A DNA stretch of 64,000 nt from Candidatus Bathyarchaeota archaeon (GTDB lineage Archaea > Thermoproteota > Bathyarchaeia > TCS64): assembly GCA_020346605.1 (NCBI GenBank), contig CP070784.1:1051947-1115946 (forward strand), written 5' to 3'. The translations under genes were made by a program, and so were the position numbers. The notes beneath the pieces were generated by a model. The model made no database searches. It was not told the origin of the DNA and saw only the letters and a list, made by a program, of their open reading frames with translations. Positions 1 through 64,000 of this stretch are shown here, piece by piece. How positions within the stretch are numbered: position 1 is the first letter of the stretch; each line of letters begins with the position of its first letter.

Positions 1-52
1 CGCGCGCGTTTCCAAAATTAAGATTTAGTCCACAACAACCGTTTTACAGGTT

Positions 53-61
53 ATTTATATA
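53..61 (+). promoter_or_regulatory. TATA-like promoter element for the CPBP gene
   Basis: The sequence ATTTATATA is centred about 21 nt before the ATG at 78. That is roughly the spacing of an archaeal TATA box for a leaderless transcript. No Shine-Dalgarno sequence is visible before the ATG. Confidence 0.5.
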
Positions 62-77
62 ACGAATTAACTTCTAA

Positions 78-794
78 ATGCGCAAGAAGCGAAAAACCAT
101 GAGAAAAGGGGTTAAAGAGCAAATTCAACCCATGCCGTTTTGGCAGTCTCTGATCTTCTTCGGGATACCGGCACTGGTAGCAGCAGTATGCCAATATGTG
201 CTCTGGCCGTTCTTCATGAGTGTCGGCATAACCGAGGAAACAGCGTATCATTACCAGGCTTTGATAGTTTTCACGTTATTATTGAGTGCAGCTCTCGTGG
301 CTAACGTGATCGAAGGGAATTCTCTCGATTGGTCATCATTTAGACGTCGTTTACGTCTCTTTGGATTAGATAGAAGAGGATGGAAGTGGACGTTTGGGGG
401 CCTTATTACACAGATCCTTCTATCTCTAGCAGCTACAGTTCTCGCGAGCCAAGTCTATAACATTCTGAAATTTACGCCTCCAGACATATCGCCATCTGGT
501 CCGATGCTAAACCTACCCTTGATGGCGTTCGTTCTGTTTATGAATAGCATGAGTGAGGAGCTGTGGTGGCGGGGATACATCCTTCCTCGGCAGGAGAAAC
601 AACACGGGCGATATGCTTGGGCCATTCACGGTGTGTTATGGGCCTTCTTCCATGCATTCAAGTGGTGGGCTGTTCCGTTCATGCTGTTTACCACCTGGAT
701 CATCCCATTCATTACTCAGCGAATGGGGAACACCACGCCTGGAGTTATCATCCATCTAGTTATCAACGGCCTGGGGATTCTTCTCATGGTTTAG
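78..794 (+). CDS. CPBP family intramembrane metalloprotease
   Basis: This 238-aa multi-pass membrane protein carries all three CPBP (CAAX protease / bacteriocin-processing) motifs. These are an EExxxR motif (SEELWWRGY, about residue 157), an FxxxH motif (WAFFHAFKW) and a C-terminal HxxxN-like motif (IIHLVINGLG). The family cleaves peptide bonds within or next to the membrane, and archaeal members mostly have unknown substrates. The ATG at 78 lies just after a TATA-like box, although ATGs at 108 and 132 are possible starts. The basic N-terminus (RKKRKTMRK) would face the cytoplasm. The base composition is more AT-rich than that of the following MFS gene. The gene stands alone, with about 240 bp before the next start. 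Confidence 0.85.
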   Translation: MRKKRKTMRKGVKEQIQPMPFWQSLIFFGIPALVAAVCQYVLWPFFMSVGITEETAYHYQALIVFTLLLSAALVANVIEGNSLDWSSFRRRLRLFGLDRRGWKWTFGGLITQILLSLAATVLASQVYNILKFTPPDISPSGPMLNLPLMAFVLFMNSMSEELWWRGYILPRQEKQHGRYAWAIHGVLWAFFHAFKWWAVPFMLFTTWIIPFITQRMGNTTPGVIIHLVINGLGILLMV

Positions 795-1038
795 ACTTTC
801 CTACAGTTTGGGTTTGGGTGTGTGGGGGGATAAAATTTAATCCCCAAAACTCAACTCGGGAAATTAGGTTTGAATTACGCATAGTAGTATCAAGTCGCGC
901 GCTTGTTCATTGCTGACAAAATCTTTGGAAAATTATAGAAGTAAAAGTTTTGTGTATGGGAGCACATTTTTATTCCAGACTTATAGCTAATTATTCCATA
1001 ACCTGAGCAGCTGATGGTAGCAATGTTCGCTGATTGAG

Positions 1039-2274
1039 ATGGCTGAAAACCCTGCGGGTAGATGGGACTTTCTGAAGGGTAACATCGGCGTCATGATTCT
1101 TAGCTCAGGTCTGTGGGACATCGCATTCGCCATGACATGGCCCTTCTACGCGCTCTACGTCCTAGAGCTGGGGGGGAGCTACATGGACATAGGCCTCATC
1201 TCCGCCCTGGGGGCGGTGGCAAAGATAGCCCCAACACTGTTCGGGGGCTACCTAACCGACGCCCTGGGGCGGAAGAGGATACTCTACACGCTGAGCTTCC
1301 TCTTGGCCGTCAACGAGTTGATCTACGCCTACGCCCCGGACTACAGGTACATCTACGTCGGTGCGGTCGTCGGCTCTCTCCTCCACGGGTTCAGGGAGCC
1401 AGCGTTCCAGTCAATCATCTTCGATTCCACGAAGCCGGAGAGTCGCGCCCTCTCCGTCGCCACGCTGCAGGTGACCTCCTCACTCTTCGGACTCCTTTCC
1501 CCCTACGCCGTGGGCCTGCTGATAGACGACAGGGGTATCCTGCCGGCCATGCGGTTCGCCTACGTCTTCACCTTCGCGATGGCCACTGTTGCCTCCCTCA
1601 TGAGGTACAGGTTCATCGAGGAGACCCTGGAGAACGGGCGGAGTGTGGAGAAAGACCCGAGGGCAGCGGTGAGGGAGATCCTCTCCGACTTCGTGGCGAC
1701 CTTCAGGGAGCTGCCAGTCCAGCTATGGACCTTCCTACTGATCGACTTCGTCATCACCTTCGCCTGGGCCGTTGGCGAACCCTACTTCGTCACATACGCC
1801 AAGGAGGTGGTGGGCCTCTCGGCGGCCCAATGGGGGCTCGCCACGATGCTCACCATGGCGCTCCCGATAGTCCTCAAGCTGCCACTTGCCAGGGCCTCTG
1901 ACCGCCACGGCAGGATCATGTTCATACTGCCCTGCATGTTCCTCTGGCCCATCGGCTTCCTGCTGTTCGCCTACAGCTGGGGATTCCAGGCCATCCTCGC
2001 CGCCAGGCTGCTGCTGACACTCGCAAGCAGCATCGGAGACCCTGCGTGGGAGGCGATGTTCTACGACTACTCGCCGAAGGAGTACCGCGGAAGGTTCGCA
2101 GCAATCGCCAGCGTCTCCTGGTCTCTGATCTGGGGGGCAGGGAACATCGTCGGCGGGGCGATCTACGGGGGGCACTCAAAGGCGCTCATCTTCTACATCA
2201 GCGCGGGGCTGCTGCTGTTGGGCGCGCTCGCCGCCTTCCTCAAGGTGAAGGAGCCTGAGAGACGCGCCGACTAA
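1039..2274 (+). CDS. Major facilitator superfamily transporter
   Basis: The 411-aa product has about 12 predicted transmembrane segments. The MFS loop 2-3 signature region, GYLTDALGRKRILY, follows the second helix, and a related ASDRHGRIMF sequence appears in the second half. The substrate cannot be told from sequence; the drug/metabolite efflux-like MFS group is most likely. The start is the ATG at 1039 (MAENPAGRWDF). The gene is GC-rich with strong C/G third positions, unlike the AT-richer gene before it. It is followed after 63 bp by mre11 and could be transcribed with it. Confidence 0.85.
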   Translation: MAENPAGRWDFLKGNIGVMILSSGLWDIAFAMTWPFYALYVLELGGSYMDIGLISALGAVAKIAPTLFGGYLTDALGRKRILYTLSFLLAVNELIYAYAPDYRYIYVGAVVGSLLHGFREPAFQSIIFDSTKPESRALSVATLQVTSSLFGLLSPYAVGLLIDDRGILPAMRFAYVFTFAMATVASLMRYRFIEETLENGRSVEKDPRAAVREILSDFVATFRELPVQLWTFLLIDFVITFAWAVGEPYFVTYAKEVVGLSAAQWGLATMLTMALPIVLKLPLARASDRHGRIMFILPCMFLWPIGFLLFAYSWGFQAILAARLLLTLASSIGDPAWEAMFYDYSPKEYRGRFAAIASVSWSLIWGAGNIVGGAIYGGHSKALIFYISAGLLLLGALAAFLKVKEPERRAD

Positions 2275-2337
2275 GCAGCTCGCTACAGCCCTCACGAGGA
2301 AAACGACAATAGGTAGAACTCCAACTAAGACTCAGTT

Positions 2338-3582
2338 ATGAGGTTTGCCGTCCTCGCCGACGCCCACATCGGCCGCAGCATCCCCCTTGCCATAGCCGAG
2401 CACAGGCGCCGAGCCTTCTCCACCGCCTTCACCAAAGCGGTGGATGCCATCGTGGAAGCCGGTGTCGACTACGTCTTCATCTGCGGAGACCTCTTCGAGC
2501 GCCGCACCCTCCGCCCCTACCTCGTCCAGTTCACCCACGACGAGCTCTACAGGCTGTCGACGGAGACCGAGGAGAGGCACGGCAAGCCTACGAAGATCCT
2601 AATCATCCGGGGCAACCACGACGGCCGCTCCCAGTCCGATACCCTGGACTACATCAAGCACCCGCTGGCCGACTACCTCCACGTCTTCGAGGACGATAAC
2701 ATCACCTACAAGGACGAGAACCTCCACGTTGTAGGCCTCAACTACTACGACCAGGTCGACAGGGCCTTCGACCAGCTCGTCGTCCCCGCCTTCCAGGGGG
2801 CCGAAGGCACCAGGATACTTATGCTCCACGGCTTCGTCCAGGGCTACAACCAGGTCCCCCCCTACGAGAGCAGCGTCACACTGGACCAGCTAGCCTCCGT
2901 GGAGCCCGCCTTCGTTTTCACTGGCCACTACCACAGGCGCTGCCCCAGGAGGAGGTTGCCCAACGGCGGCTGGGCCCTCACTCCGGGCAGCCTGGAGATG
3001 TACGACTTCGCCGAGACCCCGGAGAAGGGCTTCTACATCGTGGACGCCAACGGCGAGGAGCCCCAGTTCACCTGGGTCCCCATCGAGCCCATGCACGCCA
3101 TGAAGCAGGTCAGAGTTGTGTCGGACCACAGCCGGGAGCCCCAATGGTACAGGGACAGGGTGGTGGAGAAGGTCGAGGCCTTCAGGGAAGAGCTCGTCGG
3201 GGCCGGGAAGGAGGGATACATCAGGGTACGGGTGCAGGGCGGCCTCAGGAACGGATACCCCGGTGACATCGACCTGTCCCCCGTCGATGAGATGGTCTCC
3301 TCAGACCCGCTCCTCCTCTGGGTTGACGTGGACACCCTCGGGATCGAGATGCCCCTGCTGGCCGGGGTCCCCGAGAGGGAGCTTGTGGACGTCAGGGCAT
3401 TCTTCTCCGCAATGGGGGAGTTCGCCGACGACATAGGGGAGATGCACGGCAGGATCCGTGAGACCCTGGAGGAGGAGGCGAGCCTGCAGACGGGGCTGCT
3501 CACACCCAGCCAGAGGATCCCCTTGGTCAAGGAGTGGGTTGAGCGCTTCGAGAAGCGGAGCTTCGGGGAGGACGAGCCATGA
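2338..3582 (+). CDS. mre11: DNA double-strand break repair nuclease Mre11 (SbcD-like)
   Basis: The 414-aa calcineurin-like phosphoesterase shows the Mre11 motifs in order: DAHIG at residues 8-12 (metal-binding D and H), GDLFERR near 50, GNHD near 95, a conserved His in LHGFVQGY, and GHYH near 198. These residues hold two manganese ions for 3'-5' exonuclease and endonuclease activity. The C-terminal 150 residues would form the capping and Rad50-binding region. The stop overlaps the Rad50 start by four bases (ATGA), so the two are translationally coupled. The HerA and NurA genes often found next to this pair in archaea are not in the window. Confidence 0.93.
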   Translation: MRFAVLADAHIGRSIPLAIAEHRRRAFSTAFTKAVDAIVEAGVDYVFICGDLFERRTLRPYLVQFTHDELYRLSTETEERHGKPTKILIIRGNHDGRSQSDTLDYIKHPLADYLHVFEDDNITYKDENLHVVGLNYYDQVDRAFDQLVVPAFQGAEGTRILMLHGFVQGYNQVPPYESSVTLDQLASVEPAFVFTGHYHRRCPRRRLPNGGWALTPGSLEMYDFAETPEKGFYIVDANGEEPQFTWVPIEPMHAMKQVRVVSDHSREPQWYRDRVVEKVEAFREELVGAGKEGYIRVRVQGGLRNGYPGDIDLSPVDEMVSSDPLLLWVDVDTLGIEMPLLAGVPERELVDVRAFFSAMGEFADDIGEMHGRIRETLEEEASLQTGLLTPSQRIPLVKEWVERFEKRSFGEDEP

Positions 3583-5624
3583 TAGAGGAGCTCACCCTCC
3601 GGGGCTTCAAGTCCTACAGGAGCCGCCAGACCGTCAGGTTCACCCGGGGGGTCAACAAGATCTCGGGCCGAAACGCCTCTGGGAAGACCACCCTCCTCCA
3701 AGCGGTGCTCTTCGGCCTCTTCGGAGACGTCCCGGGCGTCAACAAGCAGGACCTGATCCCCCTCAACGGGGCAGACGTCGACGTCACCCTCGCCCTCCGC
3801 AGCCCCCTCAACGGGAAGAGGATCACCATCCACAGGGAGGGCGGCCAGACAAGGGATGGCGGGTTCCGCTCCTCCAAGAGCCTGCTCAAGGTCGAGGGGG
3901 AGGACGCCACGTACGCTCGTGAGCGGGAGATCCAGACCAAGCTAAGGGAGCTCATCGGCGTCGGCAGGAGCACCTTCTTCAACGTCGTCTACGCGCAGCA
4001 GAAGGAGTTCATTGAGATTCTCAAGCCCGATCGCCGGCGCATGGACGCTATACTGGGGCTCACCACTCCCGCCGAGATCAGGGAGCAGTTCCGAGAGGTG
4101 AGCAGGATGCTCAGGGATCGGGGGCGCATCGAGAAGCGCGGAGCCCTAGAGGAGAGGGTCAGGAACGCGGAGCAGGGAATCTCAGACCTGGATGGCCAGC
4201 TGGTGGAGGTCACCGAGCGCAGGCGCGATCTATCCGAGGGCCTCAACCAGATGAAGGTCCGACTCACCCTTGCCAACGGCCGGGTCGAGACCATGGACGG
4301 CATCCTCGCCGAGCTTAGGCGGGTGGAGATGTCACAGGCCGACTTGGAGCGCCTGCAGGAGCAGAGGGAGGACGTAGCCCGGGACCTGGAGGACATCTAC
4401 GTGGAGATGGGGGAGGATCCCGAGAAGACGCGCAGGGAGCTCCAGGAGCGGAGGAGCTCTGCGGAGACCACAGAGGAGGAGCTACGGCGCCTGCTCGACG
4501 GGAGGCTCGCCAGGGACAGGGCCGAAACAGTGGGCGCCGTCTCCCGATTGGAGCACCAAATCGGCGAGCACGTGGAGCTGAGGGAGCAGGGGGTCACCGT
4601 CTGCCCCAAGTGCGGCCAGGAGGTCAACTTCGACCTCTTGGAGAAGGACGTGAAGCAGTGGCAGGCTGAGCTCGAGCAGGAACGAGGCCGACTGAAGGCG
4701 CTGGAAAGGGAGATAAGCATGGTCCAGGAGCAGGCCAAGGCAGCCAGCCGCAGGTTCAGGGATGCCGACAGGGCAGTGATCAACTTCGTCAACCAGGAGA
4801 GGAGGATCAACGAGCTCAAGAAAACCATGCAGGACCTAGAGGCCAGGGGGGCCGACCTCCACGCCAGGATCGGCCGTGAGACCGAGGAGTTGCTGCTGAA
4901 GGCGGAGATGGAGCTCGCAACGGCCTTCGCCTCCCTCGAGGACGCCCAGGAGAAGATCGGCGAACAGCTCGACGGATCCCGCAGGGAGCAGAGGGAGCTC
5001 CAGGCCGAGGTCCGCTCGAGGGAGGACCGGCTCAAGGACGCTGACAGGGAAGAGGAGAGGATCCAGGGGCAGCAGGAGGGCCACCGTAAGGTCTTGGAGG
5101 AGTCGCTGGGGCTCCTAGACGGAATACGGGAGTACGAGGCCAAGATAAGGGCCGTCGACTCAATCCAGAGGCGCTACGGCGAGTACGAGCAGCAGTTGAG
5201 GGAGAACACGCTGAAGCTCCTGGAGTACCAGACCTATAACTACTTCCGCCGCCTCACAGACCAGCAGTCATACGCAGGGTGCCATATCGACAGGGAGCGC
5301 TACACGCTGGAGGTCCAGCCCCTCGGCGGAAACAGGATGATGCCCGCCTGGTTGGCAGGGGGAGGGCACGAGAGCCTTTTTGCCCTCGCGGAGCGCCTCG
5401 CCCTCCTCAGGGTAATGGGCTTTCCACACCTGTTGATTTTAGACGAGCCGACGGACGCTGTGGATTCGGAGAACGTCCCCCAGCTCCTGGAGTACGTAGC
5501 CCGGAGCAGCAGGGAGATCGGGCAGGTGTTGTTGGTGACCCACCACGGCCACGGCGAAGAGGAGGGCGTAAACTTGATAAGGGTGAGAAAGGTTGGCGAG
5601 GAGTCCAGAGTCTACCAAGAATAG
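3579..5624 (+). CDS. rad50: DNA double-strand break repair ATPase Rad50
   Basis: The 681-aa SMC-like ABC ATPase partners Mre11. The Walker A motif GRNASGKT lies at residues 30-37. A long coiled coil is interrupted by the zinc-hook sequence CPKCG near residue 342, which dimerises two molecules through zinc. A degenerate signature region (AGGGHESLFALAERLAL) and the Walker B motif LLILDEPTDAVD near 617 close the ATPase head. Archaeal Rad50 is usually about 850-900 aa, so the coiled-coil arms here are short. The gene starts inside the mre11 stop codon and is followed by about 190 bp containing two GC-dinucleotide tracts. Confidence 0.93.
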   Translation: MIEELTLRGFKSYRSRQTVRFTRGVNKISGRNASGKTTLLQAVLFGLFGDVPGVNKQDLIPLNGADVDVTLALRSPLNGKRITIHREGGQTRDGGFRSSKSLLKVEGEDATYAREREIQTKLRELIGVGRSTFFNVVYAQQKEFIEILKPDRRRMDAILGLTTPAEIREQFREVSRMLRDRGRIEKRGALEERVRNAEQGISDLDGQLVEVTERRRDLSEGLNQMKVRLTLANGRVETMDGILAELRRVEMSQADLERLQEQREDVARDLEDIYVEMGEDPEKTRRELQERRSSAETTEEELRRLLDGRLARDRAETVGAVSRLEHQIGEHVELREQGVTVCPKCGQEVNFDLLEKDVKQWQAELEQERGRLKALEREISMVQEQAKAASRRFRDADRAVINFVNQERRINELKKTMQDLEARGADLHARIGRETEELLLKAEMELATAFASLEDAQEKIGEQLDGSRREQRELQAEVRSREDRLKDADREEERIQGQQEGHRKVLEESLGLLDGIREYEAKIRAVDSIQRRYGEYEQQLRENTLKLLEYQTYNYFRRLTDQQSYAGCHIDRERYTLEVQPLGGNRMMPAWLAGGGHESLFALAERLALLRVMGFPHLLILDEPTDAVDSENVPQLLEYVARSSREIGQVLLVTHHGHGEEEGVNLIRVRKVGEESRVYQE

Positions 5625-5680
5625 TACAAGGAACTTAAATGATCTCTTAAAACTATCTGTTAGGGTTGGTGAGTGATATA

Positions 5681-5803
5681 ATGGTCTTGGTGTTGGACAC
5701 TTCCTCGACGTCGTTGCGCGCGCATGTCCTTCATGCTATCAGGGGTCTCGGTGACCACCTTCAGCAGCGTATCGCGCGCGTACGCATTACAAATATATTT
5801 TGA
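5681..5803 (+). CDS. Possible 40-aa small protein containing two GC tracts
   Basis: An ATG-initiated frame of 40 codons (starting MVLVLDTSST) follows an A/T-rich box, CTTAAAAC (about 5646-5653), at leaderless spacing. Both GC-dinucleotide tracts of this gap (5716-5723 and 5773-5780) fall within it and would encode Arg-Ala and Ala-Arg. I do not recognise the product. It may equally be chance in a decaying intergenic stretch. Confidence 0.2.
   Translation: MVLVLDTSSTSLRAHVLHAIRGLGDHLQQRIARVRITNIF
5715..5724. repeat. TGCGCGCGCA palindrome, copy 1 of 4
   Basis: This perfect 10-bp palindrome with a preceding T (TTGCGCGCGCA) also occurs at 12651, 33807 and 42857. All four copies lie outside confidently called genes. 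Confidence 0.7.
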
Positions 5804-5817
5804 TGAAAAACTGTGAG

Positions 5818-6393
5818 TCATGATCGAATTGGATAAACTGTGCAATTTGAGCAGAACCAAGGAGAAGCCGAGAATACCCATTTCTCGGTCATCACGCCTT
5901 TAGAAGATATTTTTTTCTTTACATAAAGATAATTCATATCCAGATCGTCAACTATCTTGAAGAAGCCTGGCTTTTCCTTCCAGGTCCAATAGATGCAATG
6001 ACCTTCTCTATCCCTGTGGTGGCAGCTCGTCATCATGGTGCTACCTCTATTAATTGAGAGCGAATAATCCAGTTGTGTCATCAGTTCATTTCTCTTCCTC
6101 AGCCACTCCTCGGAATGCCTCGTGCGCGTGACCTCATCATATTCACGTACTGTCAACGAATTCTTCTCGGTCTTCGCCTGCTCCCGTAGGTTTGTGATCA
6201 GCTTCCAGAGTTCAGGGTCATATGGACCGACTCCTCGCTCCGTCTGCCCCTTTCTGCGGGTAATGTATCTGTGACCTTTTACAGTTTTAGCCCTGAAATT
6301 CCACCCATCCGATATGAGTCCCCGAATCTCATCCTCATCAATTTTCATAACCATGGGAAACTCAACCCACGTTGGAATGATGAAATTTCCCAT
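5818..6393 (-). CDS. Hypothetical protein with a Cys/His cluster
   Basis: I do not recognise this 191-aa protein. The N-terminal half is charged and probably helical (residues 16-110, with EDEIRGLISDGWNFRAKTV and many Arg/Glu). The C-terminal half holds a Cys/His-rich stretch, SCHHRDREGHCIYWTW, and a late CSNC pair, which together could bind a metal. No signal peptide or membrane segment is visible. The start ATG at 6393 is followed closely by in-frame ATGs (MVMKIDEDE). Codon use is AT-richer than in rad50 and similar to the divergent gene at 6700, so both may belong to one acquired patch. Confidence 0.6.
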   Translation of the reverse strand: MGNFIIPTWVEFPMVMKIDEDEIRGLISDGWNFRAKTVKGHRYITRRKGQTERGVGPYDPELWKLITNLREQAKTEKNSLTVREYDEVTRTRHSEEWLRKRNELMTQLDYSLSINRGSTMMTSCHHRDREGHCIYWTWKEKPGFFKIVDDLDMNYLYVKKKISSKGVMTEKWVFSASPWFCSNCTVYPIRS

Positions 6394-6412
6394 ATTAATG
6401 TGTTTCCCATCG

Positions 6413-6622
6413 GTTTACCATGAAGGGGCTGCTTACTTTCGGTGTGACCTTCTCCCCTACCTGGTTATGCCGGTTTACCCTGTTTACCACCGAATATTTG
6501 AGGGGTAGGCTAGCCTACTTCCCATCAGAAGCTCTTGTATACGTTTGCATCAATACCTTCATCGTAGCCCTCATCTGTACCCAGTGTCCTTTACTACGGG
6601 GTTTGAGTCGACATGGTTTACC
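6413..6622. repeat. Four GTTTACC direct repeats between divergent genes
   Basis: The heptamer GTTTACC occurs at 6413, 6473, 6482 and 6616, mostly within the larger form CGGTTTACC or TGGTTTACCATG. The copies lie between the divergent starts at 6393 and 6700. They could be operator sites for a regulator of one or both genes. That role is inference. Confidence 0.4.
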
Positions 6623-6670
6623 ATGTAAGACCCGAGTATGGGCGCGCGCCGTTTAGAACTCGCGAGCACG

Positions 6671-6678
6671 CTTAAAAG
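6671..6678 (+). promoter_or_regulatory. TATA-like promoter element
   Basis: CTTAAAAG is centred about 25 nt before the GTG at 6700. This supports that GTG, rather than the in-frame ATG at 6742, as the start of a leaderless message. Confidence 0.45.
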
Positions 6679-6699
6679 AGGTGGGCTTTTTCGCTCACG

Positions 6700-7482
6700 G
6701 TGGTTAAACAAACGGAAATAAAGCTCGACGTCCTAATTTCTATGGGGGACTGGATGAGTCATCTACGATGCCCTCTCTGTGGCTTGAACGCCGCTGTTTC
6801 TAGGTTTGACCCTTCCGGACTCGATTTAGACTTGAGGGCGACGAGTTTCAGAGGGCTTGGCTATGGAAGAGGCTTCGCGCCAGTGGAGGAGCACTCGGTT
6901 CTGGGGGATGACGAATTTTCACCGCTGGTTGCAGAACGCGTCTTATCGCTCTGTATGATGTTCCTAGATGCGGGGGTTATCAACTCTGAGTACACGATAG
7001 ATAAGCTCGGACTGAAACCAAAATCATCAATGTCCATCGAGTCTCCTACGCGCCCTGAAATCCGAACCGTGCTTTTACCCTCAGAACTGAATAGTGTTGA
7101 ACTCACTCGTGCACGTGAAACCATAAAAGAGCAAGAAAAAGAGTTAGAGCGTGAGAGAATGATAGACAGAGAGCTGCTAAGATTCATCAGAGATTATCCG
7201 TATGTAGAAATAAATGAGGAGGAAGTACCATGGACAATAGATATAACCGATGTTGACACCGAAAGCCTTCAAACACTAATTTTACTTTACGGGTATTTAG
7301 ATATTGACACACAGAAACACCTCCTAAAAAGACTGAAGACCGAACACCCCTTAGTTGAATATTTTTTAGAACTATTTATGGTAAAACCTAAAAAAACAAT
7401 AGCCCAAAGGATAATGGAATTCGATGCAAACAAGGTTAGAACCAATATTAAAAGCGGTTTACAGGAACGCTGGTTCGAGTAA
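6700..7482 (+). CDS. Hypothetical protein with zinc-ribbon-like CPLCG and coiled coil
   Basis: I do not recognise this 260-aa protein as a named family. The N-terminus has a CPLCG knuckle near residue 24, with no second CxxC visible nearby. A conserved-looking Gly/Phe segment follows (SFRGLGYGRGFAPVEE). Residues 130-160 form a charged coiled coil (TIKEQEKELERERMIDREL). The C-terminal third is helical and AT-rich in codon use (TTTTTAGAACTATTTATG), unlike neighbouring GC-rich genes. This suggests plasmid, virus or other recent origin. The GTG start at 6700 is favoured by promoter spacing. Confidence 0.6.
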   Translation: MVKQTEIKLDVLISMGDWMSHLRCPLCGLNAAVSRFDPSGLDLDLRATSFRGLGYGRGFAPVEEHSVLGDDEFSPLVAERVLSLCMMFLDAGVINSEYTIDKLGLKPKSSMSIESPTRPEIRTVLLPSELNSVELTRARETIKEQEKELERERMIDRELLRFIRDYPYVEINEEEVPWTIDITDVDTESLQTLILLYGYLDIDTQKHLLKRLKTEHPLVEYFLELFMVKPKKTIAQRIMEFDANKVRTNIKSGLQERWFE

Positions 7483-7505
7483 ATTTGACAAATAAAATAA
7501 CTGGT

Positions 7506-7582
7506 GTGTGCACAATAAAATCACGTGTGAGTGCACACTCATGTATAATGTTGCGCGTAGCTGATCTAGTGTGCTAGGATCA
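7506..7582. terminator. Two hairpins between convergent genes
   Basis: GTGTGCAC (7506-7513) and GTGCACAC (7531-7538) form a perfect 8-bp inverted repeat. A second hairpin (TGATCTAG / CTAGGATCA with one bulged G, 7562-7582) follows. They lie between the ends of the plus-strand gene at 7482 and the minus-strand gene at 7598, so a bidirectional terminator role is likely. Confidence 0.4.
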
Positions 7583-7597
7583 AAGTTCGCAATAAAA

Positions 7598-7918
7598 TTA
7601 GGAGGTGAGGGATTCACTAACTTCCTTGATCAGCGGTATGCTCAGCTCCGCCGATGAGACCCCTGTGTTGAACGCCATCAGCGCAGCCGCCTGGATCTGC
7701 TCCTTGGACGCGCCGGCGTCGAACGCGAGCCTGGTGAAGTGCCTCAGCGCCACCGGGTCCCTCGTGGTCGAGTAGATGCCGACCAGTATCAGGTTCCTCG
7801 TCTTCTCGTCGAGCACTCCGTCCTTGTTTATCGCCGCGGAGAGCTTTATGTAGGCCTCCGCCGCCTCGGGGGTCTCCTCGTTGAAGATCTCCCAGACACT
7901 CTTGCTCAATTCTACCAC
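7598..7918 (-). CDS. Carboxymuconolactone decarboxylase-like (AhpD fold) protein without the Cys pair
   Basis: The 106-aa protein matches the small all-helical CMD/AhpD family through LDEKTRNLILVGIYSTT and RLAFDAGASKEQIQAA. Redox-active members carry CxxC or CxxH around the position where this one reads DPVALRHF, so the Cys pair is absent and the His is kept. It is therefore unlikely to be a peroxidase or disulfide reductase. It may act as a lyase or binding protein, but the function is unknown. The gene is the last before the convergent hairpins. Confidence 0.7.
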   Translation of the reverse strand: MVELSKSVWEIFNEETPEAAEAYIKLSAAINKDGVLDEKTRNLILVGIYSTTRDPVALRHFTRLAFDAGASKEQIQAAALMAFNTGVSSAELSIPLIKEVSESLTS

Positions 7919-7996
7919 CGCATAAAGGAGCGTCCAGGGAAGTATAAACGTGCGCGCATGTCAGGTCATTTTTGGCGCGAAGAGGGGCTCAGGTGG

Positions 7997-9391
7997 TCAC
8001 TTCTTTCTCAGGAAGAAGAACGCCGCCGCCCCGACAACAGCCAGACCCACGACGGCTGCGATCATCACTATGCTGCCTGACCCTGGCTCAGACGACGTTA
8101 CGTCGAGGCTCACTTGGTCCAGGCTCTCGGCGTTGTCGAACTCCCACACTACCCTGTCGGCCTCCTCAGAGACTGGGTTGCTCCCCGCCGGGGAGGATAT
8201 GACTACGCTCTCGCCGCCGATGGAACCCCCCTCCAGGATGAGCATGAAGTCCTCCGGGGGGCTCTCCTCCGTTAGGTACTGGAGGAACTCCGTGAATGCG
8301 TTGAGGGAGGGGGGCACCATCCCCAGATCCCTCAGATCGAAGCCCGAGTTCACCGTGCCGTCTGTCGCCTCGTAGTCGGCCTCGAAGTGCAGGTCCCTGA
8401 CGCTGAAGACGGTGGGCCAGAGGAACTCGTTTATCATGGCGACGTCCTCGTCGTCCAGTGAGCCCTCCTGGAGCACCTCGGTGAGCATAGACTCCTTGAG
8501 CACGTTGAGCTGCTCGTCGACGTCGCCCACGACCGTCGCCTCGGAGCTCGCCTCGAAGGTGAAGCTATCCTTGACGTAGACCAGGCTCGAGGAGTAGGAC
8601 TCCACCTCGACGACGGAGATCTCCCCGAAGTCGTATCCCTCCTCGGTGTACACGAGGCCCATGTTGTCCATGGCTGCCCTGATCCCCTTCTGGAAGTCCC
8701 CTCCTATACTCGCCTCGATCGCGAAGGTGGTGGAGACGGGGCCCATCTCGCTGCTGACGAGCTCCAGCCTGCTTAAGCTCAGCTCCCCGTCAGAGTTCTC
8801 GGCTACCTGTGAGGCCAGCATAGTCTCCATCAGCGGGAACATCATGAGCATCTGCTCGATCTCCTCCTGGGGATAGATGACATAGTACAGTGTGGCGCTC
8901 ACGGAGAGGTCTATCGTGCCGGTGAAGGGCGGCTCGACGAGGTTGGACTCCAGGGTTCCGTCGAGGGCGATGTACCCGGGGTAGTCGACATGGATGTAGA
9001 CAACCTGGCTGGTGCTGTCTCCCTGACTCTCCACCTCCAGCTCAAGGTTCGCCAGCTCTGAGGCCTCTTCCGGTCTCATCTCCAAGGAGAGGTCGAAGGA
9101 GATGTCTGTTCTTCCCTCGGTGGCGGTCTCAAGGTCCAGCAACATCTGGTAGTTACGGACCAGGTCGCTGAACCCCCATTGATAGCGTTCTTGGGTGAAG
9201 CTGCCCTGGGCCCGTATCACGATGCTCTCGTCGGGCAGGATCTGGAATGTAATGTGATTGTCGTACTGGGAGTCCGCGGCCGATGCAAGCCCTAGCGGGT
9301 TCAGTCCGGCCGCCAACACCGCCGCCAACGTCAGTGGCACTAAAAATGCTTTCACTCTCTTGAACATCCCCAAATTTCTCCGGTTAGACAT
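7997..9391 (-). CDS. Secreted, C-terminally membrane-anchored surface protein
   Basis: The 464-aa product has a Sec signal peptide (residues about 10-40, hydrophobic stretch FLVPLTLAAVLAAGLNPLGL then ASAADS). A long acidic, beta-rich ectodomain follows. The C-terminus is a single membrane helix ending in FFFLRKK. This gives a type I surface protein anchored by its tail. The ectodomain repeats short Ser/Glu/Val-rich strands and has no catalytic motif that I recognise. The ATG at 9391 or the in-frame ATG at 9367 (MFKRVKAF) could be the start. It is transcribed away from the zinc-ribbon gene at 9548. Confidence 0.65.
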   Translation of the reverse strand: MSNRRNLGMFKRVKAFLVPLTLAAVLAAGLNPLGLASAADSQYDNHITFQILPDESIVIRAQGSFTQERYQWGFSDLVRNYQMLLDLETATEGRTDISFDLSLEMRPEEASELANLELEVESQGDSTSQVVYIHVDYPGYIALDGTLESNLVEPPFTGTIDLSVSATLYYVIYPQEEIEQMLMMFPLMETMLASQVAENSDGELSLSRLELVSSEMGPVSTTFAIEASIGGDFQKGIRAAMDNMGLVYTEEGYDFGEISVVEVESYSSSLVYVKDSFTFEASSEATVVGDVDEQLNVLKESMLTEVLQEGSLDDEDVAMINEFLWPTVFSVRDLHFEADYEATDGTVNSGFDLRDLGMVPPSLNAFTEFLQYLTEESPPEDFMLILEGGSIGGESVVISSPAGSNPVSEEADRVVWEFDNAESLDQVSLDVTSSEPGSGSIVMIAAVVGLAVVGAAAFFFLRKK

Positions 9392-9547
9392 GGTTGTAAT
9401 GTACCTACTGGAAGATATTAACGTACTTATCCGACTGGCCGAGCAGAGAAACAGGAATACGGGTTAAACTTTTCCCTCAATGGCGTACGCTCGCTAATAC
9501 TCTTATATCTTCATTCATATGTCTGTTTTTCACAGGAGACGACCGTC

Positions 9548-9907
9548 ATGGTCTACTGCACAAAATGTGGGACTCAGAACGAGGATGGGGCCTCCAACTG
9601 CGTGAGCTGTGGGGCCTCCCTCAGGGTGTCCCGGCGAGTGAGGAGGGGCTGGGAGGAAGAGATCGAGGTGCGCGCGGAGGAGTTCGGGGAGAGGGCGGAG
9701 GAGTTCGGCAGACGAATGGAGGCCGAGTGCTTCGGCCTGCCCCGAGGGAACTCGATCATCGGGGTCCTCATAGGTCTCGCCATCATCCTCGTGGGAGTTC
9801 GCGAGCTCCTCGGCTGGAGCATCGACCTCGGGCCCTTCGCAGCCATTGTGGTGGGCGTCCTCATCATCGCAGGAGCCCTTTACAGGCAGAGTCAGGGGAG
9901 ACCCTGA
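9548..9907 (+). CDS. Zinc-ribbon membrane protein
   Basis: The 119-aa protein starts with a zinc ribbon (CTKCGTQNEDGASNCVSCG, residues 4-22). A charged helical linker with repeated AEEFGER units follows, then two membrane helices near the C-terminus (SIIGVLIGLAIILVGVREL and FAAIVVGVLIIAGALY). This arrangement is common in archaea, and the function is unknown. A GGAG sequence lies about 8 nt before the ATG. A GC-dinucleotide tract starts 2 nt after the stop. Confidence 0.7.
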   Translation: MVYCTKCGTQNEDGASNCVSCGASLRVSRRVRRGWEEEIEVRAEEFGERAEEFGRRMEAECFGLPRGNSIIGVLIGLAIILVGVRELLGWSIDLGPFAAIVVGVLIIAGALYRQSQGRP

Positions 9908-10255
9908 TCGCGCGCCCTCCTTTTTCAGGCGACCACACGTCGTCGATGGATTCCTAGGAAGGATGAGCTAGATTTTCTTCAATCTTAACGACGTTTTCGT
10001 ACCTGACGATGTAGTTTACATGGCTTTTTCGTCCTGGTTCATCTCCGCCTCTCATCGATTCATATCCTCAAAATCCGTATAAACTCCAAGGATGATTGCT
10101 CTGGATCCGTGTGAAGGTCAGCACCCCCATAGAGTTGGTCGCAGAAGCCTCCACAACGCGCACTGTGGGTAACCAAATTCTACTGTCGCCCCACATTGAT
10201 GTTTACTCAAAATCCGTGTTCGCGCTCTTTTCCCCGCATGCAACTCGCAAGGGTG
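9908..10255. other. Intergenic stretch of about 350 bp
   Basis: I see no gene here. It holds a GC tract (9909-9915), a 12-bp direct repeat CTCAAAATCCGT (10067-10078 and 10206-10217) and AT-rich sequence. The flanking genes end towards each other, so part of it presumably serves as terminator. Confidence 0.4.
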
Positions 10256-11791
10256 CTATTTGTAAGGCGACATCGTGACTGGATTGAGGAGGGCCACGGT
10301 GGGCGCGTAGTCGTCCGTTAACAATGGTGAATCCGCCGTGTCGATCTCCCAGTCGACGAGGTTCCGTGTATAAGCCGCCAAGGTTTCACCCCTCAGAGGG
10401 GCCTCCTCGGCCATGGTTTGGAGATCTTCTTTCTCGAATCTGGTCTCTGTTTCGGTCGCGATCAGAATGATGTTCTGGACCCATGAAAGTGAGACGTCCC
10501 TGGTGGTGAACAGGTAGATCTGCGGGAACACCTCGCCGATGGTCTTGTATTCGGCCACGAGGAGGTTGGAGGTGTCTCCTATGAGCGACGAGATGAGGTT
10601 GGATATCACGACCCCGTTGGGGTTCAGGTGGTCGGCTAAGACCTCGAAGAACTCACGGGTCATGAGGTGAAACGGTACATAGGTCTTCGAGTACGCGTCA
10701 AGGACTATGAGGTCGTATCTGCCGGCTCTGACCAGGAACGCCCTCCCATCCCCCACGTAGACCCCTAGGCGCGGGTCGTCTGGCACCCCGAAGTACTTCC
10801 TGGCCGTGTTCACGACCTCAGGGTCTATCTCCACGACGTCGACGGTAATGTTGGGGTACTGCTCCAGAAACTGCTTGGGCCCCGAGAATCCTCCTCCGCC
10901 TACGAACAGCACACTCTCTATCTCAGGGTTCAAGACGAAGCCCAGGTTGAAGTAATCGGTGTACATGTAGACCGCTCTGTCAGATCCGTTGAGGTAATAG
11001 GCGCTGTGGGGCAGGTTGTTCAGGTAGAGGGTTCTGATGCCCCGGTTCCTGTTGTCGACGACGGTCAGGGAGCTGTAGGCCGTATCCTTCCGGTAGACAA
11101 CGGTCCCTGCGAAGATGGACAGGGATCCCCGAAGAAAGGGGGTCGAGGGGAGCAGCAGGACGACCACCATGAAGAGAACAGTGGAGAGCCTCTGATTCCA
11201 GGCCAGCCCTAGGAGAGCTGCGGCCATCAAGACTAGGCTAAGCGCGAACAGTATGGACTTGACGCCGAAACTGGGGATCAGGACGAAGACGGTGAAGAAA
11301 GTGCCGAATATGCTGCCCCCGGTCGACACGGAGTACAGGCTCCCTGAGACGCCGCCGATGTTCTTCAGGCTGCTTGCAGCGAGCCTCAGGGCGTATGGTG
11401 AGACCATGCCAAGTAGCGTAGTGGGAGCCGCTAGGAGTATCAGAGAAGCCAGCACCGGTCCGAATCGCTCACCGAGGCCCGAGTACAGCACAGTCTCCAG
11501 GACGGTGTTTGAGAACATGGAGATGGGAACAATAAACGCCCCCGCTGTGAGGATTATGAGCGAGAAGGTTCTGAAACTCGGCTCTTTATCGGCGAACCTT
11601 CCCCCGAGGTAGTATCCCAAGGCGAGTGAGGTCATTACGACTCCGATCAGACTGCCCCAGACGAAGACGCTGTCCCCGAAGAAGGGCGCAAGGAGCCTAC
11701 TACCTACCATCTCCAGCGCCATGACGACCGCACCCGATACGAACACGTCCAGTCTAATACTCCAGAGGGAGCCCTGATCGCGTAACCCCAT
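10256..11791 (-). CDS. Membrane-bound spermidine-synthase-like protein
   Basis: The 511-aa protein fuses about 7-8 membrane helices (residues 10-235) to a class I methyltransferase-fold domain of the polyamine aminopropyltransferase family. The C-terminal domain has the nucleotide-binding glycine motif VLFVGGGGFSG, the acidic residue after strand 2 in VEIDPEVV, GDGRAFL, and LIVLDAY where the catalytic Asp lies. Fused proteins of this type are widespread in bacteria and archaea, and few have been tested for polyamine synthesis. The ATG at 11791 lies 128 bp from the divergent DUF3795 start. Confidence 0.8.
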   Translation of the reverse strand: MGLRDQGSLWSIRLDVFVSGAVVMALEMVGSRLLAPFFGDSVFVWGSLIGVVMTSLALGYYLGGRFADKEPSFRTFSLIILTAGAFIVPISMFSNTVLETVLYSGLGERFGPVLASLILLAAPTTLLGMVSPYALRLAASSLKNIGGVSGSLYSVSTGGSIFGTFFTVFVLIPSFGVKSILFALSLVLMAAALLGLAWNQRLSTVLFMVVVLLLPSTPFLRGSLSIFAGTVVYRKDTAYSSLTVVDNRNRGIRTLYLNNLPHSAYYLNGSDRAVYMYTDYFNLGFVLNPEIESVLFVGGGGFSGPKQFLEQYPNITVDVVEIDPEVVNTARKYFGVPDDPRLGVYVGDGRAFLVRAGRYDLIVLDAYSKTYVPFHLMTREFFEVLADHLNPNGVVISNLISSLIGDTSNLLVAEYKTIGEVFPQIYLFTTRDVSLSWVQNIILIATETETRFEKEDLQTMAEEAPLRGETLAAYTRNLVDWEIDTADSPLLTDDYAPTVALLNPVTMSPYK

Positions 11792-11918
11792 TATGAGACC
11801 AGATCATGAATCGAGTCATTATTAGTTTTCTACGCGCGCCAGGTTTACAGTGGAACCTCGTCTCCGAGCGGGTATGTGTCAATACTTAAAAGGCCATTCG
11901 GACAAGTCGACTAACGCC

Positions 11919-12365
11919 ATGAAAGAAGGGGACTTCAATCAAGTCAAAGATCAGGCTGGCCCCTGCGGTATAGCGTGTGGAGCGTGTGTCCTGGGGAACG
12001 GTACCATTGCGGAAACGGCTGAGAAGACCAAGGAGCACATCACGGGGTACGGGATAAAGGAGTGGGCTCCTGCGACCCCTGGTGGCGGCGACCTCAACTG
12101 GGCTGAGACCGAGAGGACGCTGGATTGGATGATCCAGAACGCCAACTGTGCTGGCTGCGAGAGGGGAGGCGGCCCCCCTGACTGCGCTATCAGGACCTGC
12201 TCGGGTGACAAAGGCTTCGAGCTGTGCAGTCAGTGTGACGGACTGGACGACTGCTCCGAGTTCGACTGGCTGCAGGACTACGGTAAGACGCTCAAAGGGA
12301 TTCTAAGGGACAACAGAGGATTATCAAAAGAGGAATACGTGGAAAGACAATTAGCTAATTCGTAA
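11919..12365 (+). CDS. DUF3795 family cysteine-rich protein
   Basis: The 148-aa protein opens with CGIACGACVLG and contains further Cys clusters (NCAGCERGGGPPDC, CSGDKGFELCSQC, DDC). This is the DUF3795 pattern, thought to bind a metal or Fe-S cluster. I chose the ATG at 11919 because the box CTTAAAA (11885-11891) lies about 30 nt upstream. The longer frame from 11850 would run through this promoter. A second DUF3795 gene is at 34431. The function is unknown. Confidence 0.75.
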   Translation: MKEGDFNQVKDQAGPCGIACGACVLGNGTIAETAEKTKEHITGYGIKEWAPATPGGGDLNWAETERTLDWMIQNANCAGCERGGGPPDCAIRTCSGDKGFELCSQCDGLDDCSEFDWLQDYGKTLKGILRDNRGLSKEEYVERQLANS

Positions 12366-12431
12366 TAATCTATACCACCAAGCACGCAAGCCAAGAACAG
12401 GAAACATGCACCCGTGTGACTACGTTAAGGG

Positions 12432-12570
12432 ATGACTGAAAACGCCGTTAGGACCGCCTGCCCCAGGGACTGCTACGATCCCTGCTCCCTCAGGGTCACC
12501 GTTGAGGGCGGGAAGATCATCAGGGTCGAGGGAGGCCCAGAGCCTCATCATGTCGGGGGAAGCCCAGGCT
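12432..12570 (+). pseudogene. Remnant of a molybdopterin oxidoreductase N-terminus, copy 1
   Basis: About 40 codons from the ATG at 12432 encode the 4Fe-4S N-terminus of a molybdopterin oxidoreductase: RTACPRDCYDPCSLRV, then KIIRVEGGPEPHHVGG. The Cys spacing CxxxCxxxC is typical of that family. The homology stops there and the frame runs on into sequence antisense to the ThuA gene. The rest of the gene (normally 600 aa or more) is absent. A second, more decayed copy is at 17341. Confidence 0.65.
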
Positions 12571-12650
12571 ATCGGCGGAGGCCCCTTCTTCAACTCGACA
12601 ATGGTCAAGCTGAGGTCTTCACGGGGTTAGCCCCACTACGCCAACCTGAT

Positions 12651-12660
12651 TGCGCGCGCA
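12651..12660. repeat. TGCGCGCGCA palindrome, copy 2 of 4
   Basis: An exact copy lies between the molybdopterin-oxidoreductase remnant and the 3' end of the ThuA gene. Confidence 0.7.
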
Positions 12661-12670
12661 CACTGATAAA

Positions 12671-13408
12671 TCATGGAAGCTCTTCTATCGGCTTCACGTT
12701 TCCCAACACCGGTCTCGACCTCTCAACCGGTGCAGCCCAGCGAGTCGCGTTCTCGATCACCCTCAGCACGTTGGTGTCATGGTAGATCGGGTAGGACTCA
12801 TGCCCGGGGCTGAAGTAGAAGATCTTCCCCATGCCCCGGTAGAAGCAGCATCCGCTCCTGAAAACTTCACCCCCTTTGAACCAGCTGATGAAGACGAGCT
12901 CGTCGGGGCTGGGTATGCCGAAGGGCTCCCCGTACATCTCCGCGTGCTCTAACTCGAAGTAGTCTCCGATCCCCTCGGCGATAGGGTGCCCCTCCGACAC
13001 CACCCACAGGCGCTCCCTCTCGCCAGCCTCACGCCACTTAAGGTTGCAGTGGGTCCCCATCAGGCGCTTGAAGATCCGGGAGAAGTGGGCCGAGTGGAGA
13101 ACGATCAGCCCCATGCCGTCGTAGATTACCCTCCGGTATACCCTGTCGACGACGGCGTCGCTCACCTCCTCGTGCCTCATGTGCCCCCACCAGGTGAGGA
13201 CATCGGTCTCCGAGAGCATATCGTCTGTCAGGCCGTGCTCCGGCTCGTCCATCGTGGCGGTCCGGACGTCGAGGCCGGGTCTGCCCCTGAGGTACCCAGC
13301 GATGGCTCCGTGTATCCCCTCCGGGTAGATCTCGGCGATCTCGGGGTCCTTCTTCTCGTGCATGAACTCGTTCCAGACCGTGACACGGGTCTTACTCCTC
13401 AATCTCAT
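12671..13408 (-). CDS. ThuA domain protein (trehalose-utilisation family)
   Basis: The 245-aa protein belongs to the class I glutamine-amidotransferase-like ThuA family: [14 protein letters not shown] at the N-terminus, [14 protein letters not shown], and [10 protein letters not shown] in the position of the nucleophile-elbow strand, with a later FSPGHESYP. ThuA proteins occur in sugar-utilisation clusters and act on oxidised disaccharide derivatives in some bacteria. Here it is the last gene of a minus-strand cluster with a Gfo/Idh oxidoreductase and a sugar isomerase. The ATG at 13408 is preferred to the GTG directly before it. Confidence 0.82.
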
Positions 13409-13438
13409 CACCTTCGCATCTGATTATCGGCTTGGAGC

Positions 13439-14491
13439 CTACACCTCGTCCGAGGATACCACGCCGCCTTCCTGGCTCGACTTCAAGATCATGTCCAGGG
13501 CCCTCTGGAGGCCGAGCATCTCCTCCGGTCGGGTCAGGGGCTCCCCATCCTCCAGGATGCATTCGACGAAGTGGCTCATCGCCACGAGGTAGGGATCGAC
13601 CTCGTCGAAGTGGATCTTCTTATCGACGTGCCCCCCTTCTTCGGTCGTGTAGATCGTCATCGACTCGAGATCCAGGCCCGCCTTCTCTCCCATCAGCGTC
13701 ACGGTCCTCCTCGGCTCCTTGATGTGGGAGGCCCAGCTCACCTCGAAGGAGACGGAGGCCCCGTTCCCCATCTTCAGGAGTGCAGTGGCCAGGTCCTCCA
13801 CATCGAAGTACCCCTCGGGCTCGGGCTTCCCCCATCCGCTCAGGCCCCTCTTCTCCGGCCCGAACTTGGCGTAGCTCGTGGCGTAGGCCGCCGCCGGCTC
13901 GAAGTTTGACATGAGCCAGAGGGTGAGGTCCAGCACGTGGACGCCGATGTCGTAGATGGGGCCGGCCCCGGCGTCCTTCTTCCTCGTGAACCAGCTGCCC
14001 CACCCGGGGACCCCGCTCCTCCTGATCCACCCGCATTTAGCGTAGTAGACCTCACCGAGCTCGCCGTCGGCCGCGTGGCGCTTCAGGGCTTGGACGTCAC
14101 CGCGGAACCTGCTCTGGAGCCCGATGAGCAGCTTCCCCCCGCTCCTCTTGGCTGCCTCGACCATCCTCGTCGCCTCCGACAGGTTCACAGCCATCGGCTT
14201 CTCGCAGTAGATATGCTTCCCGGCCTCGAAAGCCTCGACCGTGACCGTCGAGTGGAGCCTGTTCGGGAGGCACACGACGACGGCCTCAACGTCATCCTGC
14301 CTCAGCAGCCGCCCGTACTCCCTGTGCAGGCTCTTCTTGGGCAGCCCCGCCTCGACACCAAAACTCTCAAGGGCTTGCGGGTTCACGTCGCAGCCAGCCA
14401 CGACCCTCGCTGAACTCAATTCAAGGAGCCGCTTCAGGTGGTGGAGGCCTATGCTACCACACCCGATCACCCCGACCCCGACCTCTCTCAA
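13439..14491 (-). CDS. Gfo/Idh/MocA family oxidoreductase
   Basis: The 350-aa NAD(P)-dependent dehydrogenase shows the Rossmann motif VIGCGSIGLHHLKRL at the N-terminus and the family motif CEKPMAVNL near residue 98. GPIYDIGVHVLDL supplies the catalytic His. Substrates of the family are inositols, sugar acids and amino sugars. The substrate here is unknown, but the ThuA and isomerase neighbours suggest a keto-sugar or polyol pathway. The apparent start is a TTG at 14491. A gap of 30 bp separates it from ThuA, so they are probably one transcript. Confidence 0.85.
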   Translation of the reverse strand: MREVGVGVIGCGSIGLHHLKRLLELSSARVVAGCDVNPQALESFGVEAGLPKKSLHREYGRLLRQDDVEAVVVCLPNRLHSTVTVEAFEAGKHIYCEKPMAVNLSEATRMVEAAKRSGGKLLIGLQSRFRGDVQALKRHAADGELGEVYYAKCGWIRRSGVPGWGSWFTRKKDAGAGPIYDIGVHVLDLTLWLMSNFEPAAAYATSYAKFGPEKRGLSGWGKPEPEGYFDVEDLATALLKMGNGASVSFEVSWASHIKEPRRTVTLMGEKAGLDLESMTIYTTEEGGHVDKKIHFDEVDPYLVAMSHFVECILEDGEPLTRPEEMLGLQRALDMILKSSQEGGVVSSDEV

Positions 14492-14579
14492 AGATCAGAC
14501 CTCCAACGATTCAGTCTGAGCTTTAACTATAAAACAGTGATTTCAGAGAGACGGCGAAGATCGGAGAACTCCATTGCTG

Positions 14580-14588
14580 TAAAAAAGG
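14580..14588 (-). terminator. T-tract after the sugar isomerase gene
   Basis: On the minus strand, CCTTTTTTA lies about 15 nt after the stop of the gene at 14602. A T-run of this kind is the usual archaeal intrinsic terminator. Confidence 0.4.
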
Positions 14589-14601
14589 TGATGAGTGGTG
14601 A

Positions 14602-15363
14602 CTAGCGCATCATCTCGTCGAGGTTCTCCTTGCAGCGCCTGGCGCTCTCGATAGGCGTCAGTGGGTACCTCTCCTGTTCGACGATGTACCACTCCGTGCC
14701 ACCCACGGCCTCGCAAAGCGAGAAGAACCGGCTCCAGTCCATCTCCCCCTCTCCGATCAGCGCCTTCTCGTTCACCGACGAGAACGCCTTGAGGTGCACC
14801 GTGGTCGCTCGGCCGGGATAGCGTTTCAGGATCTCCAGCACCCCCTCCACGCTGACCCCGCCGGACATCGCGTTCCCGGCGTCGAGCTGCATCACGACCT
14901 CAGAGTGGGCCGCCCCGAAGACCGTGTCCCAGGGCAGCTCCCCCTCCATTGGCTGGAACTCGATCGCGTGGTTATGGTAGCCCACCCTCATCCCTTCAGC
15001 CTTCAACCTCTCGGCGATGTCGTTCAGCAGCCTGGCAGCCTCGAGCCACGAGGCCCTGGACCCCCTCCTCTCCTCAGGCAGCGAGGGGACGACGAGGAAT
15101 CGGTTGCCCAGGGCGCGGTTGAACTCTATGGACCTATCCAGCTCTCTCCCGATGAGGGTGTCTATGCCGACGTGTGTCCCCGCGACCCTGAGCCCCAGTT
15201 CGTCGAGCATCCCCCTCAGCTCCTCCGCGCTCCTGCCGTGATACCCAGCGAACTCCACCCCATCGTATCCCATGTCCACCACGGCCTCGAGGGTCCCCTC
15301 CAGGTCGCGGGCGCAGTCCTCGCGAACAGAATAGAGCTGGAGGGCGATCGGTATGTCTACCAT
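14602..15363 (-). CDS. Sugar phosphate isomerase/epimerase family protein
   Basis: The 253-aa TIM-barrel protein belongs to the xylose isomerase-like AP endonuclease 2 superfamily. Evidence is IALQLYSVREDCARDLEGTL at the start, GYDGVEFAGYHG, metal ligands in GTHVGIDTL, GYHNHAIEF, VVMQLDAGNA and a final EQERYPLTP. These positions match the divalent-metal site of inosose isomerases and related enzymes. It is divergent from the second Gfo/Idh gene, with only 40 bp between the starts, so the two share a promoter region. Confidence 0.85.
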   Translation of the reverse strand: MVDIPIALQLYSVREDCARDLEGTLEAVVDMGYDGVEFAGYHGRSAEELRGMLDELGLRVAGTHVGIDTLIGRELDRSIEFNRALGNRFLVVPSLPEERRGSRASWLEAARLLNDIAERLKAEGMRVGYHNHAIEFQPMEGELPWDTVFGAAHSEVVMQLDAGNAMSGGVSVEGVLEILKRYPGRATTVHLKAFSSVNEKALIGEGEMDWSRFFSLCEAVGGTEWYIVEQERYPLTPIESARRCKENLDEMMR

Positions 15364-15403
15364 CTTCCCTATCCCACCTATCGTGCAATTCTTTAATTGT
15401 CGT

Positions 15404-16660
15404 ATGGAATTTAAGGTCGAGGGTCAAGCATTGGACAAGCTGGGCGTCGGTTTTATTGGGTCGGGGTTCGTCGCTGGCTTCCACGCCGAGGCGTTTAAAG
15501 GCGTTAGAGACGCTGAGATAACGGCCGTCTACAACGTCAGAGAGGAGAGCGCTAGAGCTCTAACCTCAAAGATCGATGAGCTGGGCGTGGGTAAACCCGA
15601 GGTCTACACGGATCTCAGGGAGATGCTCTCGGAGGGGTCGGTCAACGCTGTCTGGATACTCAACCCCAACTTCGTGAGGCTGGAGGTCGTCGAGGTCATA
15701 GCGGAGGAGGCCGCCCAGGGGAGGAACGACCTGGTGGGGGTCTGCTGCGAGAAGCCCCTTGCCAGGACCGCCGAAGAGGCGGAGAAGATGGTCGAGCTGG
15801 TCGAGAAGGCTGGCCTCCTGCACGGGTACCTGGAGAATCAGGTCTTCGCCCCAGGCGTGGCCAGGGGGAAGGAGGCGGTCTGGAGGTACGGCGCCAGATA
15901 CGCCGGCAGGCCCTATCTCGCTAGGGCTGCCGAGGAGCACGGAGGCCCCCACAGGAATTGGTTCTGGGACCCGAGGCTCTCCGGGGGAGGGGTCCTGTTG
16001 GATATGGCCTGCCACAGCCTCGAGGCCGACCGGTACCTGCTGTCTGATCCCGACAAGCCGAAGGAGGCGCTGAAGCCTGTGTCGGTCCAGTCAACGATAG
16101 CTTCGCTGAAGTGGACCAGGGAGCCCTACGTTTCAAGGCTCAAAGCCGACTTCGGCGTGGACTACGGAGAGACCCCCGCGGAGGACTACGCCCTGACCCT
16201 GGTGTCGTACGAGGACGAGGATGGGGGTTTGGTCCTCTCCGAGGCCAGGACCTCTTGGAGCTTCATCGGTCCGGGGCTGAGGCTCACATTCGAGGTGCTG
16301 GGCCCGGAGTACTCGATATCGATAAACAGTCTGCAGCAGGAGCTCAACGTGTTCTTCAGCCGGGGTGTGGTGATGCCGCCCTCTGAGGAGTTTGTCGAGA
16401 AGCAGGCCGCGGAGCAGGGGCTGATGCCGATGGTGCCGAACGAGGCGATCGCTTACGGGTACCAGGACGAGGACCGTCACATGGTGGAGTCGTTCCTGAG
16501 GGGCGAGATGCCGGAGGAGGACTGGAGGGATGGGCTGCTGGTCGCCCGGCTGATGATGACGGCGTACAAGTCGGCTGAGGAGGGGAGTAAACTGAGCTTC
16601 GATCCCAAGGCTCTGAAAGGCTATAAGCCAAAAGTAGCCTCTGGCGATTGGAGACCCTAA
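15404..16660 (+). CDS. Gfo/Idh/MocA family oxidoreductase
   Basis: The 418-aa protein is a second dehydrogenase of this family, with VGFIGSGFVAGFHAEAF as the Rossmann motif and CCEKPLARTAEEAE. The conserved GGGVLLDMACHSLE stretch carries the catalytic His. It is longer than the paralogue at 13439 and only distantly similar. The ATG at 15404 was chosen over the upstream frame start at 15353, which overlaps the divergent gene. CTTTAATTG about 15-20 nt upstream could be a TATA box. A GC tract begins 8 nt after the stop. Confidence 0.85.
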   Translation: MEFKVEGQALDKLGVGFIGSGFVAGFHAEAFKGVRDAEITAVYNVREESARALTSKIDELGVGKPEVYTDLREMLSEGSVNAVWILNPNFVRLEVVEVIAEEAAQGRNDLVGVCCEKPLARTAEEAEKMVELVEKAGLLHGYLENQVFAPGVARGKEAVWRYGARYAGRPYLARAAEEHGGPHRNWFWDPRLSGGGVLLDMACHSLEADRYLLSDPDKPKEALKPVSVQSTIASLKWTREPYVSRLKADFGVDYGETPAEDYALTLVSYEDEDGGLVLSEARTSWSFIGPGLRLTFEVLGPEYSISINSLQQELNVFFSRGVVMPPSEEFVEKQAAEQGLMPMVPNEAIAYGYQDEDRHMVESFLRGEMPEEDWRDGLLVARLMMTAYKSAEEGSKLSFDPKALKGYKPKVASGDWRP

Positions 16661-16663
16661 TCT

Positions 16664-16867
16664 CTACCGCGCGCGGCGTGACGACGCCTGTGCAAGTTCC
16701 GGGTCTGCTTCTTCCTCCTTGGCGAGGTATGGGGCGGTCCGCGTGGCCTTGTGAACGTGCTCGAAGTCGTAGGCGGAGTCCTCTACAAAGTCAAGGGAGA
16801 CCTTGATCACACGCTCACATCGATTTGTCCAGTGGCTACATATTGGGGAAAGGTTCCTTAGATCCAT
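16664..16867 (-). CDS. Possible 67-aa small protein
   Basis: The frame overlaps the end of the DUF1801-like gene by 10 bp and reads like protein in the middle (FVEDSAYDFEHVHKATRTA). It ends in SRRAR at a GC-dinucleotide tract (16668-16675). I do not recognise it. It could be a small coupled gene, or the tail of a decayed one. Confidence 0.3.
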   Translation of the reverse strand: MDLRNLSPICSHWTNRCERVIKVSLDFVEDSAYDFEHVHKATRTAPYLAKEEEADPELAQASSRRAR

Positions 16868-17244
16868 CCCCTCTGCTTGTACAGCTGGTATCCTATCTCA
16901 AGGGCTTCCTCGATCTGGGCAACGAGCTCGTCGTCGAGTTCCTTGATGCGGAAACAGGACTTCCCCTTCAGGAGCTTCAGCAGCTCCGGCTTGAACACCT
17001 CCTCCAGCCGGGTGTCCACGTATATGGGCATGTAGTACAGCCCCACCCACTTGCTCTGGATGATGATCCCCGCGAAGTAGACCTCCTTTCTCTTCCTGCC
17101 ATCGATGACGATCTCCTTGACGGACCAGAGGTCGTACTTACTGTCGAGGTCGAACTTCGGCTTCAGGGCGTTCTCGTATCTCTTGAGGATCTCCTTTAGC
17201 CTGATGAATACAGCAACGAGTTCCTCCTGCACGCCTGTCCCCAC
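16858..17244 (-). CDS. DUF1801-like (YdhG fold) protein
   Basis: The 128-aa protein resembles DUF1801 proteins: a helical N-terminus, then YDLWSVKEIVIDGRKRKEVY, FAGIIIQSKWVGLYYMP and a C-terminal LLKGKSCFRIKELDDEL. The family includes an iron-binding frataxin-like protein in bacteria, but most members are uncharacterised. The start appears to be a GTG at 17244. It stands between the sugar cluster and a gene relic. Confidence 0.6.
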   Translation of the reverse strand: MGTGVQEELVAVFIRLKEILKRYENALKPKFDLDSKYDLWSVKEIVIDGRKRKEVYFAGIIIQSKWVGLYYMPIYVDTRLEEVFKPELLKLLKGKSCFRIKELDDELVAQIEEALEIGYQLYKQRGWI

Positions 17245-17340
17245 ATCGATCTTGGGCGTCGTTTAATATAACTCGCTTGAATTCCCAGAACAGGCGAATT
17301 GAGACCGTACCTCTGGCTCAGGAATTACCTATAAACCCTT

Positions 17341-17485
17341 TGGACCGCCTGCACTAAGGTTTGGTACAACACTTGCTTTCTCAAGGTCACACTTGAGGAC
17401 GAGAAGATAGTTAGAATCAGGGGAGACCTAGAACCTCATCACGTCGGCGGAGGTCTAGGTCATCGGAGGTCCTTTCTTTAACCTG
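17341..17485 (+). pseudogene. Remnant of a molybdopterin oxidoreductase N-terminus, copy 2
   Basis: Translating this stretch gives RTACTKVWYNTCFLKVTL, then KIVRIRGDLEPHHVGGGLG. This aligns almost without gaps to the relic at 12432. Two of the three cluster cysteines have been lost, and there is no start codon. The homology between copies runs on past the recognisable protein in the nucleotide sequence (GGAGGCCCCTTCTTCAAC against GGAGGTCCTTTCTTTAAC). This copy is AT-richer, which suggests longer decay. Confidence 0.55.
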
Positions 17486-17493
17486 AAAAAAGG
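17484..17493 (-). terminator. T-tract after the carboxypeptidase gene
   Basis: On the minus strand CCTTTTTTCA lies about 25 nt beyond the stop of the M14 gene. It overlaps the end of the relic at 17341. Confidence 0.35.
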
Positions 17494-17515
17494 TCTAGGT
17501 GAAATATTTGAAGAA

Positions 17516-19279
17516 TTAGCCCGTCAGAGTGACCGTCTCCCTGTCCACGCCGCCCTTCTCGGACGAGGCGACGACGGTCACCTCTGCTTCTCCGCCGTCC
17601 TTGACCCTGAGCAGCCACTCTGCTGCCTTTGAGGAGCTGTCGCCCCCCCTCCCCCACATCCCGCCGAAGTAGCGCCCCGGGGGGGCCTTCTTCGGCCCGA
17701 GGGGAGTGTAGAACCTTCCGGGCAGCTTATCGCTCCTTCCCTCCACGTGGCCCACCTCGAGCTTCTCGGCGTTTATCAACACTTCCACGTCGCTCCCGTG
17801 CATCAGCTCCAGCGTCACGGGCTTCGCGATGTTCGCCTTCTTCGCCTGCTCTGTGATGTTTGTGGGCAGGAACCCCCGGTTCTTGACGACGACAGACAGC
17901 TTGTGTAGCCCCGCGCCCAGGGACTCGGCCTTGACCTCCACGATCTCCGTCAGTGGCGATAGGGCCGCGTAGGCTATCATGAAGGTGCCGGCCCTAGCGC
18001 ACTCCTCAGCGAGGAACTTGGTCGGCGGGTTCCTCCATGTAAACTTGTCTTTCCAACCTCCGATCTCCACGGGTCCGAGTTGTAGGTGGTCGAAGGGCGT
18101 CCACTCCGAGAAGCCCTCGCCGCCCAGCGCCTCGTCGTTCCACGCGAGCAGCTTGAGGTTTTCCTCCAGGCTCCTATTGTCTTCCCTGCCGAACCTAATG
18201 CCGCCGCGCTCCCTGAAGTTGCCTAGGCCGGCGTGCCCCGCCATGTCCCATAGCTCGTAGGTCCACGCGTAGACCCCCATAATGTCGAAAAAGAAGTCCT
18301 TGGCGGTCCCGACCCTGGGTCTCTTCGGGTCGAGGGTGAAGAGGGCGCTGTTGCCCCCTACGCTGGGGTACTCCGAATCGCCGGTGAGCTCGGTGCCCAG
18401 CTCCCCTATGAACTCGTACGTGGCGATGTCCCTGATGTCCAGCTCGTTATCACTCACCGCGCTGGAGGAGCGGACAATGATGCCGCCGTGGGTATGGAAG
18501 GCAAGGCCGCCGCAGATGTTCTTGTGTTTCCGCCAGAAGTCGGCTTGGGCTCTGGCCTCGGGCTCGTCCAGCGGCAAGTCGGCGCCGTAGGCTCTGCTCT
18601 CGGGCTTCCAGCGCTCGGGCCAGTTCCTGTTGGTGCCCCCGATCCAGCGGGTGGGCGCCATCTTGATCTCGCCACCGTCGTAGCCCCTGATGAAACCCTC
18701 TCCGTAGACCCTGTAGTAGCTGCCGCCGAACTCGTCGGGCCGCCTCTTCACCATGATCCTCAGGTCCTCCTCGCTAACCCTCCAGTCCCCGTTTGGATCC
18801 TGCACCCTCATCTGGGTGATGAAGCCGTCTCCGTCGACGTCCTCCTCGTACAGCCCCTGCTTCCACTCGAACTCGGGGTTGGGTATCCCTCCGCCCGTTC
18901 TCTTGTAGGGCGTCGTAAGGTAGAGCTCTGAGCCGTCCGGGTTCAGGCACGGCAGGATGTAGAAGCACCTGGTGTTCAGCAGCCCCGTGATCTCGTCGTC
19001 CTCCCCGTATCCCTTGAGGAGGCGGTCGATCATCCAGAGGCAGACCTCCTTCCCCGTCACCTCTCCGGCGTGGGTGTTTCCATCAACGTACACCGCGGGC
19101 TTCTCCTCCGCCTCGCCGGTGGACTTGTTGGTCAGCTCCACGAGCCAGAGCTCCCGGCCCGCGCTGCTCCAGCCAATCGAGTAGAGCTCGCATAGCCCGG
19201 GGTACTCAGCGGCGAAGCCTTCCAGGATCTCCGTCATCTCGTCGAAGCCGTGGTAGCGGTCGAAAGTGAGTTCAACCAA
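17516..19279 (-). CDS. M14 family zinc carboxypeptidase
   Basis: The 587-aa protein has an M14 domain with HAGE (H70, E73) as the first zinc ligands. It also has LPCLNPDGSELY, the third ligand in LAFHTHGGII, and a catalytic Glu in VYAWTYELWD. An additional C-terminal domain of about 180 residues (beta-sandwich-like) follows the catalytic region. The family removes C-terminal residues from peptides. No signal peptide is visible, so it is probably cytosolic and works on imported peptides. The apparent start is a TTG at 19279. Confidence 0.88.
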   Translation of the reverse strand: MVELTFDRYHGFDEMTEILEGFAAEYPGLCELYSIGWSSAGRELWLVELTNKSTGEAEEKPAVYVDGNTHAGEVTGKEVCLWMIDRLLKGYGEDDEITGLLNTRCFYILPCLNPDGSELYLTTPYKRTGGGIPNPEFEWKQGLYEEDVDGDGFITQMRVQDPNGDWRVSEEDLRIMVKRRPDEFGGSYYRVYGEGFIRGYDGGEIKMAPTRWIGGTNRNWPERWKPESRAYGADLPLDEPEARAQADFWRKHKNICGGLAFHTHGGIIVRSSSAVSDNELDIRDIATYEFIGELGTELTGDSEYPSVGGNSALFTLDPKRPRVGTAKDFFFDIMGVYAWTYELWDMAGHAGLGNFRERGGIRFGREDNRSLEENLKLLAWNDEALGGEGFSEWTPFDHLQLGPVEIGGWKDKFTWRNPPTKFLAEECARAGTFMIAYAALSPLTEIVEVKAESLGAGLHKLSVVVKNRGFLPTNITEQAKKANIAKPVTLELMHGSDVEVLINAEKLEVGHVEGRSDKLPGRFYTPLGPKKAPPGRYFGGMWGRGGDSSSKAAEWLLRVKDGGEAEVTVVASSEKGGVDRETVTLTG

Positions 19280-19330
19280 TTGGAATCAGAGAAATATGCC
19301 TTGAGTTGTTTAAGATGGTTGCGCGGGTTT

Positions 19331-19639
19331 CTAAGCGCGCTCAGTCCTTCTACTCCGTCTCCCAGTCTCCTGTGCCTCGATGAAACTGTTCATCCAATCG
19401 AGGGCTCCGGAGAGCACATCGGTCAGGGATTCGATGATCTTCCGCTGTAGGTTGTACCGTGTTTTAGGGATCCTTTGGGTGGAGAACTCGTTTATCCATC
19501 CGAGAGCCCTCTGAAGCTGATAGGCCGTCCAGCCTCCGAGCCTAGTCTCGAAAACAATGTACTCGGGCGCTGAAAAAAGGATCTTCTCGGTTGTGGACCT
19601 CTTCTTCCTGTACCCTTTTGGTCTGTAAGAGGCCGTCAT
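19331..19639 (-). CDS. Hypothetical protein downstream of the antiporter
   Basis: The 102-aa basic, helical protein has many Arg and Trp residues (GGWTAYQLQRALGWINEF). I do not recognise it. It starts 4 bp after the stop of the NhaP-like gene, so the two form an operon. The stop codon lies within a GCGCGC tract (19335-19340), giving a TERA C-terminus. Confidence 0.55.
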   Translation of the reverse strand: MTASYRPKGYRKKRSTTEKILFSAPEYIVFETRLGGWTAYQLQRALGWINEFSTQRIPKTRYNLQRKIIESLTDVLSGALDWMNSFIEAQETGRRSRRTERA

Positions 19640-19642
19640 ACA

Positions 19643-20896
19643 TCACACCCCGTCCTCAGATGGCCCACCGTCGGGTTGCCCTGCTTCGGCTTCTATCTTC
19701 GCTTCCGAAAGGTTCAGGAGGTTTATGATTCTGGACATCGAAAGGCCCTGGACTATGTTGCTCGTCAGTACTACGCCGAATGTCAGGGCAAGGATCTCCT
19801 CGCTATGGTGCAGGTTCAGGCTCGCTGCCCCGAGGGCTAGGACCACGGAGACGCCCCCCCTTAGCCCCGACCAGGTCAGACCGATCGTCCAATTGTTGGG
19901 TATGAACTTGTCGCGGGTGATCATAAGGATCTCACCGACGACCAGCACCATGATGTATCTGGCGAGAAGGGTGAAGACCACAATGACGAAGACGGGCGCA
20001 ATGTACCGGTATAGGACGGCTGTGTCCGTGTTCATGCCTATGAATATGAACGCCATGCTCTGGGCTATGAAACCCACGAACTCCCACAGGGTGTCCAACA
20101 TGTCGATGGATTGGCGCCCCAGCCCTCCGTAGTTCTTGCACCTGTAGTTGATTATGAGCCCTGAGACCACCGTCGCAAGGACGCCGCTGGCTCCGAGCTC
20201 CTCCGCCAGCCTGAAACCGCCAAAGGCTATTAGAAAGGATATGAGGACCTCGACGTACTTGTCGTCGGTCCAGCAGAACAGGAGGTGGGCCACGTAGCCG
20301 CTCAGTATGCCCAGTAAGAGCCCGCCTAGGACGGAGATGACGCTCAACCTCGCGATGTCGAGCACCGTGATGGCGCCCAAGGTCGCCACTGACATCAAGA
20401 TGGAGTAGATGACGATGGCCACACCGTCGTTGAAGAGGGACTCCCCCGTGACCAGCATCTGGAACCGCTTAACCACCCCCATGCTGTTGAACGTGCCGAT
20501 CACCGAGACGGGGTCGGTGGGGGCTATTATGATCCCCAGAAGCAGCGACTCTATAACCCCAAATCCGAGAACGAAAAAGCTGAAGGTGGAGATGGAGATG
20601 ACCATGCTCAACGTCCCGAGGACGGCGTAGCTCAGCACCATGTCCGCGTCTTCGATGAGCTCGTGGACGTCCCGGTGGAGGGTTTCCTGGAACAGGATAG
20701 GCGGTAGCAGGATCGAGACGAAGATCTCCGACTCCAAGTAGGGCAGGCTGAAGCGTGTGAAAACCGTCGAGTATATGCCGGCGATGATGAGGGCAATGGT
20801 CTGCGGGAAATTGAACCTCCTGGTGATGAGGCTGATTACTGTGACGACGATTAAGATGTTGAAGACGGCGTCGAATTGGGCAAGTAGAATGGACAT
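19643..20896 (-). CDS. Sodium/proton antiporter, CPA1 (NhaP) family
   Basis: The 417-aa protein has about 12 membrane segments. The ion-binding region IIAPTDPVSVIGTF is followed by the family signature VTGESLFNDGVAIVIYSIL, and WSGLRGGVSVVLALG is close to the end. The ND pair in FNDG marks electroneutral Na+/H+ exchange in CPA1. It would maintain cytoplasmic pH or sodium homeostasis. I prefer the ATG at 20896 to the GTG two codons upstream. It is co-transcribed with the small gene at 19331. Confidence 0.88.
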   Translation of the reverse strand: MSILLAQFDAVFNILIVVTVISLITRRFNFPQTIALIIAGIYSTVFTRFSLPYLESEIFVSILLPPILFQETLHRDVHELIEDADMVLSYAVLGTLSMVISISTFSFFVLGFGVIESLLLGIIIAPTDPVSVIGTFNSMGVVKRFQMLVTGESLFNDGVAIVIYSILMSVATLGAITVLDIARLSVISVLGGLLLGILSGYVAHLLFCWTDDKYVEVLISFLIAFGGFRLAEELGASGVLATVVSGLIINYRCKNYGGLGRQSIDMLDTLWEFVGFIAQSMAFIFIGMNTDTAVLYRYIAPVFVIVVFTLLARYIMVLVVGEILMITRDKFIPNNWTIGLTWSGLRGGVSVVLALGAASLNLHHSEEILALTFGVVLTSNIVQGLSMSRIINLLNLSEAKIEAEAGQPDGGPSEDGV

Positions 20897-20902
20897 TTTC
20901 AC

Positions 20903-21244
20903 AGAATTTTCTCGGTTTTATTATACTTTGGACGTCCCAGAGTTCTCATGAACTACCCCTCAGCACGATTCCGAAAAAGACTGCTGCTCGATTCTCCAAC
21001 GCTTTCTGGACATGGTATATAATCCTTCTGTTTACACTAACAAATTAAAAGTTAAAAAAAATTCTGCTCCACATTAATTTTTTCCCATAATTTCTTTAAA
21101 TACTAAGATCAGAAGTCGAACAAATAAACTAAATTCGTATTTTATTTATTTTCAATCAGGGTTACACTTTTTTTTTACCTTTTCCACGTAACACAGTGAT
21201 TTTTTATCGGTGTTTTTGTTGCTCATGTACTTGGTGAATCCACC
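20903..21244. other. AT-rich intergenic region of about 340 bp
   Basis: This is among the most AT-rich stretches of the window and has no credible reading frame. It contains an A/T run near 21040-21130 and a T9 run at about 21168. TTTTTTATC near 21200 could be the TATA element for the micro-ORF at 21245. A GGTGA Shine-Dalgarno-like sequence lies about 8 nt before that ATG. Confidence 0.5.
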
Positions 21245-21289
21245 ATGGCTAAGAAGAAACAGAAGAAGGGCAAGAAGACCAAGAAGTGA
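21245..21289 (+). CDS. 14-aa lysine-rich micro-ORF
   Basis: ATG to TGA encodes MAKKKQKKGKKTKK, with 9 of 14 residues lysine. GGTGA precedes the ATG at Shine-Dalgarno distance, and the stop is only 6 nt before the ATG of the zinc-finger gene. The two are therefore probably on one message. The peptide is strongly basic, while the next protein ends in a long acidic tail. Possible roles are a leader peptide, a nucleic-acid-binding peptide or a partner of the acidic tail. These roles are inference. Confidence 0.5.
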   Translation: MAKKKQKKGKKTKK

Positions 21290-21295
21290 TGCCAG

Positions 21296-21493
21296 ATGCC
21301 TGAGTGCTTTTTGTGTGGCATGGAAACAGACGCTCTCTACACCTGCAAGCGATGCGGTGAACGCTTCTGCGAGGAATGCGGTGACGTTGAAGAGCACTTG
21401 TGTCTCTTTTGCCTTGACGACGAAGCCGTCGACGACGAATACGACGACGAAGAACACGACGACGAAGACGAAACCGATCCAGATTGGGGATAG
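21296..21493 (+). CDS. Small cross-brace zinc-finger protein with acidic tail
   Basis: The 65-aa protein has eight Cys and one His in a regular pattern: C4-C7, C17-C20, C25-C28, H34 and C36-C39. That fits two interleaved zinc sites, as in B-box or AN1-like fingers. From residue 41 the chain is almost entirely Asp and Glu and ends in PDWG. It follows the lysine-rich micro-ORF by 6 nt. The function is unknown. An acidic tail next to a zinc finger could mimic nucleic acid or bind a basic partner. Confidence 0.7.
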   Translation: MPECFLCGMETDALYTCKRCGERFCEECGDVEEHLCLFCLDDEAVDDEYDDEEHDDEDETDPDWG

Positions 21494-21568
21494 GCCGTCT
21501 CTAGCAAGGTTCTTCTAGCCTGTTCAAGGTTTTTTAATCTTTATTGTAAATTGGAGTCCTAAAAACCT

Positions 21569-21601
21569 AGCCCGCACGATGAAGAATGAGCTGTGCGGGT
21601 T
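21569..21601. ncRNA. Stable hairpin between convergent small genes (terminator or small RNA)
   Basis: CCCGCAC (21571-21577) pairs perfectly with GTGCGGG (21593-21599), and the stem extends by two further pairs on each side. The 15-nt loop is purine-rich. No T-run follows on the plus strand, which is unusual for an archaeal terminator. A short structured RNA or a bidirectional stop for the genes ending at 21493 and 21620 are both possible. Confidence 0.35.
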
Positions 21602-21619
21602 CACGTGATCCGAGGTACC

Positions 21620-21808
21620 CTAGATGCGTCTGGGCTTGTATTTCTTCTCCTTGTACTTGCCTGTTATGCGGACGTGTGTGCCCTTCCGGGTGACGGCGGA
21701 GTCGATGCTCTCAGTCATGTCCTGGCACTCTCTCTCCCACTCGCATTCTAGGCATTCGTCCTCCGTCCCGTACATGCCGATGCAGACGGGGCGTTTCCCT
21801 CGGCTCAT
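21620..21808 (-). CDS. Small four-cysteine protein
   Basis: The 62-aa protein has Cys at C9, C19, C22 and C28 (PVCIGMYG, then DECLECEWERECQDM) and a basic C-terminus (KYKEKKYKPRRI). Four Cys at this spacing could hold one zinc ion or an Fe-S cluster. Such mini-proteins are common in archaea and have no known role. It runs towards the zinc-finger gene and away from the gene at 21924. Confidence 0.55.
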   Translation of the reverse strand: MSRGKRPVCIGMYGTEDECLECEWERECQDMTESIDSAVTRKGTHVRITGKYKEKKYKPRRI

Positions 21809-21923
21809 CCCATCAGAACCCGGGCGTCAACGACCTAAAAACGTTATCATCCCGGCTTCGAGGACAGTCCCGCTTTCCCCTGTCTCGTAAACGCTTATCT
21901 TTGCCCGAACAGGAGTATCAAAC

Positions 21924-22199
21924 ATGACTGGCAAGAAGGTCTTCACAGCCGAGAAGGCGAAGGAGATCGGGGAGAAGCTGGGCATCGACTGGAGCGAGTA
22001 CGACGTTGAGCAGTTCAGGATGGGGATGGACGTGGAGCTAGAGCACGGCACGGAGAACTCTGTCACCAACGTCACCGACGACGACCCACTGCTCACGGGC
22101 AAGATCGCACTGGCCCACCTCAACGAGTTCCCCGACTACTACACACGGCTCCACGAGATGGAAGAGGAAGCCAAGGCGTACCACAAGACCGAGGATTAG
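21924..22199 (+). CDS. DUF5661 family protein
   Basis: The 91-aa acidic protein has the DUF5661-like signature: FTAEKAKEIGEKLGIDW at the start, DVEQFRMGMDVELEHG, then NVTDDDPLLTGKIALAHL and PDYYTRLHEME. The regularly placed His and acidic residues suggest metal binding, but the function is unknown. ACGCTTATC about 30 nt upstream could be its TATA element, with GGAG before the ATG. Confidence 0.7.
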   Translation: MTGKKVFTAEKAKEIGEKLGIDWSEYDVEQFRMGMDVELEHGTENSVTNVTDDDPLLTGKIALAHLNEFPDYYTRLHEMEEEAKAYHKTED

Positions 22200-22325
22200 T
22201 CCGGGTACACGCCGAACGTCATATCAGACCTTTTTTTCGCATCCCGAATGAGAGGCCCGAGCCGTCGTGGGGCTTCGGACGCAGTTTGAACAATATTTAA
22301 ATCTTCTCCGATAATTAGCGAACTC

Positions 22326-23090
22326 ATGGCGCTCCACCCCCTGACCCTAGTGATCTGCTCCATACTCTCCTTCGTGGCGGGGCTGGCCGACATCAGCCTC
22401 GGCATGGGGTACGGTTTCACTGTCACGCCGATCCTGCTCCTGCTCGGCTTCGTACCGCGCCAGGCAGTTCCCAGCGTGCTCTTCTCCTCCTTCGTGGGCG
22501 CGCTGATGAGCTCTTACTTCCACCACAGGTTCAGGAACGTGGACTTCGCCGTCGGGGGCGACTCCTTCAAGATTTCTGCCCTCATTGGCGTCCTCGGGAC
22601 CCTCGGCGGCCTCTTCGGGGCCCTCATCGCCCTCGGCATCTCCAGCTTCCACCTGAGCCTCTACATCGGCTCCATCGTCACGGTCTCCGGCGTCTTCGTC
22701 CTGCTGAGCAGGGGGATCAGGTCGACGTTCTCCTGGTACAAGATAACCGCCATCAGCTTCCTGGGGGCCTTCAACAAGGGGCTGAGCGGCAGCGGCTTCG
22801 GCCCCATCGTTACCACCGGCGGGCTCCTCTCCGGCCTAGACGAGAAGGCCTCCGTCTCCATCCAGTCGCTCTCGGAGTTCCCGGTGAGCTTGGTCGGATT
22901 CCTAACCTTCGCCCTCTCCGGGGCCCCCACGAGCTGGGAGCTGATAGCGGCGCTGACCCTCGGCGTGTCCCTGGCGTCGCCGCTGGCTGCCATGATCGTC
23001 CAGAGGCTCGACCGCGAGAGGCTGAGGCTGATGATCGGCGTCGCGGCCATCGTCGTGGGGGGCTCCACGCTCCTCAGGACTCTCCTCTGA
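22326..23090 (+). CDS. TauE/SafE family membrane transporter
   Basis: The 254-aa protein has 7-8 membrane helices. It shows the family start LADISLGMGYGFTVTPILLLLG, followed by the half-repeat AFNKGLSGSGFGPIVTTGG. Family members export sulfite, organosulfonates or sulfoacetate. The substrate here is unknown. ATATTTAAAT at 22293-22302 lies about 28 nt before the ATG and serves as a clear TATA box. Confidence 0.85.
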   Translation: MALHPLTLVICSILSFVAGLADISLGMGYGFTVTPILLLLGFVPRQAVPSVLFSSFVGALMSSYFHHRFRNVDFAVGGDSFKISALIGVLGTLGGLFGALIALGISSFHLSLYIGSIVTVSGVFVLLSRGIRSTFSWYKITAISFLGAFNKGLSGSGFGPIVTTGGLLSGLDEKASVSIQSLSEFPVSLVGFLTFALSGAPTSWELIAALTLGVSLASPLAAMIVQRLDRERLRLMIGVAAIVVGGSTLLRTLL

Positions 23091-23126
23091 CCGAGGGCCA
23101 CCGTTGAGCCCGACTCGACCAAGATG

Positions 23127-23135
23127 GTTTATATC
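23127..23135 (+). promoter_or_regulatory. TATA-like promoter element for the ferritin-like gene
   Basis: GTTTATATC is centred about 27 nt before the ATG at 23158. This fits a leaderless transcript and an independent promoter after the TauE/SafE gene. Confidence 0.5.
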
Positions 23136-23157
23136 CAGTGGAAATCAACTCTAAACC

Positions 23158-23622
23158 ATGTCGAAGATAGTCGACTTGCTGAAGGAGCAGAAGGCCCTGG
23201 AGCTGGGCCACGTGGAGAGGCTCCAGCCGACCATTGACGGGGTGGGCCACCGCCTCATAGCGGCCCTCCTTGAGACCGTCGTCCACGACAGCAGGAAGCA
23301 CGCCGCCCTCTGCCAGGCCCTCATCGACGTCGAGGCTGGGGTTGCCCCAGCGACCCTGGACACGGACATGGCAACCGCCGTCGACCTCCACCAGAGGATC
23401 AAGCAGCATACACGGGTGGAGGAGGAGATGATCGGTAGGATCGGGGCCATCGTCGCGGAGGTGGAGGACGACAGAGTCAAGGAGATACTGGGCTACATCC
23501 TCAGTGACGAGAGGCGACACCACGACGCCCTCAGGCAGCTCTCCAACCTCTTGGACAGGGACACCGCCGCCTTCGACGAGTACCTGGACCTGTTCCAGAA
23601 GTACATGATCGTCCCTCCCTGA
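23158..23622 (+). CDS. Ferritin-like diiron domain protein
   Basis: The 154-aa four-helix-bundle protein carries paired Glu/His motifs: EQKALELGHVERL, HDSRKHAAL, HTRVEEEMI and DERRHHDAL. These are the positions of diiron ligands in the rubrerythrin/ferritin superfamily. It lacks a rubredoxin domain. Roles in peroxide reduction or iron handling are plausible. It has its own promoter and ends about 170 bp before decaying DNA. Confidence 0.75.
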   Translation: MSKIVDLLKEQKALELGHVERLQPTIDGVGHRLIAALLETVVHDSRKHAALCQALIDVEAGVAPATLDTDMATAVDLHQRIKQHTRVEEEMIGRIGAIVAEVEDDRVKEILGYILSDERRHHDALRQLSNLLDRDTAAFDEYLDLFQKYMIVPP

Positions 23623-23796
23623 GACCGACCTCTTCTTTACTACGGGGCCCGAGATATCCTCTTTTAACTCAAACAAACTCGTTCGTCTGTCCTCGGGGAG
23701 CTCACCGGCTCTGGTGTTGCACGAGTCTATCATGGATTCGTGCAGAATGGTTTCTGGTGGACGACTTTACTGCAGCTGGTGATGGCAAAAAGTGAT

Positions 23797-24369
23797 TTAG
23801 GTCCCGAGTTCTGGGTGCTGTTCTTCTGCGATTGGCTTAATCTGGTTGTATAGGTACTCGACCCACTCGCAGGTTTGAGGAGCGTCGTAGTATTTCCTCA
23901 ATTCATCTATGATCTGGCTATATTTTTTCCTGAGTATGAGCGTACCCGCTGACATGAAGTCATATATTAGCGAGGCTTTAATGAGTCCCTTGGACAAGAA
24001 TTCCTATTCCCTCGTAAAACATCATGATAGTGTTGAATTTGGTATAACGATCTGTGTCGGGTCCAAATTTCTCCATGAAGTCTTCATAGTCACGCCACTC
24101 CCAATTGAAAAGGACGTCATTGATTGTCCTCATGAAATTCTCATCAAGCATTCTGTTGTACACAGTGAGAAACATCTGTGCCTGCCTTGTCTCCAGTGCC
24201 TGTTCCTGTGCTTTTAATGCCAGCTCCCTTGTCCTCTGTGCATTCCTCAGCGTGCTTATGTAGTAGAACGCCGCAAGGCTGACGCTCAGCCCAGTGCGCG
24301 CGCGGCTACAAGAATTACTACTACCTGTATCAACATGATAAGAGTCTGAAGGGTCAATTTCTCAATCAT
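23797..24369 (-). pseudogene. Frameshifted DUF4760-like membrane protein, copy A
   Basis: Three segments in different frames make one protein. Segment 1, from the ATG at 24369, is a membrane helix (LIMLIQVVVILVAA). Segment 2 reads LSVSLAAFYYISTLRNAQRT and on through METRQAQ-type sequence to MFLTVYNRMLDENFM. Segment 3 is KGLIKASLIYDFMSAGTL to the end. The first frameshift is at the GC tract 24296-24304. Removing one GC unit restores the frame, giving VAARTGLSVSLAAF. The second is near 23987. A single N-terminal helix, short coiled coil and cytosolic domain resemble DUF4760-type proteins. A disrupted paralogue is at 25311. Confidence 0.65.
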
Positions 24370-24394
24370 TCTAATCTCAATAATGGATTGTGGT

Positions 24395-24416
24395 GAAATG
24401 AAGAAAAGAGTATGGG
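24395..24416. repeat. Direct repeat flanking the aldolase gene, copy 1
   Basis: The 22-bp element contains TGAAGAAAAGAGTATGGG and differs by one base from the copy at 25263-25284. The two bracket the intact aldolase gene at 24440-25189. Confidence 0.65.
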
Positions 24417-24439
24417 CGCAGCGCATCGCGTGTACGATC

Positions 24440-25189
24440 TTATCTTTTTATCGTCGCTAAACCGTCTTTTATGCCAGCAGCTGCCCATCGACTCCATGGA
24501 CGGGTGAAGAACCTGAACCCCCTCTCCACTAATTCACTGGGATCTAGACCTCTCGGGATGAAATACATGCCGGGGACGACTCCGGCCTCCTCACAGGCCT
24601 CCGCAATCCTGTCCAACGTCCCTTGGTACTTGGGGTTTAGATAGTCCAACGCGATACCCAATGCGATGGAAAGGTCCGAAGGGCCCACCAGGAGAACGTC
24701 GATCCCGGGGACCGAGAGGATCTCCTCTAGGTTACCCAGCGCCTTCAGCGTCTCCACCATGGGGATAATCAGCAGCTCCTCGTTGACCGCGGACATATAC
24801 TCCGTGAAGTTCTCGAACTCCCCCCATTCGCCCCTCATTCCGGCGGCGCTCCTGATCCCCTCGGGCGGATACTTGCAGCAGCGGACCATATGGACGGCCT
24901 CCTCCTTCGAGTTGACCATGGGCACGATGATGCCCTTGGCGCCGATGTCGAGGGCGTAGCAGATCTGATCCTGGTAGTTATCCCCCACCCGGATGATTGG
25001 GATGGCCTTCTTCCCCTTCATGTCTTGGAGTTGATGCCGCAACTCCTTGATCTCCACGGCCGAGTGCTGCGTGTCGAAGAGGAGGAAATCGAATCCCGCA
25101 TCCGCCAAGAACCCCGCAGGGCTCGTCAGGGAAGCGGTCGTCCCGATAGCGGTCTTACCTACTCTCAACATGTCCTTAACGATGTTCAT
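24440..25189 (-). CDS. HpcH/HpaI family aldolase
   Basis: The 249-aa class II aldolase resembles 2-keto-3-deoxy-L-rhamnonate or 4-hydroxy-2-oxoheptanedioate aldolases. Key features are FLLFDTQHSAVEI (catalytic His), GAKGIIVPMVNSKEEA, the metal-binding Glu in LLIIPMVETLKAL and the Asp in VLLVGPSDLSIALG. The reaction would be retro-aldol cleavage of a 2-keto-3-deoxy acid to pyruvate and an aldehyde. It is the only intact gene between two broken paralogous genes, and a 22-bp direct repeat bounds it. The ATG at 25189 is preferred to the GTG two codons before. Confidence 0.87.
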   Translation of the reverse strand: MNIVKDMLRVGKTAIGTTASLTSPAGFLADAGFDFLLFDTQHSAVEIKELRHQLQDMKGKKAIPIIRVGDNYQDQICYALDIGAKGIIVPMVNSKEEAVHMVRCCKYPPEGIRSAAGMRGEWGEFENFTEYMSAVNEELLIIPMVETLKALGNLEEILSVPGIDVLLVGPSDLSIALGIALDYLNPKYQGTLDRIAEACEEAGVVPGMYFIPRGLDPSELVERGFRFFTRPWSRWAAAGIKDGLATIKR

Positions 25190-25262
25190 TTTCACTGAAC
25201 CTCAGAAGACTAATCATCAACTAATATTTAATACAGTTATTCTTGCGCGTGCCAATTGGGGC

Positions 25263-25284
25263 GAAGTGAAGAAAAGAGTATGGG
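25263..25284. repeat. Direct repeat flanking the aldolase gene, copy 2
   Basis: This is the partner of the repeat at 24395-24416, with 21 of 22 bases identical. It lies between the aldolase start and the 3' end of pseudogene copy B. Confidence 0.65.
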
Positions 25285-25310
25285 GGAAAACATGAGCTGC
25301 AGTTGTTTTA

Positions 25311-25888
25311 TCATTGAATGGAATCGATTTGACGCCTCATGTCGCCGACTACTTTTTCATTGAACTGTGTTTCGAGATGCTCCTTTATTCGATGAGCCAA
25401 GTACTCCCAAGAAATCCAAGCACCCTCCCAGCCGTATGACGCTCTCAACTCTCGTTTTATTGGCTTCCATTTTTCCCAAGTCCTCAGTGGTAGTTCTCCC
25501 AGAAACAACACCACATAGTCTAGATCCAGTTTTTCTCGGTATACGAGAGAACCTATAGCGACAAAGGTATACCAGATTGTCGATGTCTCTGCATATCTTT
25601 CAGGATTCGCTAAGGGACCGCAGTTCTCCATGAACTCAAAGCTCTCATAACTTGGTCCATATCTGACGCTGGTGTGTCTCTCCCAGTACTCTGGAGACCC
25701 AGTTCTAGGAATATCTGCATCATAAGGGCTGTCTGTCTTGTCTCAAGGGCTTCCTCCTGTGATTTCAAAGTCAGAGCCTGGTTTCTCTATGCGTTTCTCA
25801 CGGTCATGACGTAGTACGTGAAGCCCGCTATCACCCCCACTATCGTAACAACCTCTCTCATCGCTTGAAGAGTAGACAACTCAATCAT
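25311..25888 (-). pseudogene. Disrupted DUF4760-like membrane protein, copy B
   Basis: From the ATG at 25888 the frame reads a membrane helix (VVTIVGVIAGFTYYVMTV), then RNA followed by a TAG at 25799-25797 where the paralogue has Gln (RNAQR). It continues as RNQALTLKSQEEALETRQ. A second lesion, a frameshift after IFLELG, leads into the long C-terminal frame (ERYAETSTIWYTFVAIGSLV to the end at 25311). It has the same architecture and orientation as copy A. The GC tract 25920-25928 lies just upstream of its start. Confidence 0.65.
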
Positions 25889-26084
25889 CTGGATCGTACT
25901 AAATTATGGTAATCTGTGGGCGCGCGCGTGCGATCGATTCTAGCAGAGCCTCGTGCATATTTTTCTAGCGGAGCGCACTGGAGCCTCCGGCTAGCATCTG
26001 GGAGGTCCTCAAACTGGTAAACGAGGTCGTCGACCAGTGTCCCGACAACTGACTGCATACCGCCTTGGGGCGATGCTGAGCTCC

Positions 26085-26354
26085 CTAGACGAGTTCCAGC
26101 TCGTAAATCACCGGGTTGTATCCATCGGGGCAGGCGTGGCGCGCCACGCTGGCACCCTCGTCGTTCACAGCGAAGGCGACGTCGGCCCCGTGGGCGAGGG
26201 CGTAGATCTTGGGCATCATCGAATAAAGCGCGTGGAGGCAGATCCTCCCCTCGATCTCGTGGGTGCTCCAGTCGAAGACCGCCTCGTCGCCAACCCTCTG
26301 CCCCGCAGAGCAGTGCCCCTCCTGGCTGATGACCCTGACTCGCACCTTGGACAT
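26085..26354 (-). CDS. TIGR04076 family protein
   Basis: The 89-aa protein matches the TIGR04076 pattern: VRVRVISQEGHCSAGQRVGD, then EGRICLHALYSMMPKIYAL, and HACPDGYNPVIYEL at the end. Cys residues at the three conserved positions (GHC, ICLHA, HACPD) are present, and the family function is unknown. I placed the start at the ATG at 26354 because the family begins there. The longer frame upstream has no similarity. Confidence 0.78.
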   Translation of the reverse strand: MSKVRVRVISQEGHCSAGQRVGDEAVFDWSTHEIEGRICLHALYSMMPKIYALAHGADVAFAVNDEGASVARHACPDGYNPVIYELELV

Positions 26355-26438
26355 GGTATGAAGGTGCCACTTGGCCGTGAAAATCCTTTCGGCCAGGCTG
26401 GTACAAGGGGGAACCGACGACCCCGGCACAGCCCATTT

Positions 26439-26591
26439 CTACTTGCTGTGATTTCCTCTTTTTTCCACACTGACCTCTAACTTGTCCACGGCGTCCTCGA
26501 GTTTTGTGGTCAGATCGCTTATCCTTTTCTCGTGTTCAATTAGTACGTTTATGATAAAATCCAATACATCTAATTTCCTGCTTTGTTCCAT
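26439..26591 (-). CDS. 50-aa coiled-coil small protein
   Basis: ATG to TAG encodes a 50-residue helical protein (MEQSRKLDVLDFIINVLIEH, later LTTKLEDAVDKLEVSVEKR). Heptad-like spacing of Leu, Ile and Val suggests a coiled coil. The smooth amphipathic pattern and absence of rare residues make it likely to be expressed. I know of no function. It ends 84 bp before the start of the TIGR04076 gene, in the same direction. Confidence 0.5.
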   Translation of the reverse strand: MEQSRKLDVLDFIINVLIEHEKRISDLTTKLEDAVDKLEVSVEKRGNHSK

Positions 26592-26815
26592 GGCATTATC
26601 AATTGTGTATTTCTATACGCATTATTAAGATGTGTGTTGTCGTAATTATATTAAAAATAAATATGTTAAGAGTTATTTCAAAACACCTTCTATGAATACG
26701 ATTTTAGCTGATTCATGATATTAATACATAAAAACACTACAGAATAATTCATCACTGAATCATTATACTTTTTTTTATTTAAACATCTGTCGTTAGCCTT
26801 GTAATGCATTTTAAA
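26592..26815. other. AT-rich intergenic region
   Basis: This strongly AT-rich stretch has no credible reading frame and contains several T-runs (T8 near 26770). It precedes the tRNA-like fragment. Confidence 0.4.
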
Positions 26816-26851
26816 CGTGGCAAGATATCTACCAACTGAGCGACTAGATTG
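26816..26851 (-). pseudogene. tRNA 5'-half fragment (Gly-GCC-like)
   Basis: On the minus strand GCTCAGTTGGTAGA (26841-26828) is a textbook tRNA D-arm. After the expected spacing comes TTGCCAC, which would be an anticodon loop with GCC. No matching anticodon 3' strand, T-arm or acceptor 3' strand follows. It is therefore a truncated tRNA relic. Confidence 0.4.
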
Positions 26852-26887
26852 CCTTACCCGTAGGCTCATGAAAAAAGGGGGAAGGGG

Positions 26888-27529
26888 TCATTCCTTCCTT
26901 GGGACCCTCTTCGTGCTCGTCTTAGCCAGGATCTCGCCGACGTCGAGGTCGAAGAAGCTTGTGCTGTTCGCTGACTTCACCACGATGGCCGTGTCGGCCC
27001 ACCGCCCCTGCCCTCCGACCGCGATGACGTTCTCGCCGATGGGGATCGCCCCCGCGTCGGCCGCCATCACAGTGATCTCGAAGCAGACCTTCATCCCCTG
27101 GGAGAAGAGCCGCAGTACGTTGGCGATGAGGTCACCCGTCGACGGCACGTACGCCGGCCAGTAGGGCTGGGGCCTCTGCTCCCCCGGCTCGGTCCGTGGG
27201 ATCCTCCTCAGGCTGCTGTTGACGCCTCCGAAGGCATGGGTGCACGTGACGATCTCGCCGCCGAGGGCCTTGATCTTCTCCTCGTTCTCCGGTAGGAGCT
27301 CGGGGCCCCTGGGGCCGATCTGGTGGGTCACCACCACGACCTTAATCCCGGTGCCCTTGAAGGCTTCGACGGCCTTGAAGCCGGTATTGCCCCGTGTGGA
27401 GGCGACGACGACGTGCTTGATGCCCTTGCTCACCGCCGTCTGCTTGACGAGGTTCAGAACGACGTCCATGTTCTCAGGCTTGGACTCCTCGAAGTAGAGA
27501 ATACTGCCTTTCAAACTGTATCCCCTCAA
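26888..27529 (-). CDS. Pyruvate kinase alpha/beta domain-like protein (COG1751 type)
   Basis: The 213-aa protein resembles the stand-alone pyruvate-kinase C-terminal-domain proteins of archaea: FEESKPENMDVVLNLVKQTA, HVVVASTRGNTGFKAVEAF, VVVVTHQIGPRGP and MAADAGAIPIGENVIAVGG. It lacks the catalytic barrel of pyruvate kinase, so it is not the glycolytic enzyme. An allosteric or nucleotide-binding role is possible. The apparent start is a TTG at 27529. A CCCCTTTTTTC tract on the minus strand near 26870-26880 serves as terminator. Confidence 0.75.
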   Translation of the reverse strand: MRGYSLKGSILYFEESKPENMDVVLNLVKQTAVSKGIKHVVVASTRGNTGFKAVEAFKGTGIKVVVVTHQIGPRGPELLPENEEKIKALGGEIVTCTHAFGGVNSSLRRIPRTEPGEQRPQPYWPAYVPSTGDLIANVLRLFSQGMKVCFEITVMAADAGAIPIGENVIAVGGQGRWADTAIVVKSANSTSFFDLDVGEILAKTSTKRVPRKE

Positions 27530-27724
27530 AGAAGGGACATACTAGCATAAAAAACAGAGACACACCAGCCCGATCGCCACTGGCCCGGTCGAGAGAGGAG
27601 CGGCTTCGCACCTGAAGGCCGTAAAGGGGTTTTTACTAAAGCCCGGTCCACTGGGGAGGTTAAATCTTGGTTCCGTGATTGTTTCACCTGGGGTTGAGGA
27701 TTGACGGAGTCCAAGGACGCCCAG

Positions 27725-28153
27725 ATGGAGAGCCTTGAGGAGGAGGTCTTCAGGGCGCTGGACCACCAGAAGAGGAGGGACATACTCAGGTTCGTCGGCG
27801 AGGGGAGGGGCGCCACGTTCACCGAGGTGCTCAACGCCACCGGGATGCCGGACAGCCCCACTCTCTCCTACCACCTGAGGAGCCTGGCGCCTTTCATGGA
27901 GCAGAGGGAGGGGCGGTACGGACTGACGCCCATCGGCAGGGCCGCATACTCCCTCCTGCTCAAGACCGCCGACTACAGCAGGCTCGCATTGATCCATAAG
28001 AAGAAAACGGGGGCCATCATAGGGCACATAGTGCTCTGGACAAGCGGCATCGCCGCGGCCCTCGTGATGGAGGTCGACACCTTCCTCTCCGCCATAATCC
28101 TCCCCAGCCTGGCAGGCGTCAGCCTGATGGTGATCTATGAGCTCTTCGAGTAG
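27725..28153 (+). CDS. Winged-helix transcriptional regulator with two membrane helices
   Basis: The 142-aa protein begins with an ArsR-like winged helix: EEEVFRALDHQKRRDILRFV, a recognition helix in DSPTLSYHLRSL and a wing near REGRYGLTPIGRAAYSLL. Two hydrophobic helices follow (AIIGHIVLWTSGIAAALVM and FLSAIILPSLAGVSLMVIY). This would be a membrane-bound DNA-binding regulator, a layout common in archaea. I prefer the ATG at 27725 to a TTG at 27701. The target is unknown. Confidence 0.75.
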   Translation: MESLEEEVFRALDHQKRRDILRFVGEGRGATFTEVLNATGMPDSPTLSYHLRSLAPFMEQREGRYGLTPIGRAAYSLLLKTADYSRLALIHKKKTGAIIGHIVLWTSGIAAALVMEVDTFLSAIILPSLAGVSLMVIYELFE

Positions 28154-28285
28154 TCCGGGGGCTCTCCTCTTCGCGAAACTTGCGCGGTGGCTTTTCGACA
28201 TGGAAGCCCCCATCGGCTTCTCATCGAACTGCTCGCCTTAAATAAACCCCCGCCGGATGAAGCACATTGGAGGCCCTAGGAGAAC

Positions 28286-29167
28286 ATGAGCAAACTACGA
28301 AGCTGGGTCGAAGGCCTGGTCAAGGCTTTCGTAGACTCCCCCGAGAACACCATGCAGAACCAGGAGAACGAGAGGGCCTGGGGAGAGCCACTGGTGGGCT
28401 TCTCCAGCGGCGCCGATCCCTTGTACCTGTTTTACAAGGAGGACATCGGCTCCTTCTTCATGACGCCCCTCGAGTGGTTCACAGAGACGTTCCCCGGTGT
28501 CGAGGTCGAGGCCAAGGAGCTGACGGTGATAAGCTGGATCCTCCCCCAGACCGAGGTCACCAAGACTGAGCACCGCAAACAGATCAGGTGGCCCACCGAC
28601 CGGTGGGCGAGGGCCCGCATCTACGGGGAGGAGGTAAACGCCAAGCTCCGAAAACACGTCATGGAGTCCCTCAAGGACGCCGGCTACGAGGCGGTCTCAC
28701 CACAGCTCTCCCCCCTATGGAAGGGGAGCATCTCAGAGAAGTACGGCCGCGCATCCTCCTGGTCCGAGAGGCACGCCGCCTACACAGCAGGCCTTGGCAC
28801 CTTCGGACTCTGCGACGGCCTCATTACCCCCGTCGGGAAGGCGATGCGCACCGGCTCCGTTGTGGCCCGCATCGAATTACCGCCGACGCCCAGGCCCTAC
28901 GAGGACCACCACGCCTACTGCCTGCTCTACATGAGGGGGACCTGCGGGATTTGTATCGACAGATGCCCAGCAGGCGCCATCTCGGAGGAGGGCCACGACA
29001 AGGAGAAGTGCAGCTCCTACCTCGACCTCACTAGGGAGTACGTGCGCGAGAACTTCGGCTTCAAGGGCTATGGCTGCGGGCTCTGCCAGACAGGCGTCCC
29101 CTGCGAGTCGCTGATACCCCCCGAACTGGCAATGGACTTAAACCTGCCAGCATCGTCAACTTCCTAG
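28286..29167 (+). CDS. Epoxyqueuosine reductase-like 4Fe-4S protein
   Basis: The 293-aa protein has an N-terminal domain of the QueG/reductive dehalogenase type (SERHAAYTAGLGTFGLCDGL). Two Fe-S motifs follow: CGICIDRCPAGAI near residue 230 and CGLCQTGVPCE near 273. The second lacks a complete CxxCxxCxxxCP, with Cys supplied by KCSSY upstream. There is no twin-arginine signal, so it is cytosolic. It could be a cobalamin- or flavin-independent redox protein; the substrate is unknown. The next gene starts 9 bp on and is probably co-transcribed. Confidence 0.75.
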   Translation: MSKLRSWVEGLVKAFVDSPENTMQNQENERAWGEPLVGFSSGADPLYLFYKEDIGSFFMTPLEWFTETFPGVEVEAKELTVISWILPQTEVTKTEHRKQIRWPTDRWARARIYGEEVNAKLRKHVMESLKDAGYEAVSPQLSPLWKGSISEKYGRASSWSERHAAYTAGLGTFGLCDGLITPVGKAMRTGSVVARIELPPTPRPYEDHHAYCLLYMRGTCGICIDRCPAGAISEEGHDKEKCSSYLDLTREYVRENFGFKGYGCGLCQTGVPCESLIPPELAMDLNLPASSTS

Positions 29168-29176
29168 GGGACTCTG

Positions 29177-29983
29177 ATGAAGGTCTACATAGTGTGCGAC
29201 CTCGAGGGCGTCGCCGGGGTGGTCGACTTCAAGAAGCAGTGCATGGAGGACGGGCCCTACTACGGGCAGGCGACAAGGATGGCCACGCATGAGCTCAACG
29301 CCCTCGTCGACGGGGCCATGGAGGGAGGGGCTGATGAGGTGTACGCCTGGCCCGGGCACGGGGAGTTCCCGGGTGGGATCGATTTCGAGCTGCTCCATCC
29401 CGACTGCAGGTTGGTGATGCACGCCGGAGATGGAGGGCCCGCCGGGTTCGACGAGTCTTTCGACGCCATGTTCCTGTGCGGGCTCCACGGTATGGCAGGC
29501 GCCGAGGGCGGAGTGCTTTCCCACTCCTTCACGCCCCTCCTAAAGAACGTCTGGCTTAACGACCTCAAGATCGGTGAGATAGGGATGAACATGGTCTCCT
29601 TCGGCGTCCTCGGCGTACCCTCAGTGTTCATCAGCGGTGACCAGGCTGCAATTGACGAAGCAAAGGCCCTAGTGCCGGGCATCCAGGGAGCCGCCGTCAA
29701 ATGGGGTCTAGAGGAGAAGCACAAACTGGGCGCACTCTCGATACGGAAGGCGGTGTCCCTGTCCCCCTCTAGGGCTCAGGAGGTTATACGGGTGGGGGCC
29801 AAGGCTGCGATGTCCAAGATAGATACCATTGAGCCCTTCAACCTTGACCCGCCTTACAGGATGAAGGTCCAGTACACCGATTCGAAGTACGCTGACAGTG
29901 CCATGCAGCAAGAGGGCATGGTGAGAGTCGACGAGACGATTGTGGAACAGGTCCGAGATAGGCTGTCAGAGCTGACATTCTAA
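29177..29983 (+). CDS. M55 family D-aminopeptidase (DppA-like)
   Basis: The 268-aa protein has the M55 zinc motifs: VCDLEGVAGVV at residues 6-16, MHAGDGGPAGFD, LCGLHGMAGAEGGVLSHSF with the conserved His, and GEIGMNMVSFGVLGVPSVF. DppA enzymes release N-terminal D-amino acids from peptides and form a decameric ring. The gene would act on imported D-amino-acid peptides such as those from peptidoglycan. It follows the Fe-S protein gene by 9 bp. Confidence 0.87.
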   Translation: MKVYIVCDLEGVAGVVDFKKQCMEDGPYYGQATRMATHELNALVDGAMEGGADEVYAWPGHGEFPGGIDFELLHPDCRLVMHAGDGGPAGFDESFDAMFLCGLHGMAGAEGGVLSHSFTPLLKNVWLNDLKIGEIGMNMVSFGVLGVPSVFISGDQAAIDEAKALVPGIQGAAVKWGLEEKHKLGALSIRKAVSLSPSRAQEVIRVGAKAAMSKIDTIEPFNLDPPYRMKVQYTDSKYADSAMQQEGMVRVDETIVEQVRDRLSELTF

Positions 29984-30384
29984 CAACTCGGAGCCCCGTT
30001 ACCCCTCCTTGGTCAAAGCGCATCCCGCAGAGCCGCATCTCCTTTTATTCGTTGACCAACCAGTTGATGGCCAGCGCGCGCTGATGACCAACGCGAGTTT
30101 ATCAAACAATCGGCCCCTTTTTTTGGGGCTACTTCTCCCACAGGATACCCCGCAGGCCCCTCATCGTCGGGGCATCACTGGTCTCGATAATCCCCGCCCT
30201 CTTCATAAGAGAGAATTAACCCCGCTATCGTTGATGCAGGAGTTCAGTGGCTGGAGGACGATACCGGCGTATCTCTTGGTGCATAAATATGTACATGGTA
30301 ACCACAACTTAGCACGTTTTTGAAACGAAAATGTTAATATACCTCGCGGGCGAAGATTCGTTTTAAAATTGAAGTGTGTTAGAG
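29984..30384. other. Intergenic region with hairpin, GC tract and IMPDH promoter
   Basis: No gene is visible. The stretch holds a GC tract (30074-30081) inside a longer imperfect inverted repeat. GTTAATATAC near 30331 and TTTTAAAATT near 30361 are both possible promoters for IMPDH. The latter is centred about 19 nt before the ATG at 30385. Confidence 0.45.
30112..30130. terminator. GGCCCC-T7-GGGGCT hairpin
   Basis: A 6-bp stem (30112-30117 with 30125-30130, the outer pair G-U) encloses seven T residues. It follows the M55 gene by about 130 bp and can act as terminator on either strand. Confidence 0.45.
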
Positions 30385-31836
30385 ATGGGCTTTCGTGACA
30401 AGTTCAAGAACGCAGATCACGCCCTCACCTTCAACGATGTTCTCCTTCTGCCCGGCTGGACCACCATCGAGCCGTCCGAGGCCGACGTCCGCAGCAGGGT
30501 GACCAGGAGCGTCGAGCTCGACGTCCCCTTCGTTTCCTCCCCCATGGACACGGTCACCGAGAGCGAGATGGCGATCGCCCTAGCCCGGCACGGTGGCCTA
30601 GGCGTCCTCCACAGGAACTGCACCGTCAAGGAGGAGGTGGAGATGGCGAGGATGGTTAAGAGGGCCGAAGCCCTCATCATCAGGGACGTCGTCACAGTCA
30701 GGCCCGACGCCACCATCGACGACCTGCTGGGGCTCATGGAGACTAAGAACATCCACGGCTTCCCCGTCGTCGACGGCGACGGCGGCATAGTGGGCATCGT
30801 CACCTGGAGGGACTTCCGCCTTGCGGACCGCACTCTCAAGGTCGAGGACGTCATGACCAAGGATGTGATCACCTCCGGGGAGAACACCACCCTGGAGGAG
30901 GCCAAGGCGATCCTCCACGAGCACCGCATCGAGAAGCTCCCCATCGTCGACGACGCCAACAAGGTGCGAGGCCTCATCACCATGAAAGACATCACCCTGA
31001 AGGGCACGTACCCCCACGCCATAAGAGATGAGCTGGGACGGTTGATCTGCGCGGCAGCGATCAGCCCTTTCGACATAGAGCGGGCCGTCGCCCTGGACGA
31101 GTACGTTGACATACTGGTCACCGACGTCGCCCACTTCCACAACAAGAACTGCTTCGACGCTGTCAAGAAGGTGCTGGACAAAGTCGACGCCGAGGTCATC
31201 GTCGGCAACATTGGAACTTACGAGGCCGCCGAGGACTGCCTCACCAAGCTGGAGGGAGTAGCGGGTCTCAGGGTCGGCATCGGCAGCGGCTCTATATGCA
31301 GTACTAGCGTCGTCACCAGGGCGGGCTCCCCCACTCTCTACGCCACCACCCAGGTAGCGGACGCGGTGAATGACTACGGCTCCGACGCCACCATCATTTC
31401 CGACGGAGGCATCAGGAACCCAGGCGACATCGCCGTCGCCCTCGCCGTCGGCGCCGACTGCGCCATGATGGGGAACGTCTTCGCTGGCACCAGCGAGAGC
31501 CCGGGGAGGCTCGTCGCGCTGGAGGGCAGGTACTACAAGGAGTACTATGGAATGGGGAGCGCAGCCGCCCGGCAGAAGCGTTTTGCCCAGGACAGGTACA
31601 GCCAGCCGTCAAAGACCATCAGCGAGGGGGTCGAGGGCTGGGTCCCTTACAGGGGCGGGGTCACGGACATCGTCTCGGAGTTCGTCGGCGGTCTCAAGGC
31701 CGCGATGGGTTACGTCGGCGCCAAGACCATACCCGAGATGGCGGAGAAGGCGAAGCTAGCGCTGGTCACCGAGAGGGGGGTACAGGAGATCAACCCCCAC
31801 GACATCCTGCTCCCCGGACCCAACAGGAAGACATAA
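30385..31836 (+). CDS. guaB: Inosine-5'-monophosphate dehydrogenase
   Basis: The 483-aa enzyme oxidises IMP to XMP with NAD+ in GTP synthesis. It opens with [12 protein letters not shown] and [20 protein letters not shown] pair (about residues 90-200, including [14 protein letters not shown] and [16 protein letters not shown]) interrupts the barrel. The catalytic loop is [15 protein letters not shown] (Cys near 306), followed by [17 protein letters not shown] and the flap [13 protein letters not shown] placed the start at the ATG at 30385; a GTG lies three codons upstream. PurH genes follow directly, so the region is a purine cluster. Confidence 0.93.
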
Positions 31837-31961
31837 GCTACTATTTTTAAAATCAGACCTTTTCATTGTCTGGTTGGATGCAACTTTTAACCTTCCGCTA
31901 AATCCCAACCAGATAATTTCTTAGATGCAGTCCGGCACTCTAACTGAGAGGTAGTTGGGGG

Positions 31962-32561
31962 ATGATCGAGAGGGTGCTGATCAGCGTCTACGATAAGAGC
32001 GGGCTGGAGCAACTTGTGGAGGCGCTTGACGGGTACGGCGTCGAGATCGTGAGTTCCGGCGGCACCGCGAGGAGGATCAGGGAGCTGGGGTATGCCGGGC
32101 TCGTGGAGGTGTCGGAGTACACGGGGCACCCCGAGAGCCCGGCTGGGCTCGTGAAGACCCTCCACCCCAGGGTCCACGGAGGCCTCCTCATGGACCGGGG
32201 GGACCCTGACCACAGGAGGTGGATGGATGAGAACGGGGTCAAGCCCATCGACGTGGTCGTCAGCAACCTGTACCCCTTCGAGAAGGTCACCGAGGAGGGA
32301 GCCGACCTCGAGACCGCGGCCGAGAACATCGACATCGGAGGACCGTCAATGGTACGATCCGCGGCGAAGGCGGCCCTGCTCTACGACAGCGTCCTCATCG
32401 TTACCGAGCCAGCCCAGTACGCTGAGGTCATCGGGACTCTGAGTGAGAACGACGGCGAGCCGACCACTGAGCTCCGGAGGAGGTACGCACTGAAGGCCTT
32501 TAAGCGCACCGCGGGATATGATTCAGCTATAGTGTCCTACCTAGAAGGATCGGAGGAGTAG
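31962..32561 (+). CDS. purH: IMP cyclohydrolase (N-terminal PurH domain as a separate gene)
   Basis: The 199-aa protein matches only the methylglyoxal-synthase-like IMP cyclohydrolase half of PurH: LISVYDKSGLEQLVEAL, SSGGTARRIRELGY, GLVKTLHPRVHGGLL, VVVSNLYPFEKV and IDIGGPSMVRSAAK. It closes FAICAR to IMP. Bacterial PurH is one polypeptide of about 520 aa. Here the domain stops near the natural boundary and the transformylase is encoded 3 bp later, so the two probably form a complex. Confidence 0.92.
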   Translation: MIERVLISVYDKSGLEQLVEALDGYGVEIVSSGGTARRIRELGYAGLVEVSEYTGHPESPAGLVKTLHPRVHGGLLMDRGDPDHRRWMDENGVKPIDVVVSNLYPFEKVTEEGADLETAAENIDIGGPSMVRSAAKAALLYDSVLIVTEPAQYAEVIGTLSENDGEPTTELRRRYALKAFKRTAGYDSAIVSYLEGSEE

Positions 32562-32564
32562 AGA

Positions 32565-33638
32565 GTGTCAAAGTCGCTACGTAGGATGTACCGTATCAAG
32601 CTCGAAGAGGAGCTGCCGGACCAGATCAAGATCGTCATAGGCGGGGACGAGGTCGTCTATGAGAAGAGCATGAGTCTCAGGTACGGGGAGAACCCCCACC
32701 AGCCCGCCGCGTTCTACAGCCCGGTGGGGGGAGAACTCACCGTAGGTGCCCTCGACGTCCTTAAGACGGGGAAGGGCGGCCTCAGCCAGACCAACGTGGA
32801 GGACATCAACAACAGCCTCAGCATCGTCCGCTACTTCGAAGAGCACGCCTGCGCCGTAATGAAGCACGTCAACCCCTCGGGCGTCGCCGCGTCCAGGAGG
32901 CCGGAGGACAAGCTGAAGGACGTCTACGCCAGGGCCCGGGACTGCGACAGCCTCGCCGCCTTCGGCAGCGTCGTCGGCTTCAACGCTACCGTGGACGAGG
33001 AGACGGCGGAGGAGATCCTGTCGTCCTACGTCGAGGTGGTCGTCGCCCCCAACTACGATGAGGGAGCTCTAGCCGTCTTCGACCGAAAGAAGGACCTGAG
33101 GGTCATCCGGGCTGGGAACCTGGACAAGATCAACCGCTTCGTAGGCGAGGACCCAGGGGCCCTGACCCTCTCAACACTGATGGACGGCTCCATCGTCCTC
33201 TCCGTGCCCCTCCTGACCAAGATCAGGAAGCCCAACGACATCGACTGGGTCACCGAGAGGCAGGCGACGGTCAACGAGGTCGCCGACCTCATATTCTCGT
33301 GGTACGTCTGCATGAACATCAGGTCCAATAAGGCGGTCCTCTCCAAGGACCGTGCCACCATCGGTATAGGAACGGGACAGCAGGACCGGGTGATGGCCGT
33401 CAAACTGGCTCTCGATAAGGCCGTCGAGCGGGGCAACAAGGACAAACTCCCTGGCTCAGTCCTAGCAACCGGGGGCTTCTTCCCCTTCAGGGACTCCATC
33501 GACCTCCTAGCGGAGCACGGCGTCACCGCCTGCATCCAGCCCGGCGGCTCAATGAGGGACAAGCAGGTCATCAAGGCATGCAACGAGCACGGCATCGCGA
33601 TGGGCTTCACCGGGGAGAGGTGCTTCAGGCACTTCTAG
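32565..33638 (+). CDS. purH: AICAR transformylase (C-terminal PurH domain as a separate gene)
   Basis: The 357-aa protein carries the AICAR formyltransferase part of PurH. It contains LRYGENPHQPAAFYS, the Lys-His catalytic pair in AVMKHVNPSGVA, LAAFGSVVGFNATVDEETA, a core KAVLSKDRATIGIGTGQQ and the C-terminal ACIQPGGSMRDKQVIKA. It formylates AICAR with 10-formyl-tetrahydrofolate or an archaeal equivalent. The start is a GTG at 32565, three bases after the cyclohydrolase stop. A hairpin terminator follows the stop. Confidence 0.92.
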   Translation: MSKSLRRMYRIKLEEELPDQIKIVIGGDEVVYEKSMSLRYGENPHQPAAFYSPVGGELTVGALDVLKTGKGGLSQTNVEDINNSLSIVRYFEEHACAVMKHVNPSGVAASRRPEDKLKDVYARARDCDSLAAFGSVVGFNATVDEETAEEILSSYVEVVVAPNYDEGALAVFDRKKDLRVIRAGNLDKINRFVGEDPGALTLSTLMDGSIVLSVPLLTKIRKPNDIDWVTERQATVNEVADLIFSWYVCMNIRSNKAVLSKDRATIGIGTGQQDRVMAVKLALDKAVERGNKDKLPGSVLATGGFFPFRDSIDLLAEHGVTACIQPGGSMRDKQVIKACNEHGIAMGFTGERCFRHF

Positions 33639-33640
33639 AA

Positions 33641-33657
33641 CCCCTTTTTTTCAGGGG
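33641..33657 (+). terminator. Hairpin terminator after the AICAR transformylase
   Basis: CCCCT and AGGGG flank a T-rich loop of 7 nt, three bases beyond the stop. The T-run on the plus strand fits termination of the purine operon. Confidence 0.55.
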
Positions 33658-33806
33658 CTGCAGGTTTCGACGAGAACCTTCCCTCCATTCATGCGCGCGT
33701 ACGCAGCCCGTGGGGTCCATGACCTTTATGTCTGTGGCTCGAATCTACTCCCCGCAATAAACGTTCTCGTGGGGCGCATCACCGCTTAAGACTTATTGCT
33801 GATATT

Positions 33807-33816
33807 TGCGCGCGCA
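33807..33816. repeat. TGCGCGCGCA palindrome, copy 3 of 4
   Basis: An exact copy lies in the gene-poor stretch after the purine operon, about 110 bp beyond another GC tract (33693-33699). Confidence 0.7.
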
Positions 33817-33954
33817 GTTTCAGGAGATCCCAACTCTTTGATGAGAAATGGACCATTGTCCATTTTCTTTTTGGTAGATGAGGTAGATCAAGCTGAGCAA
33901 ACTATAGCGATAACCGCCATTCGGCGACAGTACTTCGCCGTATGGATTTACGGA

Positions 33955-34290
33955 TCATAGTTGAAGTTTAATGTGCGCTATGCCAGGTCTCCTAAATTCC
34001 AACTTGTTGAACGCCAAGAACATTAACTGCCTGGAACTCCTTTCTCTCACGTTCTCGGACTCCACGAGGATCTTAATTGGCTCTACGAACTTGGTCTCAT
34101 AGACTCCGATTCTGGGTATCAACTCTATCCCGAGGTTCTCGGTTGAGACCACGATCGGTTCGCCTTGAAACTCTAGGAGGTTATCCAAGTCAGGCAGAGC
34201 GTTCTCAGAATAAACGTGCTCGATTGTTTTAAGAATCAGTCTTGCCTTGTCACGATCCGTCTCATTGAGCGTTGGGAATATGCCGAACCC
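33955..34290 (-). pseudogene. Probable 5'-truncated gene fragment
   Basis: The minus-strand frame is open from the GC tract at 34293-34300 to a stop at 33955. It reads GFGIFPTLNETDRDKARLIL, then VYSENALPDLDNLLEFQGE and a beta-rich C-terminus (ELIPRIGVYETKFVEPIKIL). It reads like protein but has no ATG or GTG; only a TTG at 34188 would give a 77-aa product. I do not recognise the family. The truncation point coincides with two adjacent GC tracts. Confidence 0.45.
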
Positions 34291-34430
34291 GGGCGCGCGC
34301 AGGCGCGCTAGGTTTAGGGTCCTTTAATCCTGAAAAACTCGGCGAACGCGCAAGGCACGTACGAAGGGAACAACATCGTTGCTTCGTGAAAAAGTTTTAT
34401 TGTTCGCCGATGAAGGTTCAAAGGACCGAT

Positions 34431-34784
34431 ATGGACGAGAAGCTGATATCCGTCTGCGGTATCGACTGCGGCGAGTGCCCCGCCTACATAGCCACAAAGG
34501 AGGACGACGTCGCTAAGCTGGCAGAGGTCGCCAAGCAGTGGGCGTCCGACGACATGCCACTAGATGCGGAGGACGTCGTCTGCGACAGCTGCCACGGCCC
34601 CAGACTCTTCAAGTGGTGCACCCAGTGCCCCACCAGGGCGTGCGCCGTGGAGAAGAGTAACCACACCTGCGCCGACTGCGGAGATTACCTCTGCGACAAG
34701 TTGAACGAATCCTGGAAAATGATGGGGGAATCCGCGGAGACCTTCAAGGCCAACCTGGACGAGATCAGGAGCCAACGCGCCTAG
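34431..34784 (+). CDS. DUF3795 family cysteine-rich protein
   Basis: The 117-aa protein opens LISVCGIDCGECPAY, the DUF3795 hallmark. It has further Cys pairs at VVCDSCHG, WCTQCPTRAC, and TCADCGDYLC near the C-terminus, giving about 11 Cys. I chose the ATG at 34431 because GTTTTATT (34394-34401) lies at TATA distance. An ATG at 34410 is also in frame. Its last 4 bp overlap the end of arcA from the opposite strand. It is paralogous to the gene at 11919. Confidence 0.78.
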   Translation: MDEKLISVCGIDCGECPAYIATKEDDVAKLAEVAKQWASDDMPLDAEDVVCDSCHGPRLFKWCTQCPTRACAVEKSNHTCADCGDYLCDKLNESWKMMGESAETFKANLDEIRSQRA

Positions 34785-36127
34785 GCAGGATCCCTGGACA
34801 GAGGGCTCGTGCTGCAGTGGGGGCCCCCCAGCATGTCCAGATAGCTGTCCTTCCACTCCTTTACTCTTATCCCGTTTTCCCTTAGCTCGTCGTTCGTGGC
34901 ATGGTTCCTCTCATAGGCGATCACGACGCCAGGCTTGACTGTGACGACGTTGGTGGCCCCCCTCGCCTGCTCCATCAAAGCCAGCATGAGATGCTCCACG
35001 TCGTTCTCTTTCTCGGGGCGTCCACCGACGTAGATCAAACCGTCGGGCTCCAGCTTCTCCTCCTCGATCAGGAAGTTTACGAGGCTTGACCAGCGACCTA
35101 CAAGCTTAGGTCCATCATCGCCGCGCCCGTAGACCGAGCACGCCCCAGCCTCTTTGAAGGCGTCTGGATGGACCAGAGGACCCAGTGGCCTCCCATCCCT
35201 CTCCCCCTGTGCCCTCAGCGCCTCCAGCGCCTTCAGCAGTAGCCTCTTCGGTACGTCCTCCATCTCCCCGCAGTCGAAGACGTAGGGCATCACCAGCGCC
35301 CTCCCCCTGTCGGGATAGTTGATCACGACGTCCAGGTGCATGTAATCCAGCGCCGGAAGGTCGGGGAGGCGGACCGCACAGATGTACCTGAGCCCGCCAT
35401 CAGCGTCTCGCTCGAAAAGCTTCTTCGCCGCTTCCATGAAGCCCGTGTGGGTAGACCTCTGCCCGATCCCCACGGCGGTCGTCTCCTCGTCCACGATCTG
35501 AGTGTCTCCCCCCTCGATGCAGGGGGGCTCCGAGAGCCCATCACTCGCCTCGTTGGCGTCATAGACGATTTCGGTCTTCTCGCTTAGGACGGGATCGTAC
35601 TCATAGGCTATCTTCACGACGCGTGGCTCGAACCGTCTGCTGTACCTCCTCATATTGCAGATCACGGTGCCTACTTGTGTCGTGAACGATGTGTCCCTCG
35701 GGTACGGCCAGCCCACCCTCTGGAAGTCGGGGAGCACCACCCGGTCCAACGCCTCGTCGAAGAAGGGCGTGGAAGGGAAGCCGCGGAACAGATGCCCAAC
35801 GGTGAGCTCCTCCGGTGCAGGCGCCGCCGGCATCCCCTCCCAGACCTCGCCCACTATGCTCCTCCGCTCCCCGACGGTCGCCCCGTCGAGCACCTTCTCC
35901 AGGACTTCCGCCAGCTCGAAGACCCTGACCCCCTCCTCCTCCAGCATCCTGGGGAGCCGCCCCCACTGCTCCCTCCCGCCGTCGATGTCCGAGTGGGGGC
36001 ACCTGGCAAGCAGATGCGTGTTCGACTCGATGCCAGCGAAAGGGAACTTTTTCTCCCAGAACTCCTCGATGGACTCCTGCACGAGGACGGCGCGAAGGGT
36101 CCCCGACTCCGAGCTGACGGTCCACAT
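34781..36127 (-). CDS. arcA: Arginine deiminase family protein
   Basis: The 448-aa protein shows the guanidino-group-modifying fold of arginine deiminase: YPRDTSFTTQVGTVICNM, IEGGDTQIVDEETTAVGIG, DYMHLDVVI (catalytic His), and a C-terminal GGPHCSTSPLSRDP with the nucleophilic Cys. The reaction would be arginine to citrulline and ammonia. Ornithine carbamoyltransferase and carbamate kinase are not nearby, so the pathway would be completed elsewhere. CTCTATTA in the minus-strand upstream region is at TATA spacing. Confidence 0.85.
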   Translation of the reverse strand: MWTVSSESGTLRAVLVQESIEEFWEKKFPFAGIESNTHLLARCPHSDIDGGREQWGRLPRMLEEEGVRVFELAEVLEKVLDGATVGERRSIVGEVWEGMPAAPAPEELTVGHLFRGFPSTPFFDEALDRVVLPDFQRVGWPYPRDTSFTTQVGTVICNMRRYSRRFEPRVVKIAYEYDPVLSEKTEIVYDANEASDGLSEPPCIEGGDTQIVDEETTAVGIGQRSTHTGFMEAAKKLFERDADGGLRYICAVRLPDLPALDYMHLDVVINYPDRGRALVMPYVFDCGEMEDVPKRLLLKALEALRAQGERDGRPLGPLVHPDAFKEAGACSVYGRGDDGPKLVGRWSSLVNFLIEEEKLEPDGLIYVGGRPEKENDVEHLMLALMEQARGATNVVTVKPGVVIAYERNHATNDELRENGIRVKEWKDSYLDMLGGPHCSTSPLSRDPA

Positions 36128-36374
36128 GCGTCAAAATCGGGGTGGAGCCCTAATAGAGTTTGCTGCACTTAAAAAGGGGTTTTTACTGAACGGGGCGAAC
36201 ATGGCGTGCCACAGCACATACAAATAACACGTCACCCTAAACTTCGGTCCGCGTTCACGCTTCTTTATTAGCTGAACGTTGAAAGATCAGTGTTCCATAT
36301 CATTGAAAGGGGGAATCTAACTATGTTTTAGCACGTAAAGAGATAAAACGACGCGAGAGAGAGTAAGAGGAAGG

Positions 36375-38462
36375 ATGAGAGAATACGCCAAACTACTCGC
36401 CTTCATAGCTGTGCTCCTCCTCTCAGTGAGCATGATGTCGGTCGCCATCAACTACCTCGGCGACATTACCGACATCGACCTCGACCTGGAGCAAAGGGGG
36501 ACCTCGAAATCGGTGGTCGGTCAGAAGGTGCCCAGCAAGAAGGAGAGGACAGGCGCCATGCTCGTGGAGGCCGCACCGTTGGGGTCAGCTGTGCCTCTGT
36601 TTGAGATATTCTACCCTCCGAGGGTCAACCACCTCCGCTGGAAGGTGGGGGAGTTCTACGGAAACGGAGAGTGGACGACCTCCCAGAAGCACGAGTCGGA
36701 AACCTACGCCGGCGGGTCGCTTGATCCCGGGGTCACTGTCGCCGCCCCATCGAGGCCGGTAAACTTCGGTGTACGCCCCCTCTTCAACCTCACTGAGTTT
36801 ATCCCAGCCACGCTGAGGATCACCCACCTCCAGTTCCGTGGCACACTCCAGCGCTACCCCTCCCTGGAGCTCTTTTATACCGAGGAGAAGACCCGATCTA
36901 TTTATAACGTGACCTACGCCCAGTACGACTTCCCCCGAGAGACCCTCCTGCGGGCGGAGACCCAGTTCTCGATCGACTACTTGGATATCCCGGAGGAACT
37001 TGTGTCGGACATGAGGAACCTCGCCTCATCCATTGTGGGGGAGGGCCTCACGACGTCCTACGAGAAGATGGAGGCAATCCAGGACTACCTGAGGGAGAAC
37101 TACAAGTACGACAAGCAGTTCACCCCTGCCCCAAATGGCACGGATCCGGTGGAGTGGTTCCTGTTCACAGAGAGAAGGGGGGCCTGTGGCCAGTTCAACT
37201 CGGCCCTCGTGCTCCTCGCCCGTTCTGTGGGGGTCCCTGCCAGGACTGTCTCGGGCTTCCTTCTCGCTCCTGATAACGAATACCAGCTAGTCCTCCCCAA
37301 GATGGCCCACATGTGGGTGGAGGTCCCCTTCGAGGGCATTGGTTGGATCACGTTCGACGCCACCCCCCCGGAAGTCCAGGACGTCACGGCGGAGGACCAG
37401 AGGATCCCTACCATCACCACCATAATGAACAGCGACGACATCGCATTGAAGGGGGGCACCTTCAGCGTCATGGGCATGGTTACCACGCTCGAGGGGGAGG
37501 TAGTCTCCAATCTCACCGTCGAGATCTACCTTAATGAAGAGAAGAACGTGACGGGCATCCGCTGCGGTGTCGACACAGTCGACGCCGGCGTCTACGACAT
37601 AACCTGCGACGCCGACCCGAGCATCGAAGTAGGGGACTACCACCTCGTAGCCCACGCCGTGGAGAACGAGTTCTACCAGGAGTCTTGGAGCGACCCGCCA
37701 ATCACCATTATGTCCGAGACCGACGTCACCATAAATGCGCCCGTCGAGGCATACATCGGCGAGCCCGTGACCATCGAGGGGGTGCTTCTCGACAAGTCCG
37801 ACGGACAGCCCATACCCAACGCCACGGTGATCGTGACGATCAACAACAGGGCCATGAACCTCACCACCGATGAGCTTGGCTCAGTGACGTTGACCAGGAC
37901 ATTCGACGAGGAGGGCAACGAGACAGTCGAGATGGTCTTAGGGGACTCCAGGTACTACGTCGGCTCCAACACCACTTTCGGCATCTCCGTCACGCTTCGA
38001 CCACCACAAGAGCCCAACATCCTCCAGATGCTTATAATGTACCCATACAACATGATGCTCGCCGCCGGTATCCTCGTCGTCATGGGCGCCGTCGTCCTGT
38101 CCCGAAGGGGCAAGCCTCCGATCATTCCTAAAACCTCCTCTGAGACCCCAGTCGTGGAGCCGGAGGTCGAGGAGGAGCTTCCGAGCCACTTCGATGACTA
38201 CAAGGAGGGGGTGGTGAAGGTGTTCAACCACTTCTTCAGGAGGTGCGCCAGAAGGTTCGAAGAAGTGGACGAGAGCATGACGCCTAGAGAGTTCCAGAGG
38301 GCTATCGCCGGCAAGATACCCGCGTCGGGGACCTCCGCTCTCGACTACCTAGTGACCTCCTTCGAGATTGCAGACTACAGCACCTTCAAGCCCACGAAGG
38401 AGATGTTCGACAAGACGATGGAAGCCTACGAGCTATTGAACGGACTGATTGAATATGGCTAG
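36375..38462 (+). CDS. Membrane-anchored transglutaminase-like protein
   Basis: The 695-aa protein begins with a membrane helix (LLAFIAVLLLSVSMMSVAI). A transglutaminase core follows, with the triad Cys in RRGACGQFNSALVLLARSVG (near 273), His in MAHMWVEVP and Asp in WITFDATPP. Two immunoglobulin-like domains come next (about 350-555), then a second membrane helix (MLAAGILVVMGAVVL) and a cytosolic DUF4129-like tail of 120 residues. The core sits outside the cell. It opens a five-gene operon with MoxR and DUF58 genes; its stop overlaps the next ATG. Confidence 0.85.
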   Translation: MREYAKLLAFIAVLLLSVSMMSVAINYLGDITDIDLDLEQRGTSKSVVGQKVPSKKERTGAMLVEAAPLGSAVPLFEIFYPPRVNHLRWKVGEFYGNGEWTTSQKHESETYAGGSLDPGVTVAAPSRPVNFGVRPLFNLTEFIPATLRITHLQFRGTLQRYPSLELFYTEEKTRSIYNVTYAQYDFPRETLLRAETQFSIDYLDIPEELVSDMRNLASSIVGEGLTTSYEKMEAIQDYLRENYKYDKQFTPAPNGTDPVEWFLFTERRGACGQFNSALVLLARSVGVPARTVSGFLLAPDNEYQLVLPKMAHMWVEVPFEGIGWITFDATPPEVQDVTAEDQRIPTITTIMNSDDIALKGGTFSVMGMVTTLEGEVVSNLTVEIYLNEEKNVTGIRCGVDTVDAGVYDITCDADPSIEVGDYHLVAHAVENEFYQESWSDPPITIMSETDVTINAPVEAYIGEPVTIEGVLLDKSDGQPIPNATVIVTINNRAMNLTTDELGSVTLTRTFDEEGNETVEMVLGDSRYYVGSNTTFGISVTLRPPQEPNILQMLIMYPYNMMLAAGILVVMGAVVLSRRGKPPIIPKTSSETPVVEPEVEEELPSHFDDYKEGVVKVFNHFFRRCARRFEEVDESMTPREFQRAIAGKIPASGTSALDYLVTSFEIADYSTFKPTKEMFDKTMEAYELLNGLIEYG

Positions 38463-39693
38463 CGCGGTAAGAAGGTCCTTCATACGCAGCACCCTCCTCT
38501 ACGGGTTCTTCCTAGCCGTCATGATGTGGCTCATATTCTACAACGACTACAAGCTCGGGGACCTGGGCAGTTTCCTCCCTATGTCGGAGCAGATGGCGCC
38601 GCTTAGCATCGACCTCCTCTTAATCCCCTTGGTGGTCTCTATGACCATCTTCTACATCGCCTCCCTCGTAGGCCTCTTCCTCGAGGGCCCCCTGGCGGAG
38701 GTCACCGTCGGCACCCTCTACGCCGGGGGCTTCGCCGCGTTCTTCTCTCTGTTCCTGATCCTCAACCCGAGCCCCCAGATAGGACAGGCCGGGTACTACC
38801 TCCTCTACGCGTTCGCCGTGGTCCTGATCTACAACATAGTCTCCACGATCTCCCGCCTCAGGAAGGCGCCTAGGATCCGGGCCTTCGCGATCAGCGCCAC
38901 CGTTTTCCTGGAGGGCCAGATCGCGATCAGGCTCATCTCCCTCCTCATTGACTCCAGCGGGGCGACGATGCCCCCTGAGATAGCCTCGGCGGTCGGCGAC
39001 TTCATAGGGCTCGGAGTCTCCATCGCCGCCGTCTTCACCCTGTTCGCCGTGTTCAAGACTTCCAGGAACTCCTACCTAGCCGCCCTAGGAGGTATAGCCG
39101 GGAACTACATGTTCTCTGTTTCGCTGAGCGTCATTGGTGCCCTGTACTACGGCTTCTTTTTCGGAGGGCTCTCGGCGTACGCGCCGAGTATCGTCAACCT
39201 CTCCCCCTACGTGGAGTGGACTGGGATCTGCGTCTTCGCCGCGCTGATCTTCACGGTGATGAGGCGGGGGATGCAGGGTAGCATCGTGGTCCGGGACACG
39301 CTCGGGGAGTGGAAGAGGCACGTGCAGCAGGTGATAACGTTCAAGGGGGACAGGTTCGTCAACTTCGTCGACATGGTGGACGACTTCGTGGAGCGGGGCA
39401 ACAGGGAGCTGCTCATCGTCAACCTCGCCCTGTTCCTCCACGAGAACCACGTCAGGGACGAAGAGGTCTCGGCACTCCTCGGGGACCTCATAAACTACGA
39501 GGACCAGAAGAAGCCCTCGATCTCGCGCCTAGGCGTGTATCAGGTGGTGGAAGAGGAGAACAAGATCAATCGCCTCAGAGTGCTGCAAAACACGATAAGT
39601 AGGATCGTTCCCAGCGCCGGGGTCACAGCCATCCCGTCACCGGCGTTTGGAGAGGGCATCGACCAGACGGTCGCGGAGAATAATGTGAATTAG
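38455..39693 (+). CDS. Polytopic membrane protein of the MoxR-DUF58 operon
   Basis: The 412-aa protein has about 8 membrane helices in residues 10-270 and a cytosolic C-terminal domain of about 130 residues rich in charged helices (WKRHVQQVITFKGDRFVNFV). I do not recognise a family. The ATG at 38455 overlaps the transglutaminase stop, so translation is coupled. Its position suggests it is the membrane partner of the transglutaminase and MoxR machinery. Confidence 0.75.
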   Translation: MASAVRRSFIRSTLLYGFFLAVMMWLIFYNDYKLGDLGSFLPMSEQMAPLSIDLLLIPLVVSMTIFYIASLVGLFLEGPLAEVTVGTLYAGGFAAFFSLFLILNPSPQIGQAGYYLLYAFAVVLIYNIVSTISRLRKAPRIRAFAISATVFLEGQIAIRLISLLIDSSGATMPPEIASAVGDFIGLGVSIAAVFTLFAVFKTSRNSYLAALGGIAGNYMFSVSLSVIGALYYGFFFGGLSAYAPSIVNLSPYVEWTGICVFAALIFTVMRRGMQGSIVVRDTLGEWKRHVQQVITFKGDRFVNFVDMVDDFVERGNRELLIVNLALFLHENHVRDEEVSALLGDLINYEDQKKPSISRLGVYQVVEEENKINRLRVLQNTISRIVPSAGVTAIPSPAFGEGIDQTVAENNVN

Positions 39694-39702
39694 AAGGGAA
39701 GA

Positions 39703-40683
39703 ATGAACATGAACGTTTGGGAAGTAAAGGAGATCTGCGCGAAGATACTGGACGGCGTCGGCGAATACTTCGTCGGCGACCAGTACCTGCTAAGGAAGAT
39801 GCTCGCGGCGAGTCTCGCCAACGGCCACTTGCTGTTCGAGGACTTCCCGGGCCTCGGGAAGACCTTCTTGGCCAAGACCTTTGCCAAGGTGACGGGGTGC
39901 GTCTGGAGGAGGATCCAGTTCACCCCCGACCTGATGGCCTCGGACATCCTGGGGACTCGGGTCTGGCGCCTCGCAGAGTCCAAGTTCGTACTGGAGAGGG
40001 GGCCCATCTTCACCAACGTCCTGCTGGCCGACGAGATCAACAGGTCGCCACCGAAGACTCAGTCCGCCCTACTGGAGGCGATGGAGGAGAGGCAGGTCAC
40101 CATCGAGGGCGAGACCCATAGGCTCACAGCTCCCTTCTTCGTCATCGCCACACAGAACCCCATCGAGCTGGAGGGCACGTACCCCCTGCCCGAGGCCCAG
40201 ATGGACAGGTTCCTGCTGAAGCTCAGCATGGGCTACGTCCAGACCAAGGAGCAGGAGAGCCTCATCCTTAAGCGGAGGATCAGCTGGAGGAGGGACGACC
40301 CCACAGACCTGATCCAGCCTGTCACGACCCAGGCGACCTTCGTCGAGATGCAGCAGTTCATCGAGAGGGACATCTACGTCGACGACCAGATCATCGACTA
40401 CATCAGCGACATCGTCCGCTCCACCAGGAGGCATCCTATGATAGAGGTCGGCGCCAGCCCCAGGGGCGGACTTAGCCTGCTCAAGGTCGCCAGGAGCCAC
40501 GCCGCCATCAACGGAAGGAACTTCGTCACACCCGACGACATCAAGATGTTCGTCGCCGACGCGCTCGGCCACAGGATGATCATGAAGATGGAGTACGCCA
40601 TCGAGGGGGCCTTCAGCATCTCCTCCGTCCTGGACGAGATCTTAGGCGGGATAGAGGTCCCCAAGCAGTACGTGGAAGGGTGA
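39703..40683 (+). CDS. MoxR family AAA+ ATPase
   Basis: The 326-aa MoxR ATPase has the Walker A motif GLGKTFLAKT near residue 50 and the Walker B stretch LLADEINRSPPKTQSALLEA. A sensor region follows in FFVIATQNPIELEGTYPLPE, then an arginine-rich lid (PRGGLSLLKVARSHAA). MoxR ATPases act as chaperones that mature or assemble proteins with von Willebrand-type domains, and usually pair with a DUF58 protein as here. The start ATG is at 39703. The stop overlaps the next start (GTGA). Confidence 0.9.
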   Translation: MNMNVWEVKEICAKILDGVGEYFVGDQYLLRKMLAASLANGHLLFEDFPGLGKTFLAKTFAKVTGCVWRRIQFTPDLMASDILGTRVWRLAESKFVLERGPIFTNVLLADEINRSPPKTQSALLEAMEERQVTIEGETHRLTAPFFVIATQNPIELEGTYPLPEAQMDRFLLKLSMGYVQTKEQESLILKRRISWRRDDPTDLIQPVTTQATFVEMQQFIERDIYVDDQIIDYISDIVRSTRRHPMIEVGASPRGGLSLLKVARSHAAINGRNFVTPDDIKMFVADALGHRMIMKMEYAIEGAFSISSVLDEILGGIEVPKQYVEG

Positions 40684-42131
40684 ATGAGCGGTTGATCACC
40701 AGGGACACCCAGGAGCTCGTGGTAAGCGGGGTCACCTTCATAGTCATGGGCATGTTCCTGGGCAACCTGATCCTCATCGTCCTCGGTCTCTTCCCCGTCG
40801 TCTTCCTCAGCCTCGGCCTCCTCATAGGCCAGCCCCAGGAGGTGACGGTCGAGAGGGGAGGGGAGGACCAGAAGATCTGGGTCGACAACCAGGTCGTCGA
40901 CACTGTGAACGCCACGGTGAGGGGCGGCGTCGGGATGGTCACCTTCAGCGACGTGCTCCCCGACAGCTTCAAGCTCGACGATGGGACCAACTTCAAGCTC
41001 CTCTGGAAGGGCCCCCGTGAGAGAAAGGCGACCATAACCTACCGGGCCACCTGCGCCAAGCGGGGGCGCTACGAGCTCGAAGGGATCTCCTGGGAGGCGC
41101 GCCACCCGCTGCAGATTTCGGGTAACAGGCTGGGGAACGCCCCGGAGCCGAGGACGTACATCGTCCAGCCGAAGCCGCTCTTCGTCAAGAGGGTGAGGGA
41201 GAGGAAGGCCATCACTCGGATACCGATGCCGATGGAGGCGAGGATCAAGTGGGGCTTCCCCACCACGGACTTCATGGAGGTGAGGGACTACAAGCCGGGG
41301 GACCCCTACAGGAGTATCAACTGGAAGGTCACCGCACGCAGGCTCTCGGCCAATCCCTCCGCCTACCAGGTAAACGAGTACGAGAAGGAGGGAAAGAAGG
41401 TGGTCTGGATCTTCCTCGACACCGCCTCCCACATGGCCCTTGGCACCACGGTGAAGAGCACCCTGGAGTACGCCGTCAGGGCAGCCCTAGGGTTCACCAA
41501 CTTCTACCTGAGCAGGGAGTGCCAGGTCGGCCTCAGCATCTACGACTACGACGCCCACGAGTGGGAGGGAACGTACATGCCCACGGCCGTGTCGCCCGGC
41601 CTGGACGTCGTGCTCTCCGTCGTGGACCAGATGGAGGCGACCATCGATCTGAAGGAGATAGAGTCCAAAGCGTCCGGCTCCCGTCATCCGCTGAGCCGTG
41701 TGCTGTTCCCTGACCTCGGGAAGAAGCAGCAGTTCAGGATTATGAGGGAGATGCTCAACGTCGACATCAGGTACGGTGGCGAGTCCCTCAAGGCGGCGAT
41801 CCACAGCTGTAGGGGGCACATCATCGGTACGCTGCCCCTGTTCATCATAATCACGATGATCGACGCCCAGAAGACCCGAGGGCTCCTCGAGGGGATCAGG
41901 GAGCTGTACAAGTACACGGGGGGGCTGAGGAGGCTCCCCAACATCATCGTGTTCAACGTCCAGGGGTACAACGTGGCGGCCCAGACGGACAAGGAGCAGA
42001 TGGCAGCGGACCTGCTCCAGTACAGGAACCGCCCTGTCTACGCCACACTGAGGGCGATGGGGGCCACCGTGGTGAACTGGAACCCGCACGGACAGAGCTT
42101 CGCGGAGGCGCTGATACAGCAGAGGGCTTGA
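40680..42131 (+). CDS. DUF58 domain protein
   Basis: The 483-aa protein has two N-terminal membrane helices (FIVMGMFLGNLILIVLGLF) and a beta-rich domain. The DUF58 signature is FMEVRDYKPGDPYRSINWKV near residue 200, followed by a von Willebrand A-like region (VVWIFLDTASHMALGTTVKS). Partners of MoxR in bacteria and archaea have this layout. The GTG start at 40680 overlaps the MoxR stop. The extended C-terminus (residues 300-483) is longer than usual. Confidence 0.88.
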   Translation: MNERLITRDTQELVVSGVTFIVMGMFLGNLILIVLGLFPVVFLSLGLLIGQPQEVTVERGGEDQKIWVDNQVVDTVNATVRGGVGMVTFSDVLPDSFKLDDGTNFKLLWKGPRERKATITYRATCAKRGRYELEGISWEARHPLQISGNRLGNAPEPRTYIVQPKPLFVKRVRERKAITRIPMPMEARIKWGFPTTDFMEVRDYKPGDPYRSINWKVTARRLSANPSAYQVNEYEKEGKKVVWIFLDTASHMALGTTVKSTLEYAVRAALGFTNFYLSRECQVGLSIYDYDAHEWEGTYMPTAVSPGLDVVLSVVDQMEATIDLKEIESKASGSRHPLSRVLFPDLGKKQQFRIMREMLNVDIRYGGESLKAAIHSCRGHIIGTLPLFIIITMIDAQKTRGLLEGIRELYKYTGGLRRLPNIIVFNVQGYNVAAQTDKEQMAADLLQYRNRPVYATLRAMGATVVNWNPHGQSFAEALIQQRA

Positions 42132-42132
42132 G

Positions 42133-42846
42133 ATGAGGGTAGTAACGTTCATAAGGGGCTCGGAGCTGGGCGTCGCTATCGCCTCCACCTACATGGTCGC
42201 GGTGACCATGATCCAGACCTCCATCTACGCGATGCTCAAGCCCTACCTGCTGACAGTGCTCGGTCCCATCATGATGGTGCTGGGGACCGACGTCCAGTAC
42301 GTGGACATAGTCGTGCTGGGATTGGCGATGGGCCTCTCCTTCAGCTTCTGGCGTAGGGGCGACGAGGCCGGCTTCGGTCGGCTCTTCAGCCTCAACATGC
42401 TGATGTTCTTTCCGTCGGTGCTGGACTTCTCTACCTTCAACTGGGTGAACCTCATCCTGCCCTACGAGCCGTCCCCAGCCGTCGGCTCCCTCTGGGTTTT
42501 CGGCGTAGGCCTCCTCCTCCAGGCTACTTATCTCGCCCTCAGGTATACAGTGCGGTTCCGCATGGCGAGGAACGAGTTCTTCGAACGGGGCGCCGATCCG
42601 GAGGACATCGACGATGTCTCCAGGGGCCAGATGGGCTACCTCGCAGCCCTGGTACTTGGGACAGTCGTCGTCTCCGTCACCGTCTACTACCTTGCTCCCA
42701 TCGTGACCGACATGGTCAGCACCGAGGTCCTCGGTATCCCCTACCTCCACGTCGTGGTCGGGGCGGTCTGTACGCTGCTAATCGCAGGAGCCACCGTCTT
42801 CTACCTCAGGGACGGAGGGGTACAAACGGCTTCCACGGTGCAATGA
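42133..42846 (+). CDS. Polytopic membrane protein, last gene of the MoxR operon
   Basis: The 237-aa protein has about 6-7 membrane helices and a short cytosolic loop (RMARNEFFERGADPEDIDDV). I do not recognise it. It starts one base after the DUF58 stop. A GC tract begins 12 nt after its stop, which is the end of the operon. Confidence 0.7.
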   Translation: MRVVTFIRGSELGVAIASTYMVAVTMIQTSIYAMLKPYLLTVLGPIMMVLGTDVQYVDIVVLGLAMGLSFSFWRRGDEAGFGRLFSLNMLMFFPSVLDFSTFNWVNLILPYEPSPAVGSLWVFGVGLLLQATYLALRYTVRFRMARNEFFERGADPEDIDDVSRGQMGYLAALVLGTVVVSVTVYYLAPIVTDMVSTEVLGIPYLHVVVGAVCTLLIAGATVFYLRDGGVQTASTVQ

Positions 42847-42856
42847 GCCTTATTCT

Positions 42857-42866
42857 TGCGCGCGCA
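42857..42866. repeat. TGCGCGCGCA palindrome, copy 4 of 4
   Basis: An exact copy lies 11 nt after the end of the MoxR operon, in front of a decayed gene fragment. Confidence 0.7.
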
Positions 42867-43080
42867 GGGTCGTCAACGCCTCCCTCGGCGAGTATGGGTA
42901 CTTGAGCAGGGAGGACTCGGCATCTCTGGTCATCGTGCGCGCGGCGAGGTGACCCCCCGGATCTAGCCTCCCTGGGGAGGGCCGTCGAGACTCTCCTGCT
43001 GGCGGTGGCCGCGGCGATCACCAAAACGATGCTCCGCATCAGGGCTCGGCCCGATCCAGTCGTAGGCTCAGACGGGGGTA
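42867..43080 (+). pseudogene. Decayed coding fragment broken at a GC tract
   Basis: Read from 42867 the sequence gives RVVNASLGEYGYLSREDSAS and LVIVRAA, then a stop (TGA) just after the GC tract 42937-42943. In the next frame it goes on as DPPDLASLGRAVETLLLAV and AAAITKTMLRIRARPDP. Adding one GC unit to the tract joins both halves (VIVRARRGDPPDL). There is no start codon, and I do not recognise the family. Confidence 0.5.
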
Positions 43081-43082
43081 TC

Positions 43083-43093
43083 AATATTTATTA
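43083..43093 (+). promoter_or_regulatory. TATA-like promoter element for the cyclophilin gene
   Basis: AATATTTATTA is centred about 32 nt before the ATG at 43120. It is a strong AT-rich island at the end of the decayed fragment. Confidence 0.5.
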
Positions 43094-43119
43094 AGTCAAG
43101 TCCCAAAGCACATCCCTCG

Positions 43120-43728
43120 ATGAAGCTAGACAGCAAGACGCTTGTAGTGTTGCTGATCATAATCCTCTTCCTAGGCAGCGGTGTCATAATTGTCATCAAC
43201 TCCTTCTGGGGAGAAGAGGAGGAGGTACAGGAGGAAGCGAGCGAGATAGCGGTCCTTGAGACGAGCATGGGCGTGATAGAGATCGAGCTAGACTGGGAGA
43301 GGGCTCGCGTCACCGTCAGGAACTTCGTCAGGTACGTTGAGAGCGGCTTCTTCGACGGTACGGTGTTCCACAGAGTCATATCGGGCTTCATGATCCAGGG
43401 CGGTGGGTTCCTGCCTGACGGGACGCAGAAGGAGACCAGAAACCCCATCAAGCTGGAGGCCGACAACGGTCTGAAGAACGTGAGGGGAATGGTCGCCATG
43501 GCAAGGACGAGCGACCCGAACAGCGCGACGAGCCAGTTCTTCATCAACCTCGCGGACAATGACTTCCTGGACAGCGCTCCGGGCAATCTAGGGTACGCCG
43601 TCTTCGGGGAAGTCGTCTCCGGAATGGACGTCATCGACGAGATAGCGGCCGTGAGTACGGAGAGCCGTGGCCGATACGATGACTGGCCCGTTGAGGACGT
43701 CGTCATCGAGAGGGCGTACATGAAGTAG
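43120..43728 (+). CDS. Membrane-anchored cyclophilin-type peptidyl-prolyl isomerase
   Basis: The 202-aa protein has an N-terminal membrane helix ([19 protein letters not shown]) and an extracellular cyclophilin domain. Conserved features are [14 protein letters not shown] (active-site Arg), [11 protein letters not shown] and [19 protein letters not shown]. It would catalyse proline isomerisation during folding of exported proteins. The start ATG fits the TATA box upstream. Confidence 0.9.
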
Positions 43729-43770
43729 TCCATCTACTCCAGAGTTTCGAACGAAAACCTAGATGTCTGG

Positions 43771-44700
43771 CTAACCCTTCCTTATGTACTCACTCAACTC
43801 GTCGAAGCACGGCGTCGGTTTGGAGGTCGAGCCCAGGACCTTTCGGAACTCCTCGGTAAGCATCTTCATCTCGCCGAGGGCAGTGGGCCCTCGTGTGAAG
43901 ATGTACTCCAGATCTCTCCTGCCGAGCATCCTGCGGGCGTAGATGCCCATTACAGGGGCAGGCACCCACTCGATCCTTCCCAGGTTGTCCAGCACGATCG
44001 GTAGGCCCAGCTCCTTGAGCGCGCCGATACCCTCCCGCATCGCCTTCAGCATCAGGACCAGCCCCTCGCCGTCCTGCTCCAGCCTCTTTCTATCCCACTC
44101 GGCCCTGACGAAGGCGCCCATCAGGGGCAGTATCAGCGCCGCGTGGTACCTTAGTATGGACTCCATGTTAGAGGAAACGTTAACATCGAAGCCGGCGCCC
44201 TCGAATAAATCCTTGATCCAGGCCGTCCTCTCCGACTCGCTGCCGTCCAGCTCCCCGAAGGTTAGGGATGGCCTTTCGTCGATCGAATAGCGGACCACGC
44301 GGCTGTCGACCATCCCGCTTACACCCGGGAACCCGAGGAGCACGCGCTCCTGACCGAGAAGCCGCACCATCTCGCGGGGGCCCTCGACGTTGTTCCCCAG
44401 GAAAAGGACGTTGGGCGTCGAGATGTTCGCGGCGAGGAAGGGCAGAACTCCCGGATAGTGGTTCTTCCCCACGGCGACCAGCACCAGGTCGTAGGCGTCC
44501 ACCGGGGAGAGCCTCACCAGGACGGGGACCTTGACCCTGGCGGTCTCCACCCCATCCTGGTTCTCCAGCACGATCAAGTACCTGCTGAGGGTGCTGAGGC
44601 GCCTCTCCCTGGCCAGGATGGTGACGTCCTGATCTGAGTCGCCGAGCTTTGCGGCGAAGTAGCTACCCATGGGACCGGCGCCGTAAACAAGTATTCTCAT
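43771..44700 (-). CDS. Ketopantoate reductase-like protein (PanE/ApbA family)
   Basis: The 309-aa protein has the N-terminal NADP-binding motif VYGAGPMGSYFAAKL. Family landmarks follow: LVLVAVGKNHYPGVLPFL, NVLFLGNNVEG, FEGAGFDVNVSSNMESILRY, and a C-terminal helical domain with GTRGPTALGEM-like sequence. PanE makes pantoate for coenzyme A. Paralogues act on other 2-keto acids, and without other CoA genes nearby the substrate is uncertain. It ends towards the cyclophilin gene. Confidence 0.8.
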   Translation of the reverse strand: MRILVYGAGPMGSYFAAKLGDSDQDVTILARERRLSTLSRYLIVLENQDGVETARVKVPVLVRLSPVDAYDLVLVAVGKNHYPGVLPFLAANISTPNVLFLGNNVEGPREMVRLLGQERVLLGFPGVSGMVDSRVVRYSIDERPSLTFGELDGSESERTAWIKDLFEGAGFDVNVSSNMESILRYHAALILPLMGAFVRAEWDRKRLEQDGEGLVLMLKAMREGIGALKELGLPIVLDNLGRIEWVPAPVMGIYARRMLGRRDLEYIFTRGPTALGEMKMLTEEFRKVLGSTSKPTPCFDELSEYIRKG

Positions 44701-44849
44701 ATCCGATGCTCCCCACCATCAGCCATCACAGGAGGGTCCTTGACGACGGGTCAGTTAGCAACGATAATACATCGCTGAAGGTATAATAAAATTACAGGTA
44801 TCCCGTTTGACGACGATCTACTACTGTGGACTGCAGCCCCTGTGGGATG

Positions 44850-46151
44850 TTATATTTTAAGGGGGTTGAGGCTCCCGTCGATGACCTCGATGCCGTTCAT
44901 GTACTTCCTCAGGACCTCCGGGACGACGACGCTCCCGTCCTCCCTCTGGTTCTGCTCCAGTATCGCCACCATGGTCCTGCTCGTGGCGAGGGCCGTGTTG
45001 TTCAGTGTGTGCACGGGGCCGACGGGGGCCTGCCCCTCCTTCATCCTGTACCTGACGTTGAGCCTGCGGGCTTGGTAGTCGGTGCAATTGCTGTTGCTCC
45101 CCACCTCACGGAAATCGCCGTCGGCCATCCAGACCTCGGTGTCGTACTTCTTCGCTGCGATGCTGCCGATGTCGCCTGTGCAGACGTTCACCACCCTGTA
45201 GTGGATCCCCAGCCCCTCGTAGAGCTCCTCGCAGTTCCGTTGCAGTTCCTCGTGGAGCCCCCAGCTCTGCTCTGGCAGGGAGAAGACGAACTGCTCCACC
45301 TTGTTAAACTGGTGCACCCTAAACAGCCCCTTCGTGTACTTCCCGTGGGCCCCTACCTCCTTCCGGAAGCAGGGGCTGACGCCGCAGAACTTTACGGGTA
45401 GGTCATTGGCGTTGAAAACCTCGTCCTTGAACATCGCGCCCATAGCGTGCTCGCTGGTGGCGATGAGGTAGAGGTCCTCCCCCTCGATCTTGTACATGAC
45501 GCTCTCGAAGTCGGCGAGGTCGGTGACCCCCTCGTAGGGCTCTCGCCTTATCATGTACGGGGGCTCGATGAGCGTGAAGCCCTTGGCCAGAAGGTGGTCG
45601 ACGGCGTACCTCATGATCGAGTAGTCCAGGAGGGCCAACTCATTCCTAAGGTAATAGAAGCCAGAGCCGGAGACCTTCGCCCCCCTCTCAAGGTCGATTA
45701 TCCCCAGCTTGGAGGCGATCTCGGCGTGGCTCTGGGCCTCATAGGGGAACCTCGGGGGCTCCCCCCAACGCTTGATCTCGACGTTCTCGGTGTCGTCGAC
45801 GCCGTAGGGAACGGACTCGTGGAGCATGTTGGGCAGGCGCATCAGCGCGTCCCGGACCTTACCCGCGTAGAGATCCCTCTCTGTCTCCGCGTTGACGATG
45901 AGCTCGGGGATCTCGGAGGCCTCCTCCCTGAGGGACGACGCGTCGCCACCGGAGCTCATCAGCCTGCCTATCTCGGAGGAGATCTCGTTCCTCCTTCTCC
46001 TGAGCTTGTTAACCTCGGTGGTTATTTCCCTCCACCGTGCGTCGTCCCCGATCAGCCCGTCCAGTAGGGCCAGCTTCTCGGGGTCATGCCTACGCTCAAG
46101 GTTCGCCCTCACCAGTCCCGGGCTCTCCCTGACGAGCTTTATGTCCAACAT
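44850..46151 (-). CDS. serS: Seryl-tRNA synthetase (common type)
   Basis: The 433-aa class II synthetase has an N-terminal antiparallel coiled-coil arm (residues 30-100). Motif 2 reads CFRKEVGAHGKYTKGLFRVH, and motif 3 is near HTLNNTALATSRTMVAILE. This is the common (bacterial/eukaryal-like) enzyme, not the rare methanogen type. The coiled-coil arm binds the long variable arm of tRNA-Ser. A tRNA-Ser(GGA) gene lies about 1.8 kb away at 47992. Confidence 0.93.
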   Translation of the reverse strand: MLDIKLVRESPGLVRANLERRHDPEKLALLDGLIGDDARWREITTEVNKLRRRRNEISSEIGRLMSSGGDASSLREEASEIPELIVNAETERDLYAGKVRDALMRLPNMLHESVPYGVDDTENVEIKRWGEPPRFPYEAQSHAEIASKLGIIDLERGAKVSGSGFYYLRNELALLDYSIMRYAVDHLLAKGFTLIEPPYMIRREPYEGVTDLADFESVMYKIEGEDLYLIATSEHAMGAMFKDEVFNANDLPVKFCGVSPCFRKEVGAHGKYTKGLFRVHQFNKVEQFVFSLPEQSWGLHEELQRNCEELYEGLGIHYRVVNVCTGDIGSIAAKKYDTEVWMADGDFREVGSNSNCTDYQARRLNVRYRMKEGQAPVGPVHTLNNTALATSRTMVAILEQNQREDGSVVVPEVLRKYMNGIEVIDGSLNPLKI

Positions 46152-46284
46152 CGCTCGGCACTACCATAAACCCTGTGCGGGAACATATTTTTAGAGGTTG
46201 CTCATCCACTTTCACCGGTCTCCCCGCCCCTGGAAGCTGCGCACCCCTTTTAATCGGAGGGGCGGAGGGCGAACCAGTGGTGGG

Positions 46285-46548
46285 ATGTCCGGTTACGAGA
46301 TGGGGGCTTTCGAGGCCTTGGAGTGGGCTTGGCACATGCTCCGCAGCTGCAAAGACCGCCCGGAGGGCGTGGAGTACGCCAGACGGGTCATCCATGGAGT
46401 CCTCGCCGACTTGGGTAGGGGCGACGAGGTGAACTTCAGGGAGCTCCAGTGCCGGACCCCCACCACAAGACAAGTAGCGGGGGATCCAGGTCTCGCATTG
46501 GGCGTGAGCGGCGTCGTTCCCGCTGTATTCGGGGCTCGTCAGGAATAG
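46285..46548 (+). CDS. Small hypothetical protein
   Basis: From the ATG at 46285 the frame codes for 87 aa. The first 50 look like a compact helical protein (GAFEALEWAWHMLRSCKDRP, RRVIHGVLADLGRGDEV). The rest is lower in quality and may be a frame-shifted tail. TTTTAATCG about 35 nt upstream could be its TATA box. I do not recognise it. Confidence 0.4.
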   Translation: MSGYEMGAFEALEWAWHMLRSCKDRPEGVEYARRVIHGVLADLGRGDEVNFRELQCRTPTTRQVAGDPGLALGVSGVVPAVFGARQE

Positions 46549-46621
46549 CAGAAGGCGTCGCGCTGTGCCCGTATAAACATCCTAGTTCTTGATCGCATAT
46601 GTGGCCCAGTCGAGGCGTTGA

Positions 46622-47392
46622 ATGGATTCCCAGGGATCCGTGAAGCTTTTCATTGAGATGGGCGTAGGTTGCCGTGTCCACGAGGTGCACGGCATGGAGA
46701 TACGGCGGTTCAGCCTGATATCCGGGGCCAGGGAGGCTACGGGGTTGGCAGTAATCATAGACGTCTTGAGGGCCTTCACCACCGACGCCTACGTGATGGC
46801 CAACGGGGCTGTGGGGATCTACCCCGTCGCCACCGTGGAGGAGGCACTGGATCTCAGAAAGCTGCACCCGGACTGGCTGCTCATTGGTGAGCGGGGGGGA
46901 ATTAAGGTCGAGGGATTCGACTTCGGCAGCTCACCCGATGAGGTCATGGGCGTCGACTTCTCGGGGAGGACTGTGATCCAGACCACAGGAGCCGGAACCC
47001 AGGGGATCGTGAACGCGGGGGACGCCGACGAGGTCGTGCTGGGGAGCTTCGTCATGGCGGAGGCCATAGTCGACTTCATTAGGAGGAGGGAGCCGGAGGT
47101 CGTCTCCCTCGTGGCGATGGGCTGGAACGGCAGGGAGCCGACGCTGGAGGACGAACTCTGCGCCGAGTACCTTGAGGGCAGGCTAGAGGGTCGAACCCCC
47201 GACTTCCATGGGATGCGGAGCCGGATCAGGGAGACGGCACAGGGGGCAAAGTTCTTCGACCCCGCTCAGCCCCAGTACCATGAGGGGGACTTCTACGCCG
47301 CGATGGACTTGGACAGGTTTCCCTTCGTGCTAGTGGTGGACGAGGTAGACGGTCTCTCCGTCGTGAAAAAGGCGTTCTTACGTCTCCGATGA
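46622..47392 (+). CDS. comB: 2-phosphosulfolactate phosphatase family protein (ComB)
   Basis: The 256-aa protein matches ComB: GLAVIIDVLRAFTTDAYVM (Asp nucleophile region), LIGERGGIKVEGFDFGSSP, VIQTTGAGTQGIVNA and LVAMGWNGREPTLEDELCAEY. In methanogens ComB dephosphorylates phosphosulfolactate on the way to coenzyme M. Homologues occur in many organisms that do not make coenzyme M, so the role here is open. Several ATGs near the start are possible. A copy of the 3' end of the tRNA-Ser begins 2 nt after its stop. Confidence 0.85.
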   Translation: MDSQGSVKLFIEMGVGCRVHEVHGMEIRRFSLISGAREATGLAVIIDVLRAFTTDAYVMANGAVGIYPVATVEEALDLRKLHPDWLLIGERGGIKVEGFDFGSSPDEVMGVDFSGRTVIQTTGAGTQGIVNAGDADEVVLGSFVMAEAIVDFIRRREPEVVSLVAMGWNGREPTLEDELCAEYLEGRLEGRTPDFHGMRSRIRETAQGAKFFDPAQPQYHEGDFYAAMDLDRFPFVLVVDEVDGLSVVKKAFLRLR

Positions 47393-47394
47393 AA

Positions 47395-47425
47395 TGGCGC
47401 CGGGAAAGGGATCTTGGCCCTTGCG
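47395..47425 (-). pseudogene. Relic of the tRNA-Ser 3' end
   Basis: TGGCGCCGGGAAAGGGAT (47395-47412) is identical to 47989-48006, the CCA end, acceptor strand and start of the T-arm of the tRNA-Ser. The next 13 nt match at 9 positions (CCCTTGCG conserved). In this copy the T-loop is altered and no further tRNA follows. It lies on the same strand as the tRNA, 594 bp away. Confidence 0.6.
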
Positions 47426-47501
47426 CAACTACGTGTGCGAGTCGATTGCAGGTTAACGCTCCTTGTGAGCTCAGCTTCATCTCGTACGTATCGAGTGGGG
47501 T

Positions 47502-47921
47502 CTATTCTTCTTCGTCGGGATCCTTTTTGGGCCGCGACATCTCCGCTTTGATGTCTTGCAGTTTCGCGCGGAGGTCCGTCTCTGTTTTTTTTAGCTGGTC
47601 CATGAGCCTTCCGCCCCAGGTCTTCATCTCGCTCTGCATTGTCTGCAGGAAGTCCTTCGACTTGACTACAAAACCGTTCAGGGCGTCCTTGGACCATGAC
47701 GAGTATTCAGAGAATTTCTCCTTCATCAGATCGGCGGCGCGGTCTAGTGATTCTCTCGGCGTGGGTCGCCTGTCTCTGTGCTCTCTCAGCAGCTGCAGTA
47801 TGAGGTGGCTCTGGCTCTTCCCCTCGTTCTCCTTGGACCACTCCACTAGGAGGGGGTTTATCCACTCCATTTCCTCCTCTTGGAAGCTGAAGCTCTTCTT
47901 TCTCATCTGTGACATTCCCAA
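47502..47921 (-). CDS. Hypothetical helical protein between tRNA-Ser repeats
   Basis: The 139-aa acidic/basic helical protein has an N-terminus (KSFSFQEEEMEWINPLLVEW, then SHLILQLLREHRD) that might be a small DNA-binding ribbon-helix-helix-like unit, and a charged coiled coil for the rest (residues 55-135). I do not recognise a family. It is the only gene between the tRNA-Ser and the copy of its 3' end, so it could be a remnant of an integrated element. Confidence 0.55.
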   Translation of the reverse strand: MGMSQMRKKSFSFQEEEMEWINPLLVEWSKENEGKSQSHLILQLLREHRDRRPTPRESLDRAADLMKEKFSEYSSWSKDALNGFVVKSKDFLQTMQSEMKTWGGRLMDQLKKTETDLRAKLQDIKAEMSRPKKDPDEEE

Positions 47922-47991
47922 GCTCTAAGTGTCGATTTAGCTTCGTAAAACTGTTATGAACTCCTGATATCTAGTTGGAGTAAGTTTTTGG

Positions 47992-48094
47992 CGCCGGGAA
48001 AGGGATTTGAACCCTTGCGTCCGTACGGACACTAGCTTTCCAGGCCTGAGCCACCCGAAGGCGTTAGCTCCCTTCCAGGCTAGGAGACCCCGGC
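47992..48094 (-). tRNA. tRNA-Ser(GGA) with a 19-nt intron
   Basis: The minus-strand acceptor strand GCCGGGG pairs with TCCCGGC. D-arm, long variable arm (GTCC-GTAC-GGAC) and T-arm (AAGGG-TTCAAAT-CCCTT) follow. Discriminator G73 is typical of serine, and CCA is encoded at 47991-47989. Removing the intron gives the anticodon arm CTAGC-CTGGAAA-GCTAG, a perfect 5-bp stem with anticodon GGA. Mature length without CCA is 84 nt. Confidence 0.9.
48046..48064 (-). other. tRNA-Ser intron (position 29/30)
   Basis: The intron ACGCCTTCGGGTGGCTCAG lies between nucleotides 29 and 30. It forms the canonical bulge-helix-bulge: outer helix AGG/CCT, bulge AGG, central 4-bp helix GAGC/GCTC, bulge TAA, inner helix CGCC/GGTG closed by a TTCG tetraloop. 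The archaeal splicing endonuclease cuts after the second base of each 3-nt bulge (TA^A and AG^G). These cuts give exactly the exons needed. Confidence 0.88.
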
Positions 48095-48228
48095 TCAGAA
48101 TATACCCAACACCCCCCCAATTTAGGCGTTACCCTGCCTGGGGGAGAGGGTGCAAGAGCCCCTGGTGCCAAGATTAACACGAGCGCAGGAGTTTTAAGCC
48201 TTTAATTCAGATTAAATAACCGGATAAC

Positions 48229-48234
48229 AGGAGG
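48229..48234 (+). promoter_or_regulatory. Shine-Dalgarno sequence AGGAGG
   Basis: AGGAGG lies 8 nt before the GTG at 48243 and fixes that start for the binding protein. This is the strongest ribosome-binding site that I noticed in the window. GTTTTAAG (48191-48198) could be the TATA box of a leadered message. Confidence 0.65.
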
Positions 48235-48242
48235 AAAACATT

Positions 48243-50114
48243 GTGATAAACATTAAAAAAGCTTCGACACTGTTCCTATCTCTGCTTCTGGTGATGAGCC
48301 TCTTCACCCTCCCGGCGTACGCCGAGGAGAGGGAAGAGCTCTCCTTCGAGATGTGGACCCTCGACTGGGACACCATCTCCGTGGACGCGGGCGACGTGAT
48401 CGAGCAGATGCTCAGGGACATCGGCATCAGGATGAAGGCGATCCCCCTGAGCGACGAGGTGCTCTACGACAATCTCGACCTCGAGCACACCTACGAGGTT
48501 TACGAGATGAGCCACGGTTACGCCCCCTACCCGGCGCATCTGTACAGCAGGTTCCACTCCGACGAGATCCTCGACTACGGGGGTAACTACCCGGGGTACA
48601 GCAACTCCCAGTTCGACTCCCTCATCGACCAGTCCAACACCGAGCTGGACTTCGACGACAGGAAGGAGCTGCTGTGGCAGGCCCAGGAGCTTCTGGCCGA
48701 GGACCTACCCTATATTCCGCTGTTTACGTCCGACGACGTCCACGCTATCAGGAAGGAGTGGAAGGGCTACCACTGCATGCCCGGAGGCATCTTCAACTGG
48801 TTCAACAGGCTGACAACCATCGACCTCTACCACGAGGACCAGGAGTACGGCGCCGACTTCGTAATGGCCTACCCCTCGTTCATCAGGGACTACAACCCCA
48901 TAATGGCGGGTGACGGCCGTTCGCTGCTGGTGATGTCGATGGTCTTCGACCCCCTCGTCTCCTACGACGACGACTTGAACATCATACCCTGGCTCGCCAC
49001 CGACTGGGATGTTTCTGAGGATGGGCTCACCCTGACCTTCAACATAGTTGACGACGCTAAGTGGCACGACGGCGAGGACCTGACTGCCGAGGACGTCAAG
49101 TTCACCATCGACTTCTACAAGGAGCAGGAGGCCCCGTACGACCTAGCCCTCATAAACCGCATCGACTCCGTCGAGACCGACGGCGACTACACTGTGATAC
49201 TCCACATGACGGAGCCCTACGCCTGGGTCCTGTACGACCTGGAGGACGTCCCCATAATCCCCAAGCACGTCTGGGAGGACAAAACCTGGGACTGGGTCGT
49301 CCACCCCGACGCGATGCCAGTGGGATCCGGGCCCTTCATGTGGGACTCCTACGTCGACGGCGAGTGGATCAAGCTCGTGGCGAACCCCGACTACTGGATG
49401 GAGGGGAAGCCCCACCTGGGCTCCTTCACCGTCAGGGTGATCTCGGAGTCCTCGGCGCGCTTCCTAGCGATAAAGACCGGTGAGGTCCACTCGGAAAGAT
49501 ACGAGCTGGACGTGGGCTTCATAGACGCCGCCGAGAGGGAGGCCAACTTGGCGCCCCTCGAGGACACCTGGTGCGTCGGTATGTGGGACTACGTCATCAG
49601 CTTCAACCAGAGGACCGATCCCGCCCTGCAGGACCCCGTCGTGAAGAAGGCCATCGCCCACGCCATCGACAGGCAGAGGTTGGTCGACATCGCCAGGCTT
49701 GGATACGGGACAGCCACGGCGACCTTCATACCGCCCGCCTTCTTCGGACCCGCCTACGACAACCCCGACGCGACCCTCTACGAGTTCAACGTCTTCCTCG
49801 CCAACAAGATGCTGGACGCCGCCGGATACCTAGACACTGACGCCGACGGCATAAGGGAGATGCCCGTGGAGGTCGTCGAGGAGGAGGAAGAGGAGGAGCC
49901 CGCGGTCGAGCTCGAGAAGATAGAGGAGCTGGAGCAGTCCGTCGAGACACTCACCGCAAGTGTGACAGATGCGCTCGGCCTTGTGACTTCGCTGGAGGAC
50001 GATCTTGGGTCTCTGAGGACCCAGCTGAACAGCTCCCTCAACATGTCCTACGGCCTCGGAGCCCTTGCCCTATTGGTGGCCATCGTCGCAGTCTACTACG
50101 CGATGCGGAAGTAG
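48243..50114 (+). CDS. Peptide ABC transporter substrate-binding protein, circularly permuted and membrane-anchored
   Basis: The 623-aa protein has a signal peptide (residues 1-27). Residues 31-195 match the C-terminal half of SBP family 5 proteins: IEQMLRDIGIRMKAIPL, GGNYPGYSNSQFDSLIDQ, RKELLWQAQELLAEDLPYIP. Residues 203-540 match their N-terminal half: VFDPLVSYDDDLNIIPWLAT, DGEDLTAEDVKF, AIAHAIDRQRLV, ANKMLDAAGYLDTDADGIRE. In ordinary members the order is reversed, and DGIRE leads directly into the segment found here at residue 31. A Glu-rich linker, coiled coil (556-598) and membrane helix (602-620) follow. The GTG start is fixed by a Shine-Dalgarno sequence. The gene heads an Opp/Dpp operon. 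Confidence 0.85.
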   Translation: MINIKKASTLFLSLLLVMSLFTLPAYAEEREELSFEMWTLDWDTISVDAGDVIEQMLRDIGIRMKAIPLSDEVLYDNLDLEHTYEVYEMSHGYAPYPAHLYSRFHSDEILDYGGNYPGYSNSQFDSLIDQSNTELDFDDRKELLWQAQELLAEDLPYIPLFTSDDVHAIRKEWKGYHCMPGGIFNWFNRLTTIDLYHEDQEYGADFVMAYPSFIRDYNPIMAGDGRSLLVMSMVFDPLVSYDDDLNIIPWLATDWDVSEDGLTLTFNIVDDAKWHDGEDLTAEDVKFTIDFYKEQEAPYDLALINRIDSVETDGDYTVILHMTEPYAWVLYDLEDVPIIPKHVWEDKTWDWVVHPDAMPVGSGPFMWDSYVDGEWIKLVANPDYWMEGKPHLGSFTVRVISESSARFLAIKTGEVHSERYELDVGFIDAAEREANLAPLEDTWCVGMWDYVISFNQRTDPALQDPVVKKAIAHAIDRQRLVDIARLGYGTATATFIPPAFFGPAYDNPDATLYEFNVFLANKMLDAAGYLDTDADGIREMPVEVVEEEEEEEPAVELEKIEELEQSVETLTASVTDALGLVTSLEDDLGSLRTQLNSSLNMSYGLGALALLVAIVAVYYAMRK

Positions 50115-50115
50115 C

Positions 50116-50140
50116 CCCAACCCCCTTTTATTTTGCCAAA
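50116..50140 (+). terminator. Pyrimidine/T-rich tract after the binding protein gene
   Basis: CCCCAACCCCCTTTTATTTTG follows the stop by one base. A partial terminator here would make the binding protein more abundant than the permeases, as is usual in ABC operons. Confidence 0.4.
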
Positions 50141-50195
50141 AACCTTTTTGTTGACAAACCGGAGTATTAAACAGCAATTCTAACGGTAGATCCGG

Positions 50196-51182
50196 ATGGG
50201 CTTCAAGGAGTACGTGGGCAGGAGGACCCTCCAGGGGATCGTCACTGTGGCGCTCGCCGTGACGATGAACTTCCTCCTCTTCAGGATCATGCCGGGCGAC
50301 CCCACACGCTCCATCGTGGGGGACCCCCGGATAGAGACCGCGACGAGGCTCGCCCTTATCGCCAAGTTCGGCCTCGACAGGCCCCTCTTCGAGCAGTTCT
50401 TCCTCTACCTGTACAACCTGGCCCAGGGAGAGCTCGGGGTTTCCTTCGTGCTGAAGGGCAGGCCTGTGGTCGGGATCATCCTCGGGAGGAAACTGGTCAA
50501 CACCGTGGTCCTCATGGGATCGTCGATGTCCCTCGCCTTCGTTCTCGGCATCGTGGCTGGTGTCGTGGCGGCTTGGAGGAGGGGGTCGAAGATGGATATC
50601 TCCGCGGTCATTGTCTCCTTGGCAACGTACTCGATGCCCGTCTTCTGGTTCGGCATGCTCATGCTCCTATACCTCAGCTACTACCTGAACATCTTCCCCA
50701 TCGCGGGCACCATCACCCCAGGGCTAGTCCACGCCAATTTCTTCGAGTACATCAAGGACTACATCCGCCATCTGGTGACCCCCATGGTCACCCTCGCCGT
50801 CTCCTTCTTCGGCGGTTACTTCCTCTTCATGAGGGACACGATCCTTGACGTCTTCACCGAGGACTACATGCTCACTGCTAGGGCGAAGGGCCTCTCGGAC
50901 CGCAAGATCCTGTTCAAGCACGCTATGAGGAACGCACTGCTGCCCATGGTCTCGCTGATGGGGGTGCACGTCACCTTCCTGATCAGCGGGGCCACGTTGA
51001 CCGAGACAGTCTTCTCCTGGGACGGCCTTGGCAGGCTGATCTACGACTCCGTCAGGAACAACGACTACCCCGTGCTCCAAGGCCTGTTCCTGATCATGGC
51101 CGTGCTGGTGGTGACAGCCAGCATCATCGCAGACATCACGAATGCGTACCTCGACCCGAGGATAAGGCAAGCGGTGGAATGA
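50196..51182 (+). CDS. Peptide ABC transporter permease (DppB/OppB family)
   Basis: The 328-aa membrane protein has six helices. The family start is FLLFRIMPGDPTRSIVGDP, and the EAA loop that contacts the ATPase is near residue 225: TARAKGLSDRKILFKHAMRN. It pairs with the permease at 51179. The last bases (ATGA) overlap the next start, so the two are coupled. Confidence 0.92.
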   Translation: MGFKEYVGRRTLQGIVTVALAVTMNFLLFRIMPGDPTRSIVGDPRIETATRLALIAKFGLDRPLFEQFFLYLYNLAQGELGVSFVLKGRPVVGIILGRKLVNTVVLMGSSMSLAFVLGIVAGVVAAWRRGSKMDISAVIVSLATYSMPVFWFGMLMLLYLSYYLNIFPIAGTITPGLVHANFFEYIKDYIRHLVTPMVTLAVSFFGGYFLFMRDTILDVFTEDYMLTARAKGLSDRKILFKHAMRNALLPMVSLMGVHVTFLISGATLTETVFSWDGLGRLIYDSVRNNDYPVLQGLFLIMAVLVVTASIIADITNAYLDPRIRQAVE

Positions 51183-52093
51183 GTATGGCCGTAGGGGAGA
51201 AGCTGACGACGGGGTCCCTGATGAGGGAGCGGCTGTCCACACACCTGAGGAGGTTCGATAGCTTCTGGGAGCTCTACACTGCTAGCAGGATCGGCATGGT
51301 CGGCCTCGCAGTGATACTCGTCGTCATAATAGTGGCCATCCTGGCGCCGTACATCGCGCCCTACGATCCTAGGGCATTAGTCGGGGATCCCTTCCTACAC
51401 CCCAGCGTCGAGTACCTTCTGGGGACCGACCAGATCGGGAGGGACATCTTCAGCCAGCTGATCTGGGGGAGCAGGGTCTCCCTCATGGTGGGGCTGCTCG
51501 CCAGCGCCACGGGGGTCGCGATCGGCACATTCATTGGGCTGACATCGGGCTACTTCAGGGGGCCCCCGGACTCGATCCTCATGAGGATCACCGACCTCTT
51601 CATCACTCTGCCGAACCTTCCGCTGATGCTCATCCTGGCCGCTCTGATCGGTAGGAGTATGTGGAACATCATCCTCGTCATCGGCGTCACTGGCTGGACT
51701 GGCACGGCCAAGATGGTCCGCTCCCAGACCCTGTCCATCAAGGAGAGGCCATACGTAGAGGCCGCCAGGTCAGTTGGAGCCAGGGACCGCCACATCTTGA
51801 TCCGCCATATCATGCCTAACGTCCTGCCCCTGGTCTTCGCGAACGCGATCGTGGGTATCGTCGACGCGATCCTCGCTGAGTCGGGGCTCAGCTTCCTCGG
51901 CCTGGGGGATCCGACGAAGCCCAGCTGGGGCCTAATACTCCGCTACGCCAACGAAGCCGGCGCTCTCGCCACGGGCAGATGGTGGTTCATCATCCCACCG
52001 GGTGTCTGTATCATGCTCGTGGCCATTGGGTTCGCCTTCTCCAGCTACAGCTTGGACCAGATACTGAACCCTAGACTGAGGAAGAGGAGGTAG
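51179..52093 (+). CDS. Peptide ABC transporter permease (DppC/OppC family)
   Basis: The 304-aa six-helix permease has an N-terminal cytosolic segment, GTDQIGRDIFSQLIWGSRVS near residue 80 and the EAA loop VEAARSVGARDRHILIRHIM near 198. The family role is the second half of the membrane channel for oligopeptides. It begins in the stop codon of the preceding permease and ends 4 bp before the ATPase gene. Confidence 0.92.
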   Translation: MSMAVGEKLTTGSLMRERLSTHLRRFDSFWELYTASRIGMVGLAVILVVIIVAILAPYIAPYDPRALVGDPFLHPSVEYLLGTDQIGRDIFSQLIWGSRVSLMVGLLASATGVAIGTFIGLTSGYFRGPPDSILMRITDLFITLPNLPLMLILAALIGRSMWNIILVIGVTGWTGTAKMVRSQTLSIKERPYVEAARSVGARDRHILIRHIMPNVLPLVFANAIVGIVDAILAESGLSFLGLGDPTKPSWGLILRYANEAGALATGRWWFIIPPGVCIMLVAIGFAFSSYSLDQILNPRLRKRR

Positions 52094-52097
52094 ACAG

Positions 52098-53084
52098 GTG
52101 CCCATCCTGGAAGTCAGAGGTCTTGTGACCCACTACCTCACAATGCAGGGACCCGTCGAGGCGGTGAGCGGCGTCAGCTTCACTGTGGACGAGGGGCAGA
52201 CCCTGGGGCTGGCGGGAGAGTCGGGGTGCGGCAAGACGACCGCCGCCCTCTCGATCATGGGGCTGCTTCCCTCCAATGGCAGGATCATCGGAGGGGAGAT
52301 AATACTCGACGGTGAGGACCTGCTCAAGAAAGACGAGAGCGAGCTGAGGGAGACCCGGTGGAGGAAGGTGTCCATCGTCTTCCAAGGGGCGATGAACGCC
52401 CTCAACCCCGTCATCAACGTAGGCGAGCAGATAGCGGAGGCCATCCTCGAGAAGGAAGAGGTCACCCGTGACGAGGCATGGGAAAGGGTGAGGGAGCTCT
52501 TCGACCTGGTGGAGCTGGAGCCCGGTAGGGTGAAGGAGTTCCCACACGAGTTCAGCGGCGGTATGAGGCAGCGGGTGATGATCGCCATGGCCCTCGCCTG
52601 CAACCCCAAGCTGGTGATCGCCGACGAGCCGATAACGGCGCTCGACGTCATCGTCCAGAACCAGATAATGGAGCTGATGAAGAGCCTGCAGAGCAGGATG
52701 AATCTCTCCCAGATGCTGATAACCCACGACCTCTCGGTGATAGCGGAGACGTGCGACAGGGTGGGGATCATGTACGCGGGCAAGCTCATGGAGTACGCCG
52801 ACGTTGGGCCCATCTTCAAGCGCCCACTCCACCCCTACACCAGCCTGCTCATCGGCGCATACCCGAGCATTGTCGGAGAGAAGAGGCCCCTAAAATTCAT
52901 CCCAGGGGCCCCGCCGAACCTCATCGACCCGCCGAAGGGGTGCAGGTTCCATCCCAGATGCCCGTACGCCCAGGAGATATGCGGCAGGGAGGAGCCCAGC
53001 TTCCTTGAGGAGGAGCCAGGGCACCACGCTGCATGCCACTTCGTCGACGAACTCAGGGGCACTCTCAGTATCGGTGATGGCTAA
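52098..53084 (+). CDS. Peptide ABC transporter ATPase (DppD/OppD family)
   Basis: The 328-aa ATPase has Walker A GESGCGKTTAALSIMG, the signature FSGGMRQRVMIAMAL, Walker B LVIADEPITALD and the family-specific C-terminal extension with a Cys cluster (GCRFHPRCPYAQEICG). That cluster is found in OppD/DppD proteins and can hold an Fe-S cluster. The start is a GTG at 52098. The stop overlaps the next start (TAATG). Confidence 0.92.
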   Translation: MPILEVRGLVTHYLTMQGPVEAVSGVSFTVDEGQTLGLAGESGCGKTTAALSIMGLLPSNGRIIGGEIILDGEDLLKKDESELRETRWRKVSIVFQGAMNALNPVINVGEQIAEAILEKEEVTRDEAWERVRELFDLVELEPGRVKEFPHEFSGGMRQRVMIAMALACNPKLVIADEPITALDVIVQNQIMELMKSLQSRMNLSQMLITHDLSVIAETCDRVGIMYAGKLMEYADVGPIFKRPLHPYTSLLIGAYPSIVGEKRPLKFIPGAPPNLIDPPKGCRFHPRCPYAQEICGREEPSFLEEEPGHHAACHFVDELRGTLSIGDG

Positions 53085-54052
53085 TGTCAGAGGAGCTTAT
53101 AGTCAGGGACCTGAAAAAGTGGTTCCCGAGGAGAAGTAGCTTCTTCTCCAAGACCGAGTACGTCAGGGCGGTCGACGGCGTGAGCTTCGAGATAGAGAAG
53201 GGCGATGTGCTCTGCCTCGCCGGTGAGAGCGGATGCGGAAAGACGACGACTGGCAGGGTGGTCCTCAGGCTCATCGAGCCGACCGAGGGCCACGTCTTCC
53301 TCCACGGCGTCGACATCTTCTCCCTCGGCAAGAACGAGCTGAGGAGGATGCGCCCAGAAATGCAGATGATCTTCCAGGACCCGTACGAGTCGCTGGACCC
53401 CCGGATGGATGTCTTCAGCATCCTCGCCGAGCCCTTGGAGGTCAACAGGGCTGTCACTGGGTACGCGAACATCAGGGACAGGGTCCACAAGGTCCTGGAG
53501 GACGTCAGGCTGGTCCCCATCGAGGAGTTCAATAGGAGGTTCCCCCACGAGCTCAGCGGAGGCCAGAGGCAGAGGGTCGCTATAGCTAGGGCGCTGATGC
53601 TCAACCCGAGGTTCATGGTAGCGGACGAGCCCGTCTCCATGCTCGACGCCTCGATCAGGACCGAGATACTGAACCTCCTCACCGACCTTCGCGAGAAGTA
53701 CAACCTGACTTTCCTCTACATCACCCACGACATCGCCCAAGCCCGGTACGTGGGCGACCAGCTCATGATCATGTACCTGGGTAAGGTCGTGGAGAGGGGG
53801 CCCATGGAGGACGTTATCCAAGAACCGATCCACCCCTACACGAAGGCCCTCATCAGCAACGTCCCGGTACCGGACCCCGCAGCAGAGAGGGAGAGGATCT
53901 TAATAGAAGGGGAAACCCCGACACCGATAGACCTTCCAGAGGGATGCAGGTTCTGCCCGCGCTGCACCGAGGGCGAGGCCCTGTGTGAAGCCGAGGAACC
54001 CGAGCTCCGAAAGGTGGGAGAGGATCGATGGGTCGCCTGCTGCCTCGCTTAG
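53084..54052 (+). CDS. Peptide ABC transporter ATPase (DppF/OppF family)
   Basis: The 322-aa second ATPase has Walker A GESGCGKTTTGRVVLR, the signature LSGGQRQRVAIARAL, Walker B FMVADEPVSMLD and a C-terminal Cys motif (GCRFCPRCTEGEALC). Together with OppD it forms the heterodimeric motor that powers peptide uptake. It is the last gene of the operon. Confidence 0.92.
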   Translation: MSEELIVRDLKKWFPRRSSFFSKTEYVRAVDGVSFEIEKGDVLCLAGESGCGKTTTGRVVLRLIEPTEGHVFLHGVDIFSLGKNELRRMRPEMQMIFQDPYESLDPRMDVFSILAEPLEVNRAVTGYANIRDRVHKVLEDVRLVPIEEFNRRFPHELSGGQRQRVAIARALMLNPRFMVADEPVSMLDASIRTEILNLLTDLREKYNLTFLYITHDIAQARYVGDQLMIMYLGKVVERGPMEDVIQEPIHPYTKALISNVPVPDPAAERERILIEGETPTPIDLPEGCRFCPRCTEGEALCEAEEPELRKVGEDRWVACCLA

Positions 54053-54163
54053 GTTCCGAAGAATGTGAGAAATTAAATTATCCCGTTTAGAAAATCCTTC
54101 GAGGGATGAATGCTTCCAAGACGTTTAAGAGGTACCGAGCCCAAGATACCCCGGTGAACCGGA

Positions 54164-54499
54164 ATGCACATGGACTGGATTCAACGTAGCGAGAAGACAC
54201 TGGAGCAGATACAGAAACTCATGGAGAGCCCCGACCAGGACAGGCTGGAGCTCGTGCGCGTCATGAGGGTGGCCTTCGGAGCTCTCGGCAACAGCCTCGG
54301 CGGCTGGATGCAGTGGGTCAACAGCCCAGAGATCATGTCCAACTTCACGCAGGAGGAGCTTCAGGAGATGGCCACCAAGATCACAGACATGGTGACCGCG
54401 TTTGTCTCCTTCGACATCGAGATGACCAACAGGGGAATGCAGAAAGGACTGGCGAAGCAGAGGGCAGCAAACCAGCAGCAGGTCCGCTTCGTCATCTAG
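54164..54499 (+). CDS. DUF2153 family protein
   Basis: The 111-aa all-helical protein resembles DUF2153, a family so far known from archaea: DWIQRSEKTLEQIQKLM, RVMRVAFGALGNSLGGWMQW, TQEELQEMATKITDMVTAF. The function is unknown. GGTG precedes the ATG and CGTTTAAGAGG lies about 40 nt upstream. Its stop overlaps the end of the gene from the other strand by 4 bp. Confidence 0.65.
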   Translation: MHMDWIQRSEKTLEQIQKLMESPDQDRLELVRVMRVAFGALGNSLGGWMQWVNSPEIMSNFTQEELQEMATKITDMVTAFVSFDIEMTNRGMQKGLAKQRAANQQQVRFVI

Positions 54500-54900
54500 A
54501 GAACCCTTTCGCCTGCGCCGGGACCCCCCCGAGCCTGGTAGACCTCCTCGACTTTTACGACGACGACCGCTCTCCCTAGTAGCGGACGCTCCTTGTTCGT
54601 AGCCTTTTCATGGCCCTTCTCATAGAGGGGCCCCTCCAACTGGACCTCCATTCGCCCCTTGAACTGGAAGGACTTCCGGGCGTCTCTGTCCCATCCGACG
54701 AACGCCACTCGCGGGTTCGCCTTGAGGTTCCTCATCGTCTTGTTCAGGAATTTGTCGACGACCACCAGGGTCTCGTCGTCCTCTCACCACCAAATCCCAA
54801 CCAGGGTCACATTCGGCTTCCCGGAAGCGTCCGCCGTGGCCATGGGTGTGATTCTCTGCTTTTCAAGGACGACTTTCATTTCTTGGGATACCTTGACCAT
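54496..54900 (-). pseudogene. Pyridoxamine 5'-phosphate oxidase-like protein with an in-frame TGA
   Basis: The frame from the ATG at 54900 reads MKVVLEKQRITPMATADASG, KPNVTLVGIWW, then TGA (54786-54784, codon 39). It carries on in the same frame as EDDETLVVVDKFLNKTMRN and LKANPRVAFVGWD to the stop at 54496. The split-barrel, flavin-binding fold of the PPOX superfamily fits both parts. Only one base change is needed to restore the codon. The in-frame stop could be a recent mutation, a sequencing error or recoding. The part after the stop could also start at an internal codon. Confidence 0.6.
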
Positions 54901-54988
54901 GTCAATCACTCAGCCCTCTGACGCTAGCGGCGCATATGAAACCTTCGCCCATATCTCCAAGGGGTGATGGATGATCGAAAGGTTCACT

Positions 54989-55705
54989 TTAAAGCGGTTC
55001 CCACCAGTGGGGAAAGTCCACCTCCATCCTCCCCTCCTTGGAGTAGACCGTCATACCCTCGTCGCTGAACTGCACAATGAAGCCGTCGAGGAACTTCACC
55101 CATTCCCGGCTGGGGAGGAGACCGAACCAGTGGAACATGAACGCGGCGACCCACGTGTCGTGGCTCGCGTAGACGTCGAAGGAGTCAGAGCCGCCCGAAC
55201 GCAGGTTCCCCATCATGATCTCGGCGCCCTTCTTGGCGAACTCCATCGAGGGCATCAACACCTCTGGGGGGAAGTGGCCCGACACCCACCTGTAAAAGTA
55301 GCCCTGGGCGTGGTATTCGGTGTCGGAGAATCTGGATAGGTGCCTGTAGTACGCCTCGTGATTGAGTACAGAGGCCAGGGATACGGAGCCCAACACCTCG
55401 GAGGAGCCCCCTCCGTCGAGGACCCCCTCGTGAATCTTGACGGCCGTCTCCCTGGCCCTCTCGTAGTAGGAGTGGAAGAACCTGTACCTGCGGCTGCATG
55501 GAAGGCTTCTTCCGAACTCGTAAGCCGCCTCCTTCCCTGTCTCCGTAGACACTGTGGTCTTCCCGTCAACCATCTCCTCGATCAACGGGCGCTCCGTGTG
55601 CCTGATGTGAATCACCGCCGGCCTCTCGCCGTCGAGGCTGGAGCAGTGGGCGAGGAGAGCCAAAGCGGGCCCACCCCAATCGACCGAGCCCAGAACTTGA
55701 ACCAT
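54989..55705 (-). CDS. Histidine phosphatase superfamily protein
   Basis: The 238-aa protein has the catalytic RHxE motif (IHIRHTERP near residue 35) and the second catalytic His in FDVYASHDTWVAAFMFHWFG near 187. It resembles the acid phosphatase branch. The substrate is unknown. I placed the start at the ATG at 55705 rather than 55720, because the TATA box TATTAAAAG (about 55736-55728) lies at the right distance. Several residues between the motifs are aromatic-rich. Confidence 0.8.
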   Translation of the reverse strand: MVQVLGSVDWGGPALALLAHCSSLDGERPAVIHIRHTERPLIEEMVDGKTTVSTETGKEAAYEFGRSLPCSRRYRFFHSYYERARETAVKIHEGVLDGGGSSEVLGSVSLASVLNHEAYYRHLSRFSDTEYHAQGYFYRWVSGHFPPEVLMPSMEFAKKGAEIMMGNLRSGGSDSFDVYASHDTWVAAFMFHWFGLLPSREWVKFLDGFIVQFSDEGMTVYSKEGRMEVDFPHWWEPL

Positions 55706-55896
55706 GCCCGGAAATTGCATTCACGCCCTTTTAATATATGGGCTGCTGTGATCGAGCCCCTGCCATGGCACGAACGGTCTCAGTAGAACCGGTGTGTGGC
55801 CCATTTGACCCTACGCGATGGACAAGTTTAGAACCGGATCGATTGAAGAAGATACAGTGTTCTTGAGGGTCTTTTTTGGATTTTAATGGAAAAAGG

Positions 55897-55906
55897 ATTT
55901 ATAAAT
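55897..55906 (+). promoter_or_regulatory. TATA box for the HtrA gene
   Basis: ATTTATAAAT, within the palindrome GGATTTATAAATCC (55895-55908), is centred about 25 nt before the ATG at 55927. It supports that ATG over the TTG at 55876. Confidence 0.6.
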
Positions 55907-55926
55907 CCAAAAAAATAATAAAAAAG

Positions 55927-57285
55927 ATGTTAGAAGACGATTCTAAGATAAAAAAGTCGAATTTAGGGTTCTATCTTCCCTTCATCATAATTTTGATGGC
56001 TGGCTTCTTCTTATTATCAGTCTTCAGGCCCCCTGGTGCGAGCCCCGATCAATTTTCTCTGAAAATAGAAGGCCTAAGTGTGGAGCTTGAGGAGCTAGAG
56101 GCCAGGCTCGGCGTTCTAGAGGCGAACGTCGCCAACATGTCTTCAACGATCCGTGGACTGAATTTCTCCTCGAGATACAGCGAACTGGAGTCGTTGATTT
56201 TGGCCAACCACGATCGGTCTCTCTGGGAGATAGCCACCCTACAGGAAGACTTTGATGATCTTCGAGAGGGACTGTTGAAGATCTCTCATGACTGGAGCCA
56301 GTTGGAGAACGACGATGACGGCGCAGGAGAGTTCTCCATCGCGAGCCTGTTCGAGTCGGTGGTATCCATACAGGTGGCTTCCTTCAGCGATGGCGAGGCG
56401 TACGTCTCCAAGGGCTCCGGCTTCATATACAGCGAAAACGGCAACATAGTGACGAGCTACCACGTCGTTGAGAACGAGGCCTGGGGCATCGAGGTGGTCT
56501 TCAACGATGGCTCCATATCAGAAGGGAGCTTGGTCGCCTACGATGACGACTACGATATTGCGCTGTTGAAGGTGAAACCGCACAAAGCTCTAACACCGGT
56601 TTCTTTTGGGAACTCCTCCAAGGTCACCGTTGGCGAGCCCGTTGCCGTAGTTGGGAATCCCTTTGGGTACGGTAGCACATTGACCACTGGCATCGTCAGT
56701 CAGACCCAGCGGACGCTATCGATGGATGAGAAGTACCTCATCCCCGGGATAATCCAGTTCGATGCAGCAGCCAACTACGGCAACTCTGGAGGCCTACTGT
56801 TCAACTGGGAAGGGCAGGTGATAGGTATGGTAGCGGCTGACGTGAATCCAATGTACGGTGAGGGCGTCAACTTCGCAGTTCCCTCAAACATTCTGAGATA
56901 CGTGTTGCCTGTCGTGCTGGAAGATGGCCGGTTCAGGCACCCCTACATAGGCATCGTCATGAAGCCGGTGTCTTTGAAGGTAATGGAGGCGATGTATCTG
57001 AATTCCACCGATGGTGTTTTGATTGTCGAAGTTTTTGATGATAGCCCCGCCAAGGCGGCAGGATTGAGGGGTGGCTCCGAGTCCATCCGGTACATCCTTG
57101 AGTCAACGAAGATAGGCGGCGACGTTATTCTGAGGATCGACGATGAGCCGATCTACGACATGGAAGACCTTGGTTCTTTCATCGATGAGCACAGGAGTCC
57201 CGGAGACCAGGTAAGCATCCAGATCCTGAGGAATGGAAGGAAGAAGACCGTCTCCCTCGTGCTGGGGGAACGTCCCAGCTCATAG
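55927..57285 (+). CDS. HtrA/DegP-type serine protease with membrane anchor
   Basis: The 452-aa protein has an N-terminal membrane helix (FIIILMAGFFLLSVF), a coiled coil of about 60 residues, then a trypsin-like domain. The triad is His in TSYHVVENE (near 178), Asp in YDDDYDIALLKV (near 208) and Ser in NYGNSGGLLFN (near 286). A C-terminal PDZ domain (KAAGLRGGSESIRYILESTK) follows. It would act outside the cell in protein quality control. The first 50 codons are AT-rich compared with the rest. The start follows the TATA box at leaderless distance. Confidence 0.88.
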   Translation: MLEDDSKIKKSNLGFYLPFIIILMAGFFLLSVFRPPGASPDQFSLKIEGLSVELEELEARLGVLEANVANMSSTIRGLNFSSRYSELESLILANHDRSLWEIATLQEDFDDLREGLLKISHDWSQLENDDDGAGEFSIASLFESVVSIQVASFSDGEAYVSKGSGFIYSENGNIVTSYHVVENEAWGIEVVFNDGSISEGSLVAYDDDYDIALLKVKPHKALTPVSFGNSSKVTVGEPVAVVGNPFGYGSTLTTGIVSQTQRTLSMDEKYLIPGIIQFDAAANYGNSGGLLFNWEGQVIGMVAADVNPMYGEGVNFAVPSNILRYVLPVVLEDGRFRHPYIGIVMKPVSLKVMEAMYLNSTDGVLIVEVFDDSPAKAAGLRGGSESIRYILESTKIGGDVILRIDDEPIYDMEDLGSFIDEHRSPGDQVSIQILRNGRKKTVSLVLGERPSS

Positions 57286-57338
57286 AGGCTGGAAGCGCAG
57301 ATCCTTTTTACTACCTGTCCCCTTGACCATGTAGAAAA

Positions 57339-58352
57339 TTGTCGTCGAATGCCCTAGACCTTCACAGGAGATCCATCGTGGTGGACACCCACTGCGACAC
57401 GCTGAAGTGCCTAACCCAAGAGTTCACACGTACCAAGGGCTCCATGTGGAAGGACAGGTCCTCTGTGGGCATGGGGGTGCGCTCCGAGCTCGGCCACGTA
57501 GACATCCCCAGGCTCAGGGACGGGGGCGTCGACTGCCAGGTCTTCGCCGTCTCCTCCGCTAGGGACCGGACTCCGCCCCACGCCCTCAGGACAGCCCTCG
57601 ACATGATCGACGTCTTCCACGGCGAGTGCGAACGGAACAGCGACGCCATCCGCCCCGTGACCTGCCACGACGACATCGTGGAGGCCGTCGGTGAGGGGAA
57701 GGTGGCGGCGATGCTCTCCATCGAGGGAGCCGACGTCATCGAGGGGAGGCTCAGCATGCTCAGGGTCTTCCATCGCCTCGGCGTCAGGATGGTGGGCCTG
57801 GTCCACAGCCTGAGGAACCTGCTCGCCGATGGCGTCTCGGACGCCAGGACGGGCGGCGGCCTCTCCGAGCTGGGGGTGAAGGTCGTCGAGGAGCTGGATC
57901 GGCTCGGGGTCATCGTCGACGTTTCCCACATCAACGACGCGGGCTTCTGGGATGTCAATGACATCTCGAGGAACCCGGTTATAGCTTCTCACTCCAACAG
58001 CAGGGCGATCTGCGGCCACCCCAGGAACATGACCGACGATATGATCGTCGCCCTCGCGGATGGCGGAGGCGTGATGGGCATGAACTTCGCCCCCTCCTTC
58101 GTCCACCCCACGGCTCCGACGGTCGAGACGCTGGTGAATCACGTCGACCACATCGTGGACCTGGTGGATTCCGATCACGTCGGCCTCGGTTCGGACTTCG
58201 ACGGGATACGCTCCACGCCGGTTGGCCTGGAGGACGTCACCAAAATGCCGGGGATAACCGAGGAGTTGCTCCGCAGGGGCTACGGGGAGGACGATGTGAA
58301 GAAGATCTTGGGCGGCAACCACCTCAGGCTCATAAAACGCGTCGTTGGCTGA
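57339..58352 (+). CDS. Membrane dipeptidase (M19 family)
   Basis: The 337-aa zinc enzyme has VVDTHCDTL (HxD) at residue 14, the bridging Glu in MLSIEGADVIEG, VDVSHINDAGFWDV (His), ASHSNSRAICGHPRNM (His) and LGSDFDG (Asp). The family hydrolyses dipeptides, including those with a C-terminal D-residue. No signal peptide is visible, so the archaeal enzyme is probably cytosolic. The apparent start is a TTG at 57339, about 30 nt after CTTTTTACTA. Confidence 0.88.
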   Translation: MSSNALDLHRRSIVVDTHCDTLKCLTQEFTRTKGSMWKDRSSVGMGVRSELGHVDIPRLRDGGVDCQVFAVSSARDRTPPHALRTALDMIDVFHGECERNSDAIRPVTCHDDIVEAVGEGKVAAMLSIEGADVIEGRLSMLRVFHRLGVRMVGLVHSLRNLLADGVSDARTGGGLSELGVKVVEELDRLGVIVDVSHINDAGFWDVNDISRNPVIASHSNSRAICGHPRNMTDDMIVALADGGGVMGMNFAPSFVHPTAPTVETLVNHVDHIVDLVDSDHVGLGSDFDGIRSTPVGLEDVTKMPGITEELLRRGYGEDDVKKILGGNHLRLIKRVVG

Positions 58353-58375
58353 CCCAAGCTCGTAGAGGTAGTTGC

Positions 58376-59239
58376 TTACTCGATTATGGTGCGCCACCTG
58401 TACATGGGGCAGCTGCAACTTTCGTCGTCGACGTCCATCTCCCTGAGGGCGTGGAGGATCGCTTCCGCCGCTGGACGGCTCCATCGTTCCTGGAACTCGC
58501 TGAACGCTCCGTGGCCCGACCACTCAGTGGAGACCAGCCCCTCCCCGTAGTTGGAGACCAGCTCCAACGCAGCGTAGCAGGCCCCGATCTCCCGGGCGAA
58601 GAAGACCTCCGGGACCAGGTTCATCGTCACCACGTCCAGCCCCTCGTCGGCGTACCTCTTCCTGATCTCGGACGGGGACTCGAGGCGGGGGCCCTCCGCT
58701 ACGCCGACTGTGCCCCTGGAGAAGACCCTGGGGAACCCGGCCTCCCTGGAGCCCTCGACTAGGAGGCCGCTCAGGGTCGGGCAGAAGGGCCTGTGGAGCC
58801 GGTACATGGTGGACTCGACGTCGACGCCCTTCCTCCTGAGGCTCCTGGTGAGGGACTGAGCCCTCTTGGTGGTGTAGTCGACGAAGCCGTCGGGGATAAC
58901 GACGTCGGCAGGGTCCAGAAGCCTGTTCGTTGAGCCGCAGAGGGCGCAGCCGATGATCTTCCTGACCCCGGCTTTCATGAGTACGTAGAACAGTCGCTCA
59001 CCTGCGCTGTCCGGTTCCGTGTTCCTGATCTCATCCGTGATGCCGTGGAAAGGCACGTACAGGAACTCCTTGCCCTCCAAGGAGGCGCGAGTGAAGGGCG
59101 CCGACGGGCCAAAGGGAGTCTCATACACGATATCCTCCTCGATGACCTCGACGCCCTCAAGAGCCCCTGGGAACCCCGAGCCTATGATGGCTGAGCCACC
59201 AATGACCGCGACCACGACCTCCGGAACGATGGTCTTCAT
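58376..59239 (-). CDS. 5'-methylthioadenosine phosphorylase family
   Basis: The 287-aa purine nucleoside phosphorylase-type enzyme has VVAVIGGSAIIGSGFPG at the start, VPFHGITDEIRNTE (phosphate-binding region), GCALCGSTNRLLDPADVVIP, and VVTMNLVPEVFFAREIGACY with the purine-binding Met. A C-terminal CSCPMY follows. It would release adenine and methylthioribose phosphate. I chose the ATG at 59239 because the TATA box CCTTTTAACCG (59272-59262 on the minus strand) fits. Confidence 0.85.
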   Translation of the reverse strand: MKTIVPEVVVAVIGGSAIIGSGFPGALEGVEVIEEDIVYETPFGPSAPFTRASLEGKEFLYVPFHGITDEIRNTEPDSAGERLFYVLMKAGVRKIIGCALCGSTNRLLDPADVVIPDGFVDYTTKRAQSLTRSLRRKGVDVESTMYRLHRPFCPTLSGLLVEGSREAGFPRVFSRGTVGVAEGPRLESPSEIRKRYADEGLDVVTMNLVPEVFFAREIGACYAALELVSNYGEGLVSTEWSGHGAFSEFQERWSRPAAEAILHALREMDVDDESCSCPMYRWRTIIE

Positions 59240-59302
59240 GGGTCCAATATTTAGCGCAGAACGGTTAAAAGGATTCATAGCAGCCGGGACACTGAGAAAG
59301 TC

Positions 59303-59845
59303 TCAGGTCTCTCCGAGAAGGCTCCTGAAGGGCACCCAACCGTCAGACTTCAGGTCGTAGAACCACGCCCCGTCTAGGCTCTCAACGGCCCTGAGCGTGA
59401 CCTTCGACAACTCCTCCGCGGCCTCCATCTCCCTCGCAACGCTACGTGGCTCGAACCGGACAGGTTCTTCGTGAGCCCTCTCCGTCAGACCACTGAGAGC
59501 TCTACAGAGGAGGTCGTACTGCTTGATGACGAGGCCCCCCTGGGTGATCGTCGGCATGAAGGGGTAGGCCCTGCAGACCGTGGGCCTGCTTGCCCAGACG
59601 ATGCAGCCCCCCAGCCTCCTGTGGGGGCATACGTTCTCCGTCATTTGGTAGGAGATGATTCTGAATCCCGAATCTCCAGTGTTTTCTCCTATTCCTATGC
59701 CTGGCTTTATCTGGCTCTCCCGGAACATCTCCTTCTCATGGGGGAGCAAAGGGAGGCCCTTGCGGACGCCCTGTCGGTCGATGAGCAGCCTCTCGCAGCA
59801 CTCTCCACAGTTGACACACCGGTAGAAGACCGTCTCTCCCGACAT
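59303..59845 (-). CDS. YkgJ family cysteine cluster protein
   Basis: The 180-aa protein has the CxxCxxCC start (RCVNCGECCERL near residue 10) and the later Cys residues NVCPHRRLGGCIVWASRP and VCRAYPF. It is a metal- or Fe-S-binding protein of unknown function. The start is the ATG at 59845. A later segment is helical and unremarkable. The gene is divergent from the polyprenol kinase-like gene. Confidence 0.82.
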   Translation of the reverse strand: MSGETVFYRCVNCGECCERLLIDRQGVRKGLPLLPHEKEMFRESQIKPGIGIGENTGDSGFRIISYQMTENVCPHRRLGGCIVWASRPTVCRAYPFMPTITQGGLVIKQYDLLCRALSGLTERAHEEPVRFEPRSVAREMEAAEELSKVTLRAVESLDGAWFYDLKSDGWVPFRSLLGET

Positions 59846-59962
59846 CGCCGGTCAAAGATCTGGTTCTGAGCCCTTTTAGTCTTCGCCTCCGGCGGACTCT
59901 GCCCCTTCGCGGATCGAAAACCCTTTGCAGTTTTCCGGTCGACATATCTGTGAGTTCCGGGA

Positions 59963-60670
59963 GTGCGAGCTGATATGCCGGGTGGAGTATCGCTGGGTGA
60001 CCTTCCCTTGATGCTGCTCTGCTACGGGTACGTGCTCTCCATGATCCTGGCCTCGGACCGGCTGCCCGGTGTTTCACGGAAGGCCTCAAGGAAGTTCCTC
60101 CATGCCATGATTGGAAATCTCGTCTTCGCGGTCCCCTTCTTCTCATGGGCTTTAAGCGCCAGCCTTGTGGCGGTCCCCTTCGTTCTCATAACGTTCTTTG
60201 CCTCCCCTTTCTCCCCGTTCCATGGCATAAAGGCGAGGCTGGGGAGGCTGTCTGACCTGACAGAGGAGGGGCACCACTTGGGCCCCACCCTGTACTCTGC
60301 TTCGTATTCGCTACTGGCTTTTCTCTTCTCCTCGAGGCCCCACGTCATGGCAGTGGGGGTCCTCCCCATGGCCTACGGGGACAGCTTCGCCGCTTTGGTG
60401 GGCGAGAAGTACGGCAGGAAAAGGCTCGCCAACGGTAAGAGCGTTGAGGGTTCAGTGGCCATGTTCCTGGTCAGCCTGTTCAGCGTCTTGGCTGGTCTAG
60501 CTTTCTTCTCGTCCATCTACAACTTCTCTCCGATGGAGAAGATGCTGCCCGCCCTGGTGACCTCCGCGCTTGTGACAGCGGTGGAGGCGATCTCTCCGCG
60601 AGGCCTTGACAACCTAGGAGTCCCGCTGCTGGGATCTGTGGTGTTCCTTTTGCTGGAGGGGTGGCTCTGA
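59963..60670 (+). CDS. Polyprenol/dolichol kinase-like membrane protein
   Basis: The 235-aa protein has 6-7 membrane helices. It carries the motifs of the CTP-dependent dolichol/phytol kinase family: SRKASRKFLHAMIGN, YGDSFAALVGEKYGRKRL, and GKSVEGSVAMFLVS. It would phosphorylate polyprenol or a similar lipid alcohol with CTP. The start may be the GTG at 59963 or the ATG at 59975. The kinase gene that follows begins 2 bp after its stop. Confidence 0.78.
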   Translation: MRADMPGGVSLGDLPLMLLCYGYVLSMILASDRLPGVSRKASRKFLHAMIGNLVFAVPFFSWALSASLVAVPFVLITFFASPFSPFHGIKARLGRLSDLTEEGHHLGPTLYSASYSLLAFLFSSRPHVMAVGVLPMAYGDSFAALVGEKYGRKRLANGKSVEGSVAMFLVSLFSVLAGLAFFSSIYNFSPMEKMLPALVTSALVTAVEAISPRGLDNLGVPLLGSVVFLLLEGWL

Positions 60671-60672
60671 GG

Positions 60673-61236
60673 ATGGTCTTCGTTGTCTTCGAGGGGCTCG
60701 ACGCATCTGGGAAGAGCACCCAGGCCAGGGGACTGAAGGAGTTCCTAAGCGCTCGCGGGAGGACGGTGTACCTACGCTACCACCCGTCGGACGACTGCTG
60801 GTCGGGCGTCATGGTGAGGCGCTTCCTCCTCTCCCAGGGCAGGAGCGCCCACGTCGCCGCGGCCTTGTTCTACATCCTCGACGTGCTGCGCTCCGTGGTC
60901 GCCTCTCCCTGGTGGCTCTACGACTACGTAGTCTTCGTCAGATACCTGATGGGCACGGCCTACCTCCCCTCCCCCTTGGACAGGTTCGCGTACCACTTCT
61001 TCGAAGCTCTCCTGCCAAGGCCGCACCTGACCTTCTTCCTAGATGTGGACCCGGAGGAGGCCTACAGGAGGGTCGTGGATGGTCGCGAGGAGCAGGAGAT
61101 GTTTGAGACCCTCGAGCAGCTCAGGAAGATCGGGGGCAAGGCTCTCGAGCAGGCTCGGCTCAACGGTTGGACGGTCGTTGACGCGAACCAGTCGGAGGAG
61201 GAAGTTAGCAGTCGGATTCTGGTATACTTCACTTAG
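60673..61236 (+). CDS. Thymidylate kinase-like P-loop kinase
   Basis: The 187-aa protein begins MVFVVFEGLDASGKSTQARG (Walker A GLDASGKST). It later has FVRYLMGTAYLPSPLDRFAY and FFLDVDPEEAYRRVVDGRE, followed by a C-terminal DANQSEEEV. This is the thymidylate kinase fold. The usual DRY/DRS motif is divergent, and CTP-dependent lipid kinase neighbours leave open another nucleotide or lipid substrate. The ATG at 60673, 2 bp after the previous stop, is preferred to the GTG at 60661. Confidence 0.78.
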   Translation: MVFVVFEGLDASGKSTQARGLKEFLSARGRTVYLRYHPSDDCWSGVMVRRFLLSQGRSAHVAAALFYILDVLRSVVASPWWLYDYVVFVRYLMGTAYLPSPLDRFAYHFFEALLPRPHLTFFLDVDPEEAYRRVVDGREEQEMFETLEQLRKIGGKALEQARLNGWTVVDANQSEEEVSSRILVYFT

Positions 61237-62444
61237 TTGTCCGCTTTCAAACTAGCGTCTCCTTCTTTGATGGAGAGCACAAGCCCGATGACGATGATTA
61301 GGCTCGCTAGGTGCACGAGCAGGGGGGCCTTGAACCCGTAGCGGGTGTAGATCAGCCCTCCCAGCCAGGGCGCTGGGATGCCCGATATCTTGGCGTAGGC
61401 GTCGATCTTGCCCATCACCGTGGAGAGCCTGCCCCTGGGTACCCTCTCGGCGAGGAGGGCCATCCAGGCCGGGATCCAGAAGGCGGGGTCCAGGGCACTG
61501 GTCACCTGGAAGAACAGGAAGGCCCCGAAGCTCCTGAAGACGAGGAAGCCGACGACCGTGGTCAGCGACATGGCGCAGGAGGCGAGGAGCATCGGCTTTC
61601 TACCCCACCGATCCGAGATCTTGCCCACAGGTATAGACGCCAGCCCCCAGGTGAGGTTGAACGCCGTGGAGAGCAGCCCGAGCTGCAAGTCGGTGAACCC
61701 GTAGTTGTCGACTAGGGTGCCGTAGAAGAGGGAGTAACCTGTTCCGTAGCCCAGGCCTAGGATCAGGAAGATCAGGTAGAGCCGCCCAATCCCCGCCTCC
61801 GGCATGAGGAATCCCCTCAGCCTCTCCATGGGGCTCTCCGACACATCCTCCACGAGCGTGGGGTCCAATGTCTCCTTGAGGAGCAGCGTGAGCAGCAGAA
61901 GCCCTATGGCGTCCCCCACGAAACTCGCGTACAGTATCGGGCTGTATCCTGAGGTGACTGCTATGTAGCCTCCGGCTGAGGCCATCACAGTGTTGGTGAT
62001 CTGGCTTATGGACATCAGCGTGCTGTATGCGGTGGCCATACTCCCGGAGCCCGCGGACTCCGTTATCATGGCGCTCCTCGCCGGATTCCCCACCATGAAG
62101 AGGGAGGAAAAACCCATGAGGAAAGCGAAGGCGACGAGGAAGACGAAGTCTCCCGAGATGATCAGGGCTGCCATGGCGAGCACTCGGCAGGCGTGGGAGA
62201 CCAGTATCACGGGTTTGCGTCCGTACCTATCCGAGAGGACGCCCCAGATGATGAGCCCGGAGGCGGTGCTCAGATTCATCACGCTCTGGATGACGCCGAG
62301 GCCGACGACGCTCATCCCCCTGTGCAGTATATACGGCTGCCAGACCACGAAGAACATGCCGAAGCCCAACTGGCTGATCAGGGTCTGGACCGCCATGACC
62401 CGCACGTTACCCTCTAGGGCGAGAAACTTACCGATGGACCTCAA
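61233..62444 (-). CDS. Major facilitator superfamily transporter
   Basis: The 403-aa protein has 12 predicted helices. The MFS loop motif GVLSDRYGRKPVILVSHACR is near residue 70, and GKISDRWGRKPMLLASCAM is in the second half. The substrate is unknown. It is distantly similar to the MFS gene at 1039. The start is a TTG at 62444, with TTTTTATTC about 40 nt upstream. Its end overlaps the kinase gene by 4 bp. Confidence 0.85.
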   Translation of the reverse strand: MRSIGKFLALEGNVRVMAVQTLISQLGFGMFFVVWQPYILHRGMSVVGLGVIQSVMNLSTASGLIIWGVLSDRYGRKPVILVSHACRVLAMAALIISGDFVFLVAFAFLMGFSSLFMVGNPARSAMITESAGSGSMATAYSTLMSISQITNTVMASAGGYIAVTSGYSPILYASFVGDAIGLLLLTLLLKETLDPTLVEDVSESPMERLRGFLMPEAGIGRLYLIFLILGLGYGTGYSLFYGTLVDNYGFTDLQLGLLSTAFNLTWGLASIPVGKISDRWGRKPMLLASCAMSLTTVVGFLVFRSFGAFLFFQVTSALDPAFWIPAWMALLAERVPRGRLSTVMGKIDAYAKISGIPAPWLGGLIYTRYGFKAPLLVHLASLIIVIGLVLSIKEGDASLKADN

Positions 62445-62616
62445 AGGCGTGGCTCCGGATACGGTATGGAAGCCGCGAGAAGAATAAAAATGTAGGCGAA
62501 ACCGCGTCTGTTTACATCAACGGATCGACCGCCATCCACTTGAAGACGCTGGGACTATTCTGGGACCACGTGGAGGCTAGAAGGTGCACGAACTTCTTCG
62601 TCGCCATCTGTGACTG

Positions 62617-64000
62617 CTACTGAGCCGCTCGACTCCGCCACGCGTCGCTCCTGTAGACGATCCTACCGTCGACTACTGTCATCAGTGTCCTCACGTCCTT
62701 GAGCTCCTCATGCGGCATGGTGAGCGGGTCGCCGTCCAGGACCACCATGTCGGCGAGCTTCCCCGGCTCGATGCTCCCCTTCAAGTCCTCCTCCCAGGCC
62801 GCGTGGGCACCGTCCACAGTGTACGCCCTTATCGCCTCCATCGGCGTAATCCCCTCTCCGGCGTAGAGGGTGTCGCCGCTGCTCGTCTTCCTGGTGACGA
62901 GGCTGTATATGCCGAGCCACGGGTTGGGTGAGCAGACGGGGCAGTCGCTATGGGCTGGGGCCGGGATTCCCTGGTCGATCAGGGTCCTGTGGGGCCACAT
63001 CCACCGCATCTGCTCCTCACCCCTGTTCGCCTTGTAGGCGTCCCCCAGGTCGTGGAGGAAGCCGTTGGCGGAGGCGTCGATCACTCCCAGCTCCTTGAGC
63101 CGCCTCTGGATGGGCGGAGGAACATAGCAGCAGTGCTCGATCCTGTGCCTGTGGTCCTCCCTCGGCTGTTCTCTCAGGGCTGCTTCGATGGCGTCCAATG
63201 CCCTGTCGATGCCTCGGTCGCCGATTCCGTCGAGGCCTATTCGGATTCCGGCCCTGTGGGCGCGTGTCACCCTGTCGGTGATATCCTCCTGGTCGTAGAG
63301 CAGGATGCCATAGTTGTCGGGCTCACCGACGTAGGGGTCGTAGTAGGCTGCGGTCCTCCCGCTGGTGCTGGTGTCGAAGACCCATTCGACCTCGGTGAGC
63401 TTCAGCCAGTCGTCGCCGAAGGGGGTCTGGATGCCTGCGGCGATCAGGGACTCCAGCATCCCCTCCTCCCTGCCCGAGGCGTGGACGCAGACCCTGAGCT
63501 TGAGTTCCTCGTCCTTCCTGAGCCGCTGCATCGCCTTGAACTCGGTGGAGTCGGTCATGGAGGCGTGGATGGTGGTGAGCCCCAGGCCTATGAACTCGTC
63601 GAAGACGTGCTTCAGTCCCTCGACGAACTCATCGACCGTATACGACGGGAACATCCCGGAGACCAGGTCCTTGGCGCTCTCCCTCAGGACTCCCGTCGGC
63701 TCGCCGTCCTCGTCCCTGTCGATCTTGCCGTGGGGCGGATCCGGGGTGTTCACTGTGATCCCCGCTGCCTCCAAAGCTAGGCTGTTCGCGACCCCGATGT
63801 GACCGTCCCTCCTCTGGATGTAGAGGGGATTCTCGGGTGTGACGCCGTCCAGCTCCCTGCGGCTCGGGTAGCGGCCCAGCTTCACGTCGTCCAGCGCGTA
63901 CCCCAGTATCCACCTGCCGGCGGGGGTCGCGTCCGCCTTCTCCTTGACCCTCTCCAGCAGCTTCTCCATCGACTCCACGTCTGGCCCGCACTTGACGCCC
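62617..64000 (-). CDS. Amidohydrolase family protein (YtcJ-like), partial
   Basis: The frame is open through the right edge of the window, and the N-terminus with the HxH metal motif lies beyond it. The visible 460 residues contain RRDGHIGVANSLALEAAGIT, GLGLTTIHASMTD, HRHRIEHCCYVPPPIQRRL, the active-site Asp in PAPAHSDCPVCSPNP, and KGSIEPGKLADMVVLDGDP at the end. These identify the YtcJ-type metal-dependent amidohydrolases. The substrate is unknown. Confidence 0.85.
   Translation of the reverse strand, partial: GVKCGPDVESMEKLLERVKEKADATPAGRWILGYALDDVKLGRYPSRRELDGVTPENPLYIQRRDGHIGVANSLALEAAGITVNTPDPPHGKIDRDEDGEPTGVLRESAKDLVSGMFPSYTVDEFVEGLKHVFDEFIGLGLTTIHASMTDSTEFKAMQRLRKDEELKLRVCVHASGREEGMLESLIAAGIQTPFGDDWLKLTEVEWVFDTSTSGRTAAYYDPYVGEPDNYGILLYDQEDITDRVTRAHRAGIRIGLDGIGDRGIDRALDAIEAALREQPREDHRHRIEHCCYVPPPIQRRLKELGVIDASANGFLHDLGDAYKANRGEEQMRWMWPHRTLIDQGIPAPAHSDCPVCSPNPWLGIYSLVTRKTSSGDTLYAGEGITPMEAIRAYTVDGAHAAWEEDLKGSIEPGKLADMVVLDGDPLTMPHEELKDVRTLMTVVDGRIVYRSDAWRSRAAQ

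Follow-up and report, generated by a model that had tools for sequence, protein, structure and literature searches.

A putative circularly permuted family 5 substrate-binding protein at the head of an Opp/Dpp-type operon in a Bathyarchaeota genome

Segment order of the 623-residue protein

The gene at positions 48243 to 50114 of the window, i.e., the whole 64,000-nucleotide stretch analyzed here, encodes a 623-residue protein that, judged from its sequence, is very probably a working, circularly permuted family 5 substrate-binding protein (SBP) of an Opp/Dpp-type ABC importer. The permuted architecture appears to be widespread and to exist with a second cut point. If the canonical chain is divided into N-terminal (N1), middle (N2), and C-terminal (C) thirds, the canonical order is N1-N2-C; the protein of the window has the order C-N1-N2, termed P1, and the second form, termed P2, has the order N2-C-N1. 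The features of the gene and its operon are as follows.

48243 to 50114, + strand: predicted circularly permuted SBP family 5 protein, 623 residues, order C-N1-N2 (P1); open reading frame, phmmer, and canonical-only profiles
48243 to 48323, + strand: signal peptide-like N terminus, residues 1 to 27; hydropathy, with a cleavage-like site between AYA and EE read from the sequence
48333 to 48827, + strand: segment C, the canonical C-terminal third, here N-terminal, residues 31 to 195; 1xoc_A 358 to 506; canonical-only profile 75.0 bits (residues 51 to 171)
48828 to 48848, + strand: new junction from canonical C terminus to canonical N terminus, residues 196 to 202; gap between the matched segments
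48849 to 49406, + strand: segment N1, residues 203 to 388; phmmer; canonical-only profile 149.7 bits (residues 207 to 385)
49407 to 49862, + strand: segment N2, residues 389 to 540, up to DGIRE (P1 cut point); phmmer; canonical-only profile 66.6 bits (residues 398 to 529); cut in other P1 proteins
49863 to 50036, + strand: acidic linker and coiled-coil-like helix, residues 541 to 598; sequence, and a long helix in a low-confidence model
50037 to 50102, + strand: predicted C-terminal transmembrane segment, about residues 599 to 620; hydropathy
50196 to 51182, + strand: OppB/DppB-type permease; PF00528 and PF19300; best NCBIfam match Opp2B, below its cut-off
51179 to 52093, + strand: OppC/DppC-type permease; PF00528 and PF12911 (OppC_N)
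52098 to 53084, + strand: OppD/DppD-type ATPase; PF00005 and PF08352 (oligo_HPY extension)
53084 to 54052, + strand: OppF/DppF-type ATPase; PF00005 and PF08352 (oligo_HPY extension)

The open reading frame starts with GTG, is preceded by a GGAGG motif, and is uninterrupted. SBP_bac_5 (PF00496) is the sole Pfam match of the protein, scoring 248.1 bits for the whole protein against a curated cut-off of 32.4, and no other protein of the genome matched this family; all parts of the family profile are present, but not in the canonical N-to-C order. When PDB sequences were searched with phmmer, residues 21 to 354 of AppA (1xoc_A) aligned with residues 203 to 539 and residues 358 to 506 with residues 31 to 180, so that two blocks adjacent in AppA occur in swapped order. 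By itself, the N-terminal piece matched SBP family 5 chains in their C-terminal parts, the best match being 2d5w_A (500 to 563; E value, 4.4e-9). Since the first segment profiles included the 623-residue protein as a seed, they were rebuilt from canonical-order proteins only; these had themselves been selected with the seeded profiles. Despite this selection, the rebuilt profiles score far higher than expected by chance and are consistent with the phmmer alignment: among 200 shuffled sequences the top score was 5.4 bits, and no match was obtained with the reversed sequence.

The circular permutation proposed in the initial annotation, with the C-terminal segment of SBP family 5 ahead of the N-terminal half, is thus borne out by the AppA alignment and the canonical-only profiles. 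The extent assigned to the displaced segment, residues 31 to 195, also stood; the motifs given as its ends, IEQMLRDIGIRM and LPYIPLF, in fact lie inside it, at residues 53 to 64 and 155 to 161. Separate alignment to PF00496, one of the checks proposed at the time, gave profile positions 2 to 288 for residues 247 to 543 and positions 289 to 354 for the N-terminal piece, the latter with 14.4 bits, which is below the cut-off when taken alone.

AlphaFold was used to model the protein from alignments in which 12 or 22 fragments of canonical proteins accompanied the query. The models were weak (13 rows, pLDDT of 56.6 and pTM of 0.41; 23 rows, pLDDT of 65.4 and pTM of 0.54). The first alignment of canonical fragments had placed C fragments under the N half, and the alignments used were selected from many random subsets (60 in one round and 520 in another) by the agreement of MAFFT with the expected permuted placement; because this selection presupposes the permutation, neither the alignments nor the models count as evidence for it. 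Foldseek aligned about 340 to 380 columns of the model with a pTM of 0.54 to SBP family 5 structures, with TM scores of about 0.40 to 0.48, and the structural matches listed were family 5-type proteins. A pattern scan of viral contigs for additional alignment rows yielded few family 5 genes.

A close relative in another genus

The proposed search of related archaeal genomes for the same order was successful. Genome G011, from another genus of the same family, encodes a full-length relative with 74% identity, the order C-N1-N2, and the same operon. The existence of this protein excludes an assembly chimera. More generally, an assembly or frame artefact has a negligible probability: the contamination estimate for the genome is 6%, but the frame is unbroken, the relative comes from an independent genome, and the order C-N1-N2 recurs in many further genomes.

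The same comparison bears on the idea that C-terminal and N-terminal fragments of two different broken SBPs were fused without sharing one fold. Packing of the two halves against each other cannot be demonstrated from sequence, and the structure models are weak; nevertheless, such a fusion is very unlikely. The three segments are about equally conserved between the two proteins (77, 75, and 80% identity), and their nearest relatives overlap (L174 and P2 proteins), as would not be expected had fragments of two different SBPs been fused by chance. In addition, the halves end and begin within a few residues of each other at one point of the canonical protein, and the permuted order recurs widely next to intact transporter genes. 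A permuted SBP hence remains the preferred reading. The route initially suggested, tandem duplication followed by loss of the outer halves, is unproven, and no fused tandem copy was found.

Survey of permuted forms

The C, N1, and N2 profiles were applied to collected loci, and removal of duplicates and partial cases left 136 distinct proteins. Their segment orders were N1-N2-C in 55, C-N1-N2 in 51, and N2-C-N1 in 30 cases, counts that are not frequencies because the loci were partly picked for their permuted appearance. Among proteins with all three segments no noncyclic order occurred; the orders observed are the rotations of one ring.

A junction profile (A1) covers the C-N1 junction common to P1 and P2, and matches that begin at or before model position 50 and reach at least position 300 were taken as junction-spanning. 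A count by hand gave at least 61 positive genomes among 398 from the phylum and 12 among 101 from Bacillota, and all 18 Bacillota loci examined proved to be P1 or P2. Thus, the view that SBP family 5 proteins keep the N half ahead of the C half, on which the initial annotation relied, does not hold in general: permutants are common in the phylum and also occur in Bacillota. At a threshold of 1e-50, 150 Pseudomonadota genomes gave four A1 matches, none of them beginning before model position 136, and no permuted form; there were no A1 matches in 96 Myxococcota genomes at 1e-50 or in 57 Aenigmatarchaeota genomes at 1e-40, strict cut-offs that could miss divergent permuted members.

Dpp/Opp-like genes lie within 1.5 kb of most permuted genes (43 of 50 for P1 and 22 of 26 for P2). 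Gene order and strand relative to the cassette vary among lineages, many archaeal P1 genes being divergent from it. Some loci of the survey were unusual in length. Very long open reading frames at L108 (9925 to 16117, + strand; 2,064 residues) and L107 (− strand; 1,435 residues) carry a canonical-order family 5 protein at their start, and those at L109 and L110 (884 and 957 residues) match N2-C or N2 only and perhaps encode highly divergent P2 proteins.

Cut points and their origins

Cut points are conserved within P1 and within P2 proteins. The P1 chain ends shortly past the helix A..LL..AGY and starts just ahead of the strand that follows the cut in canonical order. In the 623-residue protein the end lies past DTDADGIRE, and the stop of the N-terminal half at DGIRE (residue 540), noted initially, coincides with the cut seen in other P1 proteins. 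P2 chains start with a GP(R/W)VDE-like motif, and their fold part stops past the NP.YW motif. With respect to the structures of OppA and DppA, cutting at P1 would presumably open domain III, and cutting at P2, domain I.

The P1 proteins do not form one clade, which makes a repeated origin of the same cut probable. Monophyly of P1 was rejected (p-AU of 3e-106) in a quick tree of 136 rows with long branches present. In a careful tree of 75 rows, from which 22 long or odd rows and 39 near-duplicates had been removed after inspection of the first tree, supported branches forced at least four changes for P1, and P2 formed one clade (100/98). An unlikely but by no means trivial alternative is a single ancient P1 permutation followed by recombination or re-permutation to the canonical order, in which case no cut would have been repeated. 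It would fit the identical cut in all P1 proteins; the trees are unrooted, and their change counts cannot separate gain from loss; and a tree that unites the window pair and the main archaeal P1 clade was not rejected (P = 0.08), nor was one that unites this pair and P2 (P = 0.43). Besides the strong rejection of a single P1 clade, the position of L114/L115 stands against it: these proteins are nested within a clade of canonical proteins, and a tree uniting them with the main archaeal P1 clade was rejected (P = 1.6e-34). All three of the latter P values come from the quick tree with a simpler model and from groups named after the tree had been inspected. Recurrence of the P1 cut thus remains the probable reading.

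Membrane anchoring and proposed function

Hydropathy predicts a C-terminal transmembrane segment in 33 of 37 archaeal P1, 24 of 26 archaeal P2, and 12 of 51 archaeal canonical proteins and in none of 18 Bacillota permutants, counts that include related, nonindependent rows and some proteins cut by contig ends. In place of this segment, several Bacillota P1 proteins have lipobox-like motifs. In archaea, C-terminal anchoring is associated with permutation, which is neither necessary nor sufficient for an anchor. The initial annotation had regarded the anchor as a consequence of a C terminus freed by the permutation; permutation is not supported as a cause, because unpermuted relatives also carry predicted C-terminal anchors and the Bacillota permutants lack the C-terminal segment.

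The tail at 49863 to 50102, with its predicted coiled coil and transmembrane segment, resembles tails encoded in related genomes (query residues 546 to 622 and 560 to 622) and has only weak matches in its own genome. In view of the matches in related genomes, this tail may be an anchoring module that can be used repeatedly.

According to the proposed working of the protein, the canonical N and C termini would be joined via the short linker, with the new termini in the loop past DGIRE. The predicted signal peptide would export the protein, the permuted chain would fold into the usual two lobes, and the predicted C-terminal coiled coil and transmembrane helix would tether it outside the membrane. 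A ligand, possibly a peptide or a similar compound, would then be passed to the OppBCDF transporter encoded downstream; among the listed structures, relatives with nickel complexes, sugars, and opines as ligands are found as well. More speculatively, and in our estimation improbably, the P1 loop might have been cut repeatedly and the P2 loop once because moved termini shift the membrane tether across the lobes and so alter docking to the permease, with C-terminal transmembrane anchors in archaea and N-terminal lipid anchors in some Bacillota.

Comparison with known binding proteins

The protein shares its sequence family, three segments, and permease and ATPase partner types with AppA (1xoc), DppA (1dpp), and OppA, and differs from them in the permuted order and the predicted C-terminal coiled coil and transmembrane anchor. 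No permuted PDB chain was found among the best 60 of 117 sequences matching the junction profile, since each best stretch covers the canonical N-terminal side only. One ABC binding protein described as circularly permuted in nature is TpMglB-2 (Tp0684) of Treponema, a "type Ic" glucose-binding protein (PMC4990184); its authors considered such proteins to be probably mostly tethered and raised adaptation to anchoring as a possibility (PMC4990184). TpMglB-2 is a type I/cluster B sugar binder, whereas the 623-residue protein belongs to family 5, whose permutants have two cuts, one apparently recurrent. With SBP_bac_5 as the sole Pfam match and family 5-type structural matches, the protein does not fit the permuted type I/cluster B sugar-binding fold of type Ic members. 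Archaeal secreted proteins combining class I signal peptides with C-terminal transmembrane helices have been reviewed (PMC2910488); the anchoring plan is shared, and permutation is not mentioned in the part of that review consulted.

In open-licence papers, TpMglB-2, from another class, was the sole natural SBP precedent, and no permuted family 5 protein or structure was encountered. As far as we could find, permutation of family 5 at two cut points, phylum-wide and in Bacillota, is apparently undescribed. Natural permutation of ABC binding proteins, on record for a Treponema type I sugar binder, would hereby extend in two forms to one of the best-studied families, where it is common. Annotation with profiles displays the permuted proteins as partial matches, and so the permutation stays hidden. 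They amount to a natural experiment on which family 5 loops accept new termini and on whether the position of the tether affects import, and they offer ready-made permutants for the design of biosensors.

Operon and genomic neighborhood

OppB, OppC, OppD, and OppF genes all adjoin the SBP gene downstream, and this complete set supports the initial assignment of the gene to the head of a peptide ABC operon. No match to archaeal small-subunit rRNA was obtained in the 2.3-Mb single-contig genome, although the same search was positive in control genomes, so that it is gene content, such as DUF2153, and not rRNA that supports an archaeal identity. Neither ARAGORN nor Rfam gave a match in the window. 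By eye, a tRNA-Ser(GGA)-like gene was recognized at 47990 to 48094 (− strand), with about 19 extra bases before the anticodon loop that are possibly an archaeal tRNA intron. The genes beside the operon, at 54164 to 54499 and 55876 to 58352, encode a DUF2153 protein of archaeal type, a trypsin/PDZ protein resembling HtrA, and a membrane dipeptidase of family M19.
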